Of a stretch of 64,000 nucleotides of DNA, positions 1 through 64,000 are shown in pieces (the first letter of the stretch is position 1; each line of letters begins with the position of its first letter). The stretch lies in assembly GCF_019024325.1 (NCBI RefSeq), contig NZ_JAFNJS010000006.1:248001-312000 (forward strand), written 5' to 3'. The DNA is from Falsiroseomonas tokyonensis (GTDB lineage Bacteria; Pseudomonadota; Alphaproteobacteria; Acetobacterales; Acetobacteraceae). The notes beneath the pieces were generated by a model. The model was not told where the DNA came from and made no database searches. It saw only the letters and a program-made list of their open reading frames with translations. A program made the translations under genes and the position numbers.

Positions 1-206
1 GCCATGCGCAGCGCCGCCGGCAGCTCGAAGGCGCCGGAGACATCGACCACTTCGAGGCTGGCGCCGACGCCTTCCAGCACGCCGCGCGCGCCGGCCAGCA
101 TGCCGCCGACGACATCCGCATAATAGGGCGCCTGGATCACCAGGATCCGCGGCGGTTCGCCCGCCAGGCCCTTGGCGGCGCGGGTGGGCGCGTCCTTCGT
201 GCTCAT
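1..206 (-). CDS. ribH: 6,7-dimethyl-8-ribityllumazine synthase (N-terminal part; gene runs off the window)
   Basis: Lumazine synthase condenses 5-amino-6-ribitylaminouracil with 3,4-dihydroxy-2-butanone 4-phosphate, the step before riboflavin synthase. Only the first 68 codons are inside the window, starting at the ATG at 206. The visible part has the family's N-terminal strand (ILVIQAPYY) and, near the cut, the active-site strand read as VVDVSGAFELPAALRM, which corresponds to the usual V-PGAFE-P motif. It lies downstream of ribBA on the same strand, so it is probably the last rib gene of the block. The 118-bp gap to ribBA holds a structured repeat. The identification is firm; the C-terminal half cannot be seen. 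Confidence 0.93.
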   Translation of the reverse strand, partial: MSTKDAPTRAAKGLAGEPPRILVIQAPYYADVVGGMLAGARGVLEGVGASLEVVDVSGAFELPAALRM

Positions 207-220
207 ATCTTGACCCTTAA

Positions 221-302
221 ACGCCGGGCGCCGGCTTGGCTTCGCGCCACAAGGCGCGGCGGCCATTCGGCCGCTCGGCCGGCGAAAGGCGCCGGCCGCC
301 TG
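221..302. repeat. Intergenic structured repeat, copy 1 (between ribBA and ribH)
   Basis: This gap shares several exact blocks with the gap at 3625-3752: ACGCCGGGCGCCGGC, TTGGCTTCGCGCC, a 27-base block beginning GGCGCGGCGGCCATTCGGCC (256-282), and GGCCGCCT. The 27-base block contains the small palindrome GCGGCC-ATTC-GGCCGC. The copy here is the shorter one. No reading frame explains the conservation. It may be a palindromic mobile-type repeat or a transcript-processing or terminator element; the function is unknown. Confidence 0.7.
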
Positions 303-324
303 TCGCTTGATTGTGCCGCAGGTA

Positions 325-1452
325 TCACTTGCTGTCCTTCGGGATCGGCCGCGTCTCCACCACCGTCAGCCCATAGCCTTCCAGGCCGACCAGCGGGCGG
401 GGGTTGTCGGACAGGCGGATGATGTCGCGCAAGCCCAGATCCGCCAGGATCTGCGCGCCGATGCCATAGTCCCGGATCTCCGGCGAGACCAGGCTGCGTT
501 CCCGCGCCGCGCGCACCTGCTGGGACAGCCCGTCCAGCCGCCAGTCGCGCAGCATCACCACCGCGCCGCGCCCGGCTTGCGCGATGCTGCGCATGGCGGC
601 GTGCAGGTCATCCTCCACCTTGCCGCCCACCATGTCCCGCAGCAGGGAGGTGGCATGCATCCGCACCAGCACCGGGCTGGGGCCGGAAAGGTCGCCCTTC
701 ACCAGGGCCAGGTGCTCGCCATGATCGAGTGTCGAGGCATAGACCACCACGCGCCAGGTGCCGCCCACCCCCTCCACGCTGCCTTCCTCCACCCGGCGCA
801 CCAGGCGCTCGGTCCGGCGGCGATGCGCGATCAGGTCGGCGATGGTGCCGAGCTTGAGGCCGTGATGCTGGGCGAAGGCCACCAGGTCCGGCATGCGGGC
901 CATGGAGCCGTCGTCGTTCATGATCTCGCAGATGACGCCGGAGGGGTTGAGGCCGGCGAGGCGGGAGAAATCGACCGCCGCTTCCGTATGCCCGGCGCGG
1001 ACCAGCGTGCCGCCCTCCCGCGCCACCAGCGGGAAGACATGGCCGGGGGTGACGATGTGTTCGCGGCCGAGTTCCGGATTGATGGCCACCGCCACCGTCC
1101 GCGCCCGGTCGGCGGCCGAGATGCCGGTGGTGACGCCGTCCCGCGCCTCGATGGAGACGGTGAAGGCGGTGGCGTGTCGGGTGCCGTTGGACTGCGCCAT
1201 CAGCGGCAGGCCGAGCTGCTTCACCCGGTGCCGTGCCATGGCCAGGCAGATCAGCCCGCGGGCGTGCTTGGCCATGAAGTTGATGGCATCCGGCGTCGCG
1301 AATTGCGCCGGGATGACCAGGTCGCCCTCATTCTCCCGGTCCTCGTCATCCACCAGGATGAACATGCGGCCGCGACGGGCTTCCTCCAGCAGTTCCTCGG
1401 TGGGGCTGAGGAAGTCGTGAAAATTGGTGGTGCGGGCGGTCACGGTGCTCAT
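325..1452 (-). CDS. ribBA: 3,4-dihydroxy-2-butanone 4-phosphate synthase with degenerate GTP cyclohydrolase II domain
   Basis: The N-terminal domain (about 15-205) makes 3,4-dihydroxy-2-butanone 4-phosphate from ribulose 5-phosphate. It carries the acidic loop DDEDRENEGD (35-44), TPGHVFPL (135-142) and RAGHTEAAVDF (152-162). The C-terminal part (about 206-375) aligns in general shape with GTP cyclohydrolase II, for example YGIGAQILADLG near 329, but it has no cysteine after residue 175. The zinc ligands are therefore missing, and the RQEGRGIGL-type catalytic segment is replaced by LRDWRLDGLS. I infer that only the RibB activity is live and that GTP cyclohydrolase II is encoded elsewhere. The start overlaps the end of ribE by 4 bp, which suggests translational coupling. 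Confidence 0.95.
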   Translation of the reverse strand: MSTVTARTTNFHDFLSPTEELLEEARRGRMFILVDDEDRENEGDLVIPAQFATPDAINFMAKHARGLICLAMARHRVKQLGLPLMAQSNGTRHATAFTVSIEARDGVTTGISAADRARTVAVAINPELGREHIVTPGHVFPLVAREGGTLVRAGHTEAAVDFSRLAGLNPSGVICEIMNDDGSMARMPDLVAFAQHHGLKLGTIADLIAHRRRTERLVRRVEEGSVEGVGGTWRVVVYASTLDHGEHLALVKGDLSGPSPVLVRMHATSLLRDMVGGKVEDDLHAAMRSIAQAGRGAVVMLRDWRLDGLSQQVRAARERSLVSPEIRDYGIGAQILADLGLRDIIRLSDNPRPLVGLEGYGLTVVETRPIPKDSK

Positions 1453-2051
1453 GCCTCGAACTCCCGCAGGCGGGCGACGTAGCGGGCCAGCATGTCGATC
1501 TCGATATTGACCAGATGGCCGGGGCGCAGCTGGGCGAAGCCGGTCACCTCGGTGGTGTGGGGGATGATGTTCACGCCGAATTCCTGGCCTTCCACCTCGT
1601 TCACCGTCAGGGACACACCATCAATGGCGACGGAGCCTTTCGGAGCGATGAACGGCGCGATGGCCTTCGGCACCCGGAAGCGCCAGCGGGTGGAGCCGTT
1701 TTCCGGCGTGGAGGCCAGAACCTCGCCCAAGCCATCGACATGGCCGGAGACGACATGGCCGCCCAGCTCGTCGCCCATGCGCAGCGGCCGCTCCAGATTG
1801 ATGCGCCGACCGACCTGCCAGCCGCCCAGCGTCGTTTTCGTCAGTGTCTCGGCCGAGGCCTCCACCGTGAAGGCGGTGGGTTGCAGTTCGACCGCGGTGA
1901 GGCAGCAGCCGGAACAGGCGATGGAGGCGCCGAGCACCGCGCCCTCCAGCCAGCCCTCCGGCACGGCGACGGTCAGGCGCATGTCCTGCCCCTGCCCGAT
2001 CGGCGTGACGGCGGTCACCTCCCCCTGGGCGGTGATGATCCCGGTGAACAT
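1449..2051 (-). CDS. ribE: Riboflavin synthase (alpha chain)
   Basis: The enzyme dismutates two molecules of 6,7-dimethyl-8-ribityllumazine to riboflavin and the pyrimidine precursor. The 200 residues form the typical two-fold internal repeat. The first half opens with MFTGII and contains GASIACSGCCLTAVEL (41-56). The second half contains GHVVSGHVDG and GSVAIDGVSLTVNEV. Length is normal for the family. The start codon lies directly against the stop of ribD, and the end overlaps ribBA by 4 bp, so ribD-ribE-ribBA is almost certainly one mRNA. No FMN-riboswitch-like leader was recognised upstream of this block. Confidence 0.97.
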   Translation of the reverse strand: MFTGIITAQGEVTAVTPIGQGQDMRLTVAVPEGWLEGAVLGASIACSGCCLTAVELQPTAFTVEASAETLTKTTLGGWQVGRRINLERPLRMGDELGGHVVSGHVDGLGEVLASTPENGSTRWRFRVPKAIAPFIAPKGSVAIDGVSLTVNEVEGQEFGVNIIPHTTEVTGFAQLRPGHLVNIEIDMLARYVARLREFEA

Positions 2052-3152
2052 TCAGCCAGCCTCGCGCTCGAATTCGGTCAGGACATCCGCGCCGATGGTG
2101 CGGTGCGCCATGCGCCGGAACTTGGGCGCCTTGGCCAGTTCCGGCAATGGCAGCGCATAGGATGCGGGTATGCCGTCGCCGCCGATCACCATGGGCGCGT
2201 GGAACCAGGCGAGGCGGTCGACCAGTTCCTCCCGCAGCAGGGATGCGGCGATGCCGGAGCCGCCCTCGGCCAGGACGCGGGTGAGGCCGCGCGCGGCCAG
2301 GGCAGAAAGCAGGCCGTGCATGGACAGGCCCTCCGGCCCCGCCGACAGTTCCAGGATCTCGACGCCCGCCTCGCGCAAGGGCGCCAGGGCGGTGTCGGGA
2401 TGGCCAGGCGTGGTGGCGACCAGGGTCGGCGTCTCCCGCGCCGTGCGGACCAGGCGGGCGGTGAGCGGGATGCGTAGCCGGGCATCCGCCACCACGCGGG
2501 GTGCAGGCACCGGCACGCCGCCGGGCAGGCGGCAGGTCAGGTCGGGATCGTCATCCAGCACGGTGCCCGACCCCACCAGGATGGCGTCGTGCCGGGCGCG
2601 CAGCGCATGGGCGACGCGCCGGGACTCCGGGCCGGTGATCCAGCGGCTTTCCTTGGTGGAGGTGGCGATCCGGCCATCCAGGCTGGTCGCCAGCTTCAGC
2701 GTGACCAGGGGCAGGCCGTGCCGCAGGCGCTTGATAAAGCCGGCATTCAAGGATGCGGCCTCCTCCGCCAGCAACCCCTCCTCCACCACCACCCCCGCCG
2801 CGCGCAGCCGGGAAAAGCCTTCGCCATCGACGCGCGGATCGGGGTCCCGCAGGGCCACGACGACTCGGGACACGCCGGCGGCGATGAGGGCGTTGGTGCA
2901 GGGCGGCGTGCGGCCCCAATGGCAGCAGGGCTCCAGCGTGACATAGGCGGTGGCCCCCCGGGCCGCCGCGCCGGCGCGTTTCAGCGCCTCCGTCTCCGCA
3001 TGCGGGCGGCCGCCGGGCTGGGTCCAGCCGCGGCCGACCACCTGGCCGTCCGCCGCCACGATCACGCAACCGACTGCTGGATTGGGCCAGGTATTGCCCA
3101 GGCCACGCGCCGCCAGCGCGAGCGCGGCCCGCATATGCGCTTCATCCGCCAC
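2052..3152 (-). CDS. ribD: Bifunctional diaminohydroxyphosphoribosylaminopyrimidine deaminase / uracil reductase
   Basis: RibD performs the second and third steps of riboflavin synthesis, deaminating and then reducing the pyrimidine released from GTP. Residues 1-145 are a cytidine-deaminase-type zinc domain with HAE (51-53) and PCCHWGRTPPC (75-85), which supply the zinc ligands and the proton-shuttling Glu. Residues from about 146 to 366 are the NADPH-dependent reductase domain (LKLATSLDGRIA near its start). Length is as expected. It lies 3 bp downstream of nrdR and directly abuts ribE. Confidence 0.97.
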   Translation of the reverse strand: MADEAHMRAALALAARGLGNTWPNPAVGCVIVAADGQVVGRGWTQPGGRPHAETEALKRAGAAARGATAYVTLEPCCHWGRTPPCTNALIAAGVSRVVVALRDPDPRVDGEGFSRLRAAGVVVEEGLLAEEAASLNAGFIKRLRHGLPLVTLKLATSLDGRIATSTKESRWITGPESRRVAHALRARHDAILVGSGTVLDDDPDLTCRLPGGVPVPAPRVVADARLRIPLTARLVRTARETPTLVATTPGHPDTALAPLREAGVEILELSAGPEGLSMHGLLSALAARGLTRVLAEGGSGIAASLLREELVDRLAWFHAPMVIGGDGIPASYALPLPELAKAPKFRRMAHRTIGADVLTEFEREAG

Positions 3153-3155
3153 GGA

Positions 3156-3608
3156 TCAGGAGCCTTCGATATTCCCGAGGAAGGCGCGGAAATCCTTCGC
3201 CTCGCGGAAATTGCGGTAGACGCTGGCGAAGCGGACATAGGCCACCTCGTCCACATCCCGCAGGGTTTCCATCACCACCTCGCCGATGCGGCGGGAGGGC
3301 ACTTCGCTATCGGCCTCGACCTCCAGCCGGCGCTGGATGCCGTTGACGATGCGCTCGATCCGCTCCTCGTCGAAGGGGCGCTTGCGGAGCGCGACGCGGA
3401 CGGAGCGGGCGAGCTTGTCGCGGTCGAAGGGCACCCGGCGGCCATCGGTCTTGATGACCAGCAACTCGCGCAGCTGGACCCGCTCGAAGGTGGTGAAGCG
3501 ATTGCCGCAGGCGGGGCAGGACCGGCGGCGGCGGATCGAGGCGCCGTCCTCGGCCGGACGGCTGTCCTTCACCTGGGTGTCCTCGTGGCCGCAGAAGGGG
3601 CAGCGCAT
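3156..3608 (-). CDS. nrdR: Transcriptional repressor of ribonucleotide reductase genes
   Basis: NrdR is a nucleotide-sensing repressor that binds NrdR boxes ahead of ribonucleotide reductase operons. The 150-residue protein has the N-terminal zinc ribbon with paired cysteines C3/C6 and C31/C34 ([17 protein letters not shown], then [12 protein letters not shown]). It is followed by an ATP-cone domain from about residue 49 ([19 protein letters not shown]). It sits at the head of the rib genes and downstream of glyA, a gene order common in proteobacteria. The 201-bp gap to glyA contains the longer copy of a structured repeat. Confidence 0.97.
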
Positions 3609-3624
3609 AAATCTATGCCCTCAG

Positions 3625-3752
3625 ACGCCGGGCGCCGGCTCCGCCGGCTTGGCTTCGCGCCGTGCACTGGCGTGCCGGGCCATGCGGGCGGTCTGGGCGC
3701 GGCGGCCATTCGGCCGCTCGGCCCGCGGAAGTGCGCGGGCCGCCTTTTCGGG
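3625..3752. repeat. Intergenic structured repeat, copy 2 (between glyA and nrdR)
   Basis: This is the longer copy of the element at 221-302. The shared blocks appear in the same order, ACGCCGGGCGCCGGC, TTGGCTTCGCGCC, the 27-base block ending ATTCGGCCGCTCGGC, and GGCCGCCTT. Between them are two extra segments (about 9 and 30 bases) that copy 1 lacks. Several self-complementary GC-rich stretches (GCCGGCTCCGCCGGC, CCCGCGGAAGTGCGCGGG) predict a strongly folded RNA or DNA. The rest of the 3609-3809 gap shows nothing else recognisable. Confidence 0.7.
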
Positions 3753-3809
3753 TGGCGCTTCCGGCAGGCGGGTGAAGGCCACCCTCAAGGAGATGCGCCA
3801 TCCGCCTGC

Positions 3810-5111
3810 TCAGCCGTAGATCGGGAAGCGGCGGCAGAGGTCGAGGACGCGGGCCTTCACGGCGGTCTCGACCGCCTCGTTCGCCTCGGGGCTATTGGCC
3901 TGGGCCAGGCCGTCCAGCACTTCGCCGATCATCTGGCCGACCAGCTTGAACTCGGCCTCCCCGAAGCCGCGGCTGGTGGCGGCCGGGCTGCCGAGGCGGA
4001 CGCCGGAGGTGACCATCGGCTTCTCGGGGTCGAAGGGGATGCCGTTCTTGTTGCAGGTCAGGTGGGCGCGATTCAGCGCGCCCTCCGCCGCCTTGCCGGT
4101 CAGCTTCTTCGGGCGGAGGTCGACCAGCACCAGGTGGTTGTCGGTGCCATCGGTGACGAGGTCGAGCCCCTGCCCCTTCAGCTCCGCCGCCAGCGCCTTG
4201 GCATTGGCCACCACCTGCTTGGCATAGGCGCGGAATTCCGGGCGCAGCGCCTCTCCGAAGGCGACCGCCTTGGCGGCGATCACATGCATCAAGGGGCCGC
4301 CCTGCAGGCCCGGGAAGACCGCGCTGTTGAACTTCTTGGCCAGCGCCTCGTCGTTGGTGAGGATCATGCCGCCGCGCGGGCCGCGGAGCGTCTTGTGGGT
4401 GGTGGTGGTCACCACATGGGCATGCGGGAAAGGCGAAGGATGCGCGCCGCCCGCCACCAGCCCCGCGAAATGCGCCATGTCCACCATGAAGATCGCGCCG
4501 ACCTCATCCGCGATCTCGCGGAAGCGGGCGAAATCCCAGGTGCGGGCATAGGCGGAGCCGCCGCCGATGATGACCTTGGGCCGGGTCTCCCGCGCGATGC
4601 GGGCCACCTCATCCATGTCGATGCGCTGGTCCTCGCGGCGCACCGTGTAGGGCGCCACCTTGAACCACTTGCCCGACTGGTTGGCCGGCGCGCCGTGCGT
4701 GAGGTGGCCGCCAGCGGCGAGATCCAGGCCCATGAAGGTATCGCCGGGCTGCATCAGGGCGAAGAACACCGCCTGGTTGGCCTGCGCGCCGCTATGCGGC
4801 TGGACGTTCGCGAAGCCGCAGTCGAACAGCTTCTTGGCACGCTCGATCGCCAGCGTCTCCGCCACATCGACCACCTCGCAGCCGCCATAGTAGCGGCGGC
4901 CGGGATAGCCCTCGGCGTATTTGTTGGTCAGCACCGAGCCCTGCGTCTCCAGCACCGCCTTGGAGACGATGTTCTCCGAGGCGATCAGCTCGATGCCGTC
5001 CTGCTGGCGGATCAGCTCGCCCTGCAGGGTGGCGGCGATCTCAGGGTCCGTCTCGGCCACGCCGGCGGAGAAGAAGCGGGCGGGCGTCATCGCCGGGGTG
5101 GTCTCGTTCAT
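3810..5111 (-). CDS. glyA: Serine hydroxymethyltransferase
   Basis: This PLP enzyme interconverts serine and glycine with transfer of a one-carbon unit to tetrahydrofolate. The PLP lysine is K240 in [14 protein letters not shown], and the substrate-loop motif [10 protein letters not shown] is near 41-50. I chose the ATG at 5111 (MNETTP, 433 residues) over the ATG five codons upstream. It gives an ATGA overlap with the end of rpiB and has a GGAG nine bases upstream. The rpiB-glyA-nrdR order is a frequent arrangement in alphaproteobacteria. Confidence 0.97.
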
Positions 5112-5581
5112 GGGGATGGGCTCCATCCGGGGCTGAGCTTCAGGACGCGGCGGTCATGCCGGCCGCCTTCATATGGCGTGGTCAGGAAGACGTTCAGGGC
5201 ATCCAGTGCCACTTCCGCGCCGATCATGCGGGCGCCGAGGGCCAGCACATTGGCATCGTTGTGCTGCCGGGTCAGGCGGGCGCCGGTCGCGTCATGCACC
5301 AGGGCGCAGCGGATGCCGGCATGGCGGTTGGCGGCGATGGAAATCCCGATGCCGGTGCCGCAGACCAGCACGCCGAAGCGGGCCGTCCCTTCCAGCACCG
5401 CGCCGGCCACGGCCGTGGCGAAATCCGGATAGTCCACGCTTTCCGGCCCATGCGTGCCGAAATCCAGCACCGGATGGCCGGCGGCTTCCAGCGCCGCGCG
5501 CAGCGTCGCCTTCAGGCCGATGCCGGCATGGTCCGAACCGAGGGCGATGGGCGTCTGGGCAGGGGACAAAGCGGGTGTCAT
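5108..5581 (-). CDS. rpiB: Ribose 5-phosphate isomerase B
   Basis: RpiB interconverts ribose 5-phosphate and ribulose 5-phosphate. The 157-residue product has the LacAB/RpiB hallmarks: GSDHAG (15-20), C74 in [13 protein letters not shown] as the catalytic base, and the phosphate-binding [18 protein letters not shown] segment. I start it at the ATG at 5581, which gives the normal family length. The longer open frame upstream adds 52 residues with no family resemblance. It is the first gene of the minus-strand unit, divergent from the sulfhydrylase gene at 5803. Confidence 0.95.
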
Positions 5582-5693
5582 GCCGAGCCTGTTACCACTT
5601 CCGGTGGCCGCCCGGAACCACTGCCGCCATATCTTGCGCCGCAATGCCGCCCCGGCCGCGCCGCATGGCAGAGGCCTGCCGCCTGCCCGCGTA

Positions 5694-5731
5694 ACGGGAG
5701 AAACATGCGCTGCGCCACGGGCGAAACGTGC
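5694..5731. promoter_or_regulatory. Imperfect direct repeat in the rpiB / sulfhydrylase divergent promoter region
   Basis: ACGGGAGAAACATGC (5694-5708) is repeated 23 bp later as ACGGGCGAAACGTGC (5717-5731), 13 of 15 bases identical and about two helical turns apart. It lies 70-110 bp upstream of the sulfhydrylase ATG, in a 221-bp divergent gap. It could be a pair of regulator sites or part of an RNA leader. I could not fit it to a known SAM or SAH riboswitch consensus. Confidence 0.35.
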
Positions 5732-5802
5732 ATGCAATGCCTCTGCCTTGCCTCCGCCCCCCGGGACGTGGAACGGATGCGCCGGGACAGGAGATACGGA
5801 AC

Positions 5803-8371
<2,569 letters not shown>

Positions 8372-8380
8372 GCCGAGGCC

Positions 8381-9226
8381 TCAGCCCAGGAAGGCCAGGA
8401 TCCGCGCCACTTGGTCCGGCGCCATCAGCGCGGGCGCATGGCCGATGCCCGGCAGCGTCGCCAGCTCCACCCCCGGCCGCTGCGCCATGGCGGCGGCGGT
8501 CGCTTCCTCCAGCACATCGCTTTCCGCGCCGCGCAGGATCAGCACCGGCTGGCGCACCGCCTGCCAGATCGGGCGCAGGTCGATCGGCCCCGATGGCGCC
8601 CCCTTTTCCGCCTCTGCCAGCGGCAGGGCGATGGCGGGGTCATGATGCAAAGCGAGCCGCCCATCGGGCAAGGCGCGCGTGCTGGTCTCCGCCATGTGGC
8701 GCCATTGCGCGTCGGTCAGCGGGCCGAAGGGGGCGTGGACCCTGCGGAGATAGGCCTCGATGCCCGCCAGGTCGGACGGCCCCGGCGCCTCGGCCAGATA
8801 GGCGGTGATCCGCTGCAGCGCGGCCGCGGGCACCTGGCTGCCGACATCGTTCAGCACCAGGCGGCGGATCGGCGTGCCTTGGGCGGCGGCCAGCAGCATG
8901 CCGCAGATGCCCCCCAGCGAGGTGCCCACCCAGTCCACCGGCCCCTCCAGCCGCGCCAGCAGATGCGCCAGCGCCATCACATAGCTGGGCGGCGCATAGG
9001 CCCGCGGATCAGGCAGCCAGTCCGAGGCGCCGCGCCCCGGCAGGTCCGGGCAGAAGACCCGTCGGCCCTGCCCGGCCAGCGCCTGCGCCAGCACGTCGAA
9101 ATCCCGCCCGTTGCGGGTCAGGCCATGGACGCAGATGACAGGCGAGCCCTCCGGCGGCCCCCATTCCGTCCAGGCCATCTGGTGGAAGGCGGCCCCCAGC
9201 AGGTAGCGCAGCCTTCCACGGCGCAT
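8381..9226 (-). CDS. Alpha/beta-fold hydrolase
   Basis: This 281-residue single-domain alpha/beta hydrolase has the oxyanion-hole motif CVHGLTRNG (32-40). The nucleophile is S103 in GTSLGG, and the late histidine is in LPGIGHAPALMAPDQVA. It resembles the esterase, lactonase and haloperoxidase-like group, and the substrate is not deducible. No signal peptide is present, so it is probably cytoplasmic. It follows the CoA-transferase gene by 1 bp on the same strand, so the two are likely co-transcribed and may act on the same acyl compound. A second hydrolase of the same type lies at 37067. Confidence 0.85.
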   Translation of the reverse strand: MRRGRLRYLLGAAFHQMAWTEWGPPEGSPVICVHGLTRNGRDFDVLAQALAGQGRRVFCPDLPGRGASDWLPDPRAYAPPSYVMALAHLLARLEGPVDWVGTSLGGICGMLLAAAQGTPIRRLVLNDVGSQVPAAALQRITAYLAEAPGPSDLAGIEAYLRRVHAPFGPLTDAQWRHMAETSTRALPDGRLALHHDPAIALPLAEAEKGAPSGPIDLRPIWQAVRQPVLILRGAESDVLEEATAAAMAQRPGVELATLPGIGHAPALMAPDQVARILAFLG

Positions 9227-9227
9227 C

Positions 9228-10436
9228 TCAGACGACGCCCTTGTCGCGCAGCGCCGCGATCTCGGCCTCGCTCAGGCCGAGCAGGCCGGAGAGCACTTCC
9301 TCGGAATGTTCGCCGAGCTGCGGCGGCGGCACGCGGTAATCGGCCGGGGTGGAGGAGAGCCGCACCGGATTGGCGATGACCTCCACCGTGGCGCCGGAGG
9401 CATGCGGCATTTCCACCACCACCTTGCGCGCCTGCACATGCGGGTCCGCGAACACCTTCTCCAGCGTATTGATCGGGCCACAGCCGATCTTGGCCGTCTC
9501 AAGCGCCGCCACCCATTCGTCCGTGCTGCGCTGCTGCATCACCGGAGTCAGCGTGTCCGTGACGAACTGGCGGTTGGCGACGCGCGCGGCATTGGTCGCG
9601 AAGCGCTCGTCCTTCAGCAGCGCCTGCTGGCCCGTCACCTCGCAGAAGCGCGCGAAGGTCGGGTCGTTGCCGACGGAGAGCACGATATGCCCGTCCTTGG
9701 TCGGAAACACCTGGTAGGGCACGATATTCGGGTGCTGGTTGCCCAGCCGCGGCGGGTTTTCCTTGGTGGCCAGGAAGTTCATCCCCTGGTTCGCCAGCCA
9801 GGCCACGCTGGTGTCCAGCATGCCGATATCCACCTGCTGGCCCTGCCCCGTCCGCTCCCGATGCCGCAGGGCCGCCAGGATGCCGATGCAGCCATAGAGG
9901 CCGGCGAACAGGTCCGCCACCGGCACGCCCACCTTCTGCGGCAGCCCATCGGGCTCCCCGGTCAGGGACATGACACCGCCCATGGCCTGGATCAGCGAGT
10001 CATAGCCCGGCCGCGGCGCATAGGGCCCGGTCTGGCCGAAGCCGGTGATGGAGCAGTAGATCAGGCCCGGAAACTTCTGGCTCAGCTGCTCGAAGCCCAA
10101 GCCGTACTTGGCCAGGGCGCCGACCTTGAAGTTCTCCACCAGGATGTCGCAGCCATCCAGCAGCTGCAGGACGATCGCCTGGCCCTCCGGCTTGGCGATA
10201 TCCAGCGTCAGCGACTTCTTGTTGCGGTTGACCCCAAGGAAATAGGCGCTTTCCTGCGTCTCCGGCCAGACCGGCGGGGCGAAGCCGCGGGTATCGTCGC
10301 CGGAGCCCGGCTTCTCGATCTTGATGACCTCGGCGCCCAGGTCGCCCAGCATCTGCGTGCAGGTGGGGCCCGCCAGGACGCGCGTGAGGTCCAGGACCCT
10401 GAGGCCGCGCAACGGTCCGCTCGGCGCCTTCTCCAT
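9228..10436 (-). CDS. CaiB/BaiF (class III) CoA-transferase
   Basis: Family III CoA-transferases move CoA between organic acids through an aspartyl-CoA intermediate. The 402 residues contain the opening strand GLRVLDLTRVLAGP, the segment GADVIKIEKP-like (GAEVIKIEKPGSGDD, 34-48), NRNKKSLTLD, and GYDSLIQAMGG. The likely catalytic aspartate is D175 in VGVPVADLFAG. The start at 10436 gives a normal family length. The very long open frame continuing upstream is antisense to the aldehyde dehydrogenase and is not coding. Substrates are unknown. It diverges from the aldehyde dehydrogenase gene across a 147-bp gap. Confidence 0.9.
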   Translation of the reverse strand: MEKAPSGPLRGLRVLDLTRVLAGPTCTQMLGDLGAEVIKIEKPGSGDDTRGFAPPVWPETQESAYFLGVNRNKKSLTLDIAKPEGQAIVLQLLDGCDILVENFKVGALAKYGLGFEQLSQKFPGLIYCSITGFGQTGPYAPRPGYDSLIQAMGGVMSLTGEPDGLPQKVGVPVADLFAGLYGCIGILAALRHRERTGQGQQVDIGMLDTSVAWLANQGMNFLATKENPPRLGNQHPNIVPYQVFPTKDGHIVLSVGNDPTFARFCEVTGQQALLKDERFATNAARVANRQFVTDTLTPVMQQRSTDEWVAALETAKIGCGPINTLEKVFADPHVQARKVVVEMPHASGATVEVIANPVRLSSTPADYRVPPPQLGEHSEEVLSGLLGLSEAEIAALRDKGVV

Positions 10437-10583
10437 GGTCAATCCAGTCCCTTCCCAATCTGTGGCCGTGCGGGGCTTTCCCCGGGGCATTGCCGCCCGG
10501 CGCCCGGCACCGCATCTTGCGGCCATCAGGCGCCATGAATGTGGCGGCCGCTTATAGTGCCGTGTTCCCGCGGGAGGAAACCC

Positions 10584-12095
10584 ATGCTCGACCTGCCCCA
10601 CAAGACGCCCGAGGCGCCGACCACCGACCCCTTCGCCCTGGCGCGCGCGCTGTCCGGCGTGCATCTGATCGGCGGGCGCTACGTTCCGGCCCGCTCCGGC
10701 AAGACCTTCCCCGTGGTGAACCCGGCGACCGGCGCGCAGGTGGCGGAGGCCGCGGAAGGCGATGCGGCGGATGTCGATGCCGCGGTGCAGGATGCGGCCC
10801 GCGCCCAGAAGGCCTGGGCCAAGGTGCCCGCCCGCAAGCGCGGCGCCCTGGTGCATGCCTGCGCCGCCGCCATCCGCGCCCATGTCGATGAGCTCGGCCT
10901 GCTGATCGCGCTGGAAACCGGCAAGGCGCTGCGCACAGAATCCCGCGTCGAGGCCAATGTGGTGGCCGATGTCTTCGAATTCTTCGGCGGCCTCGGCGGC
11001 GAGCTGAAGGGTGAGAGCGTGCCCTTCGCCCCCGATGTGCTGTCCGTGACGGTGCGGGAGCCGCTGGGCGTGGTCGGCGCCATCATCCCCTGGAACGTGC
11101 CGATGCTGCTGATGGCGCTGAAGGTCGCGCCCGCCCTCGTCGCCGGCAATGCGGTGGTGGTGAAGTCGGCCGAGGAGGCGCCGCTCGCCGTGCTGCGGAT
11201 CTGCGAGATCATGAACCGCATCCTGCCGCCCGGCGTCTTCAACATGGTCTCCGGCATGGGCCCGGAATGCGGCGCGCCGCTGGTCGCCCATCCGCTGGTG
11301 AAGAAGGTGACCTTCACGGGTTCGGTGGAGACCGGCAAGATCGTCGCCCGCGCGGCCGCCGAGAAGCTGATCCCGGTCACGCTGGAGCTCGGCGGCAAGT
11401 CGCCGATGATCGTCTTCGCCGATTGCAACTTCGAAAAGACCGTCGCCGGCGCGCTCACCTCCATGCGCTTCACCCGCCAGGGGCAGAGCTGCACCGCCGC
11501 CAGCCGCATCTATGTCGAGCGCCCGATCTTCGACCGCTTCGTGGCGGAGATGAAGCAGGCGGTGGACAAGATGGTCATGGGCGACCCGCTGGACGAGAAG
11601 ACGGACATCGGCACTATCGTCAGCCAGGGCCAGCTGGAGAAGGTGAAGGCCTTCATCGAGGAGGGCAAAAAGACGCCCGGCGCCACCGCCCATGTCTGCT
11701 CCACCATGCCGACCGATCCGGCGCTGAAGAAGGGCCTCTTCGTGCAGCCCGTCATCTTCACCGGCCTCGATGGCAGCTCCCGCCTGGTGCGGGAGGAAAT
11801 CTTCGGCCCGGTCACCGTCATCCAGCCCTTCGACGATGCGGAGGCCGTGCTGGCGGAGGCGAATGACAGCGAATACGGCCTGGCGGCCAGCCTCTGGACC
11901 AACAACCTGAAGATCGGCCTGGACCTGGCGCATCGGCTGGAGGCCGGGCTGGTGCAGATCAACCAGAACCTGGTGGTGCAGGCGAACCTGTCCTACGGCG
12001 GCGTGAAGTCCTCGGGCCTCGGCAAGGAAGCTTCGCTGGAATCCATGCTGGAGCACTTCACCCACAAGAAGACCATCATGGTGAATATGGGCTGA
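10584..12095 (+). CDS. NAD(P)-dependent aldehyde dehydrogenase family protein
   Basis: This 503-residue enzyme oxidises an aldehyde to the carboxylate, with the hydride passing to NAD(P). The family residues are in place: N171 (PWNVP), the cofactor Lys in VVKSAEEAP (192-200), FTGS near 244, E268 in LELGGKSP, and nucleophile C303 in RQGQSCTAASR. The start at 10584 follows GGAGGAAA by a few bases. Substrate is unresolved; the sequence resembles the betaine and semialdehyde group only loosely. Two long palindromes lie 20 bp past its stop and may end transcription. Confidence 0.92.
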   Translation: MLDLPHKTPEAPTTDPFALARALSGVHLIGGRYVPARSGKTFPVVNPATGAQVAEAAEGDAADVDAAVQDAARAQKAWAKVPARKRGALVHACAAAIRAHVDELGLLIALETGKALRTESRVEANVVADVFEFFGGLGGELKGESVPFAPDVLSVTVREPLGVVGAIIPWNVPMLLMALKVAPALVAGNAVVVKSAEEAPLAVLRICEIMNRILPPGVFNMVSGMGPECGAPLVAHPLVKKVTFTGSVETGKIVARAAAEKLIPVTLELGGKSPMIVFADCNFEKTVAGALTSMRFTRQGQSCTAASRIYVERPIFDRFVAEMKQAVDKMVMGDPLDEKTDIGTIVSQGQLEKVKAFIEEGKKTPGATAHVCSTMPTDPALKKGLFVQPVIFTGLDGSSRLVREEIFGPVTVIQPFDDAEAVLAEANDSEYGLAASLWTNNLKIGLDLAHRLEAGLVQINQNLVVQANLSYGGVKSSGLGKEASLESMLEHFTHKKTIMVNMG

Positions 12096-12114
12096 GGCTG
12101 CGCCGCCTGCCGGG

Positions 12115-12156
12115 CTACAGCACGATCTGTCCGAATGGACAGATCTCGTGCTGTAG
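12115..12156. terminator. Long palindrome A downstream of the aldehyde dehydrogenase
   Basis: The arms CTACAGCAC-GATCTGTCC and GGACAGATC-TC-GTGCTGTAG pair over 18 bp around a GAAT loop, with one 2-base bulge. It lies between converging genes and could act as a bidirectional terminator, although no long T-run follows. Alternatively it is one unit of an interspersed palindromic repeat, since a second palindrome with the same layout starts 13 bp later. Confidence 0.6.
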
Positions 12157-12168
12157 AAGCTATTGTTT

Positions 12169-12221
12169 CTAAAGCACGAAATCGGTTCACACTGGTTCAG
12201 TGTGAACCGATAGTGCTTTAG
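12169..12221. terminator. Long palindrome B, containing the stop codon of the first exported paralogue
   Basis: The outer arms CTAAAGCAC / GTGCTTTAG (9 bp) and inner arms TCGGTTCACACTG / CAGTGTGAACCGA (13 bp) form an imperfect 53-base palindrome with a small internal loop (GAAA against TA). The TAA stop of the minus-strand gene at 12218-12664 lies inside its right arm. It is likely a transcription end for one or both converging genes, or a REP-type element. Confidence 0.6.
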
Positions 12222-12664
12222 CGTGTACAGTAGGGATGGAAGGACGTGCCCCGCATCGTGATGGTGGCGGGCGTTACCGGGAAGAGCGAGATGGGGCAGG
12301 CATGGGCGACGCTGAAGCCCGTGTCGGAATAGGCTGAGACGCGGACGCCGAGCACGCCCGCCGGCGCCGTGACGCACTGCCGCTGCCCCAGCAGGAAGTT
12401 GGTGCGCGTGCTCAGCTTGATGACGGGCAGCCCCGCGCGCTGGAAGGCATCGATGTCGATGCTGCCGACATAGCCGCCGCGGTGATCGACGCAGATTTCG
12501 ATCGGGCGATCGCTGGGCTGCGCCAGAGCCGGGCCGCTGGCGGCGAGCAGGGCGGCCAGCGCGGCGATGCGGCCAGCGCTGCGCCAAGCGGATGCGCCGT
12601 CTGGCGTCGCATCCGCCCCCTGCGTCACGAGGCTCGTCCTGGGCGTCGTGTGTCGAGGCGACAT
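12218..12664 (-). CDS. Small exported four-cysteine protein, paralogue 1 of 4
   Basis: I recognise no named family. The 148-residue product has a basic N-terminus, a hydrophobic stretch and an Ala-Gln cleavage site (ASGPALAQ), so it is probably exported. The mature part is about 100 residues with four cysteines in the pattern ICV ... GQRQCVTAPAG ... HAC ... PYCTR. These are shared by all four cluster members and suggest two disulfides. The C-terminal strand TITMRGTSFHPYCTR is the most conserved part. It is about 80% identical to paralogue 4 over the mature region (79 of 99 positions by my count). The start at 12664 is chosen because it gives a clean signal peptide. Confidence 0.8.
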   Translation of the reverse strand: MSPRHTTPRTSLVTQGADATPDGASAWRSAGRIAALAALLAASGPALAQPSDRPIEICVDHRGGYVGSIDIDAFQRAGLPVIKLSTRTNFLLGQRQCVTAPAGVLGVRVSAYSDTGFSVAHACPISLFPVTPATITMRGTSFHPYCTR

Positions 12665-12743
12665 GGTGGTTCGGACCTTGCGGCTATGCTGTTCTTCGTG
12701 GGGAAGTGGCGACGCAATTTCGGCCGGGCGCCGGCGGGGCAGG

Positions 12744-13130
12744 TCAGCTGGTGCAATGCGCCTGCAGCGAGGTGCCGCGCATGGTGATGGTGGTCGGCAC
12801 CACCGGCCGGATGCGCAATTGGCAGGCGTCCCGCCCGCCCACCACCGAGAGCGAGACCTGGACCTCCCAGCTGCCGGCCGGCGCGGTGCCGCAGCGCTGC
12901 TGCCCCACCGGCACAGACTCGTCGGTGAGGATGACCTGGGTGTGCAGTCCGCCACCCTCGATGTAGTAGCGCGCCGTGACCATCATGCGGGCGACATAGG
13001 CGCCATTCTGCTGAACGCAGATCCGGGCGGGCGTCGAATTGACCTGCTGCGCCAGGGCCGGCGGGGCAACGAGCAGGGCGGGCAGCAGCAGGCACAGGGC
13101 CGGGGCGACCCGATCAGGGCGATGTGGCAT
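12744..13130 (-). CDS. Small exported four-cysteine protein, paralogue 2 of 4
   Basis: The 128-residue product has a signal peptide (ALCLLLPALLVAPPALAQ) and shares the cysteine frame of the cluster: RICVQQNGAYV, GQQRCGTAPAG, RDACQLRIRPV and TTITMRGTSLQAHCTS. The centre (MMVTARYYIEGGGLHTQ) differs strongly from paralogues 1 and 4. The start at 13130 has AAGGAG eight bases upstream. It lies 28 bp downstream of paralogue 3 and 79 bp upstream of paralogue 1 on the same strand, so they are likely co-transcribed. The function is unknown. Confidence 0.8.
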   Translation of the reverse strand: MPHRPDRVAPALCLLLPALLVAPPALAQQVNSTPARICVQQNGAYVARMMVTARYYIEGGGLHTQVILTDESVPVGQQRCGTAPAGSWEVQVSLSVVGGRDACQLRIRPVVPTTITMRGTSLQAHCTS

Positions 13131-13158
13131 GCGGCATCTCCTTGGCTGGTCGGGCACC

Positions 13159-13539
13159 CTATTGGGTGCAGGAAAACTGCAGGGTGGTCCCGCGCGCGGT
13201 GACGGTGATGGCCCGCACCGGCTGCACCCGGATCCGGCAGGCTTCCAGGAAGTCGGACCCGTTGAAGACGCGGACCAGGATCTCGACCATGGTGGTGCCG
13301 GACGGCGCAGTGACGCAGAGGCCCTGCGCCACCGGAATGCCCGCCTGCAGCCCGAGTACGCGCTCTTCGGTACGCTGGGTGCCACCCACCGGCACCATGC
13401 CCCGGATCTGCGTGCTGATGACGAAGCCGCCGCGATTCTCGACGCAGATGCGATGCTCCTGCGCTTCCGCCGGCGGCGATGCGGCCAGCAGCAGGGCCAG
13501 GGCGGGAAGCGCGAGGGAGGCGTGGCGCAGCCGGATCAT
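13159..13539 (-). CDS. Small exported four-cysteine protein, paralogue 3 of 4
   Basis: The 126-residue product has a signal peptide (LALPALALLLAASPPAEAQ) and a mature part of about 100 residues. It carries the cluster pattern HRICVENRGGFV, GLCVTAPSG, LEACRIRVQPV and TVTARGTTLQFSCTQ. It is the most divergent copy in the centre. The start at 13539 is preceded by GGGGAG at a good distance; the longer frame upstream adds no family sequence. It is followed 28 bp later by paralogue 2. Upstream is a 269-bp AT-richer gap that probably holds the promoter for paralogues 3, 2 and 1. Confidence 0.8.
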   Translation of the reverse strand: MIRLRHASLALPALALLLAASPPAEAQEHRICVENRGGFVISTQIRGMVPVGGTQRTEERVLGLQAGIPVAQGLCVTAPSGTTMVEILVRVFNGSDFLEACRIRVQPVRAITVTARGTTLQFSCTQ

Positions 13540-13599
13540 GGAAACTCCCCTTTTGCGGAAAGCCCGCGCCGCAGGAGGATCTTGGGCGCGAAGGACGAG

Positions 13600-13760
13600 A
13601 CGCAGACAGAAACCGGGGCAGATACAAAAACCAAGAAGCTCTCGCTTCTCCAAAAAATGCAAAATGTGCCGCTGACGATGATCATTCTTGAAACTGCGCG
13701 CGATTTCGTCTGTCCCGGTATTTCGGTTAATGCATTAAGATCATCGCCGTTACGCGGAGA
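13600..13760. promoter_or_regulatory. AT-rich intergenic stretch inside the exported-paralogue cluster
   Basis: In a window that is otherwise very GC-rich, this segment has runs such as CCAAAAAATGCAAAATG and a perfect 12-bp palindrome TTAATGCATTAA at 13727-13738. It also has a small GAAGC-TCTC-GCTTC hairpin near 13636 and the palindrome ATGATCAT. It lies just upstream of paralogue 3 and downstream of paralogue 4. It is a plausible promoter and operator region for the three genes to its left. I could not fix -35 and -10 boxes. Confidence 0.4.
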
Positions 13761-13808
13761 CAAGCGCCTTCCGGTGGCTGCGCGGTCCTGCCAGCGGGCG
13801 CGCCGCGC

Positions 13809-14195
13809 TCAGCGAGTGCAGAAGGGGTGGAAGGACGTTCCCCGCATCGTCACCGTGGTGGGCGCCACCGGAAAGATGGTGATGTGGCAGGCATGGACGA
13901 CGCTGAAGCCTGTGTCGGAATAGGCCGATACACGCACGCCAGTGGCACCGATCGGCGCCGTAACGCATTCCTGCTGGCCCAGCAGGAACTGCGTCCGAGT
14001 GCTGAGCGTGATGACGGGCAGCCCGGCCCGTTGGAACGCAGCGATGTTGAGGCTGCCGATATATCCGCCGCGATGGTCGACGCAGATGACAATGGGACGA
14101 TCGCTGGGTTGCGCCATTCCACGGCCGGCGCCTGCCAGTAGCAGCAACCCCCCCGCGATCCAGACCCTGCGCCGCAGCCCCATTTGCCGCCCCAT
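13809..14195 (-). CDS. Small exported four-cysteine protein, paralogue 4 of 4
   Basis: The 128-residue product has a signal peptide (RVWIAGGLLLLAGAGRGMAQ) and a mature domain nearly the same as paralogue 1. It reads VICVDHRGGYIGSL, GQQECVTAPIG, VHACHITIFPV and TVTMRGTSFHPFCTR. The start at 14195 follows AGGAG by eight bases. It is the outermost and first-transcribed member of the minus-strand cluster. The strong match between the two outermost genes, with divergent copies between them, suggests recent duplication or gene conversion. No named domain is recognised. Confidence 0.8.
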   Translation of the reverse strand: MGRQMGLRRRVWIAGGLLLLAGAGRGMAQPSDRPIVICVDHRGGYIGSLNIAAFQRAGLPVITLSTRTQFLLGQQECVTAPIGATGVRVSAYSDTGFSVVHACHITIFPVAPTTVTMRGTSFHPFCTR

Positions 14196-14506
14196 CCATC
14201 TCGCTCCTGTATCCGTCACAAAACGCGCGCTTGCACCGCTAAGCCTGCTGACCGCGCCGGGGGGCGAGGATGGCGGTCCCCAGCACGAGCGCAGCCCCGA
14301 ATGGGCAGGCGGCACGGTCGTGGCACTCGGGACGACCCCTGGGCGCTTCGTTCAGAGGATACAATCAGCAAAGACCGATGCTGAAGCGGGAACTGCCGAT
14401 CGCCGCCATAGGAAACAGCTTCTGGAACCCACGACTGCATCGCGCCCCTCGCACCGCGTGCCGCCGCGACCTTCCCTTCCCCGCCCATACGGTCCATCTG
14501 GCGCGC
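14196..14506. other. 311-bp divergent gap between exported paralogue 4 and the acylase gene
   Basis: Apart from the AGGAG ribosome-binding site of paralogue 4, I see no motif I can name. A plus-strand open frame runs through the right part into the acylase gene, but its sequence does not resemble the acylase N-terminus and it lacks a signal peptide in that position. I treat it as non-coding. Promoters for both divergent genes should lie here. Confidence 0.5.
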
Positions 14507-16849
14507 ATGCGCTTCCTCCTCCGCCTCGCCGGGCGTCTCCTCCTGCTGGTCCTGCTGCTGGCCGGCCTCGCCACCGCCTTCGCCGCGGCGGTGGTCTTCA
14601 CCAGCCTGCCCGATGCGCGGGAGGAGCTGGCGATCCCCAGCCTCTCCGCCCCGGTCGCCATCACCCTCGATGCCCAGGGCATCCCCCGCATCCGCGCGGA
14701 GACGGAGCGCGATGCGGCCGTGGCGCTGGGCTACCTGCATGCCCGGGACCGCATGTTCCAGATGGAGGCGATGCGCCGCAGCGCCGCCGGGCGGCTGGCG
14801 GAGCTCGCCGGCCCCTCCGCGCTCCGCCTCGACCGCATGTCCCGCACCCTGGGCCTGCTGCCGCGGGCGGAGGCCGACCTCGCCGCGCTCGATCCCGGCA
14901 CGCGGGACATGCTGGAGGCCTATGCGGAGGGGGTGAATGCGCTGATCGCCGCCCGCGGCCGCCTGGCCGCGCCGGAATTCCTGGCGATCGGGGAGCCGGA
15001 GCCCTGGCGGCCCGAACATTCCCTGCTCTGGGGCAAGGTGATGGGCCTATGGCTCTCCGGCAATTGGCGGCGGGAGCTGGAGCGGGCGGCGCTGGTCGCG
15101 GCCCTGCCGCCGGAGAAGGTGGAGGACCTCTGGCCGCGCGATGGCAGCCCCGGCCGGCCGGACCTCGCCGCCGCCCTGCCGAGCCCCGCCCACCTGGCGC
15201 GCGTGCTGCAGGCGATCCCGGTCTTCGGCGAGGATGCGCCGCTGCCCGCCTCGGCCTCCAATGCCTGGGTGGTGGCCGCGCGGCGCAGCGCCAGCGGCGC
15301 GCCGCTGCTGGCGAACGACCCGCATCTCGGCTTCAACGCGCCGATCCTCTGGTATCTGGCGCGCATCGATTTTCCGGATGGCAGCTTCCGGGCCGGCGCC
15401 ACGGCGCCCGGCGTGCCGGCCATCGTCATCGGCCGCAACCAGTCCCTCGCCTGGGGCTTCACCACCACCCATTCGGATACGCAGGACGTCTTTGTCGAGC
15501 GGCTGGCAGGGCCGGATGCCTACCTGACGCCGGAAGGTCCGCGGCCCTTCACGCTGCGGGAGGAGCGCATCGCGGTGCGCGGCCAGTCGGAGCCCGAGAT
15601 TTTGCGGGTGCGGGAGACCAGGCACGGGCCGGTGGTCTCGGACCTCGATGGGCTGGCGGCGGCGGAAGGGCATGTGCTGGCCGTCGCCATGGCCAACCTC
15701 CAGCCGGCCGATACCGCCGCCAGTTCCCTGCTCGCGCTGAACCGCGCCACCTCCGTCGCCGAGGCCCGGGCCGCGGCCGCGCTGTTCAGCAGCCCGCCGC
15801 AGAACCTGATGGTGGCGGATGCGGCCGGGCGCATCGCGCAATACCTGGTCGGCCGCACGCCGGTCCGCGCCGGCGGCGATGGCACCCTGCCGGCGCGCGG
15901 CTGGGACGGCAGCATGGACTGGACCGGCTTCGTGCCCTTCGACGCCATGGCGCATGTCGAGGACCCCGAGAGCGGGCAGATCGCCAATGCCAATTCCCGC
16001 CCGGCGCCGGCCGACCACCCGGTGTTTCTCGGCCGCGACTGGTATGGCGACTGGCGCCTGCGCCGGATCCGTGAATTGCTGGCCGCGCGCCCGACGCATG
16101 ACGCGGCCGGCTTCGCCGCCATGCAGAACGACGTCACCTCCCTGCTCGCCCAGGCGCTGCTGCCGGTGCTGCGCGCGGTGCCGCCGCCGGCGGGCCTCGC
16201 CGCGCGGGCCCATGCGCTGCTGGCGGGCTGGAACGGCGAGATGCGCGCCGATGCGCCGCAGCCGCTGATCTACCACGCCTGGCTCGCCCGTTTCCGGCAG
16301 CTGGCGCTGGAGGCCGGCGGCGCCCCCGAGGGCACCCCGGCCGGCCCGGAATTCACCGAGCGCCTGCTGCTGGACCCCGCCCGCGGCGCCGCCTGGTGCG
16401 GGGCGGAAGGCTGCACGCCGCTGCTGGCTCGCGCGCTGGGCGAGGCCGTCGCGACGCTCGAATCGGCCCAGGGCAGCGACCCGGCCGCCTGGCGCTGGGG
16501 CGCTGCGCACATCGCCAGCTTCGAGCATCCGCTGCTGCGCTTCATCCCCGGCCTGAACCAGATGACCCGCCTGCAGGCCGGCACCGGCGGCGACAACGAG
16601 ACCCTGTCCCGCGGCGGCATGCGCGGCAGCGGCCCCAATCCTTTCGCGCATCAGCACGGCGCCGGGCTGCGCATGGTGGCGGACCTGGCCGAGCCGGACG
16701 GCATCCTGGCCATCATCGCCACCGGCCAGTCCGGCCACCCCATGTCCGATAATTTCGCCAGCCTTCTGGAACGATGGACGAATGGCGACGTTGTGCGCCT
16801 GGGCCGTCAGGCCGGAAACGAGTCGGGGTCCATCCGATTAACCCGTTGA
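14507..16849 (+). CDS. Penicillin acylase family hydrolase (Ntn-type, S45)
   Basis: These enzymes cleave amides such as beta-lactam side chains or acyl-homoserine lactones after self-processing into alpha and beta chains. The 780-residue precursor starts with a hydrophobic signal or anchor (LLLLVLLLAGLATAFAAAVV). The alpha part has the typical YLHARDRMFQMEAMRR (77-92). The autocatalytic nucleophile is S251 in PASASNAWVV, followed by LLANDPHLGFNAPILWYLARID and later the Asn of NANSRPAP. It is predicted to be periplasmic. The start at 14507 gives the best signal peptide, although no strong Shine-Dalgarno is visible. The natural substrate is unknown; quorum-signal acylase is possible. Confidence 0.9.
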   Translation: MRFLLRLAGRLLLLVLLLAGLATAFAAAVVFTSLPDAREELAIPSLSAPVAITLDAQGIPRIRAETERDAAVALGYLHARDRMFQMEAMRRSAAGRLAELAGPSALRLDRMSRTLGLLPRAEADLAALDPGTRDMLEAYAEGVNALIAARGRLAAPEFLAIGEPEPWRPEHSLLWGKVMGLWLSGNWRRELERAALVAALPPEKVEDLWPRDGSPGRPDLAAALPSPAHLARVLQAIPVFGEDAPLPASASNAWVVAARRSASGAPLLANDPHLGFNAPILWYLARIDFPDGSFRAGATAPGVPAIVIGRNQSLAWGFTTTHSDTQDVFVERLAGPDAYLTPEGPRPFTLREERIAVRGQSEPEILRVRETRHGPVVSDLDGLAAAEGHVLAVAMANLQPADTAASSLLALNRATSVAEARAAAALFSSPPQNLMVADAAGRIAQYLVGRTPVRAGGDGTLPARGWDGSMDWTGFVPFDAMAHVEDPESGQIANANSRPAPADHPVFLGRDWYGDWRLRRIRELLAARPTHDAAGFAAMQNDVTSLLAQALLPVLRAVPPPAGLAARAHALLAGWNGEMRADAPQPLIYHAWLARFRQLALEAGGAPEGTPAGPEFTERLLLDPARGAAWCGAEGCTPLLARALGEAVATLESAQGSDPAAWRWGAAHIASFEHPLLRFIPGLNQMTRLQAGTGGDNETLSRGGMRGSGPNPFAHQHGAGLRMVADLAEPDGILAIIATGQSGHPMSDNFASLLERWTNGDVVRLGRQAGNESGSIRLTR

Positions 16850-16850
16850 T

Positions 16851-17363
16851 GTGATGCGGAGAGGTGCCGTGCAGGTCACCCCTGATGAATTCGACGGCGT
16901 GCTGCGGCGGCGCCTGGCCGCCTGGGCGGTGGATGCGCTGCTGCTGTTGGTGCTGTCCTGGCTGGTCTGGGGCGGGGCCGCGCTGCTCGCCATGATGACC
17001 ATCGGCCTGGTCGGCGGGCTGCTGCTGCTGCCCTGGGCGCTGCTGCTGCCCATCCTCTATGGCACGCTGTCCATCGCCTCCCCGCTCTCGGCCACGCCCG
17101 GCCAGGCGCTAATGGGCCTCGCGGTGCGGTCGGAGTTGGATGGCAGCGCGCCGACGCTCGGCCAGGCCTTCACCTCCACCACCCTTTATGCCCTGTCGAT
17201 CGCCGCGGGCGGCGTGCCGCTGCTGGCGCCGCTGTTCTCGCATCGGCGGCGGACGCTGCACGACCTCTTCTCCGGCACGCTGGTGCTGCGCAGCGCGACG
17301 CTGGCCCGGCGCGCATCGACCAAGCCGTCATCGACACGGGGCCTTGCCGCCGAGGATGGTTGA
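16851..17363 (+). CDS. RDD family membrane protein
   Basis: The 170-residue protein shows the RDD pattern: LRRRLAAWAVDALLLLVLSW (Arg then Asp at the first helix), two further hydrophobic helices (about 44-75), and the SATPGQALMGLAVR segment. A last helix is followed by RRRTLHDLFSGTLVLR. RDD proteins are small inner-membrane proteins, some linked to Na+/H+ exchange, most uncharacterised. The gene can start at GTG 16851 or ATG 16854, only one base past the acylase stop. A link to the acylase is suggested only by that spacing. Confidence 0.85.
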   Translation: MMRRGAVQVTPDEFDGVLRRRLAAWAVDALLLLVLSWLVWGGAALLAMMTIGLVGGLLLLPWALLLPILYGTLSIASPLSATPGQALMGLAVRSELDGSAPTLGQAFTSTTLYALSIAAGGVPLLAPLFSHRRRTLHDLFSGTLVLRSATLARRASTKPSSTRGLAAEDG

Positions 17364-17401
17364 TTTGCGGCTGGCTTACGCGGAGACTATGGCCCAATCA
17401 C

Positions 17402-18178
17402 ATGCTGCACCGCCCCGCACGTCGCCCCCAGTTCTTCTACACCACCGCGCCCCTGCCCTGCCCCTACCTGGCCGGGCGGACGGAGCGGAAGATCGTCACC
17501 GAGCTCGCAGGCGCGGAGGCGGAGACGCTGCATGACCGGCTGTCCCGCGCCGGCTTCCGCCGCAGCCACAATATTGCCTATTCGCCGGTCTGCCCGGGCT
17601 GCCGCGCCTGCATCCCGATCCGCATCGTGGCCGGCGAATTCCAGCCGGATCGCACCCAGCGCAGGATCTTCCGGCAGAATGCGGACCTGGTGACGGCGGA
17701 ACTGCCCGCGCGCGCCAGCGCCGAGCAATTCGCCTTGTTCCAGCGCTACCAGGGTGCCCGCCACGGCGATGGCGACATGGCCGCGATGGGCTTCTACGAC
17801 TACCGCGCCATGGTCGAGGACACGCCGATCACCACCGGCATCGTGGAATTCCGCGAGGCGGGCGGCAGGCTGGTGGGGGCCTGCCTGACGGACTGGCTCT
17901 CCGACGGTCTCTCCGCCGTCTATTCCTTCTATGACGCCGAGGCCGCGAAGCGCAGCCTGGGCACCTATACCATCCTCTGGCTGGTCGCCCGCGCCCGGGC
18001 GCTGGGCCTGCCTTACGTCTACCTGGGCTACTGGGTGCCGCAGAGCGCCAAGATGTCCTACAAATCCCGCTTCCGCCCCAGCGAGACCCTTTCGGGCGGC
18101 GTCTGGCGCGTGCTGGCGGAGCACCAGGACCATTCCGAGGCCCTGGCGCCGGAAGAGAAGCTGACCGTCACGGGCTGA
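17402..18178 (+). CDS. bpt: Aspartate/glutamate leucyltransferase (bacterial N-end rule)
   Basis: Bpt adds leucine to proteins with N-terminal Asp or Glu so that ClpS-ClpAP degrades them. The 258-residue product has the family's N-terminal FFYTTAPLPCPYLAGRTERK. It also has HNIAYSPVCPGCRACIPIRI (Cys pairs) and, later, LPYVYLGYWVPQSAKMSYKSRFRP. I start at the ATG at 17402, which aligns with the usual N-terminus. A TTG 14 codons upstream would overlap the RDD stop but adds unrelated sequence. The 3' end overlaps the converging DUF900 gene by 11 bp. Confidence 0.95.
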   Translation: MLHRPARRPQFFYTTAPLPCPYLAGRTERKIVTELAGAEAETLHDRLSRAGFRRSHNIAYSPVCPGCRACIPIRIVAGEFQPDRTQRRIFRQNADLVTAELPARASAEQFALFQRYQGARHGDGDMAAMGFYDYRAMVEDTPITTGIVEFREAGGRLVGACLTDWLSDGLSAVYSFYDAEAAKRSLGTYTILWLVARARALGLPYVYLGYWVPQSAKMSYKSRFRPSETLSGGVWRVLAEHQDHSEALAPEEKLTVTG

Positions 18179-19325
18179 TTCCGGTCGGCTGCGGCAGATA
18201 GGCGTGACGCCGGATCCGGCCCTCGAAGGTCCAGACCACTTGGTCCGCGGGCGCCAGGCTTTTGCGCGTTGGCGGTTTTGCGCCGGACAAGACCGCTGCC
18301 AGGTCGACGCGCGCATTGGGGTCATTGCGGTACCATTGGTGCTGGACCGAATCGTAGTCGGATCCCCCATCCGGCAGGATGTCCTGCCGAGCGCTCCAGG
18401 ACAGACCCTCGAAGTAGTCCACCACCTCCAGATTGGGCGGGAGCACGGCCAGATCTTCCGCGCCAAAATGGCCGAGCCGCCGGCTTCCCTCATTGGCGAT
18501 GCGACTGAGCAGGCTCAACGTGCTGTCGCGGCTGATCGCGACCGTCACCCGATCCGCCAGATCGGCAAGGATCCGCAGCGACATGCCGTTGCCGAAGGCG
18601 CCGGAATCGACATCGGCGGAAGCCATCACTGCATCACCGAACAGGCCGCGCATCTCCCGCGTCATCAGGCCATTGGCAAGCGAGAGCAGCCCATAGGCCA
18701 AGGCGTGGTTGCCCATGGAATGCGCCAGCAGGACGAGGCGCTGCGGCTTGCCGGGAGCGCGCGAGCGGGCATTGCGGATCTGCGCCAGTAGCCGGGCCAG
18801 CGCCGGCCCCGCCGCGGCGGCGTCCTGCTGGTCGCGCCAGTATTGCTCCTTTGCGCCGGAGATCAGGCCGCTGGCATTGGCAGCGATCACCTTGCCGTCC
18901 GACGGCCAGGAGAAGACGAGGGGCGCCAACGCGACCCCGGCGGCGCCGTAGAACTCCTGCAGCTGCGCAGCGCGGGTCACCGCAGAGTCGAAGCTGTTGG
19001 AGAAGCCGTGGATGAACAGCAGCGGCACCGCGCCCTGGGCCGCGGCTTCGGCCAGCCAGGATTGCAGCAGCTGGGCGCAATCGCCGCCCGCCGGATCCTT
19101 GAAATCATCCTGGCCGGCGATATCCGGCGGACGCAACACGTCGCGCTTCGCCTCCGTCTCCTCCGGCTTGCCGAGCAGTTCCACCTCGACTCGGCCGAGC
19201 CAGAGCCGCGCAGGCGCGGTCTTGTCTGCGTCCATGCAGAAGGCTGCATCCATCCGGGCGCGATTGGTCGCAAAATGAATGATGGTCGAGCCGCTCTTTG
19301 CGGGCGTCTTCGGCTTCTTTGCCAT
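18168..19325 (-). CDS. DUF900-type alpha/beta hydrolase
   Basis: The 385-residue protein has a charged, lysine-rich N-terminus and then FATNRARMDAA, a motif common in DUF900 hydrolases. PLLFIHGFSNSFD (101-113) forms the oxyanion-hole strand. The nucleophile is S203 in LLAHSMGNHALAYGL, and an aspartate lies in ADVDSGAFGNG. No signal peptide is apparent. Family members are uncharacterised esterase- or lipase-like proteins. It is a single gene, convergent with bpt, with 59 bp between its start and the end of parC. Confidence 0.82.
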   Translation of the reverse strand: MAKKPKTPAKSGSTIIHFATNRARMDAAFCMDADKTAPARLWLGRVEVELLGKPEETEAKRDVLRPPDIAGQDDFKDPAGGDCAQLLQSWLAEAAAQGAVPLLFIHGFSNSFDSAVTRAAQLQEFYGAAGVALAPLVFSWPSDGKVIAANASGLISGAKEQYWRDQQDAAAAGPALARLLAQIRNARSRAPGKPQRLVLLAHSMGNHALAYGLLSLANGLMTREMRGLFGDAVMASADVDSGAFGNGMSLRILADLADRVTVAISRDSTLSLLSRIANEGSRRLGHFGAEDLAVLPPNLEVVDYFEGLSWSARQDILPDGGSDYDSVQHQWYRNDPNARVDLAAVLSGAKPPTRKSLAPADQVVWTFEGRIRRHAYLPQPTGISP

Positions 19326-19384
19326 GCTGTGCTCCCCTTCCGAGGCAGGACAGCATGGTCGCTCGTTTCATGTCGAGTTCGGAA

Positions 19385-21625
19385 TCAAGCCCCGAACTTG
19401 CGCGACTTCGGGAAGCGATCGGGCGGCATCTTGCCGGCGCCGGCGCGCTGGCCGGCCCAGGTGCGCAGGTCCGTCTCCACCTTCACCCCGCCGCCATAGC
19501 GCCAGGCCAGGCCTTCCTTCGCGCTGAACACCTTGGCGTCGTTCAGCGTGGCGCCGTCCTTCAGCTGCATCAGCTGCACGCCGCGGCCGCGCGTCATCTC
19601 CGGCACCTGGGACAGGGGGAAGACCAGCAGGCGGTTGTTGCTGCCGATGGTGGCCACGCTGTCGCCCTCCGCCGGCACGCAGAGCAACGCCTCCACCGCC
19701 GCATCCACCACCAGCACCTGCTTGCCGGTGCGCTTCTCGGCCAGCAGTTCCTCCCCCTTCACCACGAAACCCTTGCCGTCCGTCGCCGCGACCAGGAAGC
19801 GGCGGCCTTCCTTGTGGACGAAGAGCGTGACCACGTCGTCGCCATTGGACAGGTCCAGCAGCAGCCGCACCGGCTGGCCGTCGCCGCGGCCGCGCGGAAT
19901 GGCATCGGCCTTCACCGTATAGGCCTTGCCATTGGTCGCCAGCACCACGATGCGGTCCGTGGTTTCGGCGTGCAGGGCGTATTTCAGGCTGTCGCCTTCC
20001 TTGAAGCGCAACTCCGCATCGGCGCCGAGATGGCCCTTCTGCGCCCGGATCCAGCCCTTCTCCGAGAGGATGACGGTGATGGGCTCACGCTCGATGAAGG
20101 CGGTCTCGTCCACCACGGCGCCGGGCTCGATGCTGCCGGGAATGGTGCGGCGCTTGCCGAGGGGCGTCTCCTGGCCGAAGCGTTTCCGGGTTTCCCGGAT
20201 CTCCTCCGCGATCGCGGCCCAGCGCTTGCCTTCGCTGGAGAGCAGGCCCTTGAGCTTCGCCTGCTCCTTGCTGAGCTTCGTATGCTCCCGCCGGATCTCC
20301 ATCTCCTCCAGCTTGCGCAGCGCGCGCAGCCGCATGTCGAGGATGGCGTTCGCCTGGGTCTCGGTCAGGCTGAAGGTGGCCATCAGCGCCTCCTTCGGCT
20401 TGTCCTCCTCCCGCACGATGCGGATCACCTCGTCCAGGTTGAGGTAGACGATCAGGTAGCCGTCGAGGATCTCCAGCCGCCGGGCGATGGCCGCCAGGCG
20501 ATGCTCCGACCGGCGCACCAGCACCACATGGCGATGGTCCAGCCAGCAGCGCAGCACCTCCCGCAGCCCCATCACGCGGGGGGTGCGGTCGGCATCCAGC
20601 ACGTTCATGTTCAGCGGGAAGCGGGTTTCCAGCTGGGTGTGGCGGAACAGCGTCTCCATCAGCATCTTCGCATCGACGGCGCGCGACTTCGGCTCCAGCA
20701 CCAGCCGCACGACATCGGTGGATTCGTCGCGGACATCGCCGAGGAGGGGGAGCTTCTTCTCCTCCATCAGCGCGGCGATCTGCTCGATCAGGCGGGATTT
20801 CTGGACCTGGTAGGGGATCTCATGGACCACGACCTGCCAGGTGCCGTTCTTCAGCGGCTCGACCGTCCATTGCGCGCGCAGCCGGAAGCCGCCGCGGCCG
20901 GTGGCATAGGCCTCCCGCATCGACTCGGGGGATTCGACCAGCAGCCCGCCGGTCGGGAAATCCGGGCCCTTCACATGGGCCAGCAGGTCATCGATGCCGG
21001 CCTGCGGGTTGTCGATCAGCACCAGGGCGGCGTCACACAGCTCCCCCGCATTGTGCGGCGGGATGGAGGTGGCCATGCCCACCGCGATGCCGGCCGCGCC
21101 ATTGGCCAGCAGGTTCGGGAAGGCCGCCGGCAGGACCAGCGGTTCCTTTTCCTCGCCATCATAGGTGGCGCGGAAATCGACCGCGTTCTCCTCGATGCCC
21201 TCGAGCAGCGCCTGGGCGACCTCGGTCAGGCGGGCCTCGGTGTAGCGCATGGCCGCGGCGTTATCGCCGTCGATATTGCCGAAATTGCCCTGGCCCTCGA
21301 CCAGCGGGTAGCGGGCGGCGAAGTCCTGCGCCTGGCGGACCAGGGCTTCGTAGATGCTGCTGTCGCCATGCGGATGGTACTTGCCCATCACGTCGCCGAC
21401 GATGCGGGCGCATTTCTTGAAGCCGGCGGCGGGGTCCAGCTTCAGCTGGTGCATGGCGTAGAGCAGCCGCCGATGCACCGGCTTCAGCCCGTCCCGCACA
21501 TCCGGCAGGGACCGGCTGACGATGGTGGACAGGGCATAGGCCAGGTAGCGCTCGGACAGCGCATCGGCCAGCCCGGTTTCCCGCATATTGCCGCCCTCAG
21601 GGGGGGCCTTGATGTCATCCGGCAT
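19385..21625 (-). CDS. parC: DNA topoisomerase IV subunit A
   Basis: ParC is the DNA-cleaving subunit of topoisomerase IV, which decatenates daughter chromosomes. The 746-residue protein has the winged-helix region with the quinolone-resistance segment [12 protein letters not shown] (84-95). The catalytic tyrosine is Y128 in [11 protein letters not shown]. The coiled-coil tower and a short C-terminal beta-propeller domain follow. Its length and the lack of a full GyrA-box tail favour ParC over GyrA. It follows recO by 32 bp, a standard alphaproteobacterial neighbour pair. Confidence 0.95.
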
Positions 21626-21657
21626 GATCTGGAATTCGTGCTTTGTTCAGGGCGGGT

Positions 21658-22407
21658 TTAGCTGCTGGGGGCGGCCGTTGCCAGCACCGCGACGCGATCC
21701 GTCAGCATCTCCCGCGCCGCCGGCAGGCCACGATTGTGCACGCCGAAGACGTCCCGCGCCAGGAAGTGCCCGGTCAGCCGCAGCCCGGCCGCCCAATCCA
21801 GCGGGCCGGAGGGGCCCTGCCCCAGCAGGAAGGCCGGCAGCGGGAGCAGCCGGTCGCGCCATTCCCCGGCAGCCGCTTCGGAGACCGCGCGGCCGGAGCG
21901 GGGGGAGACGAAATTCAGGTCGTCATGCCCGCCGGTGACGGCGCAGGCGGAGAAATCCAGGCCGTAGCCGAGATCGGCCAGCAGGTCGGCCTCCCACCGC
22001 ACCAGGTCGGGCAAAGCGAGCTCCGTGCCGCGGGCGAGGGTCGCGATGAAGGCGACCAGACCGTGGAAGATGCGGGGATGCGCCTCCCGCTCCGGCAGGG
22101 CGCCTTCCGCCACGGCGCAGGCGGAGCGCAGCGCGGCCAGCGCCAACGGGTCCTCCATGGCCAGCGCCGCGGCCGGGTGCACCAGCTCCGCGCTCAGCGC
22201 GCCCAGCTGTTCCGGCAGGCGCGCCACCCAGCGCGCCTCCACCAGATTGCCCGGCTGCCACAGCGCGGATTGGGCGCGGGAGGCGCCGCCCTTGGCCAGG
22301 CCGGCATGACGGCCGTGTTCCTCCGTCAGCAGGGTCGCGATCACCCCGCCCTCGCCGTGCGGGCGGATGTCGAGGATGATGGCGGGGGCGGTCCATTCGA
22401 TGGTCAC
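21658..22407 (-). CDS. recO: DNA repair protein RecO
   Basis: RecO works with RecR (and RecF) to load RecA onto SSB-coated single-stranded DNA. The 249-residue protein begins with the OB-fold strand EWTAPAIILDIRPHGEGGVIATLLTEEHG in which DI-PHGE is characteristic. The helical domain follows (for example FHGLVAFIATLARGTELALPDLVRWE, read in parts). The cysteine zinc cluster of some RecO proteins is not evident. The gene is part of the era-recO-parC order, but a membrane protein gene on the other strand separates it from era, so it probably has its own promoter at 22408-22454. Confidence 0.93.
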   Translation of the reverse strand: MTIEWTAPAIILDIRPHGEGGVIATLLTEEHGRHAGLAKGGASRAQSALWQPGNLVEARWVARLPEQLGALSAELVHPAAALAMEDPLALAALRSACAVAEGALPEREAHPRIFHGLVAFIATLARGTELALPDLVRWEADLLADLGYGLDFSACAVTGGHDDLNFVSPRSGRAVSEAAAGEWRDRLLPLPAFLLGQGPSGPLDWAAGLRLTGHFLARDVFGVHNRGLPAAREMLTDRVAVLATAAPSS

Positions 22408-22454
22408 GGCGCGGAAGGTGGGCGTTCCCGGGGCGGCTGGGAAGCCAATAGAGG

Positions 22455-23066
22455 ATGACGATGTTCCTTGCGCTGAAGACGCCCCTGCTCGCCTCCTCCG
22501 CCGCGCTGGTGCTGGCCAACCTGGTCCCGCTGGCCGGCGCGCTGCTGGGTTATTGGTCGAGCTTCGAGCTGATGCTGCTGTTCTGGGCCGAGAACATCGT
22601 GATTGGCCTGTTCCAGATCCTCCGCATGGCGACCGTGCTGGGGATGCGGCGGGAGCGGGAGGTACTGGCGCTGATCCCCTTCTTCGCCATGCACTACGGG
22701 CTTTTCACCTATGTGCACGGCTTTTTCCTGGTCCTGCTCTTTGGCGGCGGGCTGACCCTGGATGCGGCGGTGGGCCTGCTCGGCGGCGGGCTGCTCTGGC
22801 CCGTGCTGGGGCTGGTGGCCAGCCATGGCCTGTCCTTCGCCCTGAATTTCTGGGGGGCCGGGGAGTGGCGCAGCGTCGCGCCCAATGCGCTGATGAAGCA
22901 GCCCTATGGACGGGTGGTGCTGCTGCACCTGGTCATCATGGCCGGCGGCTTCATCGCCCTGGCGCTGCAGGATGCCACCATCGCGCTGGCCCTGCTGGTG
23001 CTGGCGAAGATCGCGGTGGACCTGCGGGCGCATTGGCGGGAGCATCGCGCCGCCGCTGCCGGCTAG
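22455..23066 (+). CDS. DUF6498-type integral membrane protein
   Basis: The 203-residue protein is very hydrophobic with about five or six predicted membrane segments. It carries the motif LLFWAENIVIGLFQILRM (41-58) that marks the DUF6498 group, and ends in a charged tail (DLRAHWREHRAAAAG). The function of the family is unknown. It lies in the opposite orientation inside the otherwise conserved era-recO-parC run, ending next to the era stop codon (23066/23067) and diverging from recO over 47 bp. This looks like an insertion into an ancestral operon. Confidence 0.75.
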   Translation: MTMFLALKTPLLASSAALVLANLVPLAGALLGYWSSFELMLLFWAENIVIGLFQILRMATVLGMRREREVLALIPFFAMHYGLFTYVHGFFLVLLFGGGLTLDAAVGLLGGGLLWPVLGLVASHGLSFALNFWGAGEWRSVAPNALMKQPYGRVVLLHLVIMAGGFIALALQDATIALALLVLAKIAVDLRAHWREHRAAAAG

Positions 23067-23993
23067 TCAGCCGGCGTCGTCGAGGCCCAGCGCGCGGATG
23101 CGGCCGCGCTCCTCATCCCAGCCGGCGCGTTCCTTGACGTTGACGAACAGGTGGATGCGCCGTTCCAGCAGCGCCTCCAGCTCCCGCCGCGCGGTCTGGC
23201 CGATGTTCTTGATCTTGCTGCCGCCATCGCCGATCAGGATGGCCTTCTGGGTGGCGCGGGTGACGTAGATGGTCACGTCGATGCGGGCGCTGCCGTCCTT
23301 GCGCTCGGTCCAGCTTTCCGTCTCGACCGTCGCGTGGTGCGGCACTTCCTCATGCGTCTGGCGCAGCACCTGTTCCCGCACGATCTCGGCGGCCAGCATG
23401 CGCTGCGGCAGGTCCGAGAGGTCGTCCTCCGGAAACAGCCAGGGGCCCTCGGGCAGGTTGTTCGCCAGCACCGCCAGCACCTTGTCGAGACCCCTGCCCT
23501 TCAAGGCGGAGACCATGAACGTCTCGGCAAAAGGAAGAATCTCGTTCAGCTGCTGGGCCAGCGGCAGCAGGCGGGGCGGGTCCACCAGGTCGGCCTTGTT
23601 CAGCAGCAGCATGGCGCGCCGCCCACCCTGCTTCAGCTTCTCGGTGATCTGGCGCACCTCGTCGGTCAGTCCGGCGCGGGCATCGACGATCAGCACGGCC
23701 AGGTCCGCATCCTGCGCACCGCCCCAGGCGGCGGCCACCATGGCGCGGTCCAGCCGCCGGCGCGGGGCGAAGATGCCGGGCGTATCCACCAGGATGATCT
23801 GCGCCAGGCCCTGCATGACGACCGCGCGTATACGGAAGCGCGTGGTCTGCGGCTTCGGCGAGACGATCGAGACCTTCGTGCCGGTCAGCGCATTCACCAG
23901 CGTCGACTTGCCGGCATTCGGCGCGCCCACAATGGCGACCAGCCCGCAGCGGCGTGGGCCTTCCGCCGGTGCCGGGGTTTCCGTCTCGCTCAT
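23067..23993 (-). CDS. era: GTPase Era
   Basis: Era binds 16S rRNA near its 3' end and assists small-subunit assembly. The 308-residue protein has G1 GAPNAGKST (23-31), G3 DTPG (70-73) and G4 NKAD near 129. The C-terminal KH domain includes QKAILIGDGGSKIKNIGQ and ARRELEALLERRIHLFVNVK. The ATG at 23993 overlaps the rnc stop in an ATGA. Rnc and Era are commonly coupled because both handle rRNA. The longer frame upstream is the shadow of rnc. Confidence 0.97.
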   Translation of the reverse strand: MSETETPAPAEGPRRCGLVAIVGAPNAGKSTLVNALTGTKVSIVSPKPQTTRFRIRAVVMQGLAQIILVDTPGIFAPRRRLDRAMVAAAWGGAQDADLAVLIVDARAGLTDEVRQITEKLKQGGRRAMLLLNKADLVDPPRLLPLAQQLNEILPFAETFMVSALKGRGLDKVLAVLANNLPEGPWLFPEDDLSDLPQRMLAAEIVREQVLRQTHEEVPHHATVETESWTERKDGSARIDVTIYVTRATQKAILIGDGGSKIKNIGQTARRELEALLERRIHLFVNVKERAGWDEERGRIRALGLDDAG

Positions 23994-24805
23994 GCCGCGC
24001 CCAGAATCTGCAAAAGTCGCTCCGCCGCCGCCTGTTCCGCGGCTCTCTTGTTGTCGCCCTTCCCCTCGGCCTCCTGCCCCGCCGCCAGGGCGCGGACCAC
24101 GAAGACCGGGCTGTGGGAGGGGCCGGTGGTGGACATCATGACATATTCCGGCAGGCCGAGCCCGCGCCCCAGCGTCCATTCCTGCAGCCGGCTCTTCGGT
24201 GAGACCGGCGGCCGCAGCGGACCCTCCAGCAGCGCATCCCATTCGCGCCGGATCAGCGCCCGCGCCGCCTCCAGCCCCCCATCCAGATACAGCGCACCCA
24301 GCATCGCCTCCAGCGCGTCCGACAGGACGGAGGCGCGATGCCGCACCCCGCTGCGCTCCTCATTCACCGTCACCCGCAGCGCGGGCCCGATGCCCAGCGC
24401 CACGGCCACCCGCGCCAGGCTGTCCTGCGCCACGAGCACGGCCAGCCGCTTGCCGAGGTCCCCCTCCCGCTCCTGCGGGAAGCGCTCGGCCAGCCATTCG
24501 GCCATGACCAGCGCCAGCACGCGGTCGCCGACGAATTCCAGGCGCTCGTTGCTGTCCAGCATCTGCCGGCGCGGATCGGCGGCGGAGCGGTGGGTCAGGG
24601 CATGCAGCAGCAGCTCGGGCCGCTTGAACTGGTGCGGCAGCCGGGCGGCCAGCGCGGCAACGGGGTCATCCGCCCCCTCGGCCTGCGGCGCCGCCGGCTG
24701 CAGGCGGCCGCCGCGCTTGCGCGCCCCGGGATCGGGCGCGCCGGGCGCTGCCGACCGATTCAGACCTTCGCGCCCTTCGGCGCTACGGTCATCGGGCGGT
24801 GTCAC
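23990..24805 (-). CDS. rnc: Ribonuclease III
   Basis: RNase III cuts double-stranded RNA in rRNA precursors and mRNAs. The signature NERLEFVGDRVL (86-97), with its metal-binding Glu and Asp, is present, as is the second acidic site (LSDALEAMLGALYLDGG). A C-terminal dsRNA-binding domain ends in GDNKRAAEQAAAERLLQIL. I start at GTG 24805, giving a GTGA overlap with lepB and 271 residues. About 45 residues before the catalytic domain are charged and low-complexity, an N-terminal extension longer than in most bacteria, so a later start is possible. Confidence 0.95.
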   Translation of the reverse strand: MTPPDDRSAEGREGLNRSAAPGAPDPGARKRGGRLQPAAPQAEGADDPVAALAARLPHQFKRPELLLHALTHRSAADPRRQMLDSNERLEFVGDRVLALVMAEWLAERFPQEREGDLGKRLAVLVAQDSLARVAVALGIGPALRVTVNEERSGVRHRASVLSDALEAMLGALYLDGGLEAARALIRREWDALLEGPLRPPVSPKSRLQEWTLGRGLGLPEYVMMSTTGPSHSPVFVVRALAAGQEAEGKGDNKRAAEQAAAERLLQILGAA

Positions 24806-25554
24806 CGCACCGCGCTGAGCAGGCGGCTCCAGCGGATCGCCATCGGCCAGGCCCAGACCTCCCACCAGCGGGCGGAGCCATCGACGGAGAAGAAGATGAA
24901 TTCCGCGCGGCCCACCAGGTTTTCGACCGGGATGAAGCCGACCGCATTCTGCGCCCGGCTGTCCAGGCTGTTGTCACGGTTGTCGCCCATGGCGAAGACA
25001 TGGCCCTCCGGCACCCGGTACTCGCCGGTATTGTCGAAGGGCTGGTCGTCCGACATCTCCAGGATGTTGTGCACATGCGGCACCACCCCGGGCTGCGCCG
25101 GCAGGAATTCGCGGTATTCGCGCACCACCAGGCGGGGGCCGTCACCCTCCACCGTATAGGGGCCGATCAGCTCGCGGCGGACGGACTGGCCGTTCACATA
25201 CAGCACGCCGGCGCGCACCTGGATGCGGTCCCCGGGCAGGCCGATGATGCGCTTGATATAGTCCGTCGAATTGTCCCGCGGCAGCTTGAACACCGCCACA
25301 TCGCCCCGCTCCGGCAGGCTGCCGAAGATGCGGCCCTGGAAGAGGTTCGGGCTGAAAGGCATGGAATGCCGCGAATAGCCGTAGGAGTATTTCGAGACGA
25401 ACAGATAGTCCCCCACCAGCAGCGTGGGGATCATGCTGCCGGAAGGGATGTTGAAGGGCTCGAAGGCAACGGTGCGGATGCCGATGGCGATGAGCCCCGC
25501 ATAGACCACCGTCTTGATGGATTCGAGCCAACCGCCCGACTTGTGTTTGGCCAT
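24802..25554 (-). CDS. lepB: Signal peptidase I
   Basis: LepB removes signal peptides from Sec- and Tat-exported proteins at the outer face of the inner membrane. The protein has one N-terminal membrane segment (IKTVVYAGLIAIGIRTVAF). The catalytic serine is S40 in IPSGSMIPTLLVGD, and the general-base lysine is K101 in DYIKRIIGLPGD. The box GHVFAMGDNRDNSLDSR comes later. The start is uncertain: ATG 25554 gives 250 residues, while ATGs at 25575 and 25593 add 7 or 13 residues in the same frame. It is overlapped at its end by rnc. Confidence 0.95.
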   Translation of the reverse strand: MAKHKSGGWLESIKTVVYAGLIAIGIRTVAFEPFNIPSGSMIPTLLVGDYLFVSKYSYGYSRHSMPFSPNLFQGRIFGSLPERGDVAVFKLPRDNSTDYIKRIIGLPGDRIQVRAGVLYVNGQSVRRELIGPYTVEGDGPRLVVREYREFLPAQPGVVPHVHNILEMSDDQPFDNTGEYRVPEGHVFAMGDNRDNSLDSRAQNAVGFIPVENLVGRAEFIFFSVDGSARWWEVWAWPMAIRWSRLLSAVR

Positions 25555-25660
25555 GGTGGGAATTTGCGCGGGCATCCTCAACGGACGCCCCAAATGCCGG
25601 ACGCGTCTCTGCGGGGCGGGATAGAGCGCGAGGCGACGCGGCCTGTCAAGGAAGCTGCCA

Positions 25661-26083
25661 TTACGCCGGCATCATGCGCGGCAGCGGGACCGCGGTGATG
25701 ATGACCATGGCCTGGGCATAGGGGAATTCGTCCGTCATGGTCAGCGCCACATGCGCGGCATGGCCGGGGGGCGTGATGGCCGCCAGCCGGGCCGCGGCGC
25801 CGCCCGTCATCCGCAGCGTAGGCTGGCCGGAGGACAGGTTCACCACGCCGAGGTCCCGCCAGAAGACCCCCGCCCGGAAGCCGGTGCCGAGCGCCTTGGA
25901 GGCCGCCTCCTTCGCCGCATAGCGCTTGGCATAGGTGGCCGCCCGGATCTTCTCCGTCCGCCGCTCTGCCTTGGCGCGCTCGGCCGCGGTGTAGATGCGC
26001 GCCAGGAAGCGGTCGCCGTATTTCGCCATAACGCGCTCGATGCGGCGGATGTCGATGATGTCACTTCCCAGGCCGATAATCAT
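25661..26083 (-). CDS. acpS: Holo-[acyl-carrier-protein] synthase
   Basis: AcpS transfers 4'-phosphopantetheine from CoA to acyl carrier protein. The 140-residue protein shows the two magnesium-binding motifs, [13 protein letters not shown] with D8 and [16 protein letters not shown] with E59. It lies 9 bp downstream of the rsh gene and upstream of lepB, following the usual alphaproteobacterial order except that pdxJ, often next to it, is absent here. About 15 extra residues at the C-terminus (PLPRMMPA) carry no known motif. Confidence 0.96.
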
Positions 26084-26092
26084 GGCGGCGAA

Positions 26093-28363
26093 CTAACCCT
26101 TCGAGCGCTCGACCTGCGCCACGCCCTGCAGGGCCCGCAGGGCGGCGATGATATTGGACAGGTGGCGCAGGTCCTGCACCTCCACATCCACCGCGATCTC
26201 CTGGAAGTCCGGGCCGCGATGGACGATGCGGATATTCTCGATGGCGCCGTCCTGCCGGGCGATGGCATCCGTCACGGCAGAAAGCGCGCCGCGATCGTTG
26301 GAGGTGACCACCTCGATCCGTCCGGTATGCGCCACGCCGGCGCCGCCCGCATAGTCCCAGTCGATATCGATGAAGCGCTCTGGACTGTCCGCGAAGCCGG
26401 ACAGGTTGTGGCAATCCGTCTTGTGGACCGTCACCCCCTTCCCCGTGGTGACGATGCCCAGGATCCGGTCGCCCGGCAGCGGGTGGCAGCAGCCGGCGAA
26501 ATTCACCTCCATCCCCGCCACCAGGCCGGTGATGCCCATGGTGACGTCGCGCTTGAAGCCGCCCTTGGCCAGCGGCACGGCGCGGGGGCGGGACCGGGCG
26601 AGGGGCAGCGAATCGGCCGCGCGCGGCGGGCCGCGCAGTTCCGGATAGACCGCATGCAGCACGTCCTTGGCGGTCGCGCCGCCGCCCGCCACCAGCAGGC
26701 ACAGCTCCTCGAAGCTGGTCTGCTTCAACGCCTTCAGCGCCGGCTCCATCAGCTTCTCGGAGAATTCGACGCCCTCCGCCCGGAAGGCCTTGGCGATGGC
26801 GGCGCGGCCTTCCTGCTGCTGCTGCTGGCGCTGTTCGGCATGGACGAAGCGGCGGATGCGGGCGCGTGCCTTGCCGGTGACGACGAAGCGCGCCCATTGG
26901 GGGTTCGGCGTGCCGCCGCGGGCGGTGATGATCTCCACCTGGTCGCCGTTTTCCAGCGGTGTGCGCAGCGGCTTGATCTGGCCGTTGATCTTGGCGCCGA
27001 CGCATTGGTCGCCGACCTGGCTATGCACCTGGTAGGCGAAGTCGACGCAGGTGGACCCGCGCGGCAGGGCGATCAGCTCGCCCTTGGGCGTGAAGCAGAA
27101 GACCTCGTCGCGGTGCAGTTCCAGGCGGGTGGCGTCCAGGAATTCCTGCGGCTCGCTGGCCTGTTCCAGGATTTCCAGCAGCGCCTTCACCCAGGGGAAT
27201 TTCTGCTGGTCGCGCGCGGCCTCCCCGCCCTGCTTGTAGATCCAGTGCGCGGCGACGCCGTATTCGGCGACCTCGTGCATCTCCCGCGTGCGGATCTGCA
27301 CCTCGATCTTGGCGTTGCGGCGTTCCGGCACGGTCAGGCCGGTATGGATGGACTGGTAGCCGTTGGTCTTGGGGGTGGAGATGTAATCCTTGAAGCGTCC
27401 CGGGACGACGCGATAGGCGGAATGCAGCACGCCCAGCGCCTGGTAGCAGGCAGCCTGGTCCGGCACGATGACCCGGAAGGCCATGATGTCGGACAGCTGT
27501 TCGAATTCGATGCTCTTGCCGTGCATCTTCAGCCAGATGGAATAGGGCGACTTCTCCCGCCCCGTCAGCTCCAGCAGGTCGATGCCGGCTTCCTCCAGCA
27601 CGCGCTTCAGGTCGGCCCGGATCTCGGCGATCAGGTCGGCGCCCTGGCCGTACAGGAAGCCGCGGCGGGCGACGATGGACTGGCTGGCATCCGGCTCCAG
27701 CTCGCGGAAGGCCAGCGTCTCCAGCTCCGTCTTCAGCGCATCCATGCCGATGCGCTCTGCCAGCGGGGCGAAGATCTCCATGGTTTCGCGGGCGGTCTTG
27801 CGGCGCCGAGCCTCCTGCGGGACGAAGTGCAGCGTCTGCATGTTGTGCAGCCGGTCCGCCAGCTTCACCAGCAGCACCCGGATGTCTTCCGACATCGCCA
27901 GGACCAGCTTACGAAAATTCTCGGCCTGCTTGGTGCGCTCGGATTGCAGTTCCAGGCGCGTCAGCTTGGTGACGCCATCCACCAGCCGGGCCACTTCGCG
28001 GCCGAAGCGCTTCTCCAGCTCCGCCAGGCCGACCTTGGTATCCTCCGCCACGTCGTGCAGCAGGGCGGTCGCGATGGAGGCGGCGTCCAGCCGGTACTGC
28101 ACCAGGGTGCGGGCGACGGCGACGGGGTGGATGATGTAGGGGTCGCCGTTGTCGCGCTTCTGGCCCTCATGCGCCGCGCAGGCGGTGATCCAGGCGCGCT
28201 CGATCATGGCGGTATCGGCGCGGGGGGAGTAGGCGGCGACGAGGCGGGCCAGTTCCTGCCCGATGGTCTCCCCCGCCGGGGCGGGTCCGGCCGGCGCCGG
28301 CGCCGGCGCGGGGGGCGGCGGGTCCAGCGCGATTCCGGCCGGCAGGTCCGCGGGCGTGTTCAT
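26093..28363 (-). CDS. rsh: Bifunctional (p)ppGpp synthetase/hydrolase
   Basis: RelA/SpoT homologues make and degrade the stringent-response alarmones (p)ppGpp. The 756-residue protein starts with a proline/alanine-rich leader (about 1-33). It then has the HD hydrolase domain with intact metal residues (IIHPVAVA with H79; LLHDVAEDT with H103 and D104). The synthetase domain follows (about 255-370, including YQSIHTGLTVPERR), then TGS (IALPRGSTCVDFAYQVHSQ) and a C-terminal ACT domain ending VAQVERSKG. Both catalytic halves look intact, as expected for the single long RSH of alphaproteobacteria. It lies downstream of rpoZ, a conserved pairing. Confidence 0.95.
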   Translation of the reverse strand: MNTPADLPAGIALDPPPPAPAPAPAGPAPAGETIGQELARLVAAYSPRADTAMIERAWITACAAHEGQKRDNGDPYIIHPVAVARTLVQYRLDAASIATALLHDVAEDTKVGLAELEKRFGREVARLVDGVTKLTRLELQSERTKQAENFRKLVLAMSEDIRVLLVKLADRLHNMQTLHFVPQEARRRKTARETMEIFAPLAERIGMDALKTELETLAFRELEPDASQSIVARRGFLYGQGADLIAEIRADLKRVLEEAGIDLLELTGREKSPYSIWLKMHGKSIEFEQLSDIMAFRVIVPDQAACYQALGVLHSAYRVVPGRFKDYISTPKTNGYQSIHTGLTVPERRNAKIEVQIRTREMHEVAEYGVAAHWIYKQGGEAARDQQKFPWVKALLEILEQASEPQEFLDATRLELHRDEVFCFTPKGELIALPRGSTCVDFAYQVHSQVGDQCVGAKINGQIKPLRTPLENGDQVEIITARGGTPNPQWARFVVTGKARARIRRFVHAEQRQQQQQEGRAAIAKAFRAEGVEFSEKLMEPALKALKQTSFEELCLLVAGGGATAKDVLHAVYPELRGPPRAADSLPLARSRPRAVPLAKGGFKRDVTMGITGLVAGMEVNFAGCCHPLPGDRILGIVTTGKGVTVHKTDCHNLSGFADSPERFIDIDWDYAGGAGVAHTGRIEVVTSNDRGALSAVTDAIARQDGAIENIRIVHRGPDFQEIAVDVEVQDLRHLSNIIAALRALQGVAQVERSKG

Positions 28364-28430
28364 CTGCGGCCGCCCTGGGCCGTTGGCAGGGGCGCCGGGG
28401 CCTCGCGGCCCTGGCGCGGTTGTCCCTGCG

Positions 28431-28826
28431 TCAGCGCTTTCCGCCGAGCTCGGCGGCGATGGCCGCCTCGATGTCGTCGGCCGAAAGGTCCTCGAGGCCC
28501 GCGCCGTCGCCGATCGCTTCCTCGTTCACGTCCATGACGCCGAAGATGTTCTCGTCGGTGGCGATGAGGTCCAAAACCTCCTCCTCGGCCGGCTCCGGCT
28601 CCGGCGCGCGCTGCAGGGACTTCACCAGGTCGGCCTGCAGCATATCGAGGTCGACCGTGCCCTCGGCGATCTCGCGCAGCGCCACGACGGGGTTCTTGTC
28701 ATTGTCCCGGTCGACGGTCAGTTCCTCGCCCCGGCTGACATTGCGGGCGCGCTGCGCCGCATGCAGAACCAGCTCGAAGCGGTTGGGGACGCGGAGGATG
28801 CAGTCCTCGACAGTAACGCGCGCCAT
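28431..28826 (-). CDS. rpoZ: RNA polymerase omega subunit
   Basis: Omega folds around the beta' subunit and contributes a ppGpp-binding site. The N-terminal 65 residues are typical: [20 protein letters not shown], then [32 protein letters not shown]. The rest (about 70-131) is an acidic tail rich in Glu and Asp ending [15 protein letters not shown], longer than in enterobacteria but usual in alphaproteobacteria. The following gene is rsh, so the effector synthase and an effector-binding subunit are encoded together. Confidence 0.96.
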
Positions 28827-28943
28827 GGCGGCTCCAATCCCGATGCGGGGGGAATAGTCCGGGGAACCCGATGCGCAGGCGCTGCGCGCGGGACTCCCCT
28901 CTCCACCCTATGGTGAACGCTCCATGTAGCCAGCCCGGGCGGC

Positions 28944-29453
28944 TTACGCAAGAACCCGGATGCCCTGCCGCCCCGCTTGGGCCAGCAGTTCCGCCACCGG
29001 CGCGCCGAGCCGGGGATGCACCCAGCCCGGCGCCACATCGGCCAGCGGCGCCAGCACGAAGGCCCGCAGATGGGCGCGGGGATGCGGCAGGATGGGGTCG
29101 GGCGAGTCGCGCAGCAGGCCGCCCAGGTCGATCAGGTCCAGGTCGAGGGTGCGCGGCGCATTGGGATAGGGGCGAACCCGGCCGAAGCGGGTCTCGATGC
29201 CCTGCAGCGCGGCCAGCAGCGCAGCGGGGTCGGGCGGCGGGGCGCCGGGGCGCAGGGCGAGGCGCGCCACGCCATTGACGTAGTCGGGGGCACCGGGGCT
29301 CGGCGGCACCGGGGCGGTGGCGTACCAGCGGGACAGCGCGCGCAGCCGCAGGCCAAGCAGGCCATCCAGCGCGGCGGCGGCGGCGCGACAGGTTTCCAGC
29401 GCGTCGCGCCCATCCGGGCCGGGCAGGTTGGCGCCAAGGGCGATCAGGATCAT
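28944..29453 (-). CDS. folK: 2-amino-4-hydroxy-6-hydroxymethyldihydropteridine pyrophosphokinase
   Basis: HPPK activates the pterin for condensation with p-aminobenzoate in folate synthesis. The 169-residue protein has the N-terminal IALGANLPGPDGRDALE, the middle W-ATAPVP and PDYVNGVA segments, and the signature RPYPNAPRTLDLDLIDLG with its metal-binding aspartates. HPRAHLRAFVLAPLADVAP follows. It diverges from the uracil-DNA glycosylase gene, the two starts being about 40 bp apart, and is separated from rpoZ by 117 bp in which I see no clear motif. Confidence 0.95.
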   Translation of the reverse strand: MILIALGANLPGPDGRDALETCRAAAAALDGLLGLRLRALSRWYATAPVPPSPGAPDYVNGVARLALRPGAPPPDPAALLAALQGIETRFGRVRPYPNAPRTLDLDLIDLGGLLRDSPDPILPHPRAHLRAFVLAPLADVAPGWVHPRLGAPVAELLAQAGRQGIRVLA

Positions 29454-29492
29454 ACCGGCGCTCTACCGCCCGAACCTCGGAAAGACCACGCC

Positions 29493-30131
29493 TTGCCCGC
29501 GCCCGAGACGCCCAGCCACGACTGTCCCCTCTGCCCGCGCCTGATGGCCTATCGGCTGGAAAATCGCCAGAAATGGCCGGGCTGGCACAATGGCCCGGTG
29601 CCTTGCTGGGGCCCTTCCGAGGCGCGGCTGCTCGTGCTGGGCCTGGCGCCCGGGGTGCGCGGGGCGAACCGCACGGGGCGGCCCTTCACCGGCGACCATG
29701 CCGGCAAGCTGCTCTATGCGACGCTGCTGAAATACGGGCTGGCCGAGGGCGAGTATCGGGAGGATCCGCAGGACGGGATGGAATTGCGCGGCGTGCGCAT
29801 CATCAATGCCGTGCGCTGCGTGCCGCCCGAGAACCTGCCGACGCCGGCCGAGATTACCACCTGCAACCGCTTCCTGCTGGCGGAGCGCCTAGCCATGCCG
29901 CAGCTGCGCGTGGTGCTGGCTCTGGGGCTGGTGGCGCATAATGCGCTGCTGAAGACCCACCGCATTCCGGCGGCGCGCTTCAAGTTTGCCCATGGCGCGC
30001 AGCATGCGCTGCCTGATGGGCTGGTGCTGGCCGACAGCTACCATGTCAGCCGCTACAATACGAATACCGGCCGCCTGACCACCGAGATGTTCGAGACGGT
30101 GGTGCGCCAGATCCTGCCCCTGCTGGCCTGA
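29493..30131 (+). CDS. Family 5 (UdgB-type) uracil-DNA glycosylase
   Basis: UdgB enzymes excise uracil and hypoxanthine from DNA and carry a 4Fe-4S cluster. The 212 residues contain the N-terminal cysteine pair CPLCPRL. Motif A, GLAPGVRGANRTGRPFTGD, lacks the polar catalytic residue of other families. The motif B region is DSYHVSRYNTNTGRLT, and the other cluster cysteines include NAVRCVPP and TTCNRF. The only start that keeps the first cysteine pair is the TTG at 29493 (LPAPETPSHDC); the first ATG would remove it. A strong hairpin follows 11 bp after the stop. Confidence 0.88.
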   Translation: MPAPETPSHDCPLCPRLMAYRLENRQKWPGWHNGPVPCWGPSEARLLVLGLAPGVRGANRTGRPFTGDHAGKLLYATLLKYGLAEGEYREDPQDGMELRGVRIINAVRCVPPENLPTPAEITTCNRFLLAERLAMPQLRVVLALGLVAHNALLKTHRIPAARFKFAHGAQHALPDGLVLADSYHVSRYNTNTGRLTTEMFETVVRQILPLLA

Positions 30132-30142
30132 GGGGAAGCGGC

Positions 30143-30166
30143 GGGGGCGCGGCTTGCCGCGCCCCC
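30143..30166. terminator. GC-rich hairpin after the uracil-DNA glycosylase gene
   Basis: GGGGGCGCGG-CTTG-CCGCGCCCCC is a perfect 10-bp stem with a 4-base loop between the converging ends of the glycosylase gene (30131) and the small membrane peptide gene (30194). It has no T-run, so it would be an imperfect intrinsic terminator serving either direction. Confidence 0.6.
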
Positions 30167-30193
30167 TGCCCGCCTCAGCGCAGGCGCCCCGCG

Positions 30194-30268
30194 TCAGCGA
30201 AGTCCAAGAAAGCTCAGGATGGCGATGACGATGACGACGGCGCCGACAATGTACACGATGCTGTTCAT
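30194..30268 (-). CDS. 24-residue single-span membrane peptide
   Basis: A complete frame from ATG 30268 to TGA 30194 encodes a 24-residue peptide beginning MNSIVYIVGAVVIVIAIL and ending SFLGLR. It is almost wholly one membrane helix with a positive C-terminus. GAGGG lies at a plausible distance upstream. Very short peptides with an I-Y-x-V-G start and a SFLGLR-like end occur in other alphaproteobacteria as far as I recall, so I regard it as real. It follows the glutathione peroxidase gene by 65 bp on the same strand. Its function is unknown. Confidence 0.65.
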   Translation of the reverse strand: MNSIVYIVGAVVIVIAILSFLGLR

Positions 30269-30333
30269 GGGATGTCCCTCGGTTCACAACAGGGGGACAA
30301 CGACGCGATAGCGCGGGAGTTGCAGACTCCCGC

Positions 30334-30879
30334 TCAGCCTATCGGCCGACCCTGCAGCGCCGCCTCGACCGCCCGCAGCAGGGTTGGATGTTCCGGCTCG
30401 ATCGACGTGGCAAAGCCGCGCGCCGCCAGACCATCCCGCGCCACCAGGAACTTGTGGAAATTCCAGCGCGGCGGCCCGCCCGCCCGCGCCGCAAGCCAGG
30501 CGAACAGCGGATGCGCCTGCGGCCCGCGCACCCGGGTCAGCCCCGCCAGGGGGAAGGTGATGCCATAGACCGTCTCGCAGAATTCGCGGATCTTCGCCGC
30601 GTCGGCGCTTTCCTGCCGGAAGTCGTTCGACGGCACGCCGATCACGGCGAAGCCAGCTGGCGCGAAGCGGTCGTGCAGCCGCTGCAGGCCCTCATATTGG
30701 GGCGTGTAGCCGCAGAAACTGGCGGTGTTCACCACCATCAGCGCCTGGCCGCGGAAATCCGCCAGCGCCAGGGGACCGCCCTCCAGCGCCTCCAGCCGGA
30801 AGTCGAAGACGGTCTGCGCGGGGGCGGCGGCCATCACCAGGGGCGTGGCCAGCAGGGCGCGGCGCGAAAGCTCAGCCAT
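30334..30879 (-). CDS. Glutathione peroxidase (cysteine type) with Tat-like leader
   Basis: Members reduce peroxides, most often with thioredoxin in bacteria. The 181-residue protein has the peroxidatic C56 in NTASFCGYTPQYEGL and the tetrad residues Gln (in the EGLQRLH region) and Trp in WNFHKFLV. The N-terminus SRRALLATPLVMAAAPAQ resembles a short twin-arginine signal, so export to the periplasm is likely. The start overlaps the end of the upstream molybdoenzyme gene by 8 bp, indicating one operon and perhaps joint handling of oxidant stress. Confidence 0.9.
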   Translation of the reverse strand: MAELSRRALLATPLVMAAAPAQTVFDFRLEALEGGPLALADFRGQALMVVNTASFCGYTPQYEGLQRLHDRFAPAGFAVIGVPSNDFRQESADAAKIREFCETVYGITFPLAGLTRVRGPQAHPLFAWLAARAGGPPRWNFHKFLVARDGLAARGFATSIEPEHPTLLRAVEAALQGRPIG

Positions 30880-31543
30880 AGCGTTCCTCCATCCAGGGAT
30901 CGCCGCGATTGTGGTAGCCGCGCACTTCCCAGAAGCCGGGCCGGTCCTCGCGCAGCAATTCCACCCGCGTCAGCCATTTCGGGCTCTTCCAGAAATACAG
31001 GTGCGGCACCACCAGCCGCAGCGGCCCGCCATGCTGGCGTTCCAGCGGCGCGCCCTGCCAGCTATGGGCGAACAGGTTCTCGGGCCGGGCGAAATCCTCG
31101 ATGGCGAGATTGGTGGTGTAGCCGTCGTAGCTGGTCAGCGAGACGAAGCGCGCCTCCGCCTTCGGCCGTGCCAATTCCAGAAGTTCCGGCACCGGCACGC
31201 CGTCCCAGTCATTCTCGTAGCGCGACCACTGCGTCACGCAGTGGATGTCGTTGCGGCGCCGCGCCTGCGGCAGGGCCAAAAATTCGTCCAGCGTCAATCG
31301 GACGGGCGCGGCGACCAGGCCTTCGATCCTGAGGCGAAACTTCTCCCGGCTCACATCCGGCTGCACGCCCAGGTCGAGCACGGGGAAATCCGTTACCAGC
31401 CGCTGGCCGGGCGGCAGGCGATCGGCCTCGGGGGTGGAGGTGGTGCCGGTCAGCAGCCTGCCGTCCCGCGCCCAGCCCTGCTTGGTCTCGACCAGCTTCT
31501 CGCGGAGCTTGCCGGTCAGCGGGATGTCCTCGTCCTCGGCCAT
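30872..31543 (-). CDS. Sulfite-oxidase-like molybdopterin oxidoreductase
   Basis: This small molybdopterin protein of 223 residues has the sulfite oxidase core fold. C102 in NDIHCVTQWSRYENDWDG is the likely molybdenum ligand. Other conserved parts are LTSYDGYTTNL and HGGPLRLVVPHLYFWKSPKWL. It lacks the twin-arginine leader of MsrP and has no haem or dimer domain, so it belongs to the stand-alone soluble group of unknown substrate. The start at 31543 is preceded by GAGGAG. It is the first gene of a unit with the glutathione peroxidase (8-bp overlap). Confidence 0.88.
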   Translation of the reverse strand: MAEDEDIPLTGKLREKLVETKQGWARDGRLLTGTTSTPEADRLPPGQRLVTDFPVLDLGVQPDVSREKFRLRIEGLVAAPVRLTLDEFLALPQARRRNDIHCVTQWSRYENDWDGVPVPELLELARPKAEARFVSLTSYDGYTTNLAIEDFARPENLFAHSWQGAPLERQHGGPLRLVVPHLYFWKSPKWLTRVELLREDRPGFWEVRGYHNRGDPWMEERYG

Positions 31544-31691
31544 GTCGATCTCCTCGGGGCGATAGGTGCCGATGCGGCGGGCGGATGCAAGGGGCGGCTG
31601 GCGCGCCCGGCTGCGGAACATCCCTGCCCGGGCTCGATCCGGCCCTAGAGGCATGGTTGCAGCCTCCGGCGGCTTCGGCCATCGGGGACGG

Positions 31692-32204
31692 ATGACAAGG
31701 CAAGTCCTGCTGCTTCTCCTCGCCACCCTGCCCGGCTGCGGCCCCTTGCTGTCCGAGGGCACCGGCGCCGCGGCGGGTATCGGCAGCGCCAGCCTGGCGG
31801 AGGCGGTGGGCGCCAGCGCGGCGGCCACCACCGGCATCGGCATCGGCGTGCAGGCGGGGGCGCGGGCCGGGCTCCAATATGCGCAGCGCCGCACCCAGCG
31901 TTCGGCGCAGCTGCGCCTGGCCGCCGCCGCCGGGCCGCTGGAGGTGGGCGAGGTTGCCGCCTGGTCGGTGCGGCACGGCATTCCGCTTCAGCCGGACGAG
32001 CAGGGCGAGGTCACCGTCACCCGCCGCATCGGCGCCGGCAACCTGGATTGCAAGGAGATCGTCTTCTCGGTGATCGACCCGCCCTCCCGCGGGGCGGCGG
32101 ATTCGGCGCGGCGCTTCTATACGGCCACCGTCTGCCGTGACGGCACCACCTGGCGCTGGGCCTCCGCCGAACCCGCCACGGAACGCTGGGGCAGTCTGCA
32201 GTGA
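31692..32204 (+). CDS. Putative lipoprotein, first of a tandem paralogous pair
   Basis: I know no named family. The 170-residue product has a lipoprotein signal (VLLLLLATLPGC, C16 lipidated). A glycine/alanine-rich segment follows (GAAAGIGSASLAEAVGASAA, then TTGIGIGVQAGARAGLQYAQ), then a globular part with WSVRHGIPL, GEVTVTRRI, DCKEIVFSV, YTATVCRDGTTWRWASAEP and the end ATERWGSLQ. Two cysteines remain in the mature globular part. The next gene has the same organisation and the same C-terminus and overlaps by 4 bp. The start at 31692 is chosen because it gives the lipobox. Confidence 0.75.
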   Translation: MTRQVLLLLLATLPGCGPLLSEGTGAAAGIGSASLAEAVGASAAATTGIGIGVQAGARAGLQYAQRRTQRSAQLRLAAAAGPLEVGEVAAWSVRHGIPLQPDEQGEVTVTRRIGAGNLDCKEIVFSVIDPPSRGAADSARRFYTATVCRDGTTWRWASAEPATERWGSLQ

Positions 32205-32668
32205 AGCCGCTGCCCCTGCTGAGCCTGGCCGCGCTGCTGGCCGGCTGCGGCCAGGTGGCGGATCTGACCGGCGCGGTCGCCGGCGGCGGCGCGGCACTGG
32301 TCAGCAGCAATCCGGCGGTGGGCTATGCCGTCGGCATCGGCGTGCGCGCCGGCGTCACCGCGGGCATGCAGACCGTGATGCGCGGCCGGCAGCGGGCGGA
32401 GCAGGATGCGCTGGCCGCCGCCATCGGCGGGCTGGACCCGGGCGAGGCCGGCCCCTGGGCCGTGCGCCACACCATCCCCATCGGCAATCGCCAGGGCGAG
32501 GTGCGGCTGGTTCGGATCATCGACAATCCGCTGGCCGAGTGCCGGGAGGCGCTGTTCGCGGTGCAGGGCGAAAGCCAGTGGTTCCTCACCACCGCCTGCC
32601 GCCAGGGCGCGCAGTGGAAATGGGCGGCGGCAGAGCCGGCGACGGAGCGCTGGGGCAGCCTGCAATAG
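32201..32668 (+). CDS. Putative lipoprotein, second of a tandem paralogous pair
   Basis: The GTG start overlaps the preceding stop (GTGA). The 155-residue product has a lipobox (LLSLAALLAGC, C16), a glycine-rich segment (GYAVGIGVRAGVTAGMQ), and the same globular part as its neighbour: WAVRHTIPIG, GEVRLVRII, ECREALFAV, FLTTACRQGAQWKWAAAEP and ATERWGSLQ. The two genes clearly arose by duplication and are coupled, so their products may form one envelope complex. The function is unknown. Confidence 0.75.
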   Translation: MKPLPLLSLAALLAGCGQVADLTGAVAGGGAALVSSNPAVGYAVGIGVRAGVTAGMQTVMRGRQRAEQDALAAAIGGLDPGEAGPWAVRHTIPIGNRQGEVRLVRIIDNPLAECREALFAVQGESQWFLTTACRQGAQWKWAAAEPATERWGSLQ

Positions 32669-32677
32669 CCTTACGGC

Positions 32678-33526
32678 TCAGCGCGGCCGGAACCCCTGAT
32701 CCGTGAGGAAGCGCTCCACCACCGGGCCCCAGACGGCGCTGCCGCCGCGGCCGAAGAACAGGCTGTGGCCGTCATTGCCGAAGGCCGGCAGGGCCGCGAA
32801 CTGGGCGCGGCCGCCGGCGGCGGTGAAGGCCTGGTGCATCGAACGGGCCAGGTCCGGGCCGAAGAAGCTGTCATTGGCCGTATAGATCCAGACCGTCGGC
32901 AGCCGCGCCTTCTGGCCGAAGCGGCCGGCGGCGGCCACCAGGCGGTCCGCGGCGCAGACGCTGTTCGGCTGCCCCCCGGCCCAGCCGCCCCGTCCGCCCG
33001 CCATGTTCACCACCGCGACCACGCCTTCCGGCGGGGCAGAGGCGAGCGCCAGCGCGCCCCAGCCGCCGGCGGATTGGCCGACCACCAGCACGCCCTCGGG
33101 CCGGATGCCCGGCAGGGCGCGGCCGGCGGCCACGGCGGCGGCGATATCCTGCGCCGTCTGCCGCCCGCCGGCGGCGAAATCCGGGCTGGCGCAGGCGCCA
33201 TAGCCTTCCGCCCAAAGCCCGCCCTCGGCGCCATAGCCACGGCGCAGCGGCAGCAGCACGGCGAAGCCGCGCGCCAGGAACCAGCGCACCGCCTCGGCCG
33301 AGCAGGGCTGCGGCGCCATGCCCGCGCGGCCGGCGGCATTGGCGGGGGAGCCGTGGTTGATGACGGCCAGCGGCACCGGCCCGCCGACATCGGGCCGGCA
33401 GAGTCGGGCCGGAATCTCCTGGCCAGTGCCGGGGATGGCGATGCGCAGCAGGCTGGGATCGGCGGCGGGGGCCTCTGCCGCGCAGGCCGAGGCCAGCAGG
33501 GCGAGGAGGAACATCATCTTGCGCAT
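32678..33526 (-). CDS. Exported alpha/beta hydrolase (dienelactone-hydrolase-like)
   Basis: The 282-residue protein begins with a signal (MRKMMFLLALLASACA), either a weak lipobox with C15 or a normal signal-peptidase site. The hydrolase domain has VINHGSPANAAGR, the nucleophile serine in VVGQSAGGWGALAL (about 150), and the histidine in NDGHSLFFG. Several cysteines (CRPDVG, QPCSAEA, YGACASP, SVCAAD) would allow disulfides in the periplasm. The substrate is unknown. It converges with the lipoprotein pair, whose end lies 9 bp away. Confidence 0.82.
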   Translation of the reverse strand: MRKMMFLLALLASACAAEAPAADPSLLRIAIPGTGQEIPARLCRPDVGGPVPLAVINHGSPANAAGRAGMAPQPCSAEAVRWFLARGFAVLLPLRRGYGAEGGLWAEGYGACASPDFAAGGRQTAQDIAAAVAAGRALPGIRPEGVLVVGQSAGGWGALALASAPPEGVVAVVNMAGGRGGWAGGQPNSVCAADRLVAAAGRFGQKARLPTVWIYTANDSFFGPDLARSMHQAFTAAGGRAQFAALPAFGNDGHSLFFGRGGSAVWGPVVERFLTDQGFRPR

Positions 33527-33593
33527 AAGCGGCTCCGGCGGGGCGCGGGAGCTTCGCAGTCCTTGCGGAGGCGTGTCGAGTGGTCGGGCCGAG

Positions 33594-33633
33594 GCCCCCC
33601 ACCCACCCCCCCCAAGTGGGGCGGAGGGCTTTC
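33594..33633. repeat. C-rich/G-rich intergenic element, member 1
   Basis: The sequence is a C-run with CCACCCACC, then CCCCAAGTGGGG, then CGGAGGGCTTTC. It resembles the elements at 52361-52412 and 61423-61577, which share the order CCCACCCAACC, C-run, AAG or TTCG loop, G-run, GAGGGCTT. It lies between smpB and the start of the exported hydrolase gene. It may be a terminator-bearing interspersed repeat. Confidence 0.5.
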
Positions 33634-33636
33634 AGG

Positions 33637-34128
33637 CTAGCCGCGGTCGCGCATCAGCCGGGCCTTGTCGCGCGACCAGTCGCGCTCCGCGATCGCCGCG
33701 CGCTTGTCGTGCTTCTTCTTGCCCTCGCCCACGCCGAGCAGGATTTTCGCGACACCACGCTCGTTGAAGTGGATGTCGAGCGGGACGAGGGAGATGCCGT
33801 CGCGGGCGATGCTGGCGGCAAGCTCCCGCGCCTGCTTGCGATGCAGCAGCAGCTTGCGGGGGCGGCGCGGCTCGAAGCTGGCCACATGGCTGCCGGCCTG
33901 CCACTCGGGGATATAGCAGTTGAACAGCCACATCTCACCGTCGCGCTCGCCGGCCCAGGCCTCGGTCAGCGTGGCGCGGCCGGAGCGCAAGGACTTCACC
34001 TCCGGCCCCACCAGCATCACGCCGGCCTCGATCTCCTCGCCGATCTTGTAGTCGTAGCGCGCCTTGCGGTTCTGGGCGGCGATGCCGTGGCTGATCAGCG
34101 CGCTTTTCTTCTTCTTGGGCTCCGCCAT
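33637..34128 (-). CDS. smpB: SsrA-binding protein SmpB
   Basis: SmpB brings tmRNA to stalled ribosomes. The 163-residue protein starts with a lysine run (MAEPKKKKSA). It has NRKARYDYKIGEEIEAGVML, GPEVKSLRSG, and the C-terminal tail KKKHDKRAAIAERDWSRDKARLMRD that follows the decoding channel. The start at 34128 shares one base with the dapA stop (TGATG), so the two are translationally coupled. The tmRNA gene itself was not seen nearby. Confidence 0.97.
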   Translation of the reverse strand: MAEPKKKKSALISHGIAAQNRKARYDYKIGEEIEAGVMLVGPEVKSLRSGRATLTEAWAGERDGEMWLFNCYIPEWQAGSHVASFEPRRPRKLLLHRKQARELAASIARDGISLVPLDIHFNERGVAKILLGVGEGKKKHDKRAAIAERDWSRDKARLMRDRG

Positions 34129-35006
34129 CAGTTCAGCAATCCGGCCCCCGTCATGGCGGCGCGGACGCGGGCATGCGTCGACTCCGCCACGGGGGCCATG
34201 GGCAGGCGGCAATGGTCGGTGCCGTGGCCGAGCAGGCTGGCGGCGACCTTCACCGGGCCGGGCGAGGTCTCGCAGAACATCGCGTCATGCACCGGCGTCA
34301 GGCGCGCCTGGATCGCCATGGCGTCCTTCACGCGGCCCTCGGCCCAGGCATCGTGCATCTCCCGGCAGAGGCGCGGCGCGATATTCGCCGTGACGCTGAT
34401 GCAGCCATGGCCGCCAGCGGCCAGGAAGGCGAGCGCCGTATGGTCCTCGCCCGAAAGCTGGCAAAAGTCCGGGCCGATGGCGGCGGTGGTGTGCAGCGGG
34501 CGGGTCAGGTTCGCCGTCGCATCCTTCACGCCGACGATATTCGGGTGCTTCGCCAGCCGCGCCATCGTCTCCACCGTCATGTCGATGACGCTGCGCGGCG
34601 GGATGTTGTAGATGATGATCGGCAGGTCCACGGCATCGGCGATGGCCATGAAGTGGCGGTACATGCCCTCCTGGGTCGGCTTGTTGTAGTAGGGCGTCAC
34701 CACCAGCGCGGCGTCCGCCCCGGCCGCCTTGGCATGGCGCGTCAGGTCCACCGCCTCCGCCGTGCTGTTGGACCCGGTGCCGGCGATCACCGGCACGCGG
34801 CCGGCGGCGGCGGCGATGCAGAGGTCCACCACCTGGTGATGCTCGGCATGGCTCAGCGTCGGGCTCTCGCCGGTGGTGCCCACCGGGATCAGGCCCTGCG
34901 TGCCCTCGGCAATCTGCCAGGCGACGAAATCGGAAAACGCTTTGGCGTCCAGGGACCCATCGGCGTGCATCGGCGTGATCAACGCCACGAGCGATCCCCT
35001 GAACAT
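34128..35006 (-). CDS. dapA: 4-hydroxy-tetrahydrodipicolinate synthase
   Basis: DapA condenses pyruvate with aspartate semialdehyde, the first committed step to lysine and diaminopimelate. The 292-residue TIM barrel has GTTGESPTLS with T44 and T45, YYNKPTQEGMYRHF, Y133 in IIIYNIPPRS, and the Schiff-base K161 in IVGVKDAT. Length is typical. It diverges from the lytic transglycosylase gene across 105 bp and is followed immediately by smpB, a conserved pair in this class. Confidence 0.97.
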   Translation of the reverse strand: MFRGSLVALITPMHADGSLDAKAFSDFVAWQIAEGTQGLIPVGTTGESPTLSHAEHHQVVDLCIAAAAGRVPVIAGTGSNSTAEAVDLTRHAKAAGADAALVVTPYYNKPTQEGMYRHFMAIADAVDLPIIIYNIPPRSVIDMTVETMARLAKHPNIVGVKDATANLTRPLHTTAAIGPDFCQLSGEDHTALAFLAAGGHGCISVTANIAPRLCREMHDAWAEGRVKDAMAIQARLTPVHDAMFCETSPGPVKVAASLLGHGTDHCRLPMAPVAESTHARVRAAMTGAGLLN

Positions 35007-35111
35007 GTTTTTCCTGGCCTGCCAAGCTGATGAAGGGCCGAGACTCTAGTGTCCGCCCCGCCCTGCGACAAGGGCGCGAGACCTGCGGCGTTTTGCGCTA
35101 GGATGCCCGGC

Positions 35112-37070
35112 ATGCGCCGTATCCCCCTTCTCCTGCTGCTCCTCTCCCTTGCCACCCCGTCCCTGGCACAGCCCTGGGCCAGCGATTCGGCGCGCGTCGC
35201 CGGCCGCCAGGCGCTGGAGGCATTGCGCCAGAACCGCTTCCTGGAGGCCGACAGCCTCTCGCTCGCCGCCGATCCGGTGGTGCGCAAGCTGGTGGTCTGG
35301 GGCCGCGTGCAGAACCGCCAGGGTGGCGCCAGCGCCGCCGAGATCGTCGGCTGGCTGGACGCCAATCCGGACTGGCCGCTGCCCATCACGGTCGCGACGC
35401 GGGCGGAGGAGGCGCTGGTCGGCGAGGCCGATGACGCGCTGGCCCTGCGCCAGTTCGGCCGCAGCGCGCCCCGGACCCTGGCCGGCGCCCAGCGGTATGC
35501 CGATGCCCTGACCCGCGCCGGCCGCACGGCGGAGGCCGCGGCCGCGCTGCGCGCCGGCTGGCGCGAGGCCGATGGCGACAGTTTTTCCGAGGGCGATTTC
35601 CTCGCCCGCAATGCCGCGGTGCTGACCGCGGACGACCATTGGCGCCGCGCCGACCGGCTGTTCTGGGCCAGCCAGGCGGATGGCGCCGCCCGCGTGCTGC
35701 CGCTGCTGGATGCGCGCCGCCGCGCCGTGCTGGAGGCGCGGCTGGCCGCCCGCGCCGGCACTTTCGGCGGCACGCCCAACGATATCGGCGTTGCGCATGA
35801 CCTGGCTCGCCGGCTGCGCCGCGCCGACCAGGATGCCGAGGCCGCCGCGGCCTGGAACGCCGCGGAGCCACTGCAGCGCGACCTCTCGCCGGAGGCGCAG
35901 CGTGCCATCTGGGTCGAGCGCCAGGTGCTGTCGCGCAAGCTGCTGCGGCTCGGCGACCCCGCCGCGGCCTATCGCCTCGCCGCCAATCACGGCCAGGCGG
36001 AGGCCGGCGAGCCACGGCAGGAGGGCGAGTTCCTCGCCGGCTTTATCGCGCTGCGCCGGCTGAACCAGCCGGCCCAGGCGCGGGCGCATTTCGCCCGGGT
36101 CGGCGAGGGCAGCCGCAGCGTCATCACCCGCGCCCGCAGCGCCTATTGGGAAGGTGTGGCGCTGGCGACGCAAGGCCAGACGGCGCAGGCCCAGGCCAGG
36201 TGGCAGGAGGCGGCAACCCTGCCGGTGGCCTTCTACGGCCAGCTCGCCAGCGTCTCGCTGGGCGAAAGCCCGGCGCAGCTCGCGGCGCGGATCGGCGGCA
36301 TCCCCTCCCCGGCGCCAGACCAGGCGGCGGGGCTGCGCTTCCTGGGGCGGGACCTGGTGCGGGCGGTGATCGCGCTGGCCGATCTCGGCCAGTCCGACCG
36401 CGCGCGGGTCTTCCTGCTGCGGCTGGAGGAGCTTTCGCCGGAGCCTTCGGAACATTGGCTGGTGGCGCGCCTCGGTGTCGCGATCGGAAGGCCGGACCAT
36501 GCCGTCTGGATCGCCCGCCGCGCCGGGGCCGATGGCGTGATCCTGCTGGAGGATGGCTGGCCCACCCCCTACCCCGCCCCCGCCGATGGCGCGGAACCCG
36601 CGCTGGTGCATGCCATCACCCGGCAGGAGAGCAATTTCGACCTCTCGGCTGTCTCCTCGGCCAATGCGCGGGGGCCGATGCAACTGCTGCCCTCCACCGC
36701 CGCCGGCGTGGCGCGGCGGCTGGGCGTGCCGCATTCCACCGCCATGCTGACCACCGATGCGGCGCATAACCTCCGCCTCGGGAGCGCCTTCATCAACGAC
36801 CTGCTGGGCCGCTTCGGCGGCGCCATGCCGCTGGCCGCGGCGGGCTACAATGCCGGGCCGGGGCGGGTCGACCAGTGGCTTGGCACCTATGGCGATCCGC
36901 GCGCGGCGGATGGGCCGCATATCCTGGACTGGATGGAACAGATCCCCTTTTCCGAGACCCGCAACTATGTCCAGCGGGTGATCGAGAATGTGGTGGTCTA
37001 TCGCGCCCGCAACCCGGCCACCGCGGACCAGCCGCATCCGCTGGCCAGCCTGATGGCCGGCCGCCGATGA
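35112..37070 (+). CDS. Soluble lytic murein transglycosylase
   Basis: These periplasmic enzymes cleave the glycan strand of peptidoglycan with formation of 1,6-anhydro ends. The 652-residue protein has a signal peptide (IPLLLLLLSLATPSLAQ) and a long alpha-helical superhelix (about 30-480). A C-terminal SLT domain has the catalytic glutamate near 506 in AITRQESNFDLSAVSSANA, then RGPMQLLPSTA and AAAGYNAGPGRVDQWL. The start at 35112 gives the cleanest signal peptide. It heads a five-gene run in which every junction is an ATGA overlap. Confidence 0.93.
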   Translation: MRRIPLLLLLLSLATPSLAQPWASDSARVAGRQALEALRQNRFLEADSLSLAADPVVRKLVVWGRVQNRQGGASAAEIVGWLDANPDWPLPITVATRAEEALVGEADDALALRQFGRSAPRTLAGAQRYADALTRAGRTAEAAAALRAGWREADGDSFSEGDFLARNAAVLTADDHWRRADRLFWASQADGAARVLPLLDARRRAVLEARLAARAGTFGGTPNDIGVAHDLARRLRRADQDAEAAAAWNAAEPLQRDLSPEAQRAIWVERQVLSRKLLRLGDPAAAYRLAANHGQAEAGEPRQEGEFLAGFIALRRLNQPAQARAHFARVGEGSRSVITRARSAYWEGVALATQGQTAQAQARWQEAATLPVAFYGQLASVSLGESPAQLAARIGGIPSPAPDQAAGLRFLGRDLVRAVIALADLGQSDRARVFLLRLEELSPEPSEHWLVARLGVAIGRPDHAVWIARRAGADGVILLEDGWPTPYPAPADGAEPALVHAITRQESNFDLSAVSSANARGPMQLLPSTAAGVARRLGVPHSTAMLTTDAAHNLRLGSAFINDLLGRFGGAMPLAAAGYNAGPGRVDQWLGTYGDPRAADGPHILDWMEQIPFSETRNYVQRVIENVVVYRARNPATADQPHPLASLMAGRR

Positions 37071-37918
37071 CCTACAGAGGGGGGAGCCGCGTCTTCGTCA
37101 CGGCCCGGGATGGGCTGAAGCTGGCGGCGCTGGACCATGCGGGGCCGGAGGGGCGCACGCCGATCCTGTGCCTCCCGGGCCTGACCCGGGCGGCTGAGGA
37201 TTTCGACGGGCTTGCCGCACGTCACTCGGGCAAACGACGGGTGCTGGCGCTGGACCATGTGGGGCATGGCGAAAGCGGGCGGGCCGTCGAGATGAACCGC
37301 TATGGCATCGAGCACAGCCTGCGCGACGTGCTGGACTGCATGGCGGCGCTGCATTGCCATCGCGCGGTGGTGGTCGGCACCAGCTATGGCGGCATCCTGG
37401 CGATGATCCTCGGCATCCTGCGGCCCACCGCGCTGGCAGGCGTTGTGCTGAACGATGTCGGGCCGAAGCTGGAGCCGGTGGCGCTGGGCCATGTGCAGGA
37501 TTTCGTCGGCCACGACCCGGCCCTGCCGGGGCTGGAGGCGGCGGTGGCGCATCTCAAGGCCAAGCTGCCGCCGCTGGTGATGGACGAGGCCGGCTGGCAG
37601 CGTTTTGCGGCACGCACTTTCCGGGCTGGGCCGGACGGCGCCTGGCATCCGCGCTGGGATACCCGGATCGCCCAGGCGATGCGCGCGGCGGGCGAGATGC
37701 CGGACCTCTGGCCCGCCTTCGGGGCGCTGGCGCATGTGCCGGTGATGCTGGTGCGCGGCGCGCTGTCCGAGCTTCTGTCGGAAGACACCGCATTGCGGAT
37801 GGGCGAGGCGCGGCCCGCCATGCGCTTCGTCGAGGTGGCCGGCACCGGCCATTGCCCGACGCTGGAGGAGCCGGAGGCGGTGGCCAGCCTCGACGCCTTC
37901 CTCGACCGCATTCCATGA
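37067..37918 (+). CDS. Alpha/beta-fold hydrolase
   Basis: The 283-residue single-domain hydrolase has the oxyanion-hole motif CLPGLTRAAEDFDGLA and DHVGHGES. The nucleophile is S106 in VVGTSYGGILAM, and the histidine is in VAGTGHCPTLEEPEAV. There is no signal peptide. It resembles the hydrolase at 8381 (both have GLTR and GTSxGG and similar ends), so the two are paralogues. Translation starts inside the stop of the lytic transglycosylase gene. The substrate is unknown. Confidence 0.87.
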   Translation: MTYRGGSRVFVTARDGLKLAALDHAGPEGRTPILCLPGLTRAAEDFDGLAARHSGKRRVLALDHVGHGESGRAVEMNRYGIEHSLRDVLDCMAALHCHRAVVVGTSYGGILAMILGILRPTALAGVVLNDVGPKLEPVALGHVQDFVGHDPALPGLEAAVAHLKAKLPPLVMDEAGWQRFAARTFRAGPDGAWHPRWDTRIAQAMRAAGEMPDLWPAFGALAHVPVMLVRGALSELLSEDTALRMGEARPAMRFVEVAGTGHCPTLEEPEAVASLDAFLDRIP

Positions 37919-38361
37919 CCCCTGCCCAGTTGGTGGCGACGCTGGGCGGCGTCGGCCGCTTGCGACCGGGGCCGGGCACCTGGGGCTCGGCGATCGTGCT
38001 GCCGGCGCTGTGGCTGGGGCCGGTCGCCTGCCTCGGCCTCGCCGCGCTGTGCCTCGTCGCGGGCTGGTGGGCGGCGGGCGAAGTGCTGCGGGATGGCGTC
38101 GAGGATCCCGGCTGGTTCGTGGCGGATGAGGGGGCGGGCATGCTGCTGGCGCTCGCCGCCCTGCCGGCGGCCACCCTGCCCGGCGCGCTGGCCGCCTTCG
38201 CGCTGTTCCGGCTGCTGGACATCGCAAAACCCTGGCCGATCTCCTGGTTCGACAACCAGCCCGGCGCCTTCGGCGTGATGCTGGATGATGTGATGGCAGG
38301 CGCCCTGGCCGCCGCCGCCCTGCTGGCCTTTCATGCCCTCGTCCCGGGAGTGCTTGCATGA
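37915..38361 (+). CDS. pgpA: Phosphatidylglycerophosphatase A
   Basis: PgpA removes the phosphate of phosphatidylglycerol phosphate in phospholipid synthesis. The 148-residue membrane protein shows the family's [15 protein letters not shown], the acidic [22 protein letters not shown] and DDVMAG segments, with hydrophobic helices between them. The pgpA-cinA order is widespread in proteobacteria. The start overlaps the hydrolase stop and the end overlaps the next start. Confidence 0.94.
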
Positions 38362-38858
38362 TGCTGCCCGAAGCCACACTGACGGACGCCGCGGCGCTGC
38401 TGGCGGAATTGCAGGCCCGCAAACTCAGCCTCGCCACGGCGGAATCCTGCACCGGCGGGCTGATCGCCGCGGCACTGACCGCCATCCCCGGCTCCTCCGC
38501 CACCGTGCTGGCGGGCTATGTCACCTATTCCAACGAGGCCAAGACCCGCATGGTCGGCGTGCCCGCGCCGATGATCGAGGCCATGGGCGCGGTGAGCGAG
38601 CCGGTGGCGCGGCAGATGGCGGAAGGGGCGGCGCGGGATTCGGGCGCCGATCTCGCCGTCTCCTGCACCGGCATCGCCGGGCCGGGCGGCGGCAGCGCGG
38701 CCAAGCCGGTCGGCCTCGTCCACCTTGCCTGCGCGCTGCGGGGGTCGCCGACGCTGGCCGAGCACCACATTTTCCCCGGCGACCGCACGGCCATTCGCGC
38801 CGCGACCGTCGCCGCCGCCTTCGCCCTGATCCGCCGCGCCCTGGAGCACACTGCATGA
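38358..38858 (+). CDS. CinA-family nicotinamide-nucleotide amidohydrolase (stand-alone C-terminal domain)
   Basis: The 166-residue protein corresponds to the C-terminal domain of CinA, which hydrolyses NMN to nicotinate mononucleotide in pyridine recycling (PncC activity). The segments are [37 protein letters not shown], and [22 protein letters not shown]. It lacks the N-terminal MoaB-like domain, as is usual for the alphaproteobacterial version next to pgpA. It is coupled by ATGA overlaps on both sides. Confidence 0.92.
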
Positions 38859-40240
38859 GCCTGACCGAACAGCTTCTCTCCACCCTGGATGCCGGCCGCG
38901 ATGCGGCGGTGGCGCGGCTGGTGGACTGGCTGCGCATTCCCTCCATCAGCGCGCAGCCGGATCATGCGGCGGATTGCGTGCGGGCGGCCGAATGGGTGCG
39001 CGACCAGCTCTTGGAACTCGGCTTCACGGCGTCGCTGCGCCAGACGCCGAAGCATCCGGTGGTCGTCGCGCACCACCCGGGGCCGGCCGGCGGGTCCAAG
39101 CGCCACCTTCTGTATTATGGGCACTACGACGTGCAGCCGCCGGACCCGCTGGAGCTCTGGACCAGCCCGCCCTTCGAGCCCGCGATCGTGCAGGGCCCGC
39201 ATGGCCAGCGCGTGGTCGCGCGCGGCGCGGTGGACGACAAGGGCCAGGTGCTGATGTGGATCGAGGCGCTGCGCGCCTGGAACACGGTGGCCGGCGGCCC
39301 GCCCTGCGCCATCACCGCGGTGATCGAGGGCGAGGAGGAAATCGGCTCCCCCAACCTCGCCCCCTTCATGGCGGCGAATGCGGCGGAGCTGAATGCCGAT
39401 GTCGCCATCATCAGCGACACCGGCATGTGGGATATCGACACGCCGGCGCTGAGCACGCGCCTGCGCGGCATGTGCTTCGTGCAGCTCGACATCAAGGCGG
39501 CAAGCCGCGACCTGCATTCCGGCATGTATGGCGGCAGCGCGCTGAACCCGAACAATCTGATCACGAAAATCCTGGGCGACCTGCACGACGCGCAAGGCCG
39601 CGTGCAACTGCCGGGCTTCTATGACGGCGTTCCGGAGCTTTCGCCCGAACTGCGCGCGCAATGGCAGGCGCTGGGCTTCTCCGAGCACGACTTTCTGGGG
39701 GCCATCGGCCTTTCGGTGCCGGTCGGCGAGAAGGATCGCGGTGCCCTGGAACGCCTCTGGGCGCGGCCGACCGCCGACATCAACGGCATCTGGGGCGGCT
39801 ATACCGGCGCCGGCAGCAAGACCGTCATCCCCAGCGAGGCGCATGCCAAGATCACGTTCCGCCTTGTCCCCGGCCAGCACCACGAAAAGGTCTTCGACGC
39901 CTTCAAGCAGTTCGTGAACGCGCGCCTGCCCGCCGATGCCACCGCCACCTTCCAGGGCGGTGGCGCCAGCCCGGGGATCGAGGTGCCGGCGAACAGCGAA
40001 TTCGTGAAGGCGGCGCAGGCGGCGCTGGCCGATGAATACGGCCGCCCCGCCGCGATGATCGGCTGCGGCGGCTCCATCCCCATCGTCTCCTCCATGAAGG
40101 ATGTGCTGGGGCTGGACACCGTGCTGATGGGCTTCGGGCTGGAAGACGACCAGGTGCATAGCCCGAACGAGAAGTTCGACATGCGCTGCTTCCACCAGGG
40201 CGCCCGCAGCCATGCGCGGCTCCTGGCGAAGCTGGGCTGA
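38855..40240 (+). CDS. M20-family dipeptidase
   Basis: This 461-residue zinc peptidase has the expected ligands and catalytic residues: H90 and D92 in [13 protein letters not shown]127 in GAVDDKGQ, the glutamates in [11 protein letters not shown] (158-168), and DTGMW. The C-terminal HQGARSH holds the last histidine. It matches the group of dipeptidases related to ArgE/DapE/carnosinase. With the lytic transglycosylase upstream, a role in recycling cell-wall peptides is possible but is only inferred. It is the last gene of the coupled five-gene unit. Confidence 0.92.
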
Positions 40241-40435
40241 GCCCGGCGCGCCGAGACCGACCGCCTCGCGATCCTGTGCTGAGGGCGCCGGTCCTAGGCC
40301 GCCCGATCGGTGCTAGAATCCGCGCCATGTTCGCCGCCATCCGTTTCCGAGCCTGAGCTGGTGCCGCGCCCTGCGCGCGGCAGACTCGCCCTGCCCTGGA
40401 ACGGCGCCCAGCGCCGATGGATGAGACGCGCCCGC

Positions 40436-41227
40436 ATGCCCAATTCCCTTTCCGCCGCGCAGCTGCAGGACTTCCTGCGCGATGGCGCCATCTGTCTTGC
40501 AAACGCCTTCCCCGCCGCGCTCGCCGCGGAATGCCGCGCGTTACTCTGGCAGCAGACCGGCTGCGATCCCGACCGGCCGGAGGGCTGGACCCGCCCGGTG
40601 GTCCGCCTCGGCCCGCAGGCCGCCGCGCCCTTCCTTGCCTCCGGCAATACGCCGGCGCTGCATGCGGCCTTCGACCAGCTGGTGGGCGCCGGCGCATGGC
40701 AGCGGCCCGGTGCGATCGGCACCATCCCGGTGCGCTTTCCCTCCGCAGAGGATCCGGGCGATACGGGCTTGCACATCGATTCCGGCTTCGGCTGGGAGGA
40801 TCCGGACTTCCTGAACTGGCGCAGCAATCTCGCCAGCCGTGGCCGCGCGTTGCTGATGCTGTTCCTCTATTCGGATGTGACGGAGGCGGATGCGCCGACG
40901 CGGCTGCGCCTTGGCTCCCACCTGGCGATGGCCCGCCGCCTCGCCCCGGCCGGGGAGGAAGGGCTGACGCTGCGGGAGCTGGACGCCGGTGGCTGGCCGG
41001 AGGGGCATGCGGAGGCGCTGGCCACCGGCAGGGCGGGCAGCGTGTGGCTCTGCCATCCCTTCCTGGTGCATGCGGCGCAAGCGCATCGCGGCCACGCCCC
41101 CCGCTTCGTCGCCCAGCCGGCGCTGCTGCCGGCCAGGCCTATGGACTGGCGCCGCGACACGTCGCCGGTGGCGCGGTCGATCCGCGCCGCGCTGGAGGAC
41201 CTCAGCCCTTCGCCAGCGCTGCCCTGA
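40436..41227 (+). CDS. Phytanoyl-CoA dioxygenase (PhyH) family protein
   Basis: PhyH-type enzymes are Fe(II)/2-oxoglutarate hydroxylases. The 263-residue protein has the metal motif H113-x-D115 in TGLHIDSGFGWED. A C-terminal region, VWLCHPFLVHAAQAHRGHAPRF, supplies the distal His and the Arg that binds 2-oxoglutarate. The start at 40436 is chosen at the first ATG of the homologous region; the 195-bp gap upstream shows no clear motif. The end overlaps the converging threonine aldolase gene by 26 bp. The substrate is unknown. Confidence 0.82.
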   Translation: MPNSLSAAQLQDFLRDGAICLANAFPAALAAECRALLWQQTGCDPDRPEGWTRPVVRLGPQAAAPFLASGNTPALHAAFDQLVGAGAWQRPGAIGTIPVRFPSAEDPGDTGLHIDSGFGWEDPDFLNWRSNLASRGRALLMLFLYSDVTEADAPTRLRLGSHLAMARRLAPAGEEGLTLRELDAGGWPEGHAEALATGRAGSVWLCHPFLVHAAQAHRGHAPRFVAQPALLPARPMDWRRDTSPVARSIRAALEDLSPSPALP

Positions 41228-42269
41228 TCGCCTCCAGCGCCTGGTCGATCATTGGCGCCGTCACATCCAGATGCGTGCAGGCGCGCAGGCGCCCGCCGAG
41301 GAGGGACAGCGCCACGCCCTGCATCCGCAGGCGCTTCACCAGCTCCGCGGCCGCCAGGCCGGTGCCGGAGATGGTGAAGAAGACCAGGTTGGTGTCGGGG
41401 TCCTGCACCTCGACACCCTCCATCTGCGCCAGGCCGCGCGCCAGCGCCTTGGCATTGGCGTGGTCCTCCGCCAGCCGGTCCACATGGTGGTCGAGCGAAT
41501 ACAGGCAGCCCGCCGCGCAGATGCCGGCCTGCCGCATGGCCCCGCCCAGCCGCTGCTTCCAACGCCAAGCCTCGTCGATGAAGTCGCGCGAGCCGCAGAG
41601 CACGGCGCCGAGCGGCGCGCCCAGGCCCTTGGTGAAGTCCAGCCAGACGCTGTCATAGCCCGCCACCATATCGGCCGGCGCCACGCCGGCAGCGACGCAG
41701 GCATTCATCAGCCGCGCGCCATCCATATGCGTGTTGAGGCCCGCGCCATGGGCGATGGCCGCGATCTCATCCAGAGTCGCCTTGGGCCAGACGGCGCCGC
41801 CGCCGGTATTGGCGGTCTGCTCCACCTCCACCAGCCGCTGCGTCGGCGTGTGGCGCGACTTGCCGCGCAGCGCGCCGCGCAGGTCGTCTGGCGTGTACAT
41901 GCCGCGCGGACCCTTCAGCGGTAGGATCTGCACGCTGCCGAGCGCGGCATGGGCGCCGCCCTCGCTGGTCAGGATATGCGCCGTCTCATGGGCGATGATC
42001 TCCTCCCCCGGGCGGCAATGCACCAGGGTGGAGGCGACGTTGCACATGGTGCCGGAGGGCATGAAGACCGCTGCCTCCTTGCCCATCAGCGCCGCCATGC
42101 GGTCACACAGCGCATGCACGGTGGGATCGTCGCCATGCTGCTCGTCGCCGACCTCGGCGCGCATCATCGCATCCAGCATCGCCGGAGTCGGCTTGGTCTG
42201 GGTGTCGGAGTAGAGGTTGATGCGGACGGGCGGCGCGCCGGCGGGCGGGCGTTCGGGGGCGTGGACCAT
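41202..42269 (-). CDS. ltaE: Low-specificity threonine aldolase
   Basis: This PLP enzyme splits threonine or allo-threonine to glycine and acetaldehyde. In the 355-residue protein the PLP lysine is K214 in WLDFTKGLGAPLGAV. Other family parts are NLYSDTQTKPTPAML, GDDPTVHALCDRMAALMGKE, FMPSGTMCN, and the aspartate in HMDGARLMNA. The N-terminal 15 residues before the SDT motif are variable, so the start could be slightly later. It converges with the PhyH gene and shares 26 bp with it. Confidence 0.93.
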   Translation of the reverse strand: MVHAPERPPAGAPPVRINLYSDTQTKPTPAMLDAMMRAEVGDEQHGDDPTVHALCDRMAALMGKEAAVFMPSGTMCNVASTLVHCRPGEEIIAHETAHILTSEGGAHAALGSVQILPLKGPRGMYTPDDLRGALRGKSRHTPTQRLVEVEQTANTGGGAVWPKATLDEIAAIAHGAGLNTHMDGARLMNACVAAGVAPADMVAGYDSVWLDFTKGLGAPLGAVLCGSRDFIDEAWRWKQRLGGAMRQAGICAAGCLYSLDHHVDRLAEDHANAKALARGLAQMEGVEVQDPDTNLVFFTISGTGLAAAELVKRLRMQGVALSLLGGRLRACTHLDVTAPMIDQALEAIRAALAKG

Positions 42270-42323
42270 GCGGCGGAGGCTCCGTTTCGTACCGGCGCAC
42301 TCCGCTATGGGTGCCGGGCTACG

Positions 42324-42971
42324 TCAAGCCGCGCTGGCCATGTGGTGCTTCGCCCAGAGCGGCGCGATGGCCGGGCGGCGCGCCACGGCCTGGGCCAGCG
42401 CCTCGATCCGCGGCAGGTTGGCCGGTGTCCAGACGCGGCCGCCGGCCCAGCGGGACAGCACGGCGATGTAGAGATCCGCCACGCTGAAGCGCGTGCCGAG
42501 CAGATAGGGCGAGGCCGGATCGCCGGTGAGGCCCGCATGCGCCTCGATCACCCGCATCACATCGCGCGCCATGTCCTGCGCCCGATCCTTCAGCGCCTGG
42601 TGCTGGTCCGGGCTGACGCCGAAGCGGGCCGGATAATCCCATCGGGTGATCTGCGGATAGAATTCGCCGGCCAGCAGCGCCATCCAGCGCAGCGCCCGCG
42701 CCCGGCCGGAATCGCCCGGCGGCGGCAGCAGGCCCGGATGGATATCGGCCAGCGTCACCAGGATGGCGAGGCTTTCGGTCATCACCGTGCCATCCGGCAG
42801 GATCAGCGTCGGCAGCCGGCCCATGGGGTTGATGGCGCGATAGTCGTCGCGGAGCTGGTGGTCCCCTTCCAGCGGAACCTCGCGCAGTTCCACCGCGGCG
42901 CCGGCCTCGGCCAGCGCCATCTCGACAGGGGCGGAGCCGGAGCCGGCATCGCCGTAGAGGATATAGGTCAT
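42324..42971 (-). CDS. Glutathione S-transferase family protein
   Basis: The 215-residue protein has the thioredoxin-like N-terminal domain (YILYGDAGSGSAPVEMALAEA, then NPMGRLPTLILPDGTVMTES, where the cis-Pro and Glu-Ser bind glutathione). The helical C-terminal domain follows (LLGTRFSVADLYIAVLSRW, with the N-capping Ser and Asp). The catalytic position near residue 11-13 offers Ser rather than Tyr or Cys. No more specific class or substrate can be given. It is a single gene with short gaps on both sides. Confidence 0.88.
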   Translation of the reverse strand: MTYILYGDAGSGSAPVEMALAEAGAAVELREVPLEGDHQLRDDYRAINPMGRLPTLILPDGTVMTESLAILVTLADIHPGLLPPPGDSGRARALRWMALLAGEFYPQITRWDYPARFGVSPDQHQALKDRAQDMARDVMRVIEAHAGLTGDPASPYLLGTRFSVADLYIAVLSRWAGGRVWTPANLPRIEALAQAVARRPAIAPLWAKHHMASAA

Positions 42972-43007
42972 GCGCCCAGGCTGCCGCGTTTCGCGGCGCG
43001 GCGGAGA

Positions 43008-43805
43008 TCAGAAGAAGGGGAGCGGCCCCCGGAAGGTTCCGATCGGCATCAGATGCGTCACCAGCCCCGTCTCCTTCCGCCAATGGTGCAGCAGCATGGC
43101 GGGGGGCTCGACGTAGCTGGCCGGCTCCGCATCCGGCGACAGGCGCAGGGCGAGCGCCGTGGTGGTGCTCGGCGCGGTCATCAGCAGGGTGCCGGCGAAG
43201 CGCAGCTGCATGAAACGGTGGAGATTGCCGCAGAGGATGCGCTCCACCGAAGGATGGCGCGCGACGATTGCGGCCAGGCGCTCGCCATGATGGCAGCGAT
43301 AGGGGTCGATGAAGGGGATGCCGCTGGCGAAGGGCGGCTGGTGCATCATGATCAGCGTCGGCCGGCCCGGCTGTTCCGCCAGCCGCGCCTCCAGCCAGGC
43401 GTAGGCGGCCGCATCCATCTCGCCGTGATGCGCGCCGGGCACGGTGACATCGAGGCCCAGCACGCGCAGCGGTCCGAAGCCATCGGCGGCGAAATGCAGC
43501 GGGCCGGAGGCCGGCAGATGCGGATGATGCGCGAAGCAGCGGCGGAAGCCGTCCCGCGAATCGTGGTTGCCCGGGATCGCCAGAATTGGCGCACGCAGGC
43601 GCGCGAGCAGGCTGGCGGCCTGGGCATATTCGGCCTCCGTCCCCTCCTCCACCAGGTCGCCACTCAGCAGCACCAGGTCCGGCTGCGGGTCCAGGCGGTC
43701 GAGCTGGTCCAGCGCCGCGGCGAACATGGCGTTGGAATCGACCAGGCCCCGATAGAGCTCGCCCGCCGGCCGCAGATGCGGGTCCGAGAGCTGGGCGATC
43801 AGCAC
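43008..43805 (-). CDS. Calcineurin-like metallophosphoesterase (CpdA-like)
   Basis: The 265-residue protein has the full metallophosphoesterase motif set: DPHLRPAG (8-15) with D-x-H, LLSGDLVEEG, IPGNHDSRDG, MMHQPPF and CGNLHRFMQ. The arrangement matches the class III cyclic-nucleotide phosphodiesterases related to CpdA, which degrade cAMP, but other substrates are possible. No signal peptide is seen. It lies 7 bp downstream of the START-domain gene on the same strand, so the two are likely co-transcribed. Confidence 0.87.
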   Translation of the reverse strand: MLIAQLSDPHLRPAGELYRGLVDSNAMFAAALDQLDRLDPQPDLVLLSGDLVEEGTEAEYAQAASLLARLRAPILAIPGNHDSRDGFRRCFAHHPHLPASGPLHFAADGFGPLRVLGLDVTVPGAHHGEMDAAAYAWLEARLAEQPGRPTLIMMHQPPFASGIPFIDPYRCHHGERLAAIVARHPSVERILCGNLHRFMQLRFAGTLLMTAPSTTTALALRLSPDAEPASYVEPPAMLLHHWRKETGLVTHLMPIGTFRGPLPFF

Positions 43806-43812
43806 CGCCGTC

Positions 43813-44283
43813 TTAGGCGGAGGGGGCCGGGGTCGCGGCGGGCGGTGGCGGGGCGCGGCGATAGAGCGCGGCGGCGCGGCGTTCGAAGGACCGCACCATC
43901 AGCCGCACCGCCTCGTTGAAGACGGTGCCGATCACCGCCTGTAGCAGGCGCGACTTGAATTCGAAATCGACGAAGAAATCGACCTCGGTTCCATTCGCCA
44001 CCGGCCGGAAGCGCCAGTGGTTGTTCAGGTAGCGGAAGGGGCCGGTGAGATACCGCACATGCACGTGGTGCGGCCGTTCCAGCGTCACCTGGCTGCGGAA
44101 GGTTTCGCGGAACATCTTGAAGCCGATGGTCAGGTCCGCGATCAGCTCGCTATCGGTGCGGGAGATGATGCGCGCGCCGACGCACCAGGGCAGGAATTCC
44201 GGATAGCGGCGCACATCCGCCACCATGTCGAACAGCTGCTCATCGGTATAGGGAAGCACCCGCTTCTCGGCATGCGTCGGCAT
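43813..44283 (-). CDS. Coq10/RatA-type START-domain protein
   Basis: The 156-residue protein is a polyketide-cyclase/START-like domain (KRVLPYTDEQLFDMVADVRR, YPEFLPWCVGARI, SELIADLTIGFKMFRETFRS, WRFRPVANGTEVDFFVDFEF) of the Coq10 group. These bind ubiquinone and support respiration. E. coli RatA, a homologue, is named for a ribosome effect. A proline/alanine tail follows. It shares one base with lipA. The lipA-coq10 pairing is normal in alphaproteobacteria. Confidence 0.9.
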   Translation of the reverse strand: MPTHAEKRVLPYTDEQLFDMVADVRRYPEFLPWCVGARIISRTDSELIADLTIGFKMFRETFRSQVTLERPHHVHVRYLTGPFRYLNNHWRFRPVANGTEVDFFVDFEFKSRLLQAVIGTVFNEAVRLMVRSFERRAAALYRRAPPPPAATPAPSA

Positions 44284-45254
44284 CAGGCGGCCTTCAGCTT
44301 GGCGATCCGCGCATCCCGCAGCGCCGCGAAGTCGCGGTCGGCATGGTAGGAAGACCGGGTCAAAGGCGTGGCGGAAACCAGGAGAAAGCCCTTGCCGCGC
44401 GCCGCCTGGGCATAGTCCGAGAACTCATCCGGCGTGACGAAGCGATCCACTGCGGCGTGCTTCACCGTGGGCTGCAGGTACTGGCCGATGGTCAGGAAAT
44501 CGATCTCGGCGCTGCGCATGTCGTCCATCACCTGCAGCACCTCGATCCGCTTCTCGCCGAGGCCGACCATGATGCCGGACTTGGTGAAGATGGTCGGGTC
44601 CAGCTGCTTCACCCGGTCGAGCAGCCGCAGCGAATGGTAGTATTTGGCCCCTGGCCGGATCGTCGGATACAGCGCGGGCACGGTCTCCAGATTGTGGTTG
44701 AAGACGTCCGGCCGCGCTGCCACCACCACCTCCAGCGCCCCGTCCTTGCGGAGGAAGTCGGGGGTCAGGATTTCGATGGTGGTCTCGGGGGCCGCGGCGC
44801 GGATGGCGGCGATGGTCTCGGCGAAGTGCCGGGCGCCGCCATCGGCCAGGTCGTCGCGGTCCACGCTGGTGATGACCACGTGGCGCAGGCCGAGCTTGGC
44901 CACCGCATCGGCAACCCGGCGCGGCTCGTCGGTATCCAGCGCCTTGGGCATGCCGGTGATGACGTTGCAGAAGGAGCAGGCGCGGGTGCAGGTGTCGCCC
45001 ATGATCATCATGGTGGCGTGGCGCTGCGACCAGCATTCCCCGATGTTCGGGCAGGCCGCCTCCTCGCAGACCGTAACCAGGCCATTGGCGCGCATCAGCG
45101 CATGGGTCTCGCGATAGACCGGGCTGGTGGGCGCCTTCACCCGGATCCAGTCGGGCTTCCGCTGGATGGGGTTGTCCGGGCGCTTCGCCTTCTCGGGGTG
45201 CCTTTCGGCACCCGTCCGGGTGGCCCTGTGATCGATTTCGAGGCGGGTGCTCAT
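44283..45254 (-). CDS. lipA: Lipoyl synthase
   Basis: LipA is a radical-SAM enzyme that inserts two sulfur atoms into protein-bound octanoyl groups. The auxiliary 4Fe-4S cluster ligands are C63, C68 and C74 ([15 protein letters not shown]). The radical-SAM cluster ligands are C89, C93 and C96 ([12 protein letters not shown]). The 323 residues include a C-terminal RSSYHAD with the conserved serine. It lies 4 bp after lpdA, so the enzyme that makes the lipoyl cofactor is encoded with the complex that uses it. Confidence 0.97.
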
Positions 45255-45258
45255 GGCG

Positions 45259-46653
45259 CTAGATGTGGATCACCCGGCCATAGGCATCAAGCACCGACTC
45301 ATGCATCGTCTCGGAAACCGTGGGGTGCGGGAAAACGGTGTGCATCAGCTCCGCCTCGGTCGATTCCAGGGTGCGGGCAATGCCATAGCCCTGGATCATT
45401 TCCGTCACCTCGGGGCCGACCATGTGCGCGCCCAGCAATTCGCCGGTCTTGGCGTCGAAGACCGTCTTCACCAGGCCCTCGGGCTCACCCATGGCGATGG
45501 CCTTGCCGTTGCCGATGAAGGGGAAGCGGCCGACGCGGACCTCGTGGCCGAGCTCCTTGGCCTTCTTCTCGGTTAGGCCGACGCTGGCGACCTGCGGGCG
45601 GCAATAGGTGCAGCCGGGGATGTTCAGCACATCCATGGCATGCGGGTGCTTGCCGGCGATCGCCTCGACGCAGATCACCGCCTCATGGCTCGCCTTGTGC
45701 GCCAGCCAGGGGGCGCCGGTGAGGTCGCCGATGGCGTAGACGCCGGGCTCGCCGGTATTGCCGAAGGCATCCGTCAGCACATGGGTGCGCTCCACCTTCA
45801 CCTTGGTCCCTTCGAGGCCCAGGTCTTCCACATTGCCCACGATGCCGACGGCGGAGATCATGCGATCCGCTGTGATCTCCTGCACCTTGCCGCCGGCCTC
45901 GACGATCGCGGTGATGCTGTCGCCGTTCTTGCGCACGCCCTGCACACGGGCGCCGGTGATGATCTGCATCTTCTGCTTGGTGAAGGCCTTATGGACGAAG
46001 GCGGAGATTTCCTCGTCCTCGACCGGCAGGATGCGGTCCATCACCTCGATCAAAGTGACCTCGGCGCCCATGTTCAGGTAGAAGCTGGCGAATTCGGAGC
46101 CGATGGCGCCGGAGCCCATGACGATGAGCTTCTTCGGCAGCGCGGCCGGCGTCATCGCCTCCCGATAGGACCAGATCAGCTTGCCGTCCGGCTCCATCCC
46201 CGGCAGCACGCGCGCCCGCGCGCCGGTCGCCAGCAGGATGTGCTTGGCGGCGATATCGGCGACCGGCTTGCCGTCCTTGGTGACGGAGAGCTTGCCCGGG
46301 CCGGCCAGCTTGCCGTGGCCATCAAACACCGTGACCTTGTTCTTCTTCATCAGGTGCTTCACGCCACCCGAGAGCTGGCCCGCGACCTGCCGGCTGCGCT
46401 TCACGACCTTGGCGAAATCGAAGCGGATGTTGTCGGCCGCGAAGCCATAGGCATCCAGGCTGTGCAGCAGGTGGTTGATCTCGGAGGCGCGCAAAAGGGC
46501 CTTGGTCGGGATGCAGCCCCAGTTGAGGCAGATGCCGCCCAGATTCTCGCGCTCCACCAGCGCGACCTTCATGCCGAGCTGGCTGGCGCGGATGGCGCCG
46601 ACATAGCCACCGGGGCCGCCGCCGACGACGACGAGATCGAAAGTCTCGGCCAT
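45259..46653 (-). CDS. lpdA: Dihydrolipoyl dehydrogenase (E3)
   Basis: E3 reoxidises dihydrolipoyl groups of pyruvate dehydrogenase with FAD and NAD+. The 464-residue protein has the FAD-binding GGGPGG (11-16), the redox-active pair C42/C47 in [13 protein letters not shown], an NAD-binding [12 protein letters not shown], and the C-terminal histidine of [15 protein letters not shown]. There is no fused lipoyl domain. The start at 46653 follows CAGGAG. It follows the acetyltransferase gene by 1 bp and precedes lipA. Confidence 0.97.
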
Positions 46654-46654
46654 T

Positions 46655-47143
46655 TCAGGATTCTCCTGCCAGGGCACGCAAAGCGTCACCCGAGAGGCGC
46701 CTTACGCGCCATTCATCGCGGCTTTCCGAGCCGATGCGGTCATAGAAGCGGATGGCCGGCGCGTTCCAGTCCAGCACCTGCCATTCCATCCGCGTGCAGT
46801 TTTCCGCCACCGCGCGCTGCGCCAGGTGGCGGAAGAAGGCCATTCCGACGCCAAGGCCCCGGTGCTGCGGCTCGACATAGATGTCTTCGAGATAGATGCC
46901 GGGGCGGCCGGTGAAGGTCGAGAAATTGTAGAACCAGATGGCCTGGCCGATCGCCCTGCCCTCGCGCTCCGCCAGGGTGCAGAAGACACGGGGGGTCGGG
47001 CCGAACAGAGCCTCGCGGAAATCGGCCTCGGTGCCGACCGCCTCATGCAGCAGTTTCTCGTAGTCGGCGAGGTCGCGGACCAGGCGGAGGATTTCGGGGA
47101 GGTCCGCCTCGGTCGCGTCGCGCAGGGTGAAACCGCTGGTCAC
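46655..47143 (-). CDS. GNAT-family N-acetyltransferase
   Basis: The 162-residue protein is a single GNAT domain with LRDATEADLPEILRLVRDLA at the start. The acetyl-CoA loop is VEPQHRGLGVGMAFF, followed by the final MEWQVLDWNAPAIRFYDRIGS. It resembles the spermidine/diamine acetyltransferase-like branch (YEDIYV-type strand, here YLEDIYV), but the substrate is uncertain. It starts with GTG. It lies between pdhC and lpdA, so it may be co-transcribed with pyruvate dehydrogenase, the main source of acetyl-CoA. Confidence 0.87.
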   Translation of the reverse strand: MTSGFTLRDATEADLPEILRLVRDLADYEKLLHEAVGTEADFREALFGPTPRVFCTLAEREGRAIGQAIWFYNFSTFTGRPGIYLEDIYVEPQHRGLGVGMAFFRHLAQRAVAENCTRMEWQVLDWNAPAIRFYDRIGSESRDEWRVRRLSGDALRALAGES

Positions 47144-47210
47144 ATGCAGCCTTTCAGAATGGGCACCAAAGCCGGGGCCCCCGTGAAGACGCGCAGCGGC
47201 TTCATGGGGA

Positions 47211-48503
47211 TCAGAGCATCAGGCTCAGCGGCTCCTCGACGATCTTCTTGAAGGCCGCGATCCATTCCGCCGCCAGCGCGCCATCCACCACGCGGTGATC
47301 CACGCTCAGCGTGCAGGTCATCACCGTGGCGATGGCCAATGCACCGTCCTTCACAACCGGCCGCTGTTCCCCGGCGGAGACCGCCAGGATGCCGGCCTGG
47401 GGCGGGTTGATGATGGCGGCGAAGTCGCGCACGCCATACATGCCCATGTTGGAGATGGAGAAGCCGCCGCCCTGGAACTCCTCCGGCTTCAGCTTGCCGG
47501 ACTTGGCCCGCGCCGCCAGGTCCTTCATCTGGTTGCTGATGGAGGCCAGGCCAGCCTGATCGGCCTTGCGGATGATCGGCGTGATCAGCCCGTCCGGGAT
47601 GCTGACGGCGACCGAAATATCGACGTCGTGGTACTGGAGGATCGCCTCCTCGGTCCAGGTCGCATTCACCTGCGGGAAGCGCCTCAGCGTCACCGCGGCC
47701 GCCTTGATCACCAGATCATTGACCGAGAGCTTGAAGGCGCCCGGCCCATCCTTGGGCGAGGTCGCATTCAACTGCGCGCGCAGCTTCAGCAGCGCGTCGA
47801 TCTCGATATCCATCGAGACGTAGAAATGCGGCACCGTCTGCTTGGATTCCGACAGGCGGCGCGCAATCACCTTGCGGATGCTGCTGTTCGGCACGGCGGT
47901 ATGGGGCGCCGTGATGACGGGCGCCGGGGCCTTCGGCGCCGGGGCGGCGGCGGGGGCCGCGGCCGGAGCAGGTGCAGCAGCCGGTGCGGACTTGGCCGCC
48001 TGCGGCTTGGCGAGCGCCGCCTCCACATCGGTCTTCACGATGCGGCCATTCGGCCCGCTGCCGCTGATGCCGGCCAGGTCCAGCCCGGCCTGCGCCGCCA
48101 TGCGACGCGCGAGCGGCGAGGCCACCGTGCGGTCACCGGCTTCCACCGTCTTCGGCGCTTCCGCCTTGGGGGCCGCGGCCGGCTGCGTCTTCGGCGTTTC
48201 GGGTGCCGGCGCAGGCTTGGCCGCCTCCGCCTTCGGCGCCGGCGCCGCATCGGCAGATTCGCCCTCCTCCACCAGCACGGCGATCGGGTCGTTGACCTTC
48301 ACGCCGGCGGTTCCGCCGGGCACCAGGATCTTGCCCAAAACGCCCTCATCCACGGCTTCCACTTCCATGGTCGCCTTGTCGGTCTCGATCTCGGCGATGA
48401 TGTCGCCGGCCTTGACCGTGTCGCCCTCGTTCTTCAGCCAGCGCGCCAGCGTGCCCTCGGTCATGGTGGGGGACAGCGCCGGCATCAGGATGTTCGTGGC
48501 CAT
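47211..48503 (-). CDS. pdhC: Pyruvate dehydrogenase E2 (dihydrolipoamide acetyltransferase)
   Basis: E2 forms the core of the complex and transfers the acetyl group to CoA. The 430-residue protein has one N-terminal lipoyl domain with lipoyl lysine K43 ([12 protein letters not shown]). An Ala/Pro/Lys linker is followed by the E3-binding domain ([18 protein letters not shown]), a second linker and the catalytic domain. The catalytic domain has the active-site histidine and aspartate in [15 protein letters not shown]. It lies 12 bp after pdhB and is followed by the acetyltransferase and lpdA. Confidence 0.97.
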
Positions 48504-48515
48504 GAGCTGCCTCCC

Positions 48516-49874
48516 TTACTTGTAGGTCACGCGCTTGGCGGCCTCGATCACCTGCTCCAGCCGCGGCAGCGCCAGCTTCTCGAGGTTCGCGGCATAGGGC
48601 ATCGGGATGTCCAGCCCATGCACGCGCACCGGCGGCGCATCCAGGTCGTCGAAGCAGTTCTCCAGGATCTGCATGGCCACCTCCGCGCCGATGCCGGCAT
48701 AGGGCCAGCCTTCCTCGAGCGTGACCAGCCGGTTGGTCTTCTTCACCGAACGCACCACCGTCTCGATGTCGAGCGGCCGCAGCGTGCGCAGGTTGATGAC
48801 CTCCGCGCTGATGCCCTGCGCGGCCAGTTCCTCCGCCGCCTGAATCGCCATGCCGACCATGATGGAGAAGGCCACCAGGGTCACGTCGGTGCCCTCGCGC
48901 TCCACCTTCGCCTTGCCGATCGGCAGGATGAAATCCTCATCGGTCGGGACGTCGAAGGTCTGGCCGTAGAGGATCTCGTTCTCCAGGAAGACGATCGGGT
49001 TCGGATCGCGGATCGCGGCGCGCAGCAGGCCCTTGGCATCGGCGGCCGACCACGGCGCCACAACCTTCAGGCCCGGCAGATGCGCGTACCAGCTTGCATA
49101 GCACTGGCTGTGCTGGGCGGCGACGCGGCTGGCCGCGCCGTTCGGGCCGCGGAAGACGATGGGGCAGCCGAGCTGGCCGCCCGACATGTACAGCGTCTTC
49201 GCGGCCGAATTCACGATGTGGTCGATGGCCTGCATCGAGAAGTTGAAGGTCATGAACTCGACGATGGGCTTGAGGCCCGTCATCGCCGCGCCGACCGCCA
49301 TGCCGGTGAAACCATGCTCGGTGATCGGCATGTCGATCACGCGCTTCGGGCCGAACTCGTCCAGCAGGCCCTGGCTGATCTTGTAGGCGCCCTGGTACTG
49401 GCCGACTTCCTCGCCGATCAGGAACACGTCCTTGTCGGCGCGCATCTCGGCGGCCATGGCGTCGCGCAGCGCCTCGCGCACCGTCATCGGCTTCGTGGCG
49501 CCCCAATCCTTCTCCGGCGCGGCGGCCGCCTGGGCCGGCACCGGCGTGGCGGCCGGCTTCGCCGTCTCCATCTTCTCGGCTTTCGGGGCCTCGGCCTTCG
49601 GGGCTTCGGGTGCTGCGGGCTTCGGCGCTTCCGCCGCGCCGCCATCCAGCTCCGCGATCGGGGTATTCACCGCCACGCCATCCGTGCCCTCCGGCACCAG
49701 GATCTTGCTCAGCGTCCCCTCATCCACGGCTTCCACTTCCATGGTCGCCTTGTCGGTCTCGATCTCGGCGATCACGTCGCCGGCCTTCACGGCATCGCCC
49801 TCGGCCTTGAGCCAGCGGGCCAGCTTGCCCTCCGTCATGGTGGGGCTGAGGGCGGGCATCAGGATCTGCGTCAT
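48516..49874 (-). CDS. pdhB: Pyruvate dehydrogenase E1 beta subunit with N-terminal lipoyl domain
   Basis: E1-beta completes the thiamin diphosphate site with E1-alpha. The 452-residue protein carries a full lipoyl domain at its N-terminus, with K42 in [12 protein letters not shown], almost identical to that of E2. An Ala/Pro/Lys linker (about 78-135) joins it to the transketolase-like beta domain ([50 protein letters not shown]). This extra lipoyl domain is a known alphaproteobacterial feature. The start at 49874 leaves 1 bp to the pdhA stop. Confidence 0.97.
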
Positions 49875-49875
49875 C

Positions 49876-50907
49876 TCAGCGGGACTCCACCAGGACGTCC
49901 GTCCACAATTCGCTCTCATCCGGCTCCGGCGAGGTCTGCGCGAATTCGGCGCTGTCCTGCACGATGGCCTTCACCTCGTCGTCGATCACCTTGAGGTCGG
50001 CCTCGCGGGCGTCGAAGACCTCCAGCAGCATCTTGCGCGCGGTCTCGATGCAGTCGTTCTGCTCGCGCATCTTCTGCACCTCCTCCCGCGTCCGGTACTT
50101 GGCCGGATCGGACATGGAGTGGCCGCGGTAGCGGTAGGTCTTCATCTCCAGCAGATAGGGGCCGTTGCCGGCGCGGCAGTGGGCGACCGCACGCTCGCCG
50201 GCCTCCTTCACCGCGACCACGTCCATGCCGTTCACCTGCTCGCCGGGGATGCCCCAGGGGGAGCCGTTCTTCGACAGGTCGCGGGAGGCGCTGGCGCGTT
50301 CCACGCTGGTGCCCATGCCGTATTTGTTGTTCTCGATGATGAAGACGCAGGGCAGCTTGAACAGGGCGGCCAGGTTCAGGCTCTCGAAAACCTGGCCTTG
50401 GTTCGAGGCACCCTCGCCGAAATAGGCGCAGGCCACCGCGCCGTCATTGCGGTACCAGTTGGCGAAGGCGAGGCCGACGCCGAGCGCCACCTGGGCGCCG
50501 ACGATGCCATGGCCGCCATAGAAGCCCTTCTCGCGGGAGAACATGTGCATGCTCCCGCCCTTGCCCTTGGAATAGCCGCCGATCCGGCCGGTCAGCTCCG
50601 CCATCACGCCGCGGGCCTCCATGCCGGTGGCCAGCATGTGGCCGTGGTCGCGGTAGGAGGTGATGACCTCGTCGCCCGGCTTCAGGCAGAGCTGCATGCC
50701 GACCACCACGGCCTCCTGGCCGATATAGAGGTGGCAGAAGCCGCCGATCAGGCCCATGCCATAAAGCTGGCCGGCCTTTTCCTCGAAGCGGCGGATCAGC
50801 AGCATGTCCCGGTAGGCGCGGGTCAGCTGGTCCTTGCTGATGGACGGCTGGTTGGCCCCTTTGGAGGCCCCCTTGCCGCGGGCTGCGCGGGCGGCGGTTT
50901 CGGCCAT
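49876..50907 (-). CDS. pdhA: Pyruvate dehydrogenase E1 alpha subunit
   Basis: E1-alpha decarboxylates pyruvate with thiamin diphosphate. The 343-residue protein has the cofactor-binding motif in [18 protein letters not shown] with downstream ENNKYGMGT. Other family parts are [20 protein letters not shown] and [21 protein letters not shown], the loop phosphorylated in eukaryotic E1. The N-terminal 20 residues are basic and variable. It is the first gene of pdhA-pdhB-pdhC-GNAT-lpdA-lipA. The 241-bp region upstream is unusually AT-rich at 50980-51040 and contains two inverted repeats. Confidence 0.97.
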
Positions 50908-50992
50908 GCGGTATCCTCCTCAGGGCTTCCCTTTCTCCGCATCTACGCGTGGGTTCCGCGCGGTGCAAGCGTGCCGTGGTTCGAAATTCCTC

Positions 50993-51035
50993 TTATTGTG
51001 CAACGCAATAAGCTGATTAACTGCAATGCGGTTAA
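50993..51035. promoter_or_regulatory. Two inverted repeats upstream of the pyruvate dehydrogenase operon
   Basis: TTATTG-TGCAACG-CAATAA (50993-51011) and TTAAC-TGCAATGCG-GTTAA (51017-51035) are successive inverted repeats whose centres are 24 bp apart. They are 86-128 bp ahead of the pdhA ATG, in the only AT-rich part of the gap. They look like operator sites for a dimeric regulator of pdh or of the divergent MFS gene. The core TGCAA recurs in both. The regulator is not identifiable from here. Confidence 0.45.
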
Positions 51036-51148
51036 CCGTGATTCAGGTCGTCCCGGAAGCGTATTTCGTCATTGCGGCGCAACCGCCGGATGGCGCCTGA
51101 ATCGTACCGAGCGCACCCCTCCGGCCGCAAGATTCCGGAACCCTTCCC

Positions 51149-52342
51149 ATGCACAGCCAGACCCCCACCGCCCTCCCCCTCGCCTTCGCCGCCCTGCATG
51201 GCGCGGACCAGCTGGCGCTCGCCGCCCTGCCGCTGATTGCGGCGCTGCATCTCGGCGCCGGGCCGGGGCTGACCGGCGCGCTGGTGGCCGCCCAGGGCGC
51301 GGCCTGGCTGCTGGTGGCGCTGCCGGCGGGGGTGCTGGCGGACCGGATGGACCGGCGACGGCTGCTTGCGGGCGGCGGGCTGGCGGCGGCGACGGGATTC
51401 GCGCTGGCCTTTCTGGCGGCCGGGCAACCGGTGCTGCTGGCCCTCGCGGCCTTCCTGGGTGCCGGCGGGGTGGTGGCGGCGGCGCTCGCCGCGTGCGCGC
51501 TGCTGCCGGCCCTGGTGCCACGCCCGGCGCTGCCGGCCGCCAATGCGCGGCTGGAGCTGGGCCGGGCACTGGCCACGCTGGCGGCGGCGCCGGCGGCAGG
51601 GCTTCTCGCGGCATGGGGGCTGCCGCAGGCGGGGCTGGGCCTGGCTGCGATGGCGGCGATGCTGGCGGCTGGGCTGGCCTGGCTTCTGCCGCCGCTGCCC
51701 GCCCGGCAGCTTGCCGAGCAGCCCGGCCTGGCCGCCGCGGTGGCGGAAGGCGCGCGCTTCGTCCGCCGGCAGCCACTGCTGCGCGCCATCGCCCTGGCCG
51801 CCATCGCCTGGAATGCCGGCTTCTTCGCACTGATGGCGGTGGCCGTGCCGCTGGCGCTGGGGCCGCTGGGGCTGGAGGCCGGCACCACCGGCCTGGCGCT
51901 GGGCTGCTATGGCGCCGGGCTGGTCGCCGGCGCGCTGCTGGCGCCGGCCGCGGCGCGCGCCCTGCCGCTGGGCCAGGTGCTGCTCAGCGGGCCGGGGCTT
52001 TCGGTGCTGGGGGTGGCGGCGCTGGTGCTGGCGCCGGGTGCCGTGACGCTGGCCGCCTGCATGGCGCTGCTCGGCTTCGGGCCGATGCTGTGGCAGGTGG
52101 CGCAGACCAGCCTGCGCCAGGCGGTCACCCCGCCCGGTCTGCTCGGCCGGGTTGGCGCGGTCATGCAGGTGGCGGTCTTCGGCGTGCGGCCGCTGGGCGC
52201 GCTGGCGGGCGGCGCGGTGGCCGCCTGGCTGGGTGCGCCGGCCGCCGTGTGGCTGGCCGCGCTGGGTTTTGGCCTCTCCCTGCTGGCGGTCGCGACCAGC
52301 CAGCTGGCGCCGCTGCGGGAGCTGCCGGAGGCGGTGGCGTGA
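51149..52342 (+). CDS. MFS transporter
   Basis: The 397-residue protein is highly hydrophobic with about twelve membrane segments. The conserved loop between helices 2 and 3 reads PAGVLADRMDRRRLL (MFS motif A-like, G-x-x-x-D-R-x-x-R-R). It resembles drug/enterobactin-exporter-like MFS proteins of about 400 residues; the substrate is unknown. It diverges from pdhA and is followed by a C-rich/G-rich hairpin element with a short T-run that probably ends transcription. Confidence 0.87.
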   Translation: MHSQTPTALPLAFAALHGADQLALAALPLIAALHLGAGPGLTGALVAAQGAAWLLVALPAGVLADRMDRRRLLAGGGLAAATGFALAFLAAGQPVLLALAAFLGAGGVVAAALAACALLPALVPRPALPAANARLELGRALATLAAAPAAGLLAAWGLPQAGLGLAAMAAMLAAGLAWLLPPLPARQLAEQPGLAAAVAEGARFVRRQPLLRAIALAAIAWNAGFFALMAVAVPLALGPLGLEAGTTGLALGCYGAGLVAGALLAPAAARALPLGQVLLSGPGLSVLGVAALVLAPGAVTLAACMALLGFGPMLWQVAQTSLRQAVTPPGLLGRVGAVMQVAVFGVRPLGALAGGAVAAWLGAPAAVWLAALGFGLSLLAVATSQLAPLRELPEAVA

Positions 52343-52360
52343 GACGGGCGTCGCGCCTGC

Positions 52361-52412
52361 CTCACCCAACCCAATCCCCCCTCTCAAGCGGGGGGAGAGG
52401 GCTTTTCGGCCC
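52361..52412. repeat. C-rich/G-rich intergenic element, member 2 (probable terminator)
   Basis: CACCCAACCCAATCCCCCC is followed by TCTCAAGC, then GGGGGGAGAGGGCTTTTC. TCCCCCC pairs with GGGGGGA around an 8-base loop, and CTTTT follows, so it can work as an intrinsic terminator for the MFS gene. It ends 3 bp before the ftsB stop codon. It shares its layout with 33594-33633 and 61423-61577. Confidence 0.55.
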
Positions 52413-52415
52413 GCC

Positions 52416-52808
52416 TCAGAACAGGCGGCGGTCGGCCTCGTAGGGCACCACGATCTCGTTCTTGTCGACCAGGTTCAGCAGCTGCCGCGCCCGCTCATCC
52501 AGCTGGTCGCGGTCCAGACGGTCGCCGCGCAGCCCGGCGACGCGCCGTTCCATCGTCTCCAGCTCGGTGCGCACCCGGGCGAGTTCGCCCCGCGCCTCCT
52601 GCAGCCTTTCCTGCCGTTGGTCGCGGGCGATCAGCCCGCGCTCCCCATGCACCGCATGCCAGACGAAATAGCCACTGGTCCCCAGGAACAACACCGGCAG
52701 CACCGCGGCACGCAGCCGCCGCGACAGCCACGCCCCGAAGCCGCCCCGACGCTGTGGCGGCAAATAGATGTCAGACACGCGCGCGAGCCCCCCCGCTGAT
52801 GGCCGCAT
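52416..52808 (-). CDS. ftsB: Septum-formation initiator FtsB-like protein
   Basis: FtsB is a bitopic divisome protein linking FtsL and FtsQ. The 130-residue product has a basic N-terminal segment, one membrane helix (AAVLPVLFLGTSGYFVWHAV), and a periplasmic coiled coil (RDQRQERLQEARGELARVRT and onward). The end is DERARQLLNLVDKNEIVV. The eno-ftsB-pdhA order supports the call. The start is uncertain: ATG 52808 is only 5 bp past a hairpin and has no Shine-Dalgarno, so GTG 52778 (120 residues) is a reasonable alternative. Confidence 0.88.
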   Translation of the reverse strand: MRPSAGGLARVSDIYLPPQRRGGFGAWLSRRLRAAVLPVLFLGTSGYFVWHAVHGERGLIARDQRQERLQEARGELARVRTELETMERRVAGLRGDRLDRDQLDERARQLLNLVDKNEIVVPYEADRRLF

Positions 52809-52813
52809 GAAGA

Positions 52814-52850
52814 AGGGCGTGACCCCGCCTGTCCAGCGGAATCACGCCCT
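52814..52850 (-). terminator. Probable intrinsic terminator of eno
   Basis: On the minus strand, AGGGCGTGA and TCACGCCCT form a 9-bp stem around a 19-base loop that can itself pair (CCGC with GCGG). TTCTTC follows. It lies 55 bp past the eno stop and just before the ftsB start, so it probably ends or attenuates transcription from eno into ftsB. Confidence 0.6.
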
Positions 52851-52905
52851 CTCAATGCTTTAACCAGTGTACCGTGCGTTTCATGCCACGCTACGGCGGC
52901 CCGGT

Positions 52906-54546
<1,641 letters not shown>

Positions 54547-54852
54547 CTACCGCGGCGGGCGCGTATCCCAGACGGCGGAGAAGCCGCGCTTGAGTGGCAG
54601 GCCCTGCCGGTCGCAGGGCTCCACCCTGCCGCAGGGTACGGCGACGGCGCGGGTCAGCACGGCGTCCTTGGCGCGGCTGTAGCCGGCAAGCTTCAGGTCC
54701 ACCGCGCCGCAAGGATGCACCTTCAGCACCAGCCCCCAGTCGCCAGCCTGGGCAGTGTTCAGCGCGCCGCCCTCGCTCCGCGTCAGGCGCACGAGGTCGC
54801 CGGGCTCGAAGAGGTAGGTCTCGATGCCGCCATTGCCTGTCAGGGTGCGCAT
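54547..54852 (-). CDS. Uncharacterised 101-residue protein
   Basis: I do not recognise a family. The sequence alternates short hydrophobic strands and turns (TYLFEPGDLVRLTRSEGGAL, WGLVLKVHPCGAVDLKLAGY) and suggests a small beta-barrel, SH3-like fold. PGDLVRL near residue 18 is compatible with that. Two cysteines sit near the C-terminus (VPCGRVEPCDRQG). No signal peptide is evident. It follows the 54-residue membrane protein gene by 52 bp on the same strand and lies between pyrG and eno, where kdsA is found in many alphaproteobacteria. Confidence 0.6.
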   Translation of the reverse strand: MRTLTGNGGIETYLFEPGDLVRLTRSEGGALNTAQAGDWGLVLKVHPCGAVDLKLAGYSRAKDAVLTRAVAVPCGRVEPCDRQGLPLKRGFSAVWDTRPPR

Positions 54853-54904
54853 GGCGCGCAGTGCAGCAGAATTTGCTGAGCGAAAGGTTGAGACGCGGCC
54901 CGGC

Positions 54905-55069
54905 TCAGCCCTTGGTGCGCCCGCCGCCCAGCAGCAGCGTGGCCCCCAGCCCGATGGCCAGCGAGAGCGGCACGGCGAGCGAGCCGAAAACCGCGCCCAC
55001 CACCACCGTCACCACAAGGGTGACGGCCATGCCGATGCCAAAGCGCTTCAGGCGGGCCTTCTCGTCCAT
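54905..55069 (-). CDS. 54-residue two-helix membrane protein
   Basis: A complete frame from ATG 55069 to TGA 54905 encodes a 54-residue protein starting MDEKARLKRFGIGMAVTLVV. It has two predicted membrane helices (about 11-29 and 32-49) and a basic end (GGGRTKG). The start lies 2 bp after the pyrG stop, which supports translation. I recognise no family. Its charged cytoplasmic N-terminus and glycine-rich helices are usual for very small inner-membrane proteins. Confidence 0.65.
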   Translation of the reverse strand: MDEKARLKRFGIGMAVTLVVTVVVGAVFGSLAVPLSLAIGLGATLLLGGGRTKG

Positions 55070-55071
55070 GG

Positions 55072-56718
<1,647 letters not shown>

Positions 56719-56812
56719 TCATAGCGAAGCCGGACGGGTGTGGGAACCCGTCCGGCATGTGGATCCGGTTTTGGCAGGCATGACCCAGGCGCAAGGCGCG
56801 CCCGGGCGAAAC

Positions 56813-57145
56813 TCAGTTGTTCGGGACGGTCGGCGCTGCGGGCGCCACCGGCACGGCCGGCGCGGTGGCCGCCGGCACGCCGCCGGCCGGCGCATCCAGG
56901 ATGGAGCCGCGCGGCGCCTGGCCCCGGCCCAGCATGGCCAGCACCAGGGCCAGCGCCATGAAGGCGGTGCCCAGCACGGCGGTGGTGCGGGTCAGCAGAT
57001 TGGCCGTGCCGCGGCCGGTCATGAAGCCGCCCATCCCCTGGGAAGTGCCGATGCCCAGGCCGCCACCCTCGCTGCGCTGCACGAGGATGACCCCGATCAG
57101 CGCCAGGGTGACGAGAAGGAAGATGACGAGGAGGATGGTGGTCAT
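56813..57145 (-). CDS. secG: Preprotein translocase subunit SecG
   Basis: SecG assists the SecYEG protein channel. The 110-residue product has two membrane helices (ILLVIFLLVTLALIGVILVQ and TTAVLGTAFMALALVLAML). The diagnostic loop between them reads RSEGGGLGIGTSQGMGGFMTGRG in part. A Pro/Ala-rich tail of about 35 residues follows, as is common in alphaproteobacteria. It lies 43 bp after tpiA. Confidence 0.95.
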   Translation of the reverse strand: MTTILLVIFLLVTLALIGVILVQRSEGGGLGIGTSQGMGGFMTGRGTANLLTRTTAVLGTAFMALALVLAMLGRGQAPRGSILDAPAGGVPAATAPAVPVAPAAPTVPNN

Positions 57146-57188
57146 GACGGGCGCCTTCTAGCGGGTCTGCGGCCGGAAGGCGAGAGGA

Positions 57189-57932
57189 CTAGCCCGCGGC
57201 CTGCGCGATCGCCAGGAAATCCGCCGCCACCAGGCTGGCGCCGCCCACCAGCCCGCCATCCACATGCGGCAGGGCCAGGATCGCCTTCGCATTGCCGGGC
57301 TTCATGGAGCCGCCATAGAGGATGCGGGTCGCCTGCCCCGACGCGCCGAAGCGCGCCACCAGGGCCTCCCGGATGGTCGCATGGATGGCGGCGATATCCG
57401 CCTCGGTGGGCGTGCGGCCGGTGCCGATGGCCCAGACCGGCTCGTAGGCGATGATCCCGGCAAAGCTGTCCGGCAGCGATTCGGCCAGCTGGCGGCGCAC
57501 CACCGCCTCCGCCTCCCCTGCCAGGCGCTGCGCCTCCGTCTCGCCCACGCAGACCACCGGGACCAGGCCGACGGCCAGCGCGGCCTCCGCCTTGGCGCGC
57601 ACCGCGGCGTCGGTCTCGCCATGGTCGGCGCGGCGCTCCGAATGGCCCAGGATCACATGGGTGGCGCCGACGTCCCGCAGCATGGGGGCGGAGATGTCGC
57701 CGGTATGGGCGCCCTTGGCGGCGGCGTGGCAGTCCTGCGCCCCCACCGCCATCGGCTGGCCCAGCATCGCCGCCGCCACGAGATGGATATAAGGAAAGGG
57801 CGGACAGACCAGCAGGTCGACGGACAGGCCGGCCGCCCCGGCCCGCACCGCCTCGGCCAGGGACGCGGCCTCCCGCAGCGTGCCATGCATTTTCCAGTTG
57901 CCGGCGATCAGGGGGCGGATGCCTGGGGTCAC
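57189..57932 (-). CDS. tpiA: Triosephosphate isomerase
   Basis: TpiA interconverts dihydroxyacetone phosphate and glyceraldehyde 3-phosphate. The 247-residue barrel has the catalytic lysine in IAGNWKMHG (K14), the histidine in ILGHSERRADHGETD, and the glutamate in IIAYEPVWAIGTGRTP. The phosphate loop ILYGGSMKPGNA follows. I start at GTG 57932, which has AAGGAG upstream; the longer frame adds 18 unrelated residues. It diverges from the foldase gene at 58016. Confidence 0.96.
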   Translation of the reverse strand: MTPGIRPLIAGNWKMHGTLREAASLAEAVRAGAAGLSVDLLVCPPFPYIHLVAAAMLGQPMAVGAQDCHAAAKGAHTGDISAPMLRDVGATHVILGHSERRADHGETDAAVRAKAEAALAVGLVPVVCVGETEAQRLAGEAEAVVRRQLAESLPDSFAGIIAYEPVWAIGTGRTPTEADIAAIHATIREALVARFGASGQATRILYGGSMKPGNAKAILALPHVDGGLVGGASLVAADFLAIAQAAG

Positions 57933-58015
57933 GTGCGTCTCCTTCTCGGTCGGCCTGCGGGTAGCAATGCCGCGTCGGGCTGGCAACCGCGCCCGTTTCC
58001 GGCTACCGGGGCCGT

Positions 58016-59917
58016 ATGATCACCTGGTTCCGCGCCCTCACCCAGACTTGGTTCGCCAAGATCCTCTTCCTGCTGCTGGTCGCGTCCTTTGCCATCTGGG
58101 GCATCGAGGACACGGTCCGCAACTTCGGCCGGGAAACCGCCGTGGTCAGCATGGAAGGCGGCGATATCGAGGTGCCGGAGGCCCAGATGGCGGCGCGGCG
58201 CGAATTGCAGCGCATCCAGTCCCAGCTCGGCACCGGCTTCGAGGCGGAGGAGCCGCTGCGTCGCGCCATCGCCATGCAGGCGGTGGAACAGCTGATCGCG
58301 GAACGGGCCCAGCGCGCGGAAGCCGCCCGGCTGAACCTCGCCACGCCGGATGAGGCGGTGCAGGCCTATGTCTTCTCCATCCCCAATTTCCAGACGGCGG
58401 GCCAGTTCGACCGGCTGATCCTGGACCAGTGGCTGCGGCAGAACGACATGACGGAGGCGCAGTTCCTGCGCCTGGTGCGCGACGACCTGCAGCGCATCCA
58501 GCTCTCCGGCGCGGTGCGCGCCGGCGCCCCCGCCCCGGACCTGCTGGCCCGCGCCTTGGTGCGCTACGAGCAGGAGCGCCGCGTGGCGCAGGTGGTGGAA
58601 CTGCCCCTGCTGGATGCGCCGGAGCCGGAGCCGCCGACCGAGGCGCAGCTGGCCCGCTACCACGAGAACAACCCGGAGCGCTTCTCCACCCCCGCGCTGC
58701 GGGAGGCGACGGTGGCCGTGCTGACGGCGGAGACACTGGCCGACCAGATCGAGGTCTCGGAGGCCGATATCGCCGCCGCCTATGAGGCGCGCCGCAGCCA
58801 GTTCGAGACCCCGGAGCGCCGCGACCTGCAGCAGGCCCTGCTGCAGACGGAAGCGGCCGCCCGGCAGATCGCCGAGGCCTGGCGCGCCAATCCCGATTTC
58901 GCCGCCATCCAGCAGCAGGTGGAGGCCGCCGGTGGCGCCGCGCTGGCACTCGGCAACGTGCCGCGCGCCGACCTGCCGATCGAGGCCCTGGCGCAGGCCG
59001 CCTTCGCGGCGCCGGAGGGCGGCGTGACCGATCCGGTGCAGTCCCCCTTCGGCTGGCACGTGATGCGCGTGGCCGGCATCACCCCCGCCACGACCTCGAC
59101 CCTCGCCGAGGTCAGCGACCGGCTGCGCCAGGACCTGGCGCTGGAACGCGCCGGTGACCTGGCCTTCGAGCGCGCCAACCGGCTGGAGGATGCGCTGGCC
59201 GGCGGCGCCACGCTGGAAGCGGCGGCGCGGGAATACGGGCTGACCGTCACCCGCGTGACGCTGGACGCGGAGGGCCGCGACGCGGAGGGCCTGCCCGTCG
59301 TGCTGCCGGTGCCGGTCGCCGCCCGTGCCGAGGCGATCCGCGCCATCTTCGCCGCCGAACAGGGCCGCGCGCCACGGCTGCAGGAGCTGCGCGAGGCCGA
59401 AGGCTTCATGGGCATCGAGCTGCATGCGGTTCGCCCGCCGGCGCTGCGGCCACTGGCCGAGGTGGAGGCCGATGTGCGCCTGGCCTGGATCAACGACCAG
59501 AAGCGCCGGGCGCAGGAGGAGAAGGCGGCCGCCCTGCTCGCCGCCGTGCGCGGCGGCCAGACGCTGGAAGCCGCCGCCGCCGCCGCCGGCCTGACCAGCG
59601 CCCGCATGGGGCCCTTCGGCCGCCAGCCGGAAGCCGGCGCGCCGGGGCTGACCGTGCCGCGGGAATTGCTGCCGGTGCTGTTCAACATCCGGGTCAACGA
59701 GCCCACCATGGTGCCGACCGCCGCCGGCTTCGCCGTGGCGCAGCTGCTGGAGGTGGTCTCGGCCGACCCCGCCGCGGACCCCACGGCGCTGGAGAATGCC
59801 AAGCGCAGCGCGCAGCAGCAGATGGCGGATGACCTGAACGCCGCCTATGTCGCCGCGCTGCGCGCCCGCGCCGAGCCGCGGATCAGCCCGACCTTGTTGC
59901 AGCAGGTGGTGCCATGA
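58016..59917 (+). CDS. ppiD: SurA/PpiD-type periplasmic peptidyl-prolyl isomerase
   Basis: PpiD-type foldases are anchored in the inner membrane and help newly exported proteins fold. The 633-residue protein has one N-terminal membrane segment (AKILFLLLVASFAIWGIED), a SurA-like helical domain (about 36-260), and a parvulin-type domain ending in SPFGWHVMRVAGI near 350. A long helical C-terminal part follows. The ppiD-trpE order is conserved in alphaproteobacteria. The end overlaps trpE in an ATGA. Confidence 0.88.
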   Translation: MITWFRALTQTWFAKILFLLLVASFAIWGIEDTVRNFGRETAVVSMEGGDIEVPEAQMAARRELQRIQSQLGTGFEAEEPLRRAIAMQAVEQLIAERAQRAEAARLNLATPDEAVQAYVFSIPNFQTAGQFDRLILDQWLRQNDMTEAQFLRLVRDDLQRIQLSGAVRAGAPAPDLLARALVRYEQERRVAQVVELPLLDAPEPEPPTEAQLARYHENNPERFSTPALREATVAVLTAETLADQIEVSEADIAAAYEARRSQFETPERRDLQQALLQTEAAARQIAEAWRANPDFAAIQQQVEAAGGAALALGNVPRADLPIEALAQAAFAAPEGGVTDPVQSPFGWHVMRVAGITPATTSTLAEVSDRLRQDLALERAGDLAFERANRLEDALAGGATLEAAAREYGLTVTRVTLDAEGRDAEGLPVVLPVPVAARAEAIRAIFAAEQGRAPRLQELREAEGFMGIELHAVRPPALRPLAEVEADVRLAWINDQKRRAQEEKAAALLAAVRGGQTLEAAAAAAGLTSARMGPFGRQPEAGAPGLTVPRELLPVLFNIRVNEPTMVPTAAGFAVAQLLEVVSADPAADPTALENAKRSAQQQMADDLNAAYVAALRARAEPRISPTLLQQVVP

Positions 59918-61419
59918 CGGAGCTGTCCAGCTTCGCCGCCTTCGCCGCGGGCCTGGCCGCCGGGCGCGGCCAGGTGGTGTTCCGCGAGCGCGTGGCGGAC
60001 CTCGATACGCCGGTCGGCGCCTATCTGCGCCTGGTGCAGGGGCGCCAGAATGCCTTCCTGCTGGAATCGGTGGAGGGCGGCGCGGCGCGCGGGCGCTTCT
60101 CCGCGCTGGGCATGGAGCCGGACCTGGTCTGGCGCTGCCGGGACGGGAAGGCGGAGATCAATCGCCACGCCCTCTCCGCCCCGCATGCCTTCGAGGCGGA
60201 CCCCAGCCCGCCGCTGGATAGCCTGCGGACGCTGGTACAGGCGACGCGGATGCCGATGCCGGCGGGCCTGCCCTCCATCGCCGCCGGGCTGTTCGGCTAT
60301 CTCGGCTACGACATGGTCCGGCATATGGAGCGGCTGCCGGCGACCAACCCCGATGTGCTCGGCATCCCCGAGGCGGTGATGATCCGCCCGACGCTGGTCG
60401 CGGTCTTCGACCATGTGCGGGATACGCTGACCCTGGTGACGCCGGTCTGGCCGGAGGCGGCGCCGGATCCGAAGGCTGCCTGGGACCTGGCGCAGGCCCG
60501 GCTGGACGAGGCCGAGGCGGCGCTCGACCGCCCCCTGCCCCGCCCGGCGCCGCCCGCCAGCCTACCGGTACCGCCGGCGCCCACCTCCAATTTTTCTCCA
60601 GCGGGCTACAAGGCGGCAGTCCTGAAGGCGAAGGAATACATCGCCGCCGGGGACGTGTTTCAGGTGGTGCCCGCACAGCGCTTCACCGCGCCCTTCGGCC
60701 TGCCGCCGTTTTCGCTGTACCGCGCGCTGCGACGGCTGAACCCGGCGCCCTACCTGTTCTTCCTGGACCTGAACGGGTTGTCGCTGGTCGGCGCCTCGCC
60801 CGAGATCCTGGTCAGCGTGAAGCATGGCGAGGTGAAGCTGCGCCCCTTGGCCGGCACGCGCCCCCGCGGCGCGACGCCGGAGGAGGATGCGCGGCTCGAA
60901 CGCGAATTGCTGGCCGATCCGAAGGAGCTGGCCGAGCACCTGATGCTGATCGACCTCGGCCGCAACGATGTGGGGCGTGTGGCGGAGATCGGCTCCGTGC
61001 GCGTGACCCAGAAATTCCAGGTCGAGCGCTACTCCCAGGTCATGCACATCATGTCCGAGGTGGTGGGTAGGCTGCGCCCGGGGCTGGATGCGCTGGATGC
61101 GCTGGCCGCCGGCTTCCCGGCCGGCACGCTGTCCGGTGCACCCAAGGTGCGGGCAATGCAGATCATCGAGGAGCTGGAGCCGTCCCGCCGCGGCGCCTAT
61201 GCCGGCGGCGTGGGGTATTTCGGCGCCGATGGCGACATGGACATCTGCATCGCGCTGCGCACCGCCCTGGTGAAGGACGGGCTGATGCATGTGCAGGCCG
61301 GCGCCGGGGTGGTGGCGGATAGCGACCCGGAGGCCGAGTACCAGGAGACCCACCAGAAGGCGCGCGCCCTGTTCCGCGCCGCCGAGGAAGCCGTGCGCTT
61401 CGCGGCGCAACGGCGGTGA
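59914..61419 (+). CDS. trpE: Anthranilate synthase component I
   Basis: TrpE converts chorismate to anthranilate, the first step of tryptophan synthesis, with ammonia delivered by TrpG. The 501-residue protein has the regulatory-site segment NAFLLESVEGG, the core NPAPYLFFLDLNGLSLVGASPEILV read in parts, RPLAGTRPRG, LLADPKELAEHLMLIDLGRND, and GTLSGAPKVRAMQIIEELEP. TrpG is not fused and is not the next gene, which is unusual for this gene order. A structured repeat and a converging ABC transporter operon follow instead. Confidence 0.96.
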   Translation: MTELSSFAAFAAGLAAGRGQVVFRERVADLDTPVGAYLRLVQGRQNAFLLESVEGGAARGRFSALGMEPDLVWRCRDGKAEINRHALSAPHAFEADPSPPLDSLRTLVQATRMPMPAGLPSIAAGLFGYLGYDMVRHMERLPATNPDVLGIPEAVMIRPTLVAVFDHVRDTLTLVTPVWPEAAPDPKAAWDLAQARLDEAEAALDRPLPRPAPPASLPVPPAPTSNFSPAGYKAAVLKAKEYIAAGDVFQVVPAQRFTAPFGLPPFSLYRALRRLNPAPYLFFLDLNGLSLVGASPEILVSVKHGEVKLRPLAGTRPRGATPEEDARLERELLADPKELAEHLMLIDLGRNDVGRVAEIGSVRVTQKFQVERYSQVMHIMSEVVGRLRPGLDALDALAAGFPAGTLSGAPKVRAMQIIEELEPSRRGAYAGGVGYFGADGDMDICIALRTALVKDGLMHVQAGAGVVADSDPEAEYQETHQKARALFRAAEEAVRFAAQRR

Positions 61420-61422
61420 CTT

Positions 61423-61577
61423 AAGCCCTCCCCCGCGCTTGCGGGGGGTCGCGGCACTGCCGCGACGCCAAAGGCTGGTTGGGTGGGGGTTGCGCGAGAG
61501 CGCCCCATTGATTGGCTTGGGCGCGACCCGGCAGCCCCCCCACCCAACCCTCCCCCCCCCTTCGGGGGAGAGGGCTT
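61423..61577. repeat. Nested inverted-repeat element between trpE and oppF (member 3)
   Basis: The ends AAGCCCTC-CCCCC (61423-61434) and GGGGGAGAGGGCTT (61564-61577) are inverted copies with one 2-base gap. Inside are 13-bp perfect arms GGTTGGGTGGGGG (61477-61489) and CCCCCACCCAACC (61537-61549), an inner CGCCC/GGGCG pair, the hairpin GTCGCGG-CACTG-CCGCGAC (61448-61466), and a CCCC-CTTCG-GGGG hairpin near 61556-61568. It fills almost the whole gap between the converging genes and may end transcription on both strands. Confidence 0.7.
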
Positions 61578-61582
61578 CTGGA

Positions 61583-62617
61583 TCACGCCGCGACCAGCGG
61601 CTCCCCGACCCTGTCGCGCCCTTCCTCCACCGCATGGCACGCCGCCAGCGTCTCCGGCGTCCCCCGCGCGGGGATCATCTCCGGCCGCTCCACCTTGCAG
61701 CGGTCATTGGCCAGCGGGCAGCGCGGGTGGAAGGGGCAGCCGGTCGGCGGGCTGATCGGGCTCGGCACCTCGCCGCCCACCGGGATGCGCTGCCGGCCGG
61801 TCATCTCCAGATCCGGAATCGCCTCCATCAGCGCCCGCGTATAGGGGTGGCGCGGGGTGGTGAAGAGCGTCTCCGCCGGCGCCAGCTCCACCAGCCGGCC
61901 GAGATACATCACCCCCACCCGGTCGCTGATCTGCCGCACGACCGCCAGGTTGTGGCTGATGAACAGGTAGGTCAGCCCCAACCGCTGCTGCAGATCCTTC
62001 ATCAGGTTCAGGATCTGCGCCTGCACCGAGACGTCGAGCGCCGAAGTCGGCTCGTCACACACCAGGAATTCCGGGTTCGAGGAGAGCGCCCGCGCGATGG
62101 AAATGCGCTGCCGCTGCCCGCCCGAGAATTCATGCGGGAATTTCTGGCCGTCGAGCGGGGAAAGGCCGACCTGCGTCAGCAGTTCCGCCACCCGCGCCGT
62201 GATCTCGTCCTCGGACTTCAGCAGGCCGAAGGCGCGGATCGGCTCGGCGATGATGTCCCGCACGCGCCAGCGCGGATTCAGGCTGGCATAGGGGTCCTGG
62301 AAGATCATCTGCATGCGGCGGCGCTGGGTGCTGTCCGCGCGCGCCTCCGACAGGTCCTTGCCATCGAAGATCACGCTGCCGCGCGTCGGGCCATAGAGGC
62401 CGACGACCAGCCGCGCCACGGTGGACTTGCCGCAACCGCTTTCGCCGACCAGCGAGAGCGTGGTGCCCTTCTGGATGGCGAAGGAAACGCCATCGACCGC
62501 GCGCAGCGTGCGCTTGCCCTCGCGCGCCAGCAGGCGCTGCACCAGGGGGCGGGAGACGTCGAAGTGGCGCGCCACGTCGATGGTCTCGAGCATCGGGGTG
62601 CCATCGGCGTTACGCAT
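61583..62617 (-). CDS. oppF: Peptide ABC transporter ATP-binding protein (OppF/DppF type)
   Basis: One of the two ATPase subunits that power peptide uptake. The 344-residue protein has the Walker A motif in VGESGCGKST, the signature FSGGQRQRISIARAL, Walker B with LVCDEPTSALDVSVQA, and the switch histidine in FISHNLAVV. The C-terminal oligopeptide-transporter tail contains CPFHPRCPLANDRCKVERPE, a cysteine cluster typical of this subfamily. The frame overlaps oppD by 8 bp. The ATG at 62617 or a second one at residue 9 could be the start. The ligand is not predictable from the ATPase. Confidence 0.93.
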   Translation of the reverse strand: MRNADGTPMLETIDVARHFDVSRPLVQRLLAREGKRTLRAVDGVSFAIQKGTTLSLVGESGCGKSTVARLVVGLYGPTRGSVIFDGKDLSEARADSTQRRRMQMIFQDPYASLNPRWRVRDIIAEPIRAFGLLKSEDEITARVAELLTQVGLSPLDGQKFPHEFSGGQRQRISIARALSSNPEFLVCDEPTSALDVSVQAQILNLMKDLQQRLGLTYLFISHNLAVVRQISDRVGVMYLGRLVELAPAETLFTTPRHPYTRALMEAIPDLEMTGRQRIPVGGEVPSPISPPTGCPFHPRCPLANDRCKVERPEMIPARGTPETLAACHAVEEGRDRVGEPLVAA

Positions 62618-63596
62618 GGCGCGGCACTCCCTGCTCGGCGTAGAGCCAGCAGGCGGCGAGATTCTCCCGCGCCGGCATCAGCTCCGGCCGCTCCATGCGG
62701 CAGCGGTCGAAGACCTGCGGGCAGCGCGGATTGTAGGGGCAGCCGCGCGGGATGGCGGAAAGCCGCGGCATGGAGCCGTCGATCTGCTGCAGCCGCTCCA
62801 GCCGCCGCCCGACGGGCGGGATGGAGCCCATGAGGCCCGCGGAATAGGGGTGGCTGGCGTTCAGCACGACGTTGCGCACCGCACCGATCTCGACGATGCG
62901 GCCGGCATACATCACGGCCACGCGGTCTGCCGTCTCCGCGATCACGCCCATGTCGTGGGTGACCAGCATCATGCTGGTGCCCTTGTCGCGGGCGAGCGAC
63001 TTCAGCAGCGTGATCACCTGCGCCTGGATCGAGACATCCAGCGCCGTGGTCGGCTCATCCGCCACGATCAGCTTCGGCTCCGCGCAGAGCGCGAGTGCGA
63101 TCACCACGCGCTGGCGCATGCCGCCGGAGAACTCATGCGGGTAGCTGTCGATGCGCTGGCTGGCGGCGGGGATGCCGACGAGTTCCAGCCACTCGATCGC
63201 CTTGGCTCGTGCCTGTGCCGGGTTCAGCGGCAGGTGCGTGACCATCGTCTCCACCAGCTGCTGGCCCACGGTGTAGAGCGGGTTCAGCGTGGTCAGCGGA
63301 TCCTGGAAGATCGCGCCGATCTCCCGCCCCCGCAGCTTGCGCAACTCGGCATAGGGCAGGTTGTCGATGCGGCGGCCGTTGAGCAGGATCTGGCCGCCGG
63401 CGATGCGGCCGGGGGGCTCCAGCAGCCCGATGATGGCGGCGCCGGTCATGGACTTGCCGGCGCCGGATTCGCCGACCACGCCCAGCACCTCGCCATGCGC
63501 GATGGAGAAGGAGACGTCGTCGAGGGCGACCAGGGTGCCGCGGCGCGTCGGGAACTCGACGCGCAGATTGCGGACTTCAAGCAGGGGTGCGGTCAT
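62610..63596 (-). CDS. oppD: Peptide ABC transporter ATP-binding protein (OppD/DppD type)
   Basis: The partner ATPase of OppF. The 328-residue protein has Walker A GESGAGKSM, the signature HEFSGGMRQRVVIALAL, Walker B with LIVADEPTTALDVSIQAQ, and VTHDMGVIAETADRV. The C-terminal cluster CPYNPRCPQVFDRCRMERPE is equivalent to the one in OppF. In related transporters this region can hold an iron-sulfur cluster; here that is only a possibility. The start at 63596 shares one base with the oppC stop (TAATG). Confidence 0.93.
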   Translation of the reverse strand: MTAPLLEVRNLRVEFPTRRGTLVALDDVSFSIAHGEVLGVVGESGAGKSMTGAAIIGLLEPPGRIAGGQILLNGRRIDNLPYAELRKLRGREIGAIFQDPLTTLNPLYTVGQQLVETMVTHLPLNPAQARAKAIEWLELVGIPAASQRIDSYPHEFSGGMRQRVVIALALCAEPKLIVADEPTTALDVSIQAQVITLLKSLARDKGTSMMLVTHDMGVIAETADRVAVMYAGRIVEIGAVRNVVLNASHPYSAGLMGSIPPVGRRLERLQQIDGSMPRLSAIPRGCPYNPRCPQVFDRCRMERPELMPARENLAACWLYAEQGVPRHA

Positions 63597-64000
63597 TATC
63601 GGAGCTTCGGGTTCAGGGCGTCGCGCAGCCAGTCGCCCAGCAGGTTCACGGACAGCACCAGTAGAATGAGGGCAATGCCGGGGAAGATGGTGATCCACCA
63701 CTCGCCCGAGAACAGGAAGTCATTGCCGATACGAATCAGTGTGCCCAGCGAGGGCTGGGTCGGCGGCACGCCGACGCCGAGGAAGGAGAGCGTCGCCTCC
63801 GCCAGCACGGCGAAGCCGAGGTTCAGCGTGGCAATCACCAGCACCGGCCCCAGCACGTTGGGCAGCACATGCGTCACCATGATGCGCGCCCGGGACAGGC
63901 CGATGACGCGCGCCGCCTGCACATATTCCTTGTTGCGCTCCACCATGGCGGAGCCGCGCACGGTGCGGGCGAAGGAGGGCCAGTTGGAGATGCCGATGGC
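63596..64000 (-). CDS. oppC: Peptide ABC transporter permease (OppC/DppC type), C-terminal part
   Basis: Only the last 134 codons are present; the gene begins beyond the right edge. The visible part has the EAA loop in EYVQAARVIGLSRARIMVTH (the coupling helix that contacts the ATPases). It also has LPNVLGPVLVIATLNLGFAVLAEA, SFLGVGVPPTQPSLGTLI, and a last membrane segment near FPGIALILLVLSVNLLGDWLRDALNP. It is the permease of the same peptide transporter as oppD and oppF; oppB and the binding protein should lie further upstream, outside the window. Confidence 0.93.
   Translation of the reverse strand, partial: AIGISNWPSFARTVRGSAMVERNKEYVQAARVIGLSRARIMVTHVLPNVLGPVLVIATLNLGFAVLAEATLSFLGVGVPPTQPSLGTLIRIGNDFLFSGEWWITIFPGIALILLVLSVNLLGDWLRDALNPKLR

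Follow-up and report, generated by a model that had tools for sequence, protein, structure and literature searches.

What are the products of four consecutive small genes in Falsiroseomonas tokyonensis, and what might they bind? The window that we analyzed is a 64,000-nucleotide stretch of contig NZ_JAFNJS010000006.1, and an earlier note on it had pointed to a minus-strand cluster encoding small exported four-cysteine proteins. Judged from sequence comparisons, these proteins form a real, lineage-restricted family that is most likely a stand-alone, disulfide-containing relative of domain 4 (D4) of the cholesterol-dependent cytolysins (CDCs), which are pore-forming toxins. In the CDCs, D4 is a beta-sandwich, made of two four-stranded sheets, that recognizes the membrane. 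CDC domain 4 is known within whole toxins and, in excised form, as a laboratory cholesterol probe. The features of the locus are listed here, with positions counted from the first letter of the window.

12218..12664, minus strand: gene A, putative exported four-Cys D4-like protein, 148 aa (E 5.3e-57 to D)
12744..13130, minus strand: gene B, putative exported four-Cys D4-like protein, 128 aa (E 8.3e-14 to D)
13159..13539, minus strand: gene C, putative exported four-Cys D4-like protein, 126 aa (E 6.7e-10 to D)
13809..14195, minus strand: gene D, putative exported four-Cys D4-like protein, 128 aa (open reading frame)
12169..12221, no strand assigned: strong hairpin starting at the gene A stop codon, between convergent genes (folding)
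12115..12156, no strand assigned: another strong hairpin, shortly downstream of the convergent aldehyde dehydrogenase gene (folding)

Read along the minus strand, gene D comes first, followed by C and B, with A last. An AGGAG precedes the ATG of gene B, and another lies upstream of the gene D ATG at 14195. The gap between genes C and B is only 28 nt, so these two genes may share one transcript. The cluster converges with the aldehyde dehydrogenase gene (10539-12095, plus strand, PF00171) and diverges from a penicillin-amidase-family gene (end 16849, plus strand, PF01804). The two hairpins lie back to back and are perhaps a bidirectional terminator; the 131 nt containing both fold at -73.8 kcal/mol, where shuffled sequences average -33.9 (z -10.8), and those of their arms that were searched have no other copy in the window.

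The protein anatomy given in the earlier note holds for the most part. The hydrophobic N-termini, read by eye, end ALA/Q, ALA/Q, AEA/Q and GMA/Q, and each of these signal-peptide-like starts is followed by a domain of approximately 97 residues with exactly four cysteines in the mature part. No cysteine follows the cleavage site, so by eye the four proteins do not read as lipoproteins; they are predicted to be exported, either to the periplasm or as secreted proteins. As had been described, the outer copies A and D resemble each other closely (79-80% identity between the mature parts) and the inner copies are divergent (to D, 40% for B and 32-33% for C). Of the motifs said to be common to all four, T-x-T-x-RGT is indeed present in each protein, but GQxxCVTAP is exact in A and D only, with B reading GQQRCGTAP and C reading AQGLCVTAP.

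Searches with single sequences do not name these proteins. The window proteins have no Pfam match near the cut-off, and PF17440, the Pfam family for CDC D4 (Thiol_cytolys_C), matches none of the 18 members that we aligned. Likewise, nothing came near the cut-off in NCBIfam for D, B, C and two dispersed copies from the same genome, or in PHROGs for D, B and C, gene A lying outside both of these query sets. The weak names Defensin_big, DUF3551, DUF2790 and VCX_VCY fall far below cut-off and were set aside as chance. Thus far, the description of the proteins as belonging to no recognised family stands.

Besides the cluster of four, the F. tokyonensis genome (6.16 Mb, 59 contigs) carries the two dispersed copies, one on contig C3 and one on C1. 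Both dispersed copies were found with query D (E 7e-5 each), and both have a signal-peptide-like start and four cysteines in the mature part. These six own copies have a common ancestry. They cluster in the tree with support of 93/94, slightly below the tool's 95 mark, so the expansion looks lineage-specific, in agreement with the duplication and diversification that had been proposed. Genes A and D are under purifying selection, with a dN/dS of 0.17 and 60 of 300 nucleotides differing; the corresponding values are 0.36 for a pair of relatives from other genomes (L050/L051) and 0.60 for a distant pair (L049/L048). Two further own-genome matches (L007 and L008), which extend from the signal peptide no further than the start of the mature domain, and four weaker own-genome matches to D were left out of the family.

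A profile built from the six own copies alone (A2) matches proteins in two other genera with E-values of 4.6e-10, 1.5e-9 and 6.5e-9. In the reverse direction, profile A10, built from five relatives in other genomes, finds A, B, C and D as its best matches in the F. tokyonensis genome, at E 4.6e-9 to 2.6e-6. Taken with the dN/dS of A and D, this reverse search indicates that the likeness among the four genes is not due to chance, and the proposal that they share a common domain is supported.

The family is narrowly distributed. Of 397 genomes sampled from the same bacterial family, 10 have a match to a 13-row profile (A3); since the match in one of these, G244, is a CDC itself, four-cysteine members are present in 9 of the 397 genomes (F. 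tokyonensis and eight others) and in 3 of 102 genera. Among those listed, the 12 other genomes of the genus gave no match to this profile. Outside the bacterial family there was none, the single matches at the level of the class (1 of 289 genomes) and of the phylum (1 of 299) both being F. tokyonensis itself. In most genomes 12-17 first-look candidates were scored per genome, so weak members may escape these counts. Among genome contigs, 5 of 31 pattern stretches are carrier loci: one in Sabulicella rubraurantiaca SYSU D01096 (NCBI family Acetobacteraceae), one in a Rubritepida MAG labelled Roseomonadaceae and the others in three further MAGs. The same type of scan with A and D as queries gave 75 pattern stretches, none of them confirmed.

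All four cysteines are invariant in the 18 aligned members. A second copy in genome G337 (L026/L043) also has four cysteines after the signal peptide, is more divergent, and stands outside the 18-row alignment. Three candidates from outside the F. tokyonensis genome (L009, L013 and L015) were rejected as members after inspection, as was L022 (G371) on reading, and five more (L010, L011, L012, L014 and L016) were left out, their matches beginning in the signal peptide and reaching no further than the first part of the mature domain.

Tandem arrangement is not supported as a property of the family. Among the matches listed, the four-gene cluster is seen in F. tokyonensis only; elsewhere the matches lie alone or on different contigs, as do the several matches in each of three fragmented assemblies (G405, G333 and G337), and two of the own copies are themselves dispersed. 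In three relatives (L049, L050 and L051), the D4-like gene is flanked by apparent ileS and ribF genes, with an extra predicted ORF before ribF in L050. The ileS and ribF assignments come from Pfam for L051, as does ribF for L049, and the others were read from translations, including ribF of L048 by eye. This placement suggests that the gene has been inherited vertically at a housekeeping location. At the other loci the neighbours, either listed or scanned in part, differ. At one of these, the D4-like gene is immediately preceded on its own strand by a CHAP-domain gene (L047:5070-5828).

Where single sequences fail, comparison of profiles places the family near CDC domain 4, and the statement that it cannot be placed therefore holds only at the level of single sequences. 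Profile A3, which contains no CDC rows, matches the C-terminal region of an open frame of 494 residues (L040) in genome G244 at E 1.4e-5, a per-genome value from a search of 397 genomes. Pfam identifies this frame as a CDC (PF01289, E 1.8e-78; PF17440, E 2.5e-15 at residues 368-460). PF17440 also scores over its cut-off in two further CDCs (L045 and L046) found in 2 of 200 genomes of the bacterial family. The three reading frames, at G244:C443, G184:C130 and G227:C212, are thus CDCs of the family to which F. tokyonensis belongs.

We aligned the family profiles with the D4 regions of these three CDCs using hhalign. Profile A3 gives a P-value of 1.7e-6 and a score of 37.5 over 86 columns, compared to 17.3 for the best of 200 column shuffles and 9.5 for the reversed alignment. 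The P-values are 2.5e-5 for all 18 rows, 2.4e-5 for the 12 non-own rows and 2.7e-6 for A10, whose five rows are of the GHTG type. Against the single CDC D4s, the scores are 40.5, 26.3 and 21.6 for A3 and 41.3, 27.4 and 23.7 for A10, and all three exceed the best of 140 decoys from predicted genes (15.6 for A3 and 19.1 for A10). When ranked among 2439 reading frames of the retrieved loci, with family-tagged frames not counted, the three CDCs take places 3, 5 and 7 with A3, 3, 6 and 10 with A10, and 4, 6 and 7 with A9. The two frames ranked above L040 with A3 (E 4.7e-27 and 6.8e-23) read as family copies cut at locus ends. In the PDB, CDC D4 accounts for 7 of the 8 matches to A3 up to E 10 (E 0.25-1.6, the other being a zinc-finger protein at 0.73) and for the sole match to A9 (pneumolysin chain 5cr8_D, E 1.5). 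These CDC D4 matches span most of the profile; taken singly, no match reaches significance, nor are the CDC entries independent of one another.

The proteins of F. tokyonensis alone give a weaker signal. The window four align with the same D4s at P 0.004 (a score of 21.2, compared to 16.8 for the best of 60 shuffles) and the own six at P 0.006-0.015, over 61-63 columns, and the own-six profile A2 ranks the three CDCs at 17, 149 and 286. Thus, the connection runs through intermediates. Searches of the F. tokyonensis genome with PF17440, and with a CDC D4 alignment (A6, E up to 10, run without a positive control), gave 0 matches each, and A10 matches the CDC of G244 (E 0.009) and misses those of G184 and G227. 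The case for homology consequently rests on the family profile and its intermediates, and from these we consider the family quite probably a distant homologue of CDC D4.

The alignment allows the proteins to be read in terms of D4. Excerpts of PMC5744101 describe four tip loops of perfringolysin O (PFO), namely L1, L2, L3 and the undecapeptide, that insert into the membrane; the T490-L491 pair of L1 as the cholesterol recognition motif, L1 being the loop through which CDCs contact cholesterol; and H398, Y402, A404, E458 and P493 as well conserved. In our alignment, Cys1 lies just before an L3-like HxGGY, Cys3 just after an undecapeptide-like TG..W, where the register is uncertain, and Cys4 just after an L1-like GT[ST][FL]. 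Cys2 lies a few residues before a turn that we take to be L2-like; the assignment of both L2 and L3 is partly our own assumption. From these positions, each cysteine would sit at the base of one D4 tip loop, and pairing into two disulfides could hold the D4-like tip together.

Besides the cysteines, GT[ST][FL] is among the best-kept parts. Its glycine is present in 17 of 18 rows and its threonine in 14, and the position of the Thr-Leu pair reads [ST][FL] in 11 rows, with an exact TL in 2 (L018 and gene C, whose L1-like loop reads GTTL). The H398-like position is H in 2 rows and N in 11, and the Y402-like position is Y in 10 and either Y or F in 13. The full undecapeptide, ECTGLAWEWWR, is not kept in the 18 rows; of the remnant, the Gly461-like G is found in 14 rows, the T in 8 and the Trp464-like W in 9. 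A divergent pair of relatives (L039 and L042, from G353 and G333) keeps the four cysteines and has Gln-Glu at the L1 pair, which perhaps reflects another ligand.

The proteins resemble CDC D4 in length (approximately 97 versus approximately 100 residues), in motif order, in the profile-profile match and, for part of the family, in the TG..W remnant. They differ from it in being stand-alone, in having a signal-peptide-like start and in their four invariant cysteines. Compared to a whole CDC toxin, A-D are only 126-148 aa long and are without the pore-forming domains 1-3. The three CDCs of the same bacterial family are approximately 460-500 aa long and have no obvious signal peptide by eye; L040 carries PF01289, and the D4 of each is the part that matches. 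The CDC-like proteins (CDCLs) of Bacteroidota are likewise Gram-negative and belong to a related toxin superfamily, but they keep domains 1-3, so the proteins described here are the other, D4-like half. According to excerpts of PMC7527733 and PMC11169675, CDCLs have no similarity to CDC D4, and CDCs are known from a few Gram-negative terrestrial bacteria. Among the matches listed from open-licence literature (titles and the starts of abstracts), there was no description of stand-alone D4-like proteins.

In an excerpt of PMC5375790, D4 is reported to be the smallest PFO segment sufficient for cholesterol binding and to have no cytotoxicity, so a stand-alone exported D4-like protein would be a binder. 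On balance, we think it likely that A-D are exported, disulfide-bonded, stand-alone D4-like binders of a membrane or other ligand that are without a pore-forming part, a reading with which the earlier suggestion of a binding protein fits. Each protein would be a beta-sandwich of approximately 10 kDa whose tip loops, with two disulfides at their bases, would bind a membrane lipid, a sterol-like molecule or another surface ligand. In the absence of domains 1-3, binding would produce no pore, as with isolated perfringolysin O D4, and the diversified paralogues might differ in their ligands or in the conditions under which they act. Candidate ligands are a non-self membrane, an envelope lipid or a glycan.

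Hopanoids are common in related bacteria. The F. tokyonensis genome has no match to the squalene-hopene cyclase N-domain (PF13249), for which the B. subtilis control was positive, and none to the cytolysin core (PF01289), so neither its own hopanoids as the ligand nor a toxin role is supported; hopanoids and a partner toxin encoded within the genome were both set aside.

A D4-like scaffold could instead bind a soluble or cell-wall ligand, such as a glycan, a metal or a peptide, and not membranes. Members differ in their residues at the tip-loop positions, one own copy adjoins a ZnuA gene, and a relative lies by a CHAP-domain gene, all of which would suit such a role; the good preservation of GT[ST][FL] at the L1-like loop, L1 being the cholesterol-contacting loop of CDCs, argues against it, and we consider it rather unlikely.

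It is also unlikely that the proteins are an unrelated family of small exported four-Cys beta proteins, of the envelope or structural, whose D4 likeness arose by convergence in short motifs (GGYV, TG and GT[ST][FL]). Such convergence would agree with the failure of CDC profiles to find the window proteins and with the PDB results, in which no single match is significant and, for profile A8, CDCs make up 3 of 19 matches, the best four and the remaining twelve are not CDCs, and ten are zinc-finger proteins. However, the similarity of the wider family to D4 extends in order over 81-86 columns and scores higher than every shuffle and every one of the 140 decoys.

That the proteins serve in conflict, as decoys or inhibitors occupying the ligand of a CDC-like toxin or as binders of the sterol membranes of eukaryotic predators or hosts, would accord with the binding without lysis of isolated D4 (PMC5375790, in excerpt) and with the patchy occurrence of members and their multiplication in F. 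tokyonensis, but this role, also raised in the earlier note, is very unlikely given that the five neighbours scanned in the window have ordinary metabolic or housekeeping functions, that PADLOC gave nothing near cut-off for any of A-D, that neither 14 pattern stretches from viral contigs (query A5, built from four relatives) nor plasmids (query D only) gave a confirmed match, and that three relatives sit at one housekeeping place beside ribF.

If A-D are exported D4-like binders, natural stand-alone relatives of D4 would bear on the origin of the CDC binding domain, their disulfides could make them stable binding scaffolds with varied tips, and a family unnamed in the curated libraries searched gains a testable label. 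More tentatively, and as a possibility that we regard as doubtful, the bacterial family may hold free-standing, exported, disulfide-bonded membrane-recognition proteins of the D4 type, with CDC D4 being one branch that was recruited into the toxin or left over from it. If this is true, the paralogues would show the CDC tip taking on new ligands without toxicity.
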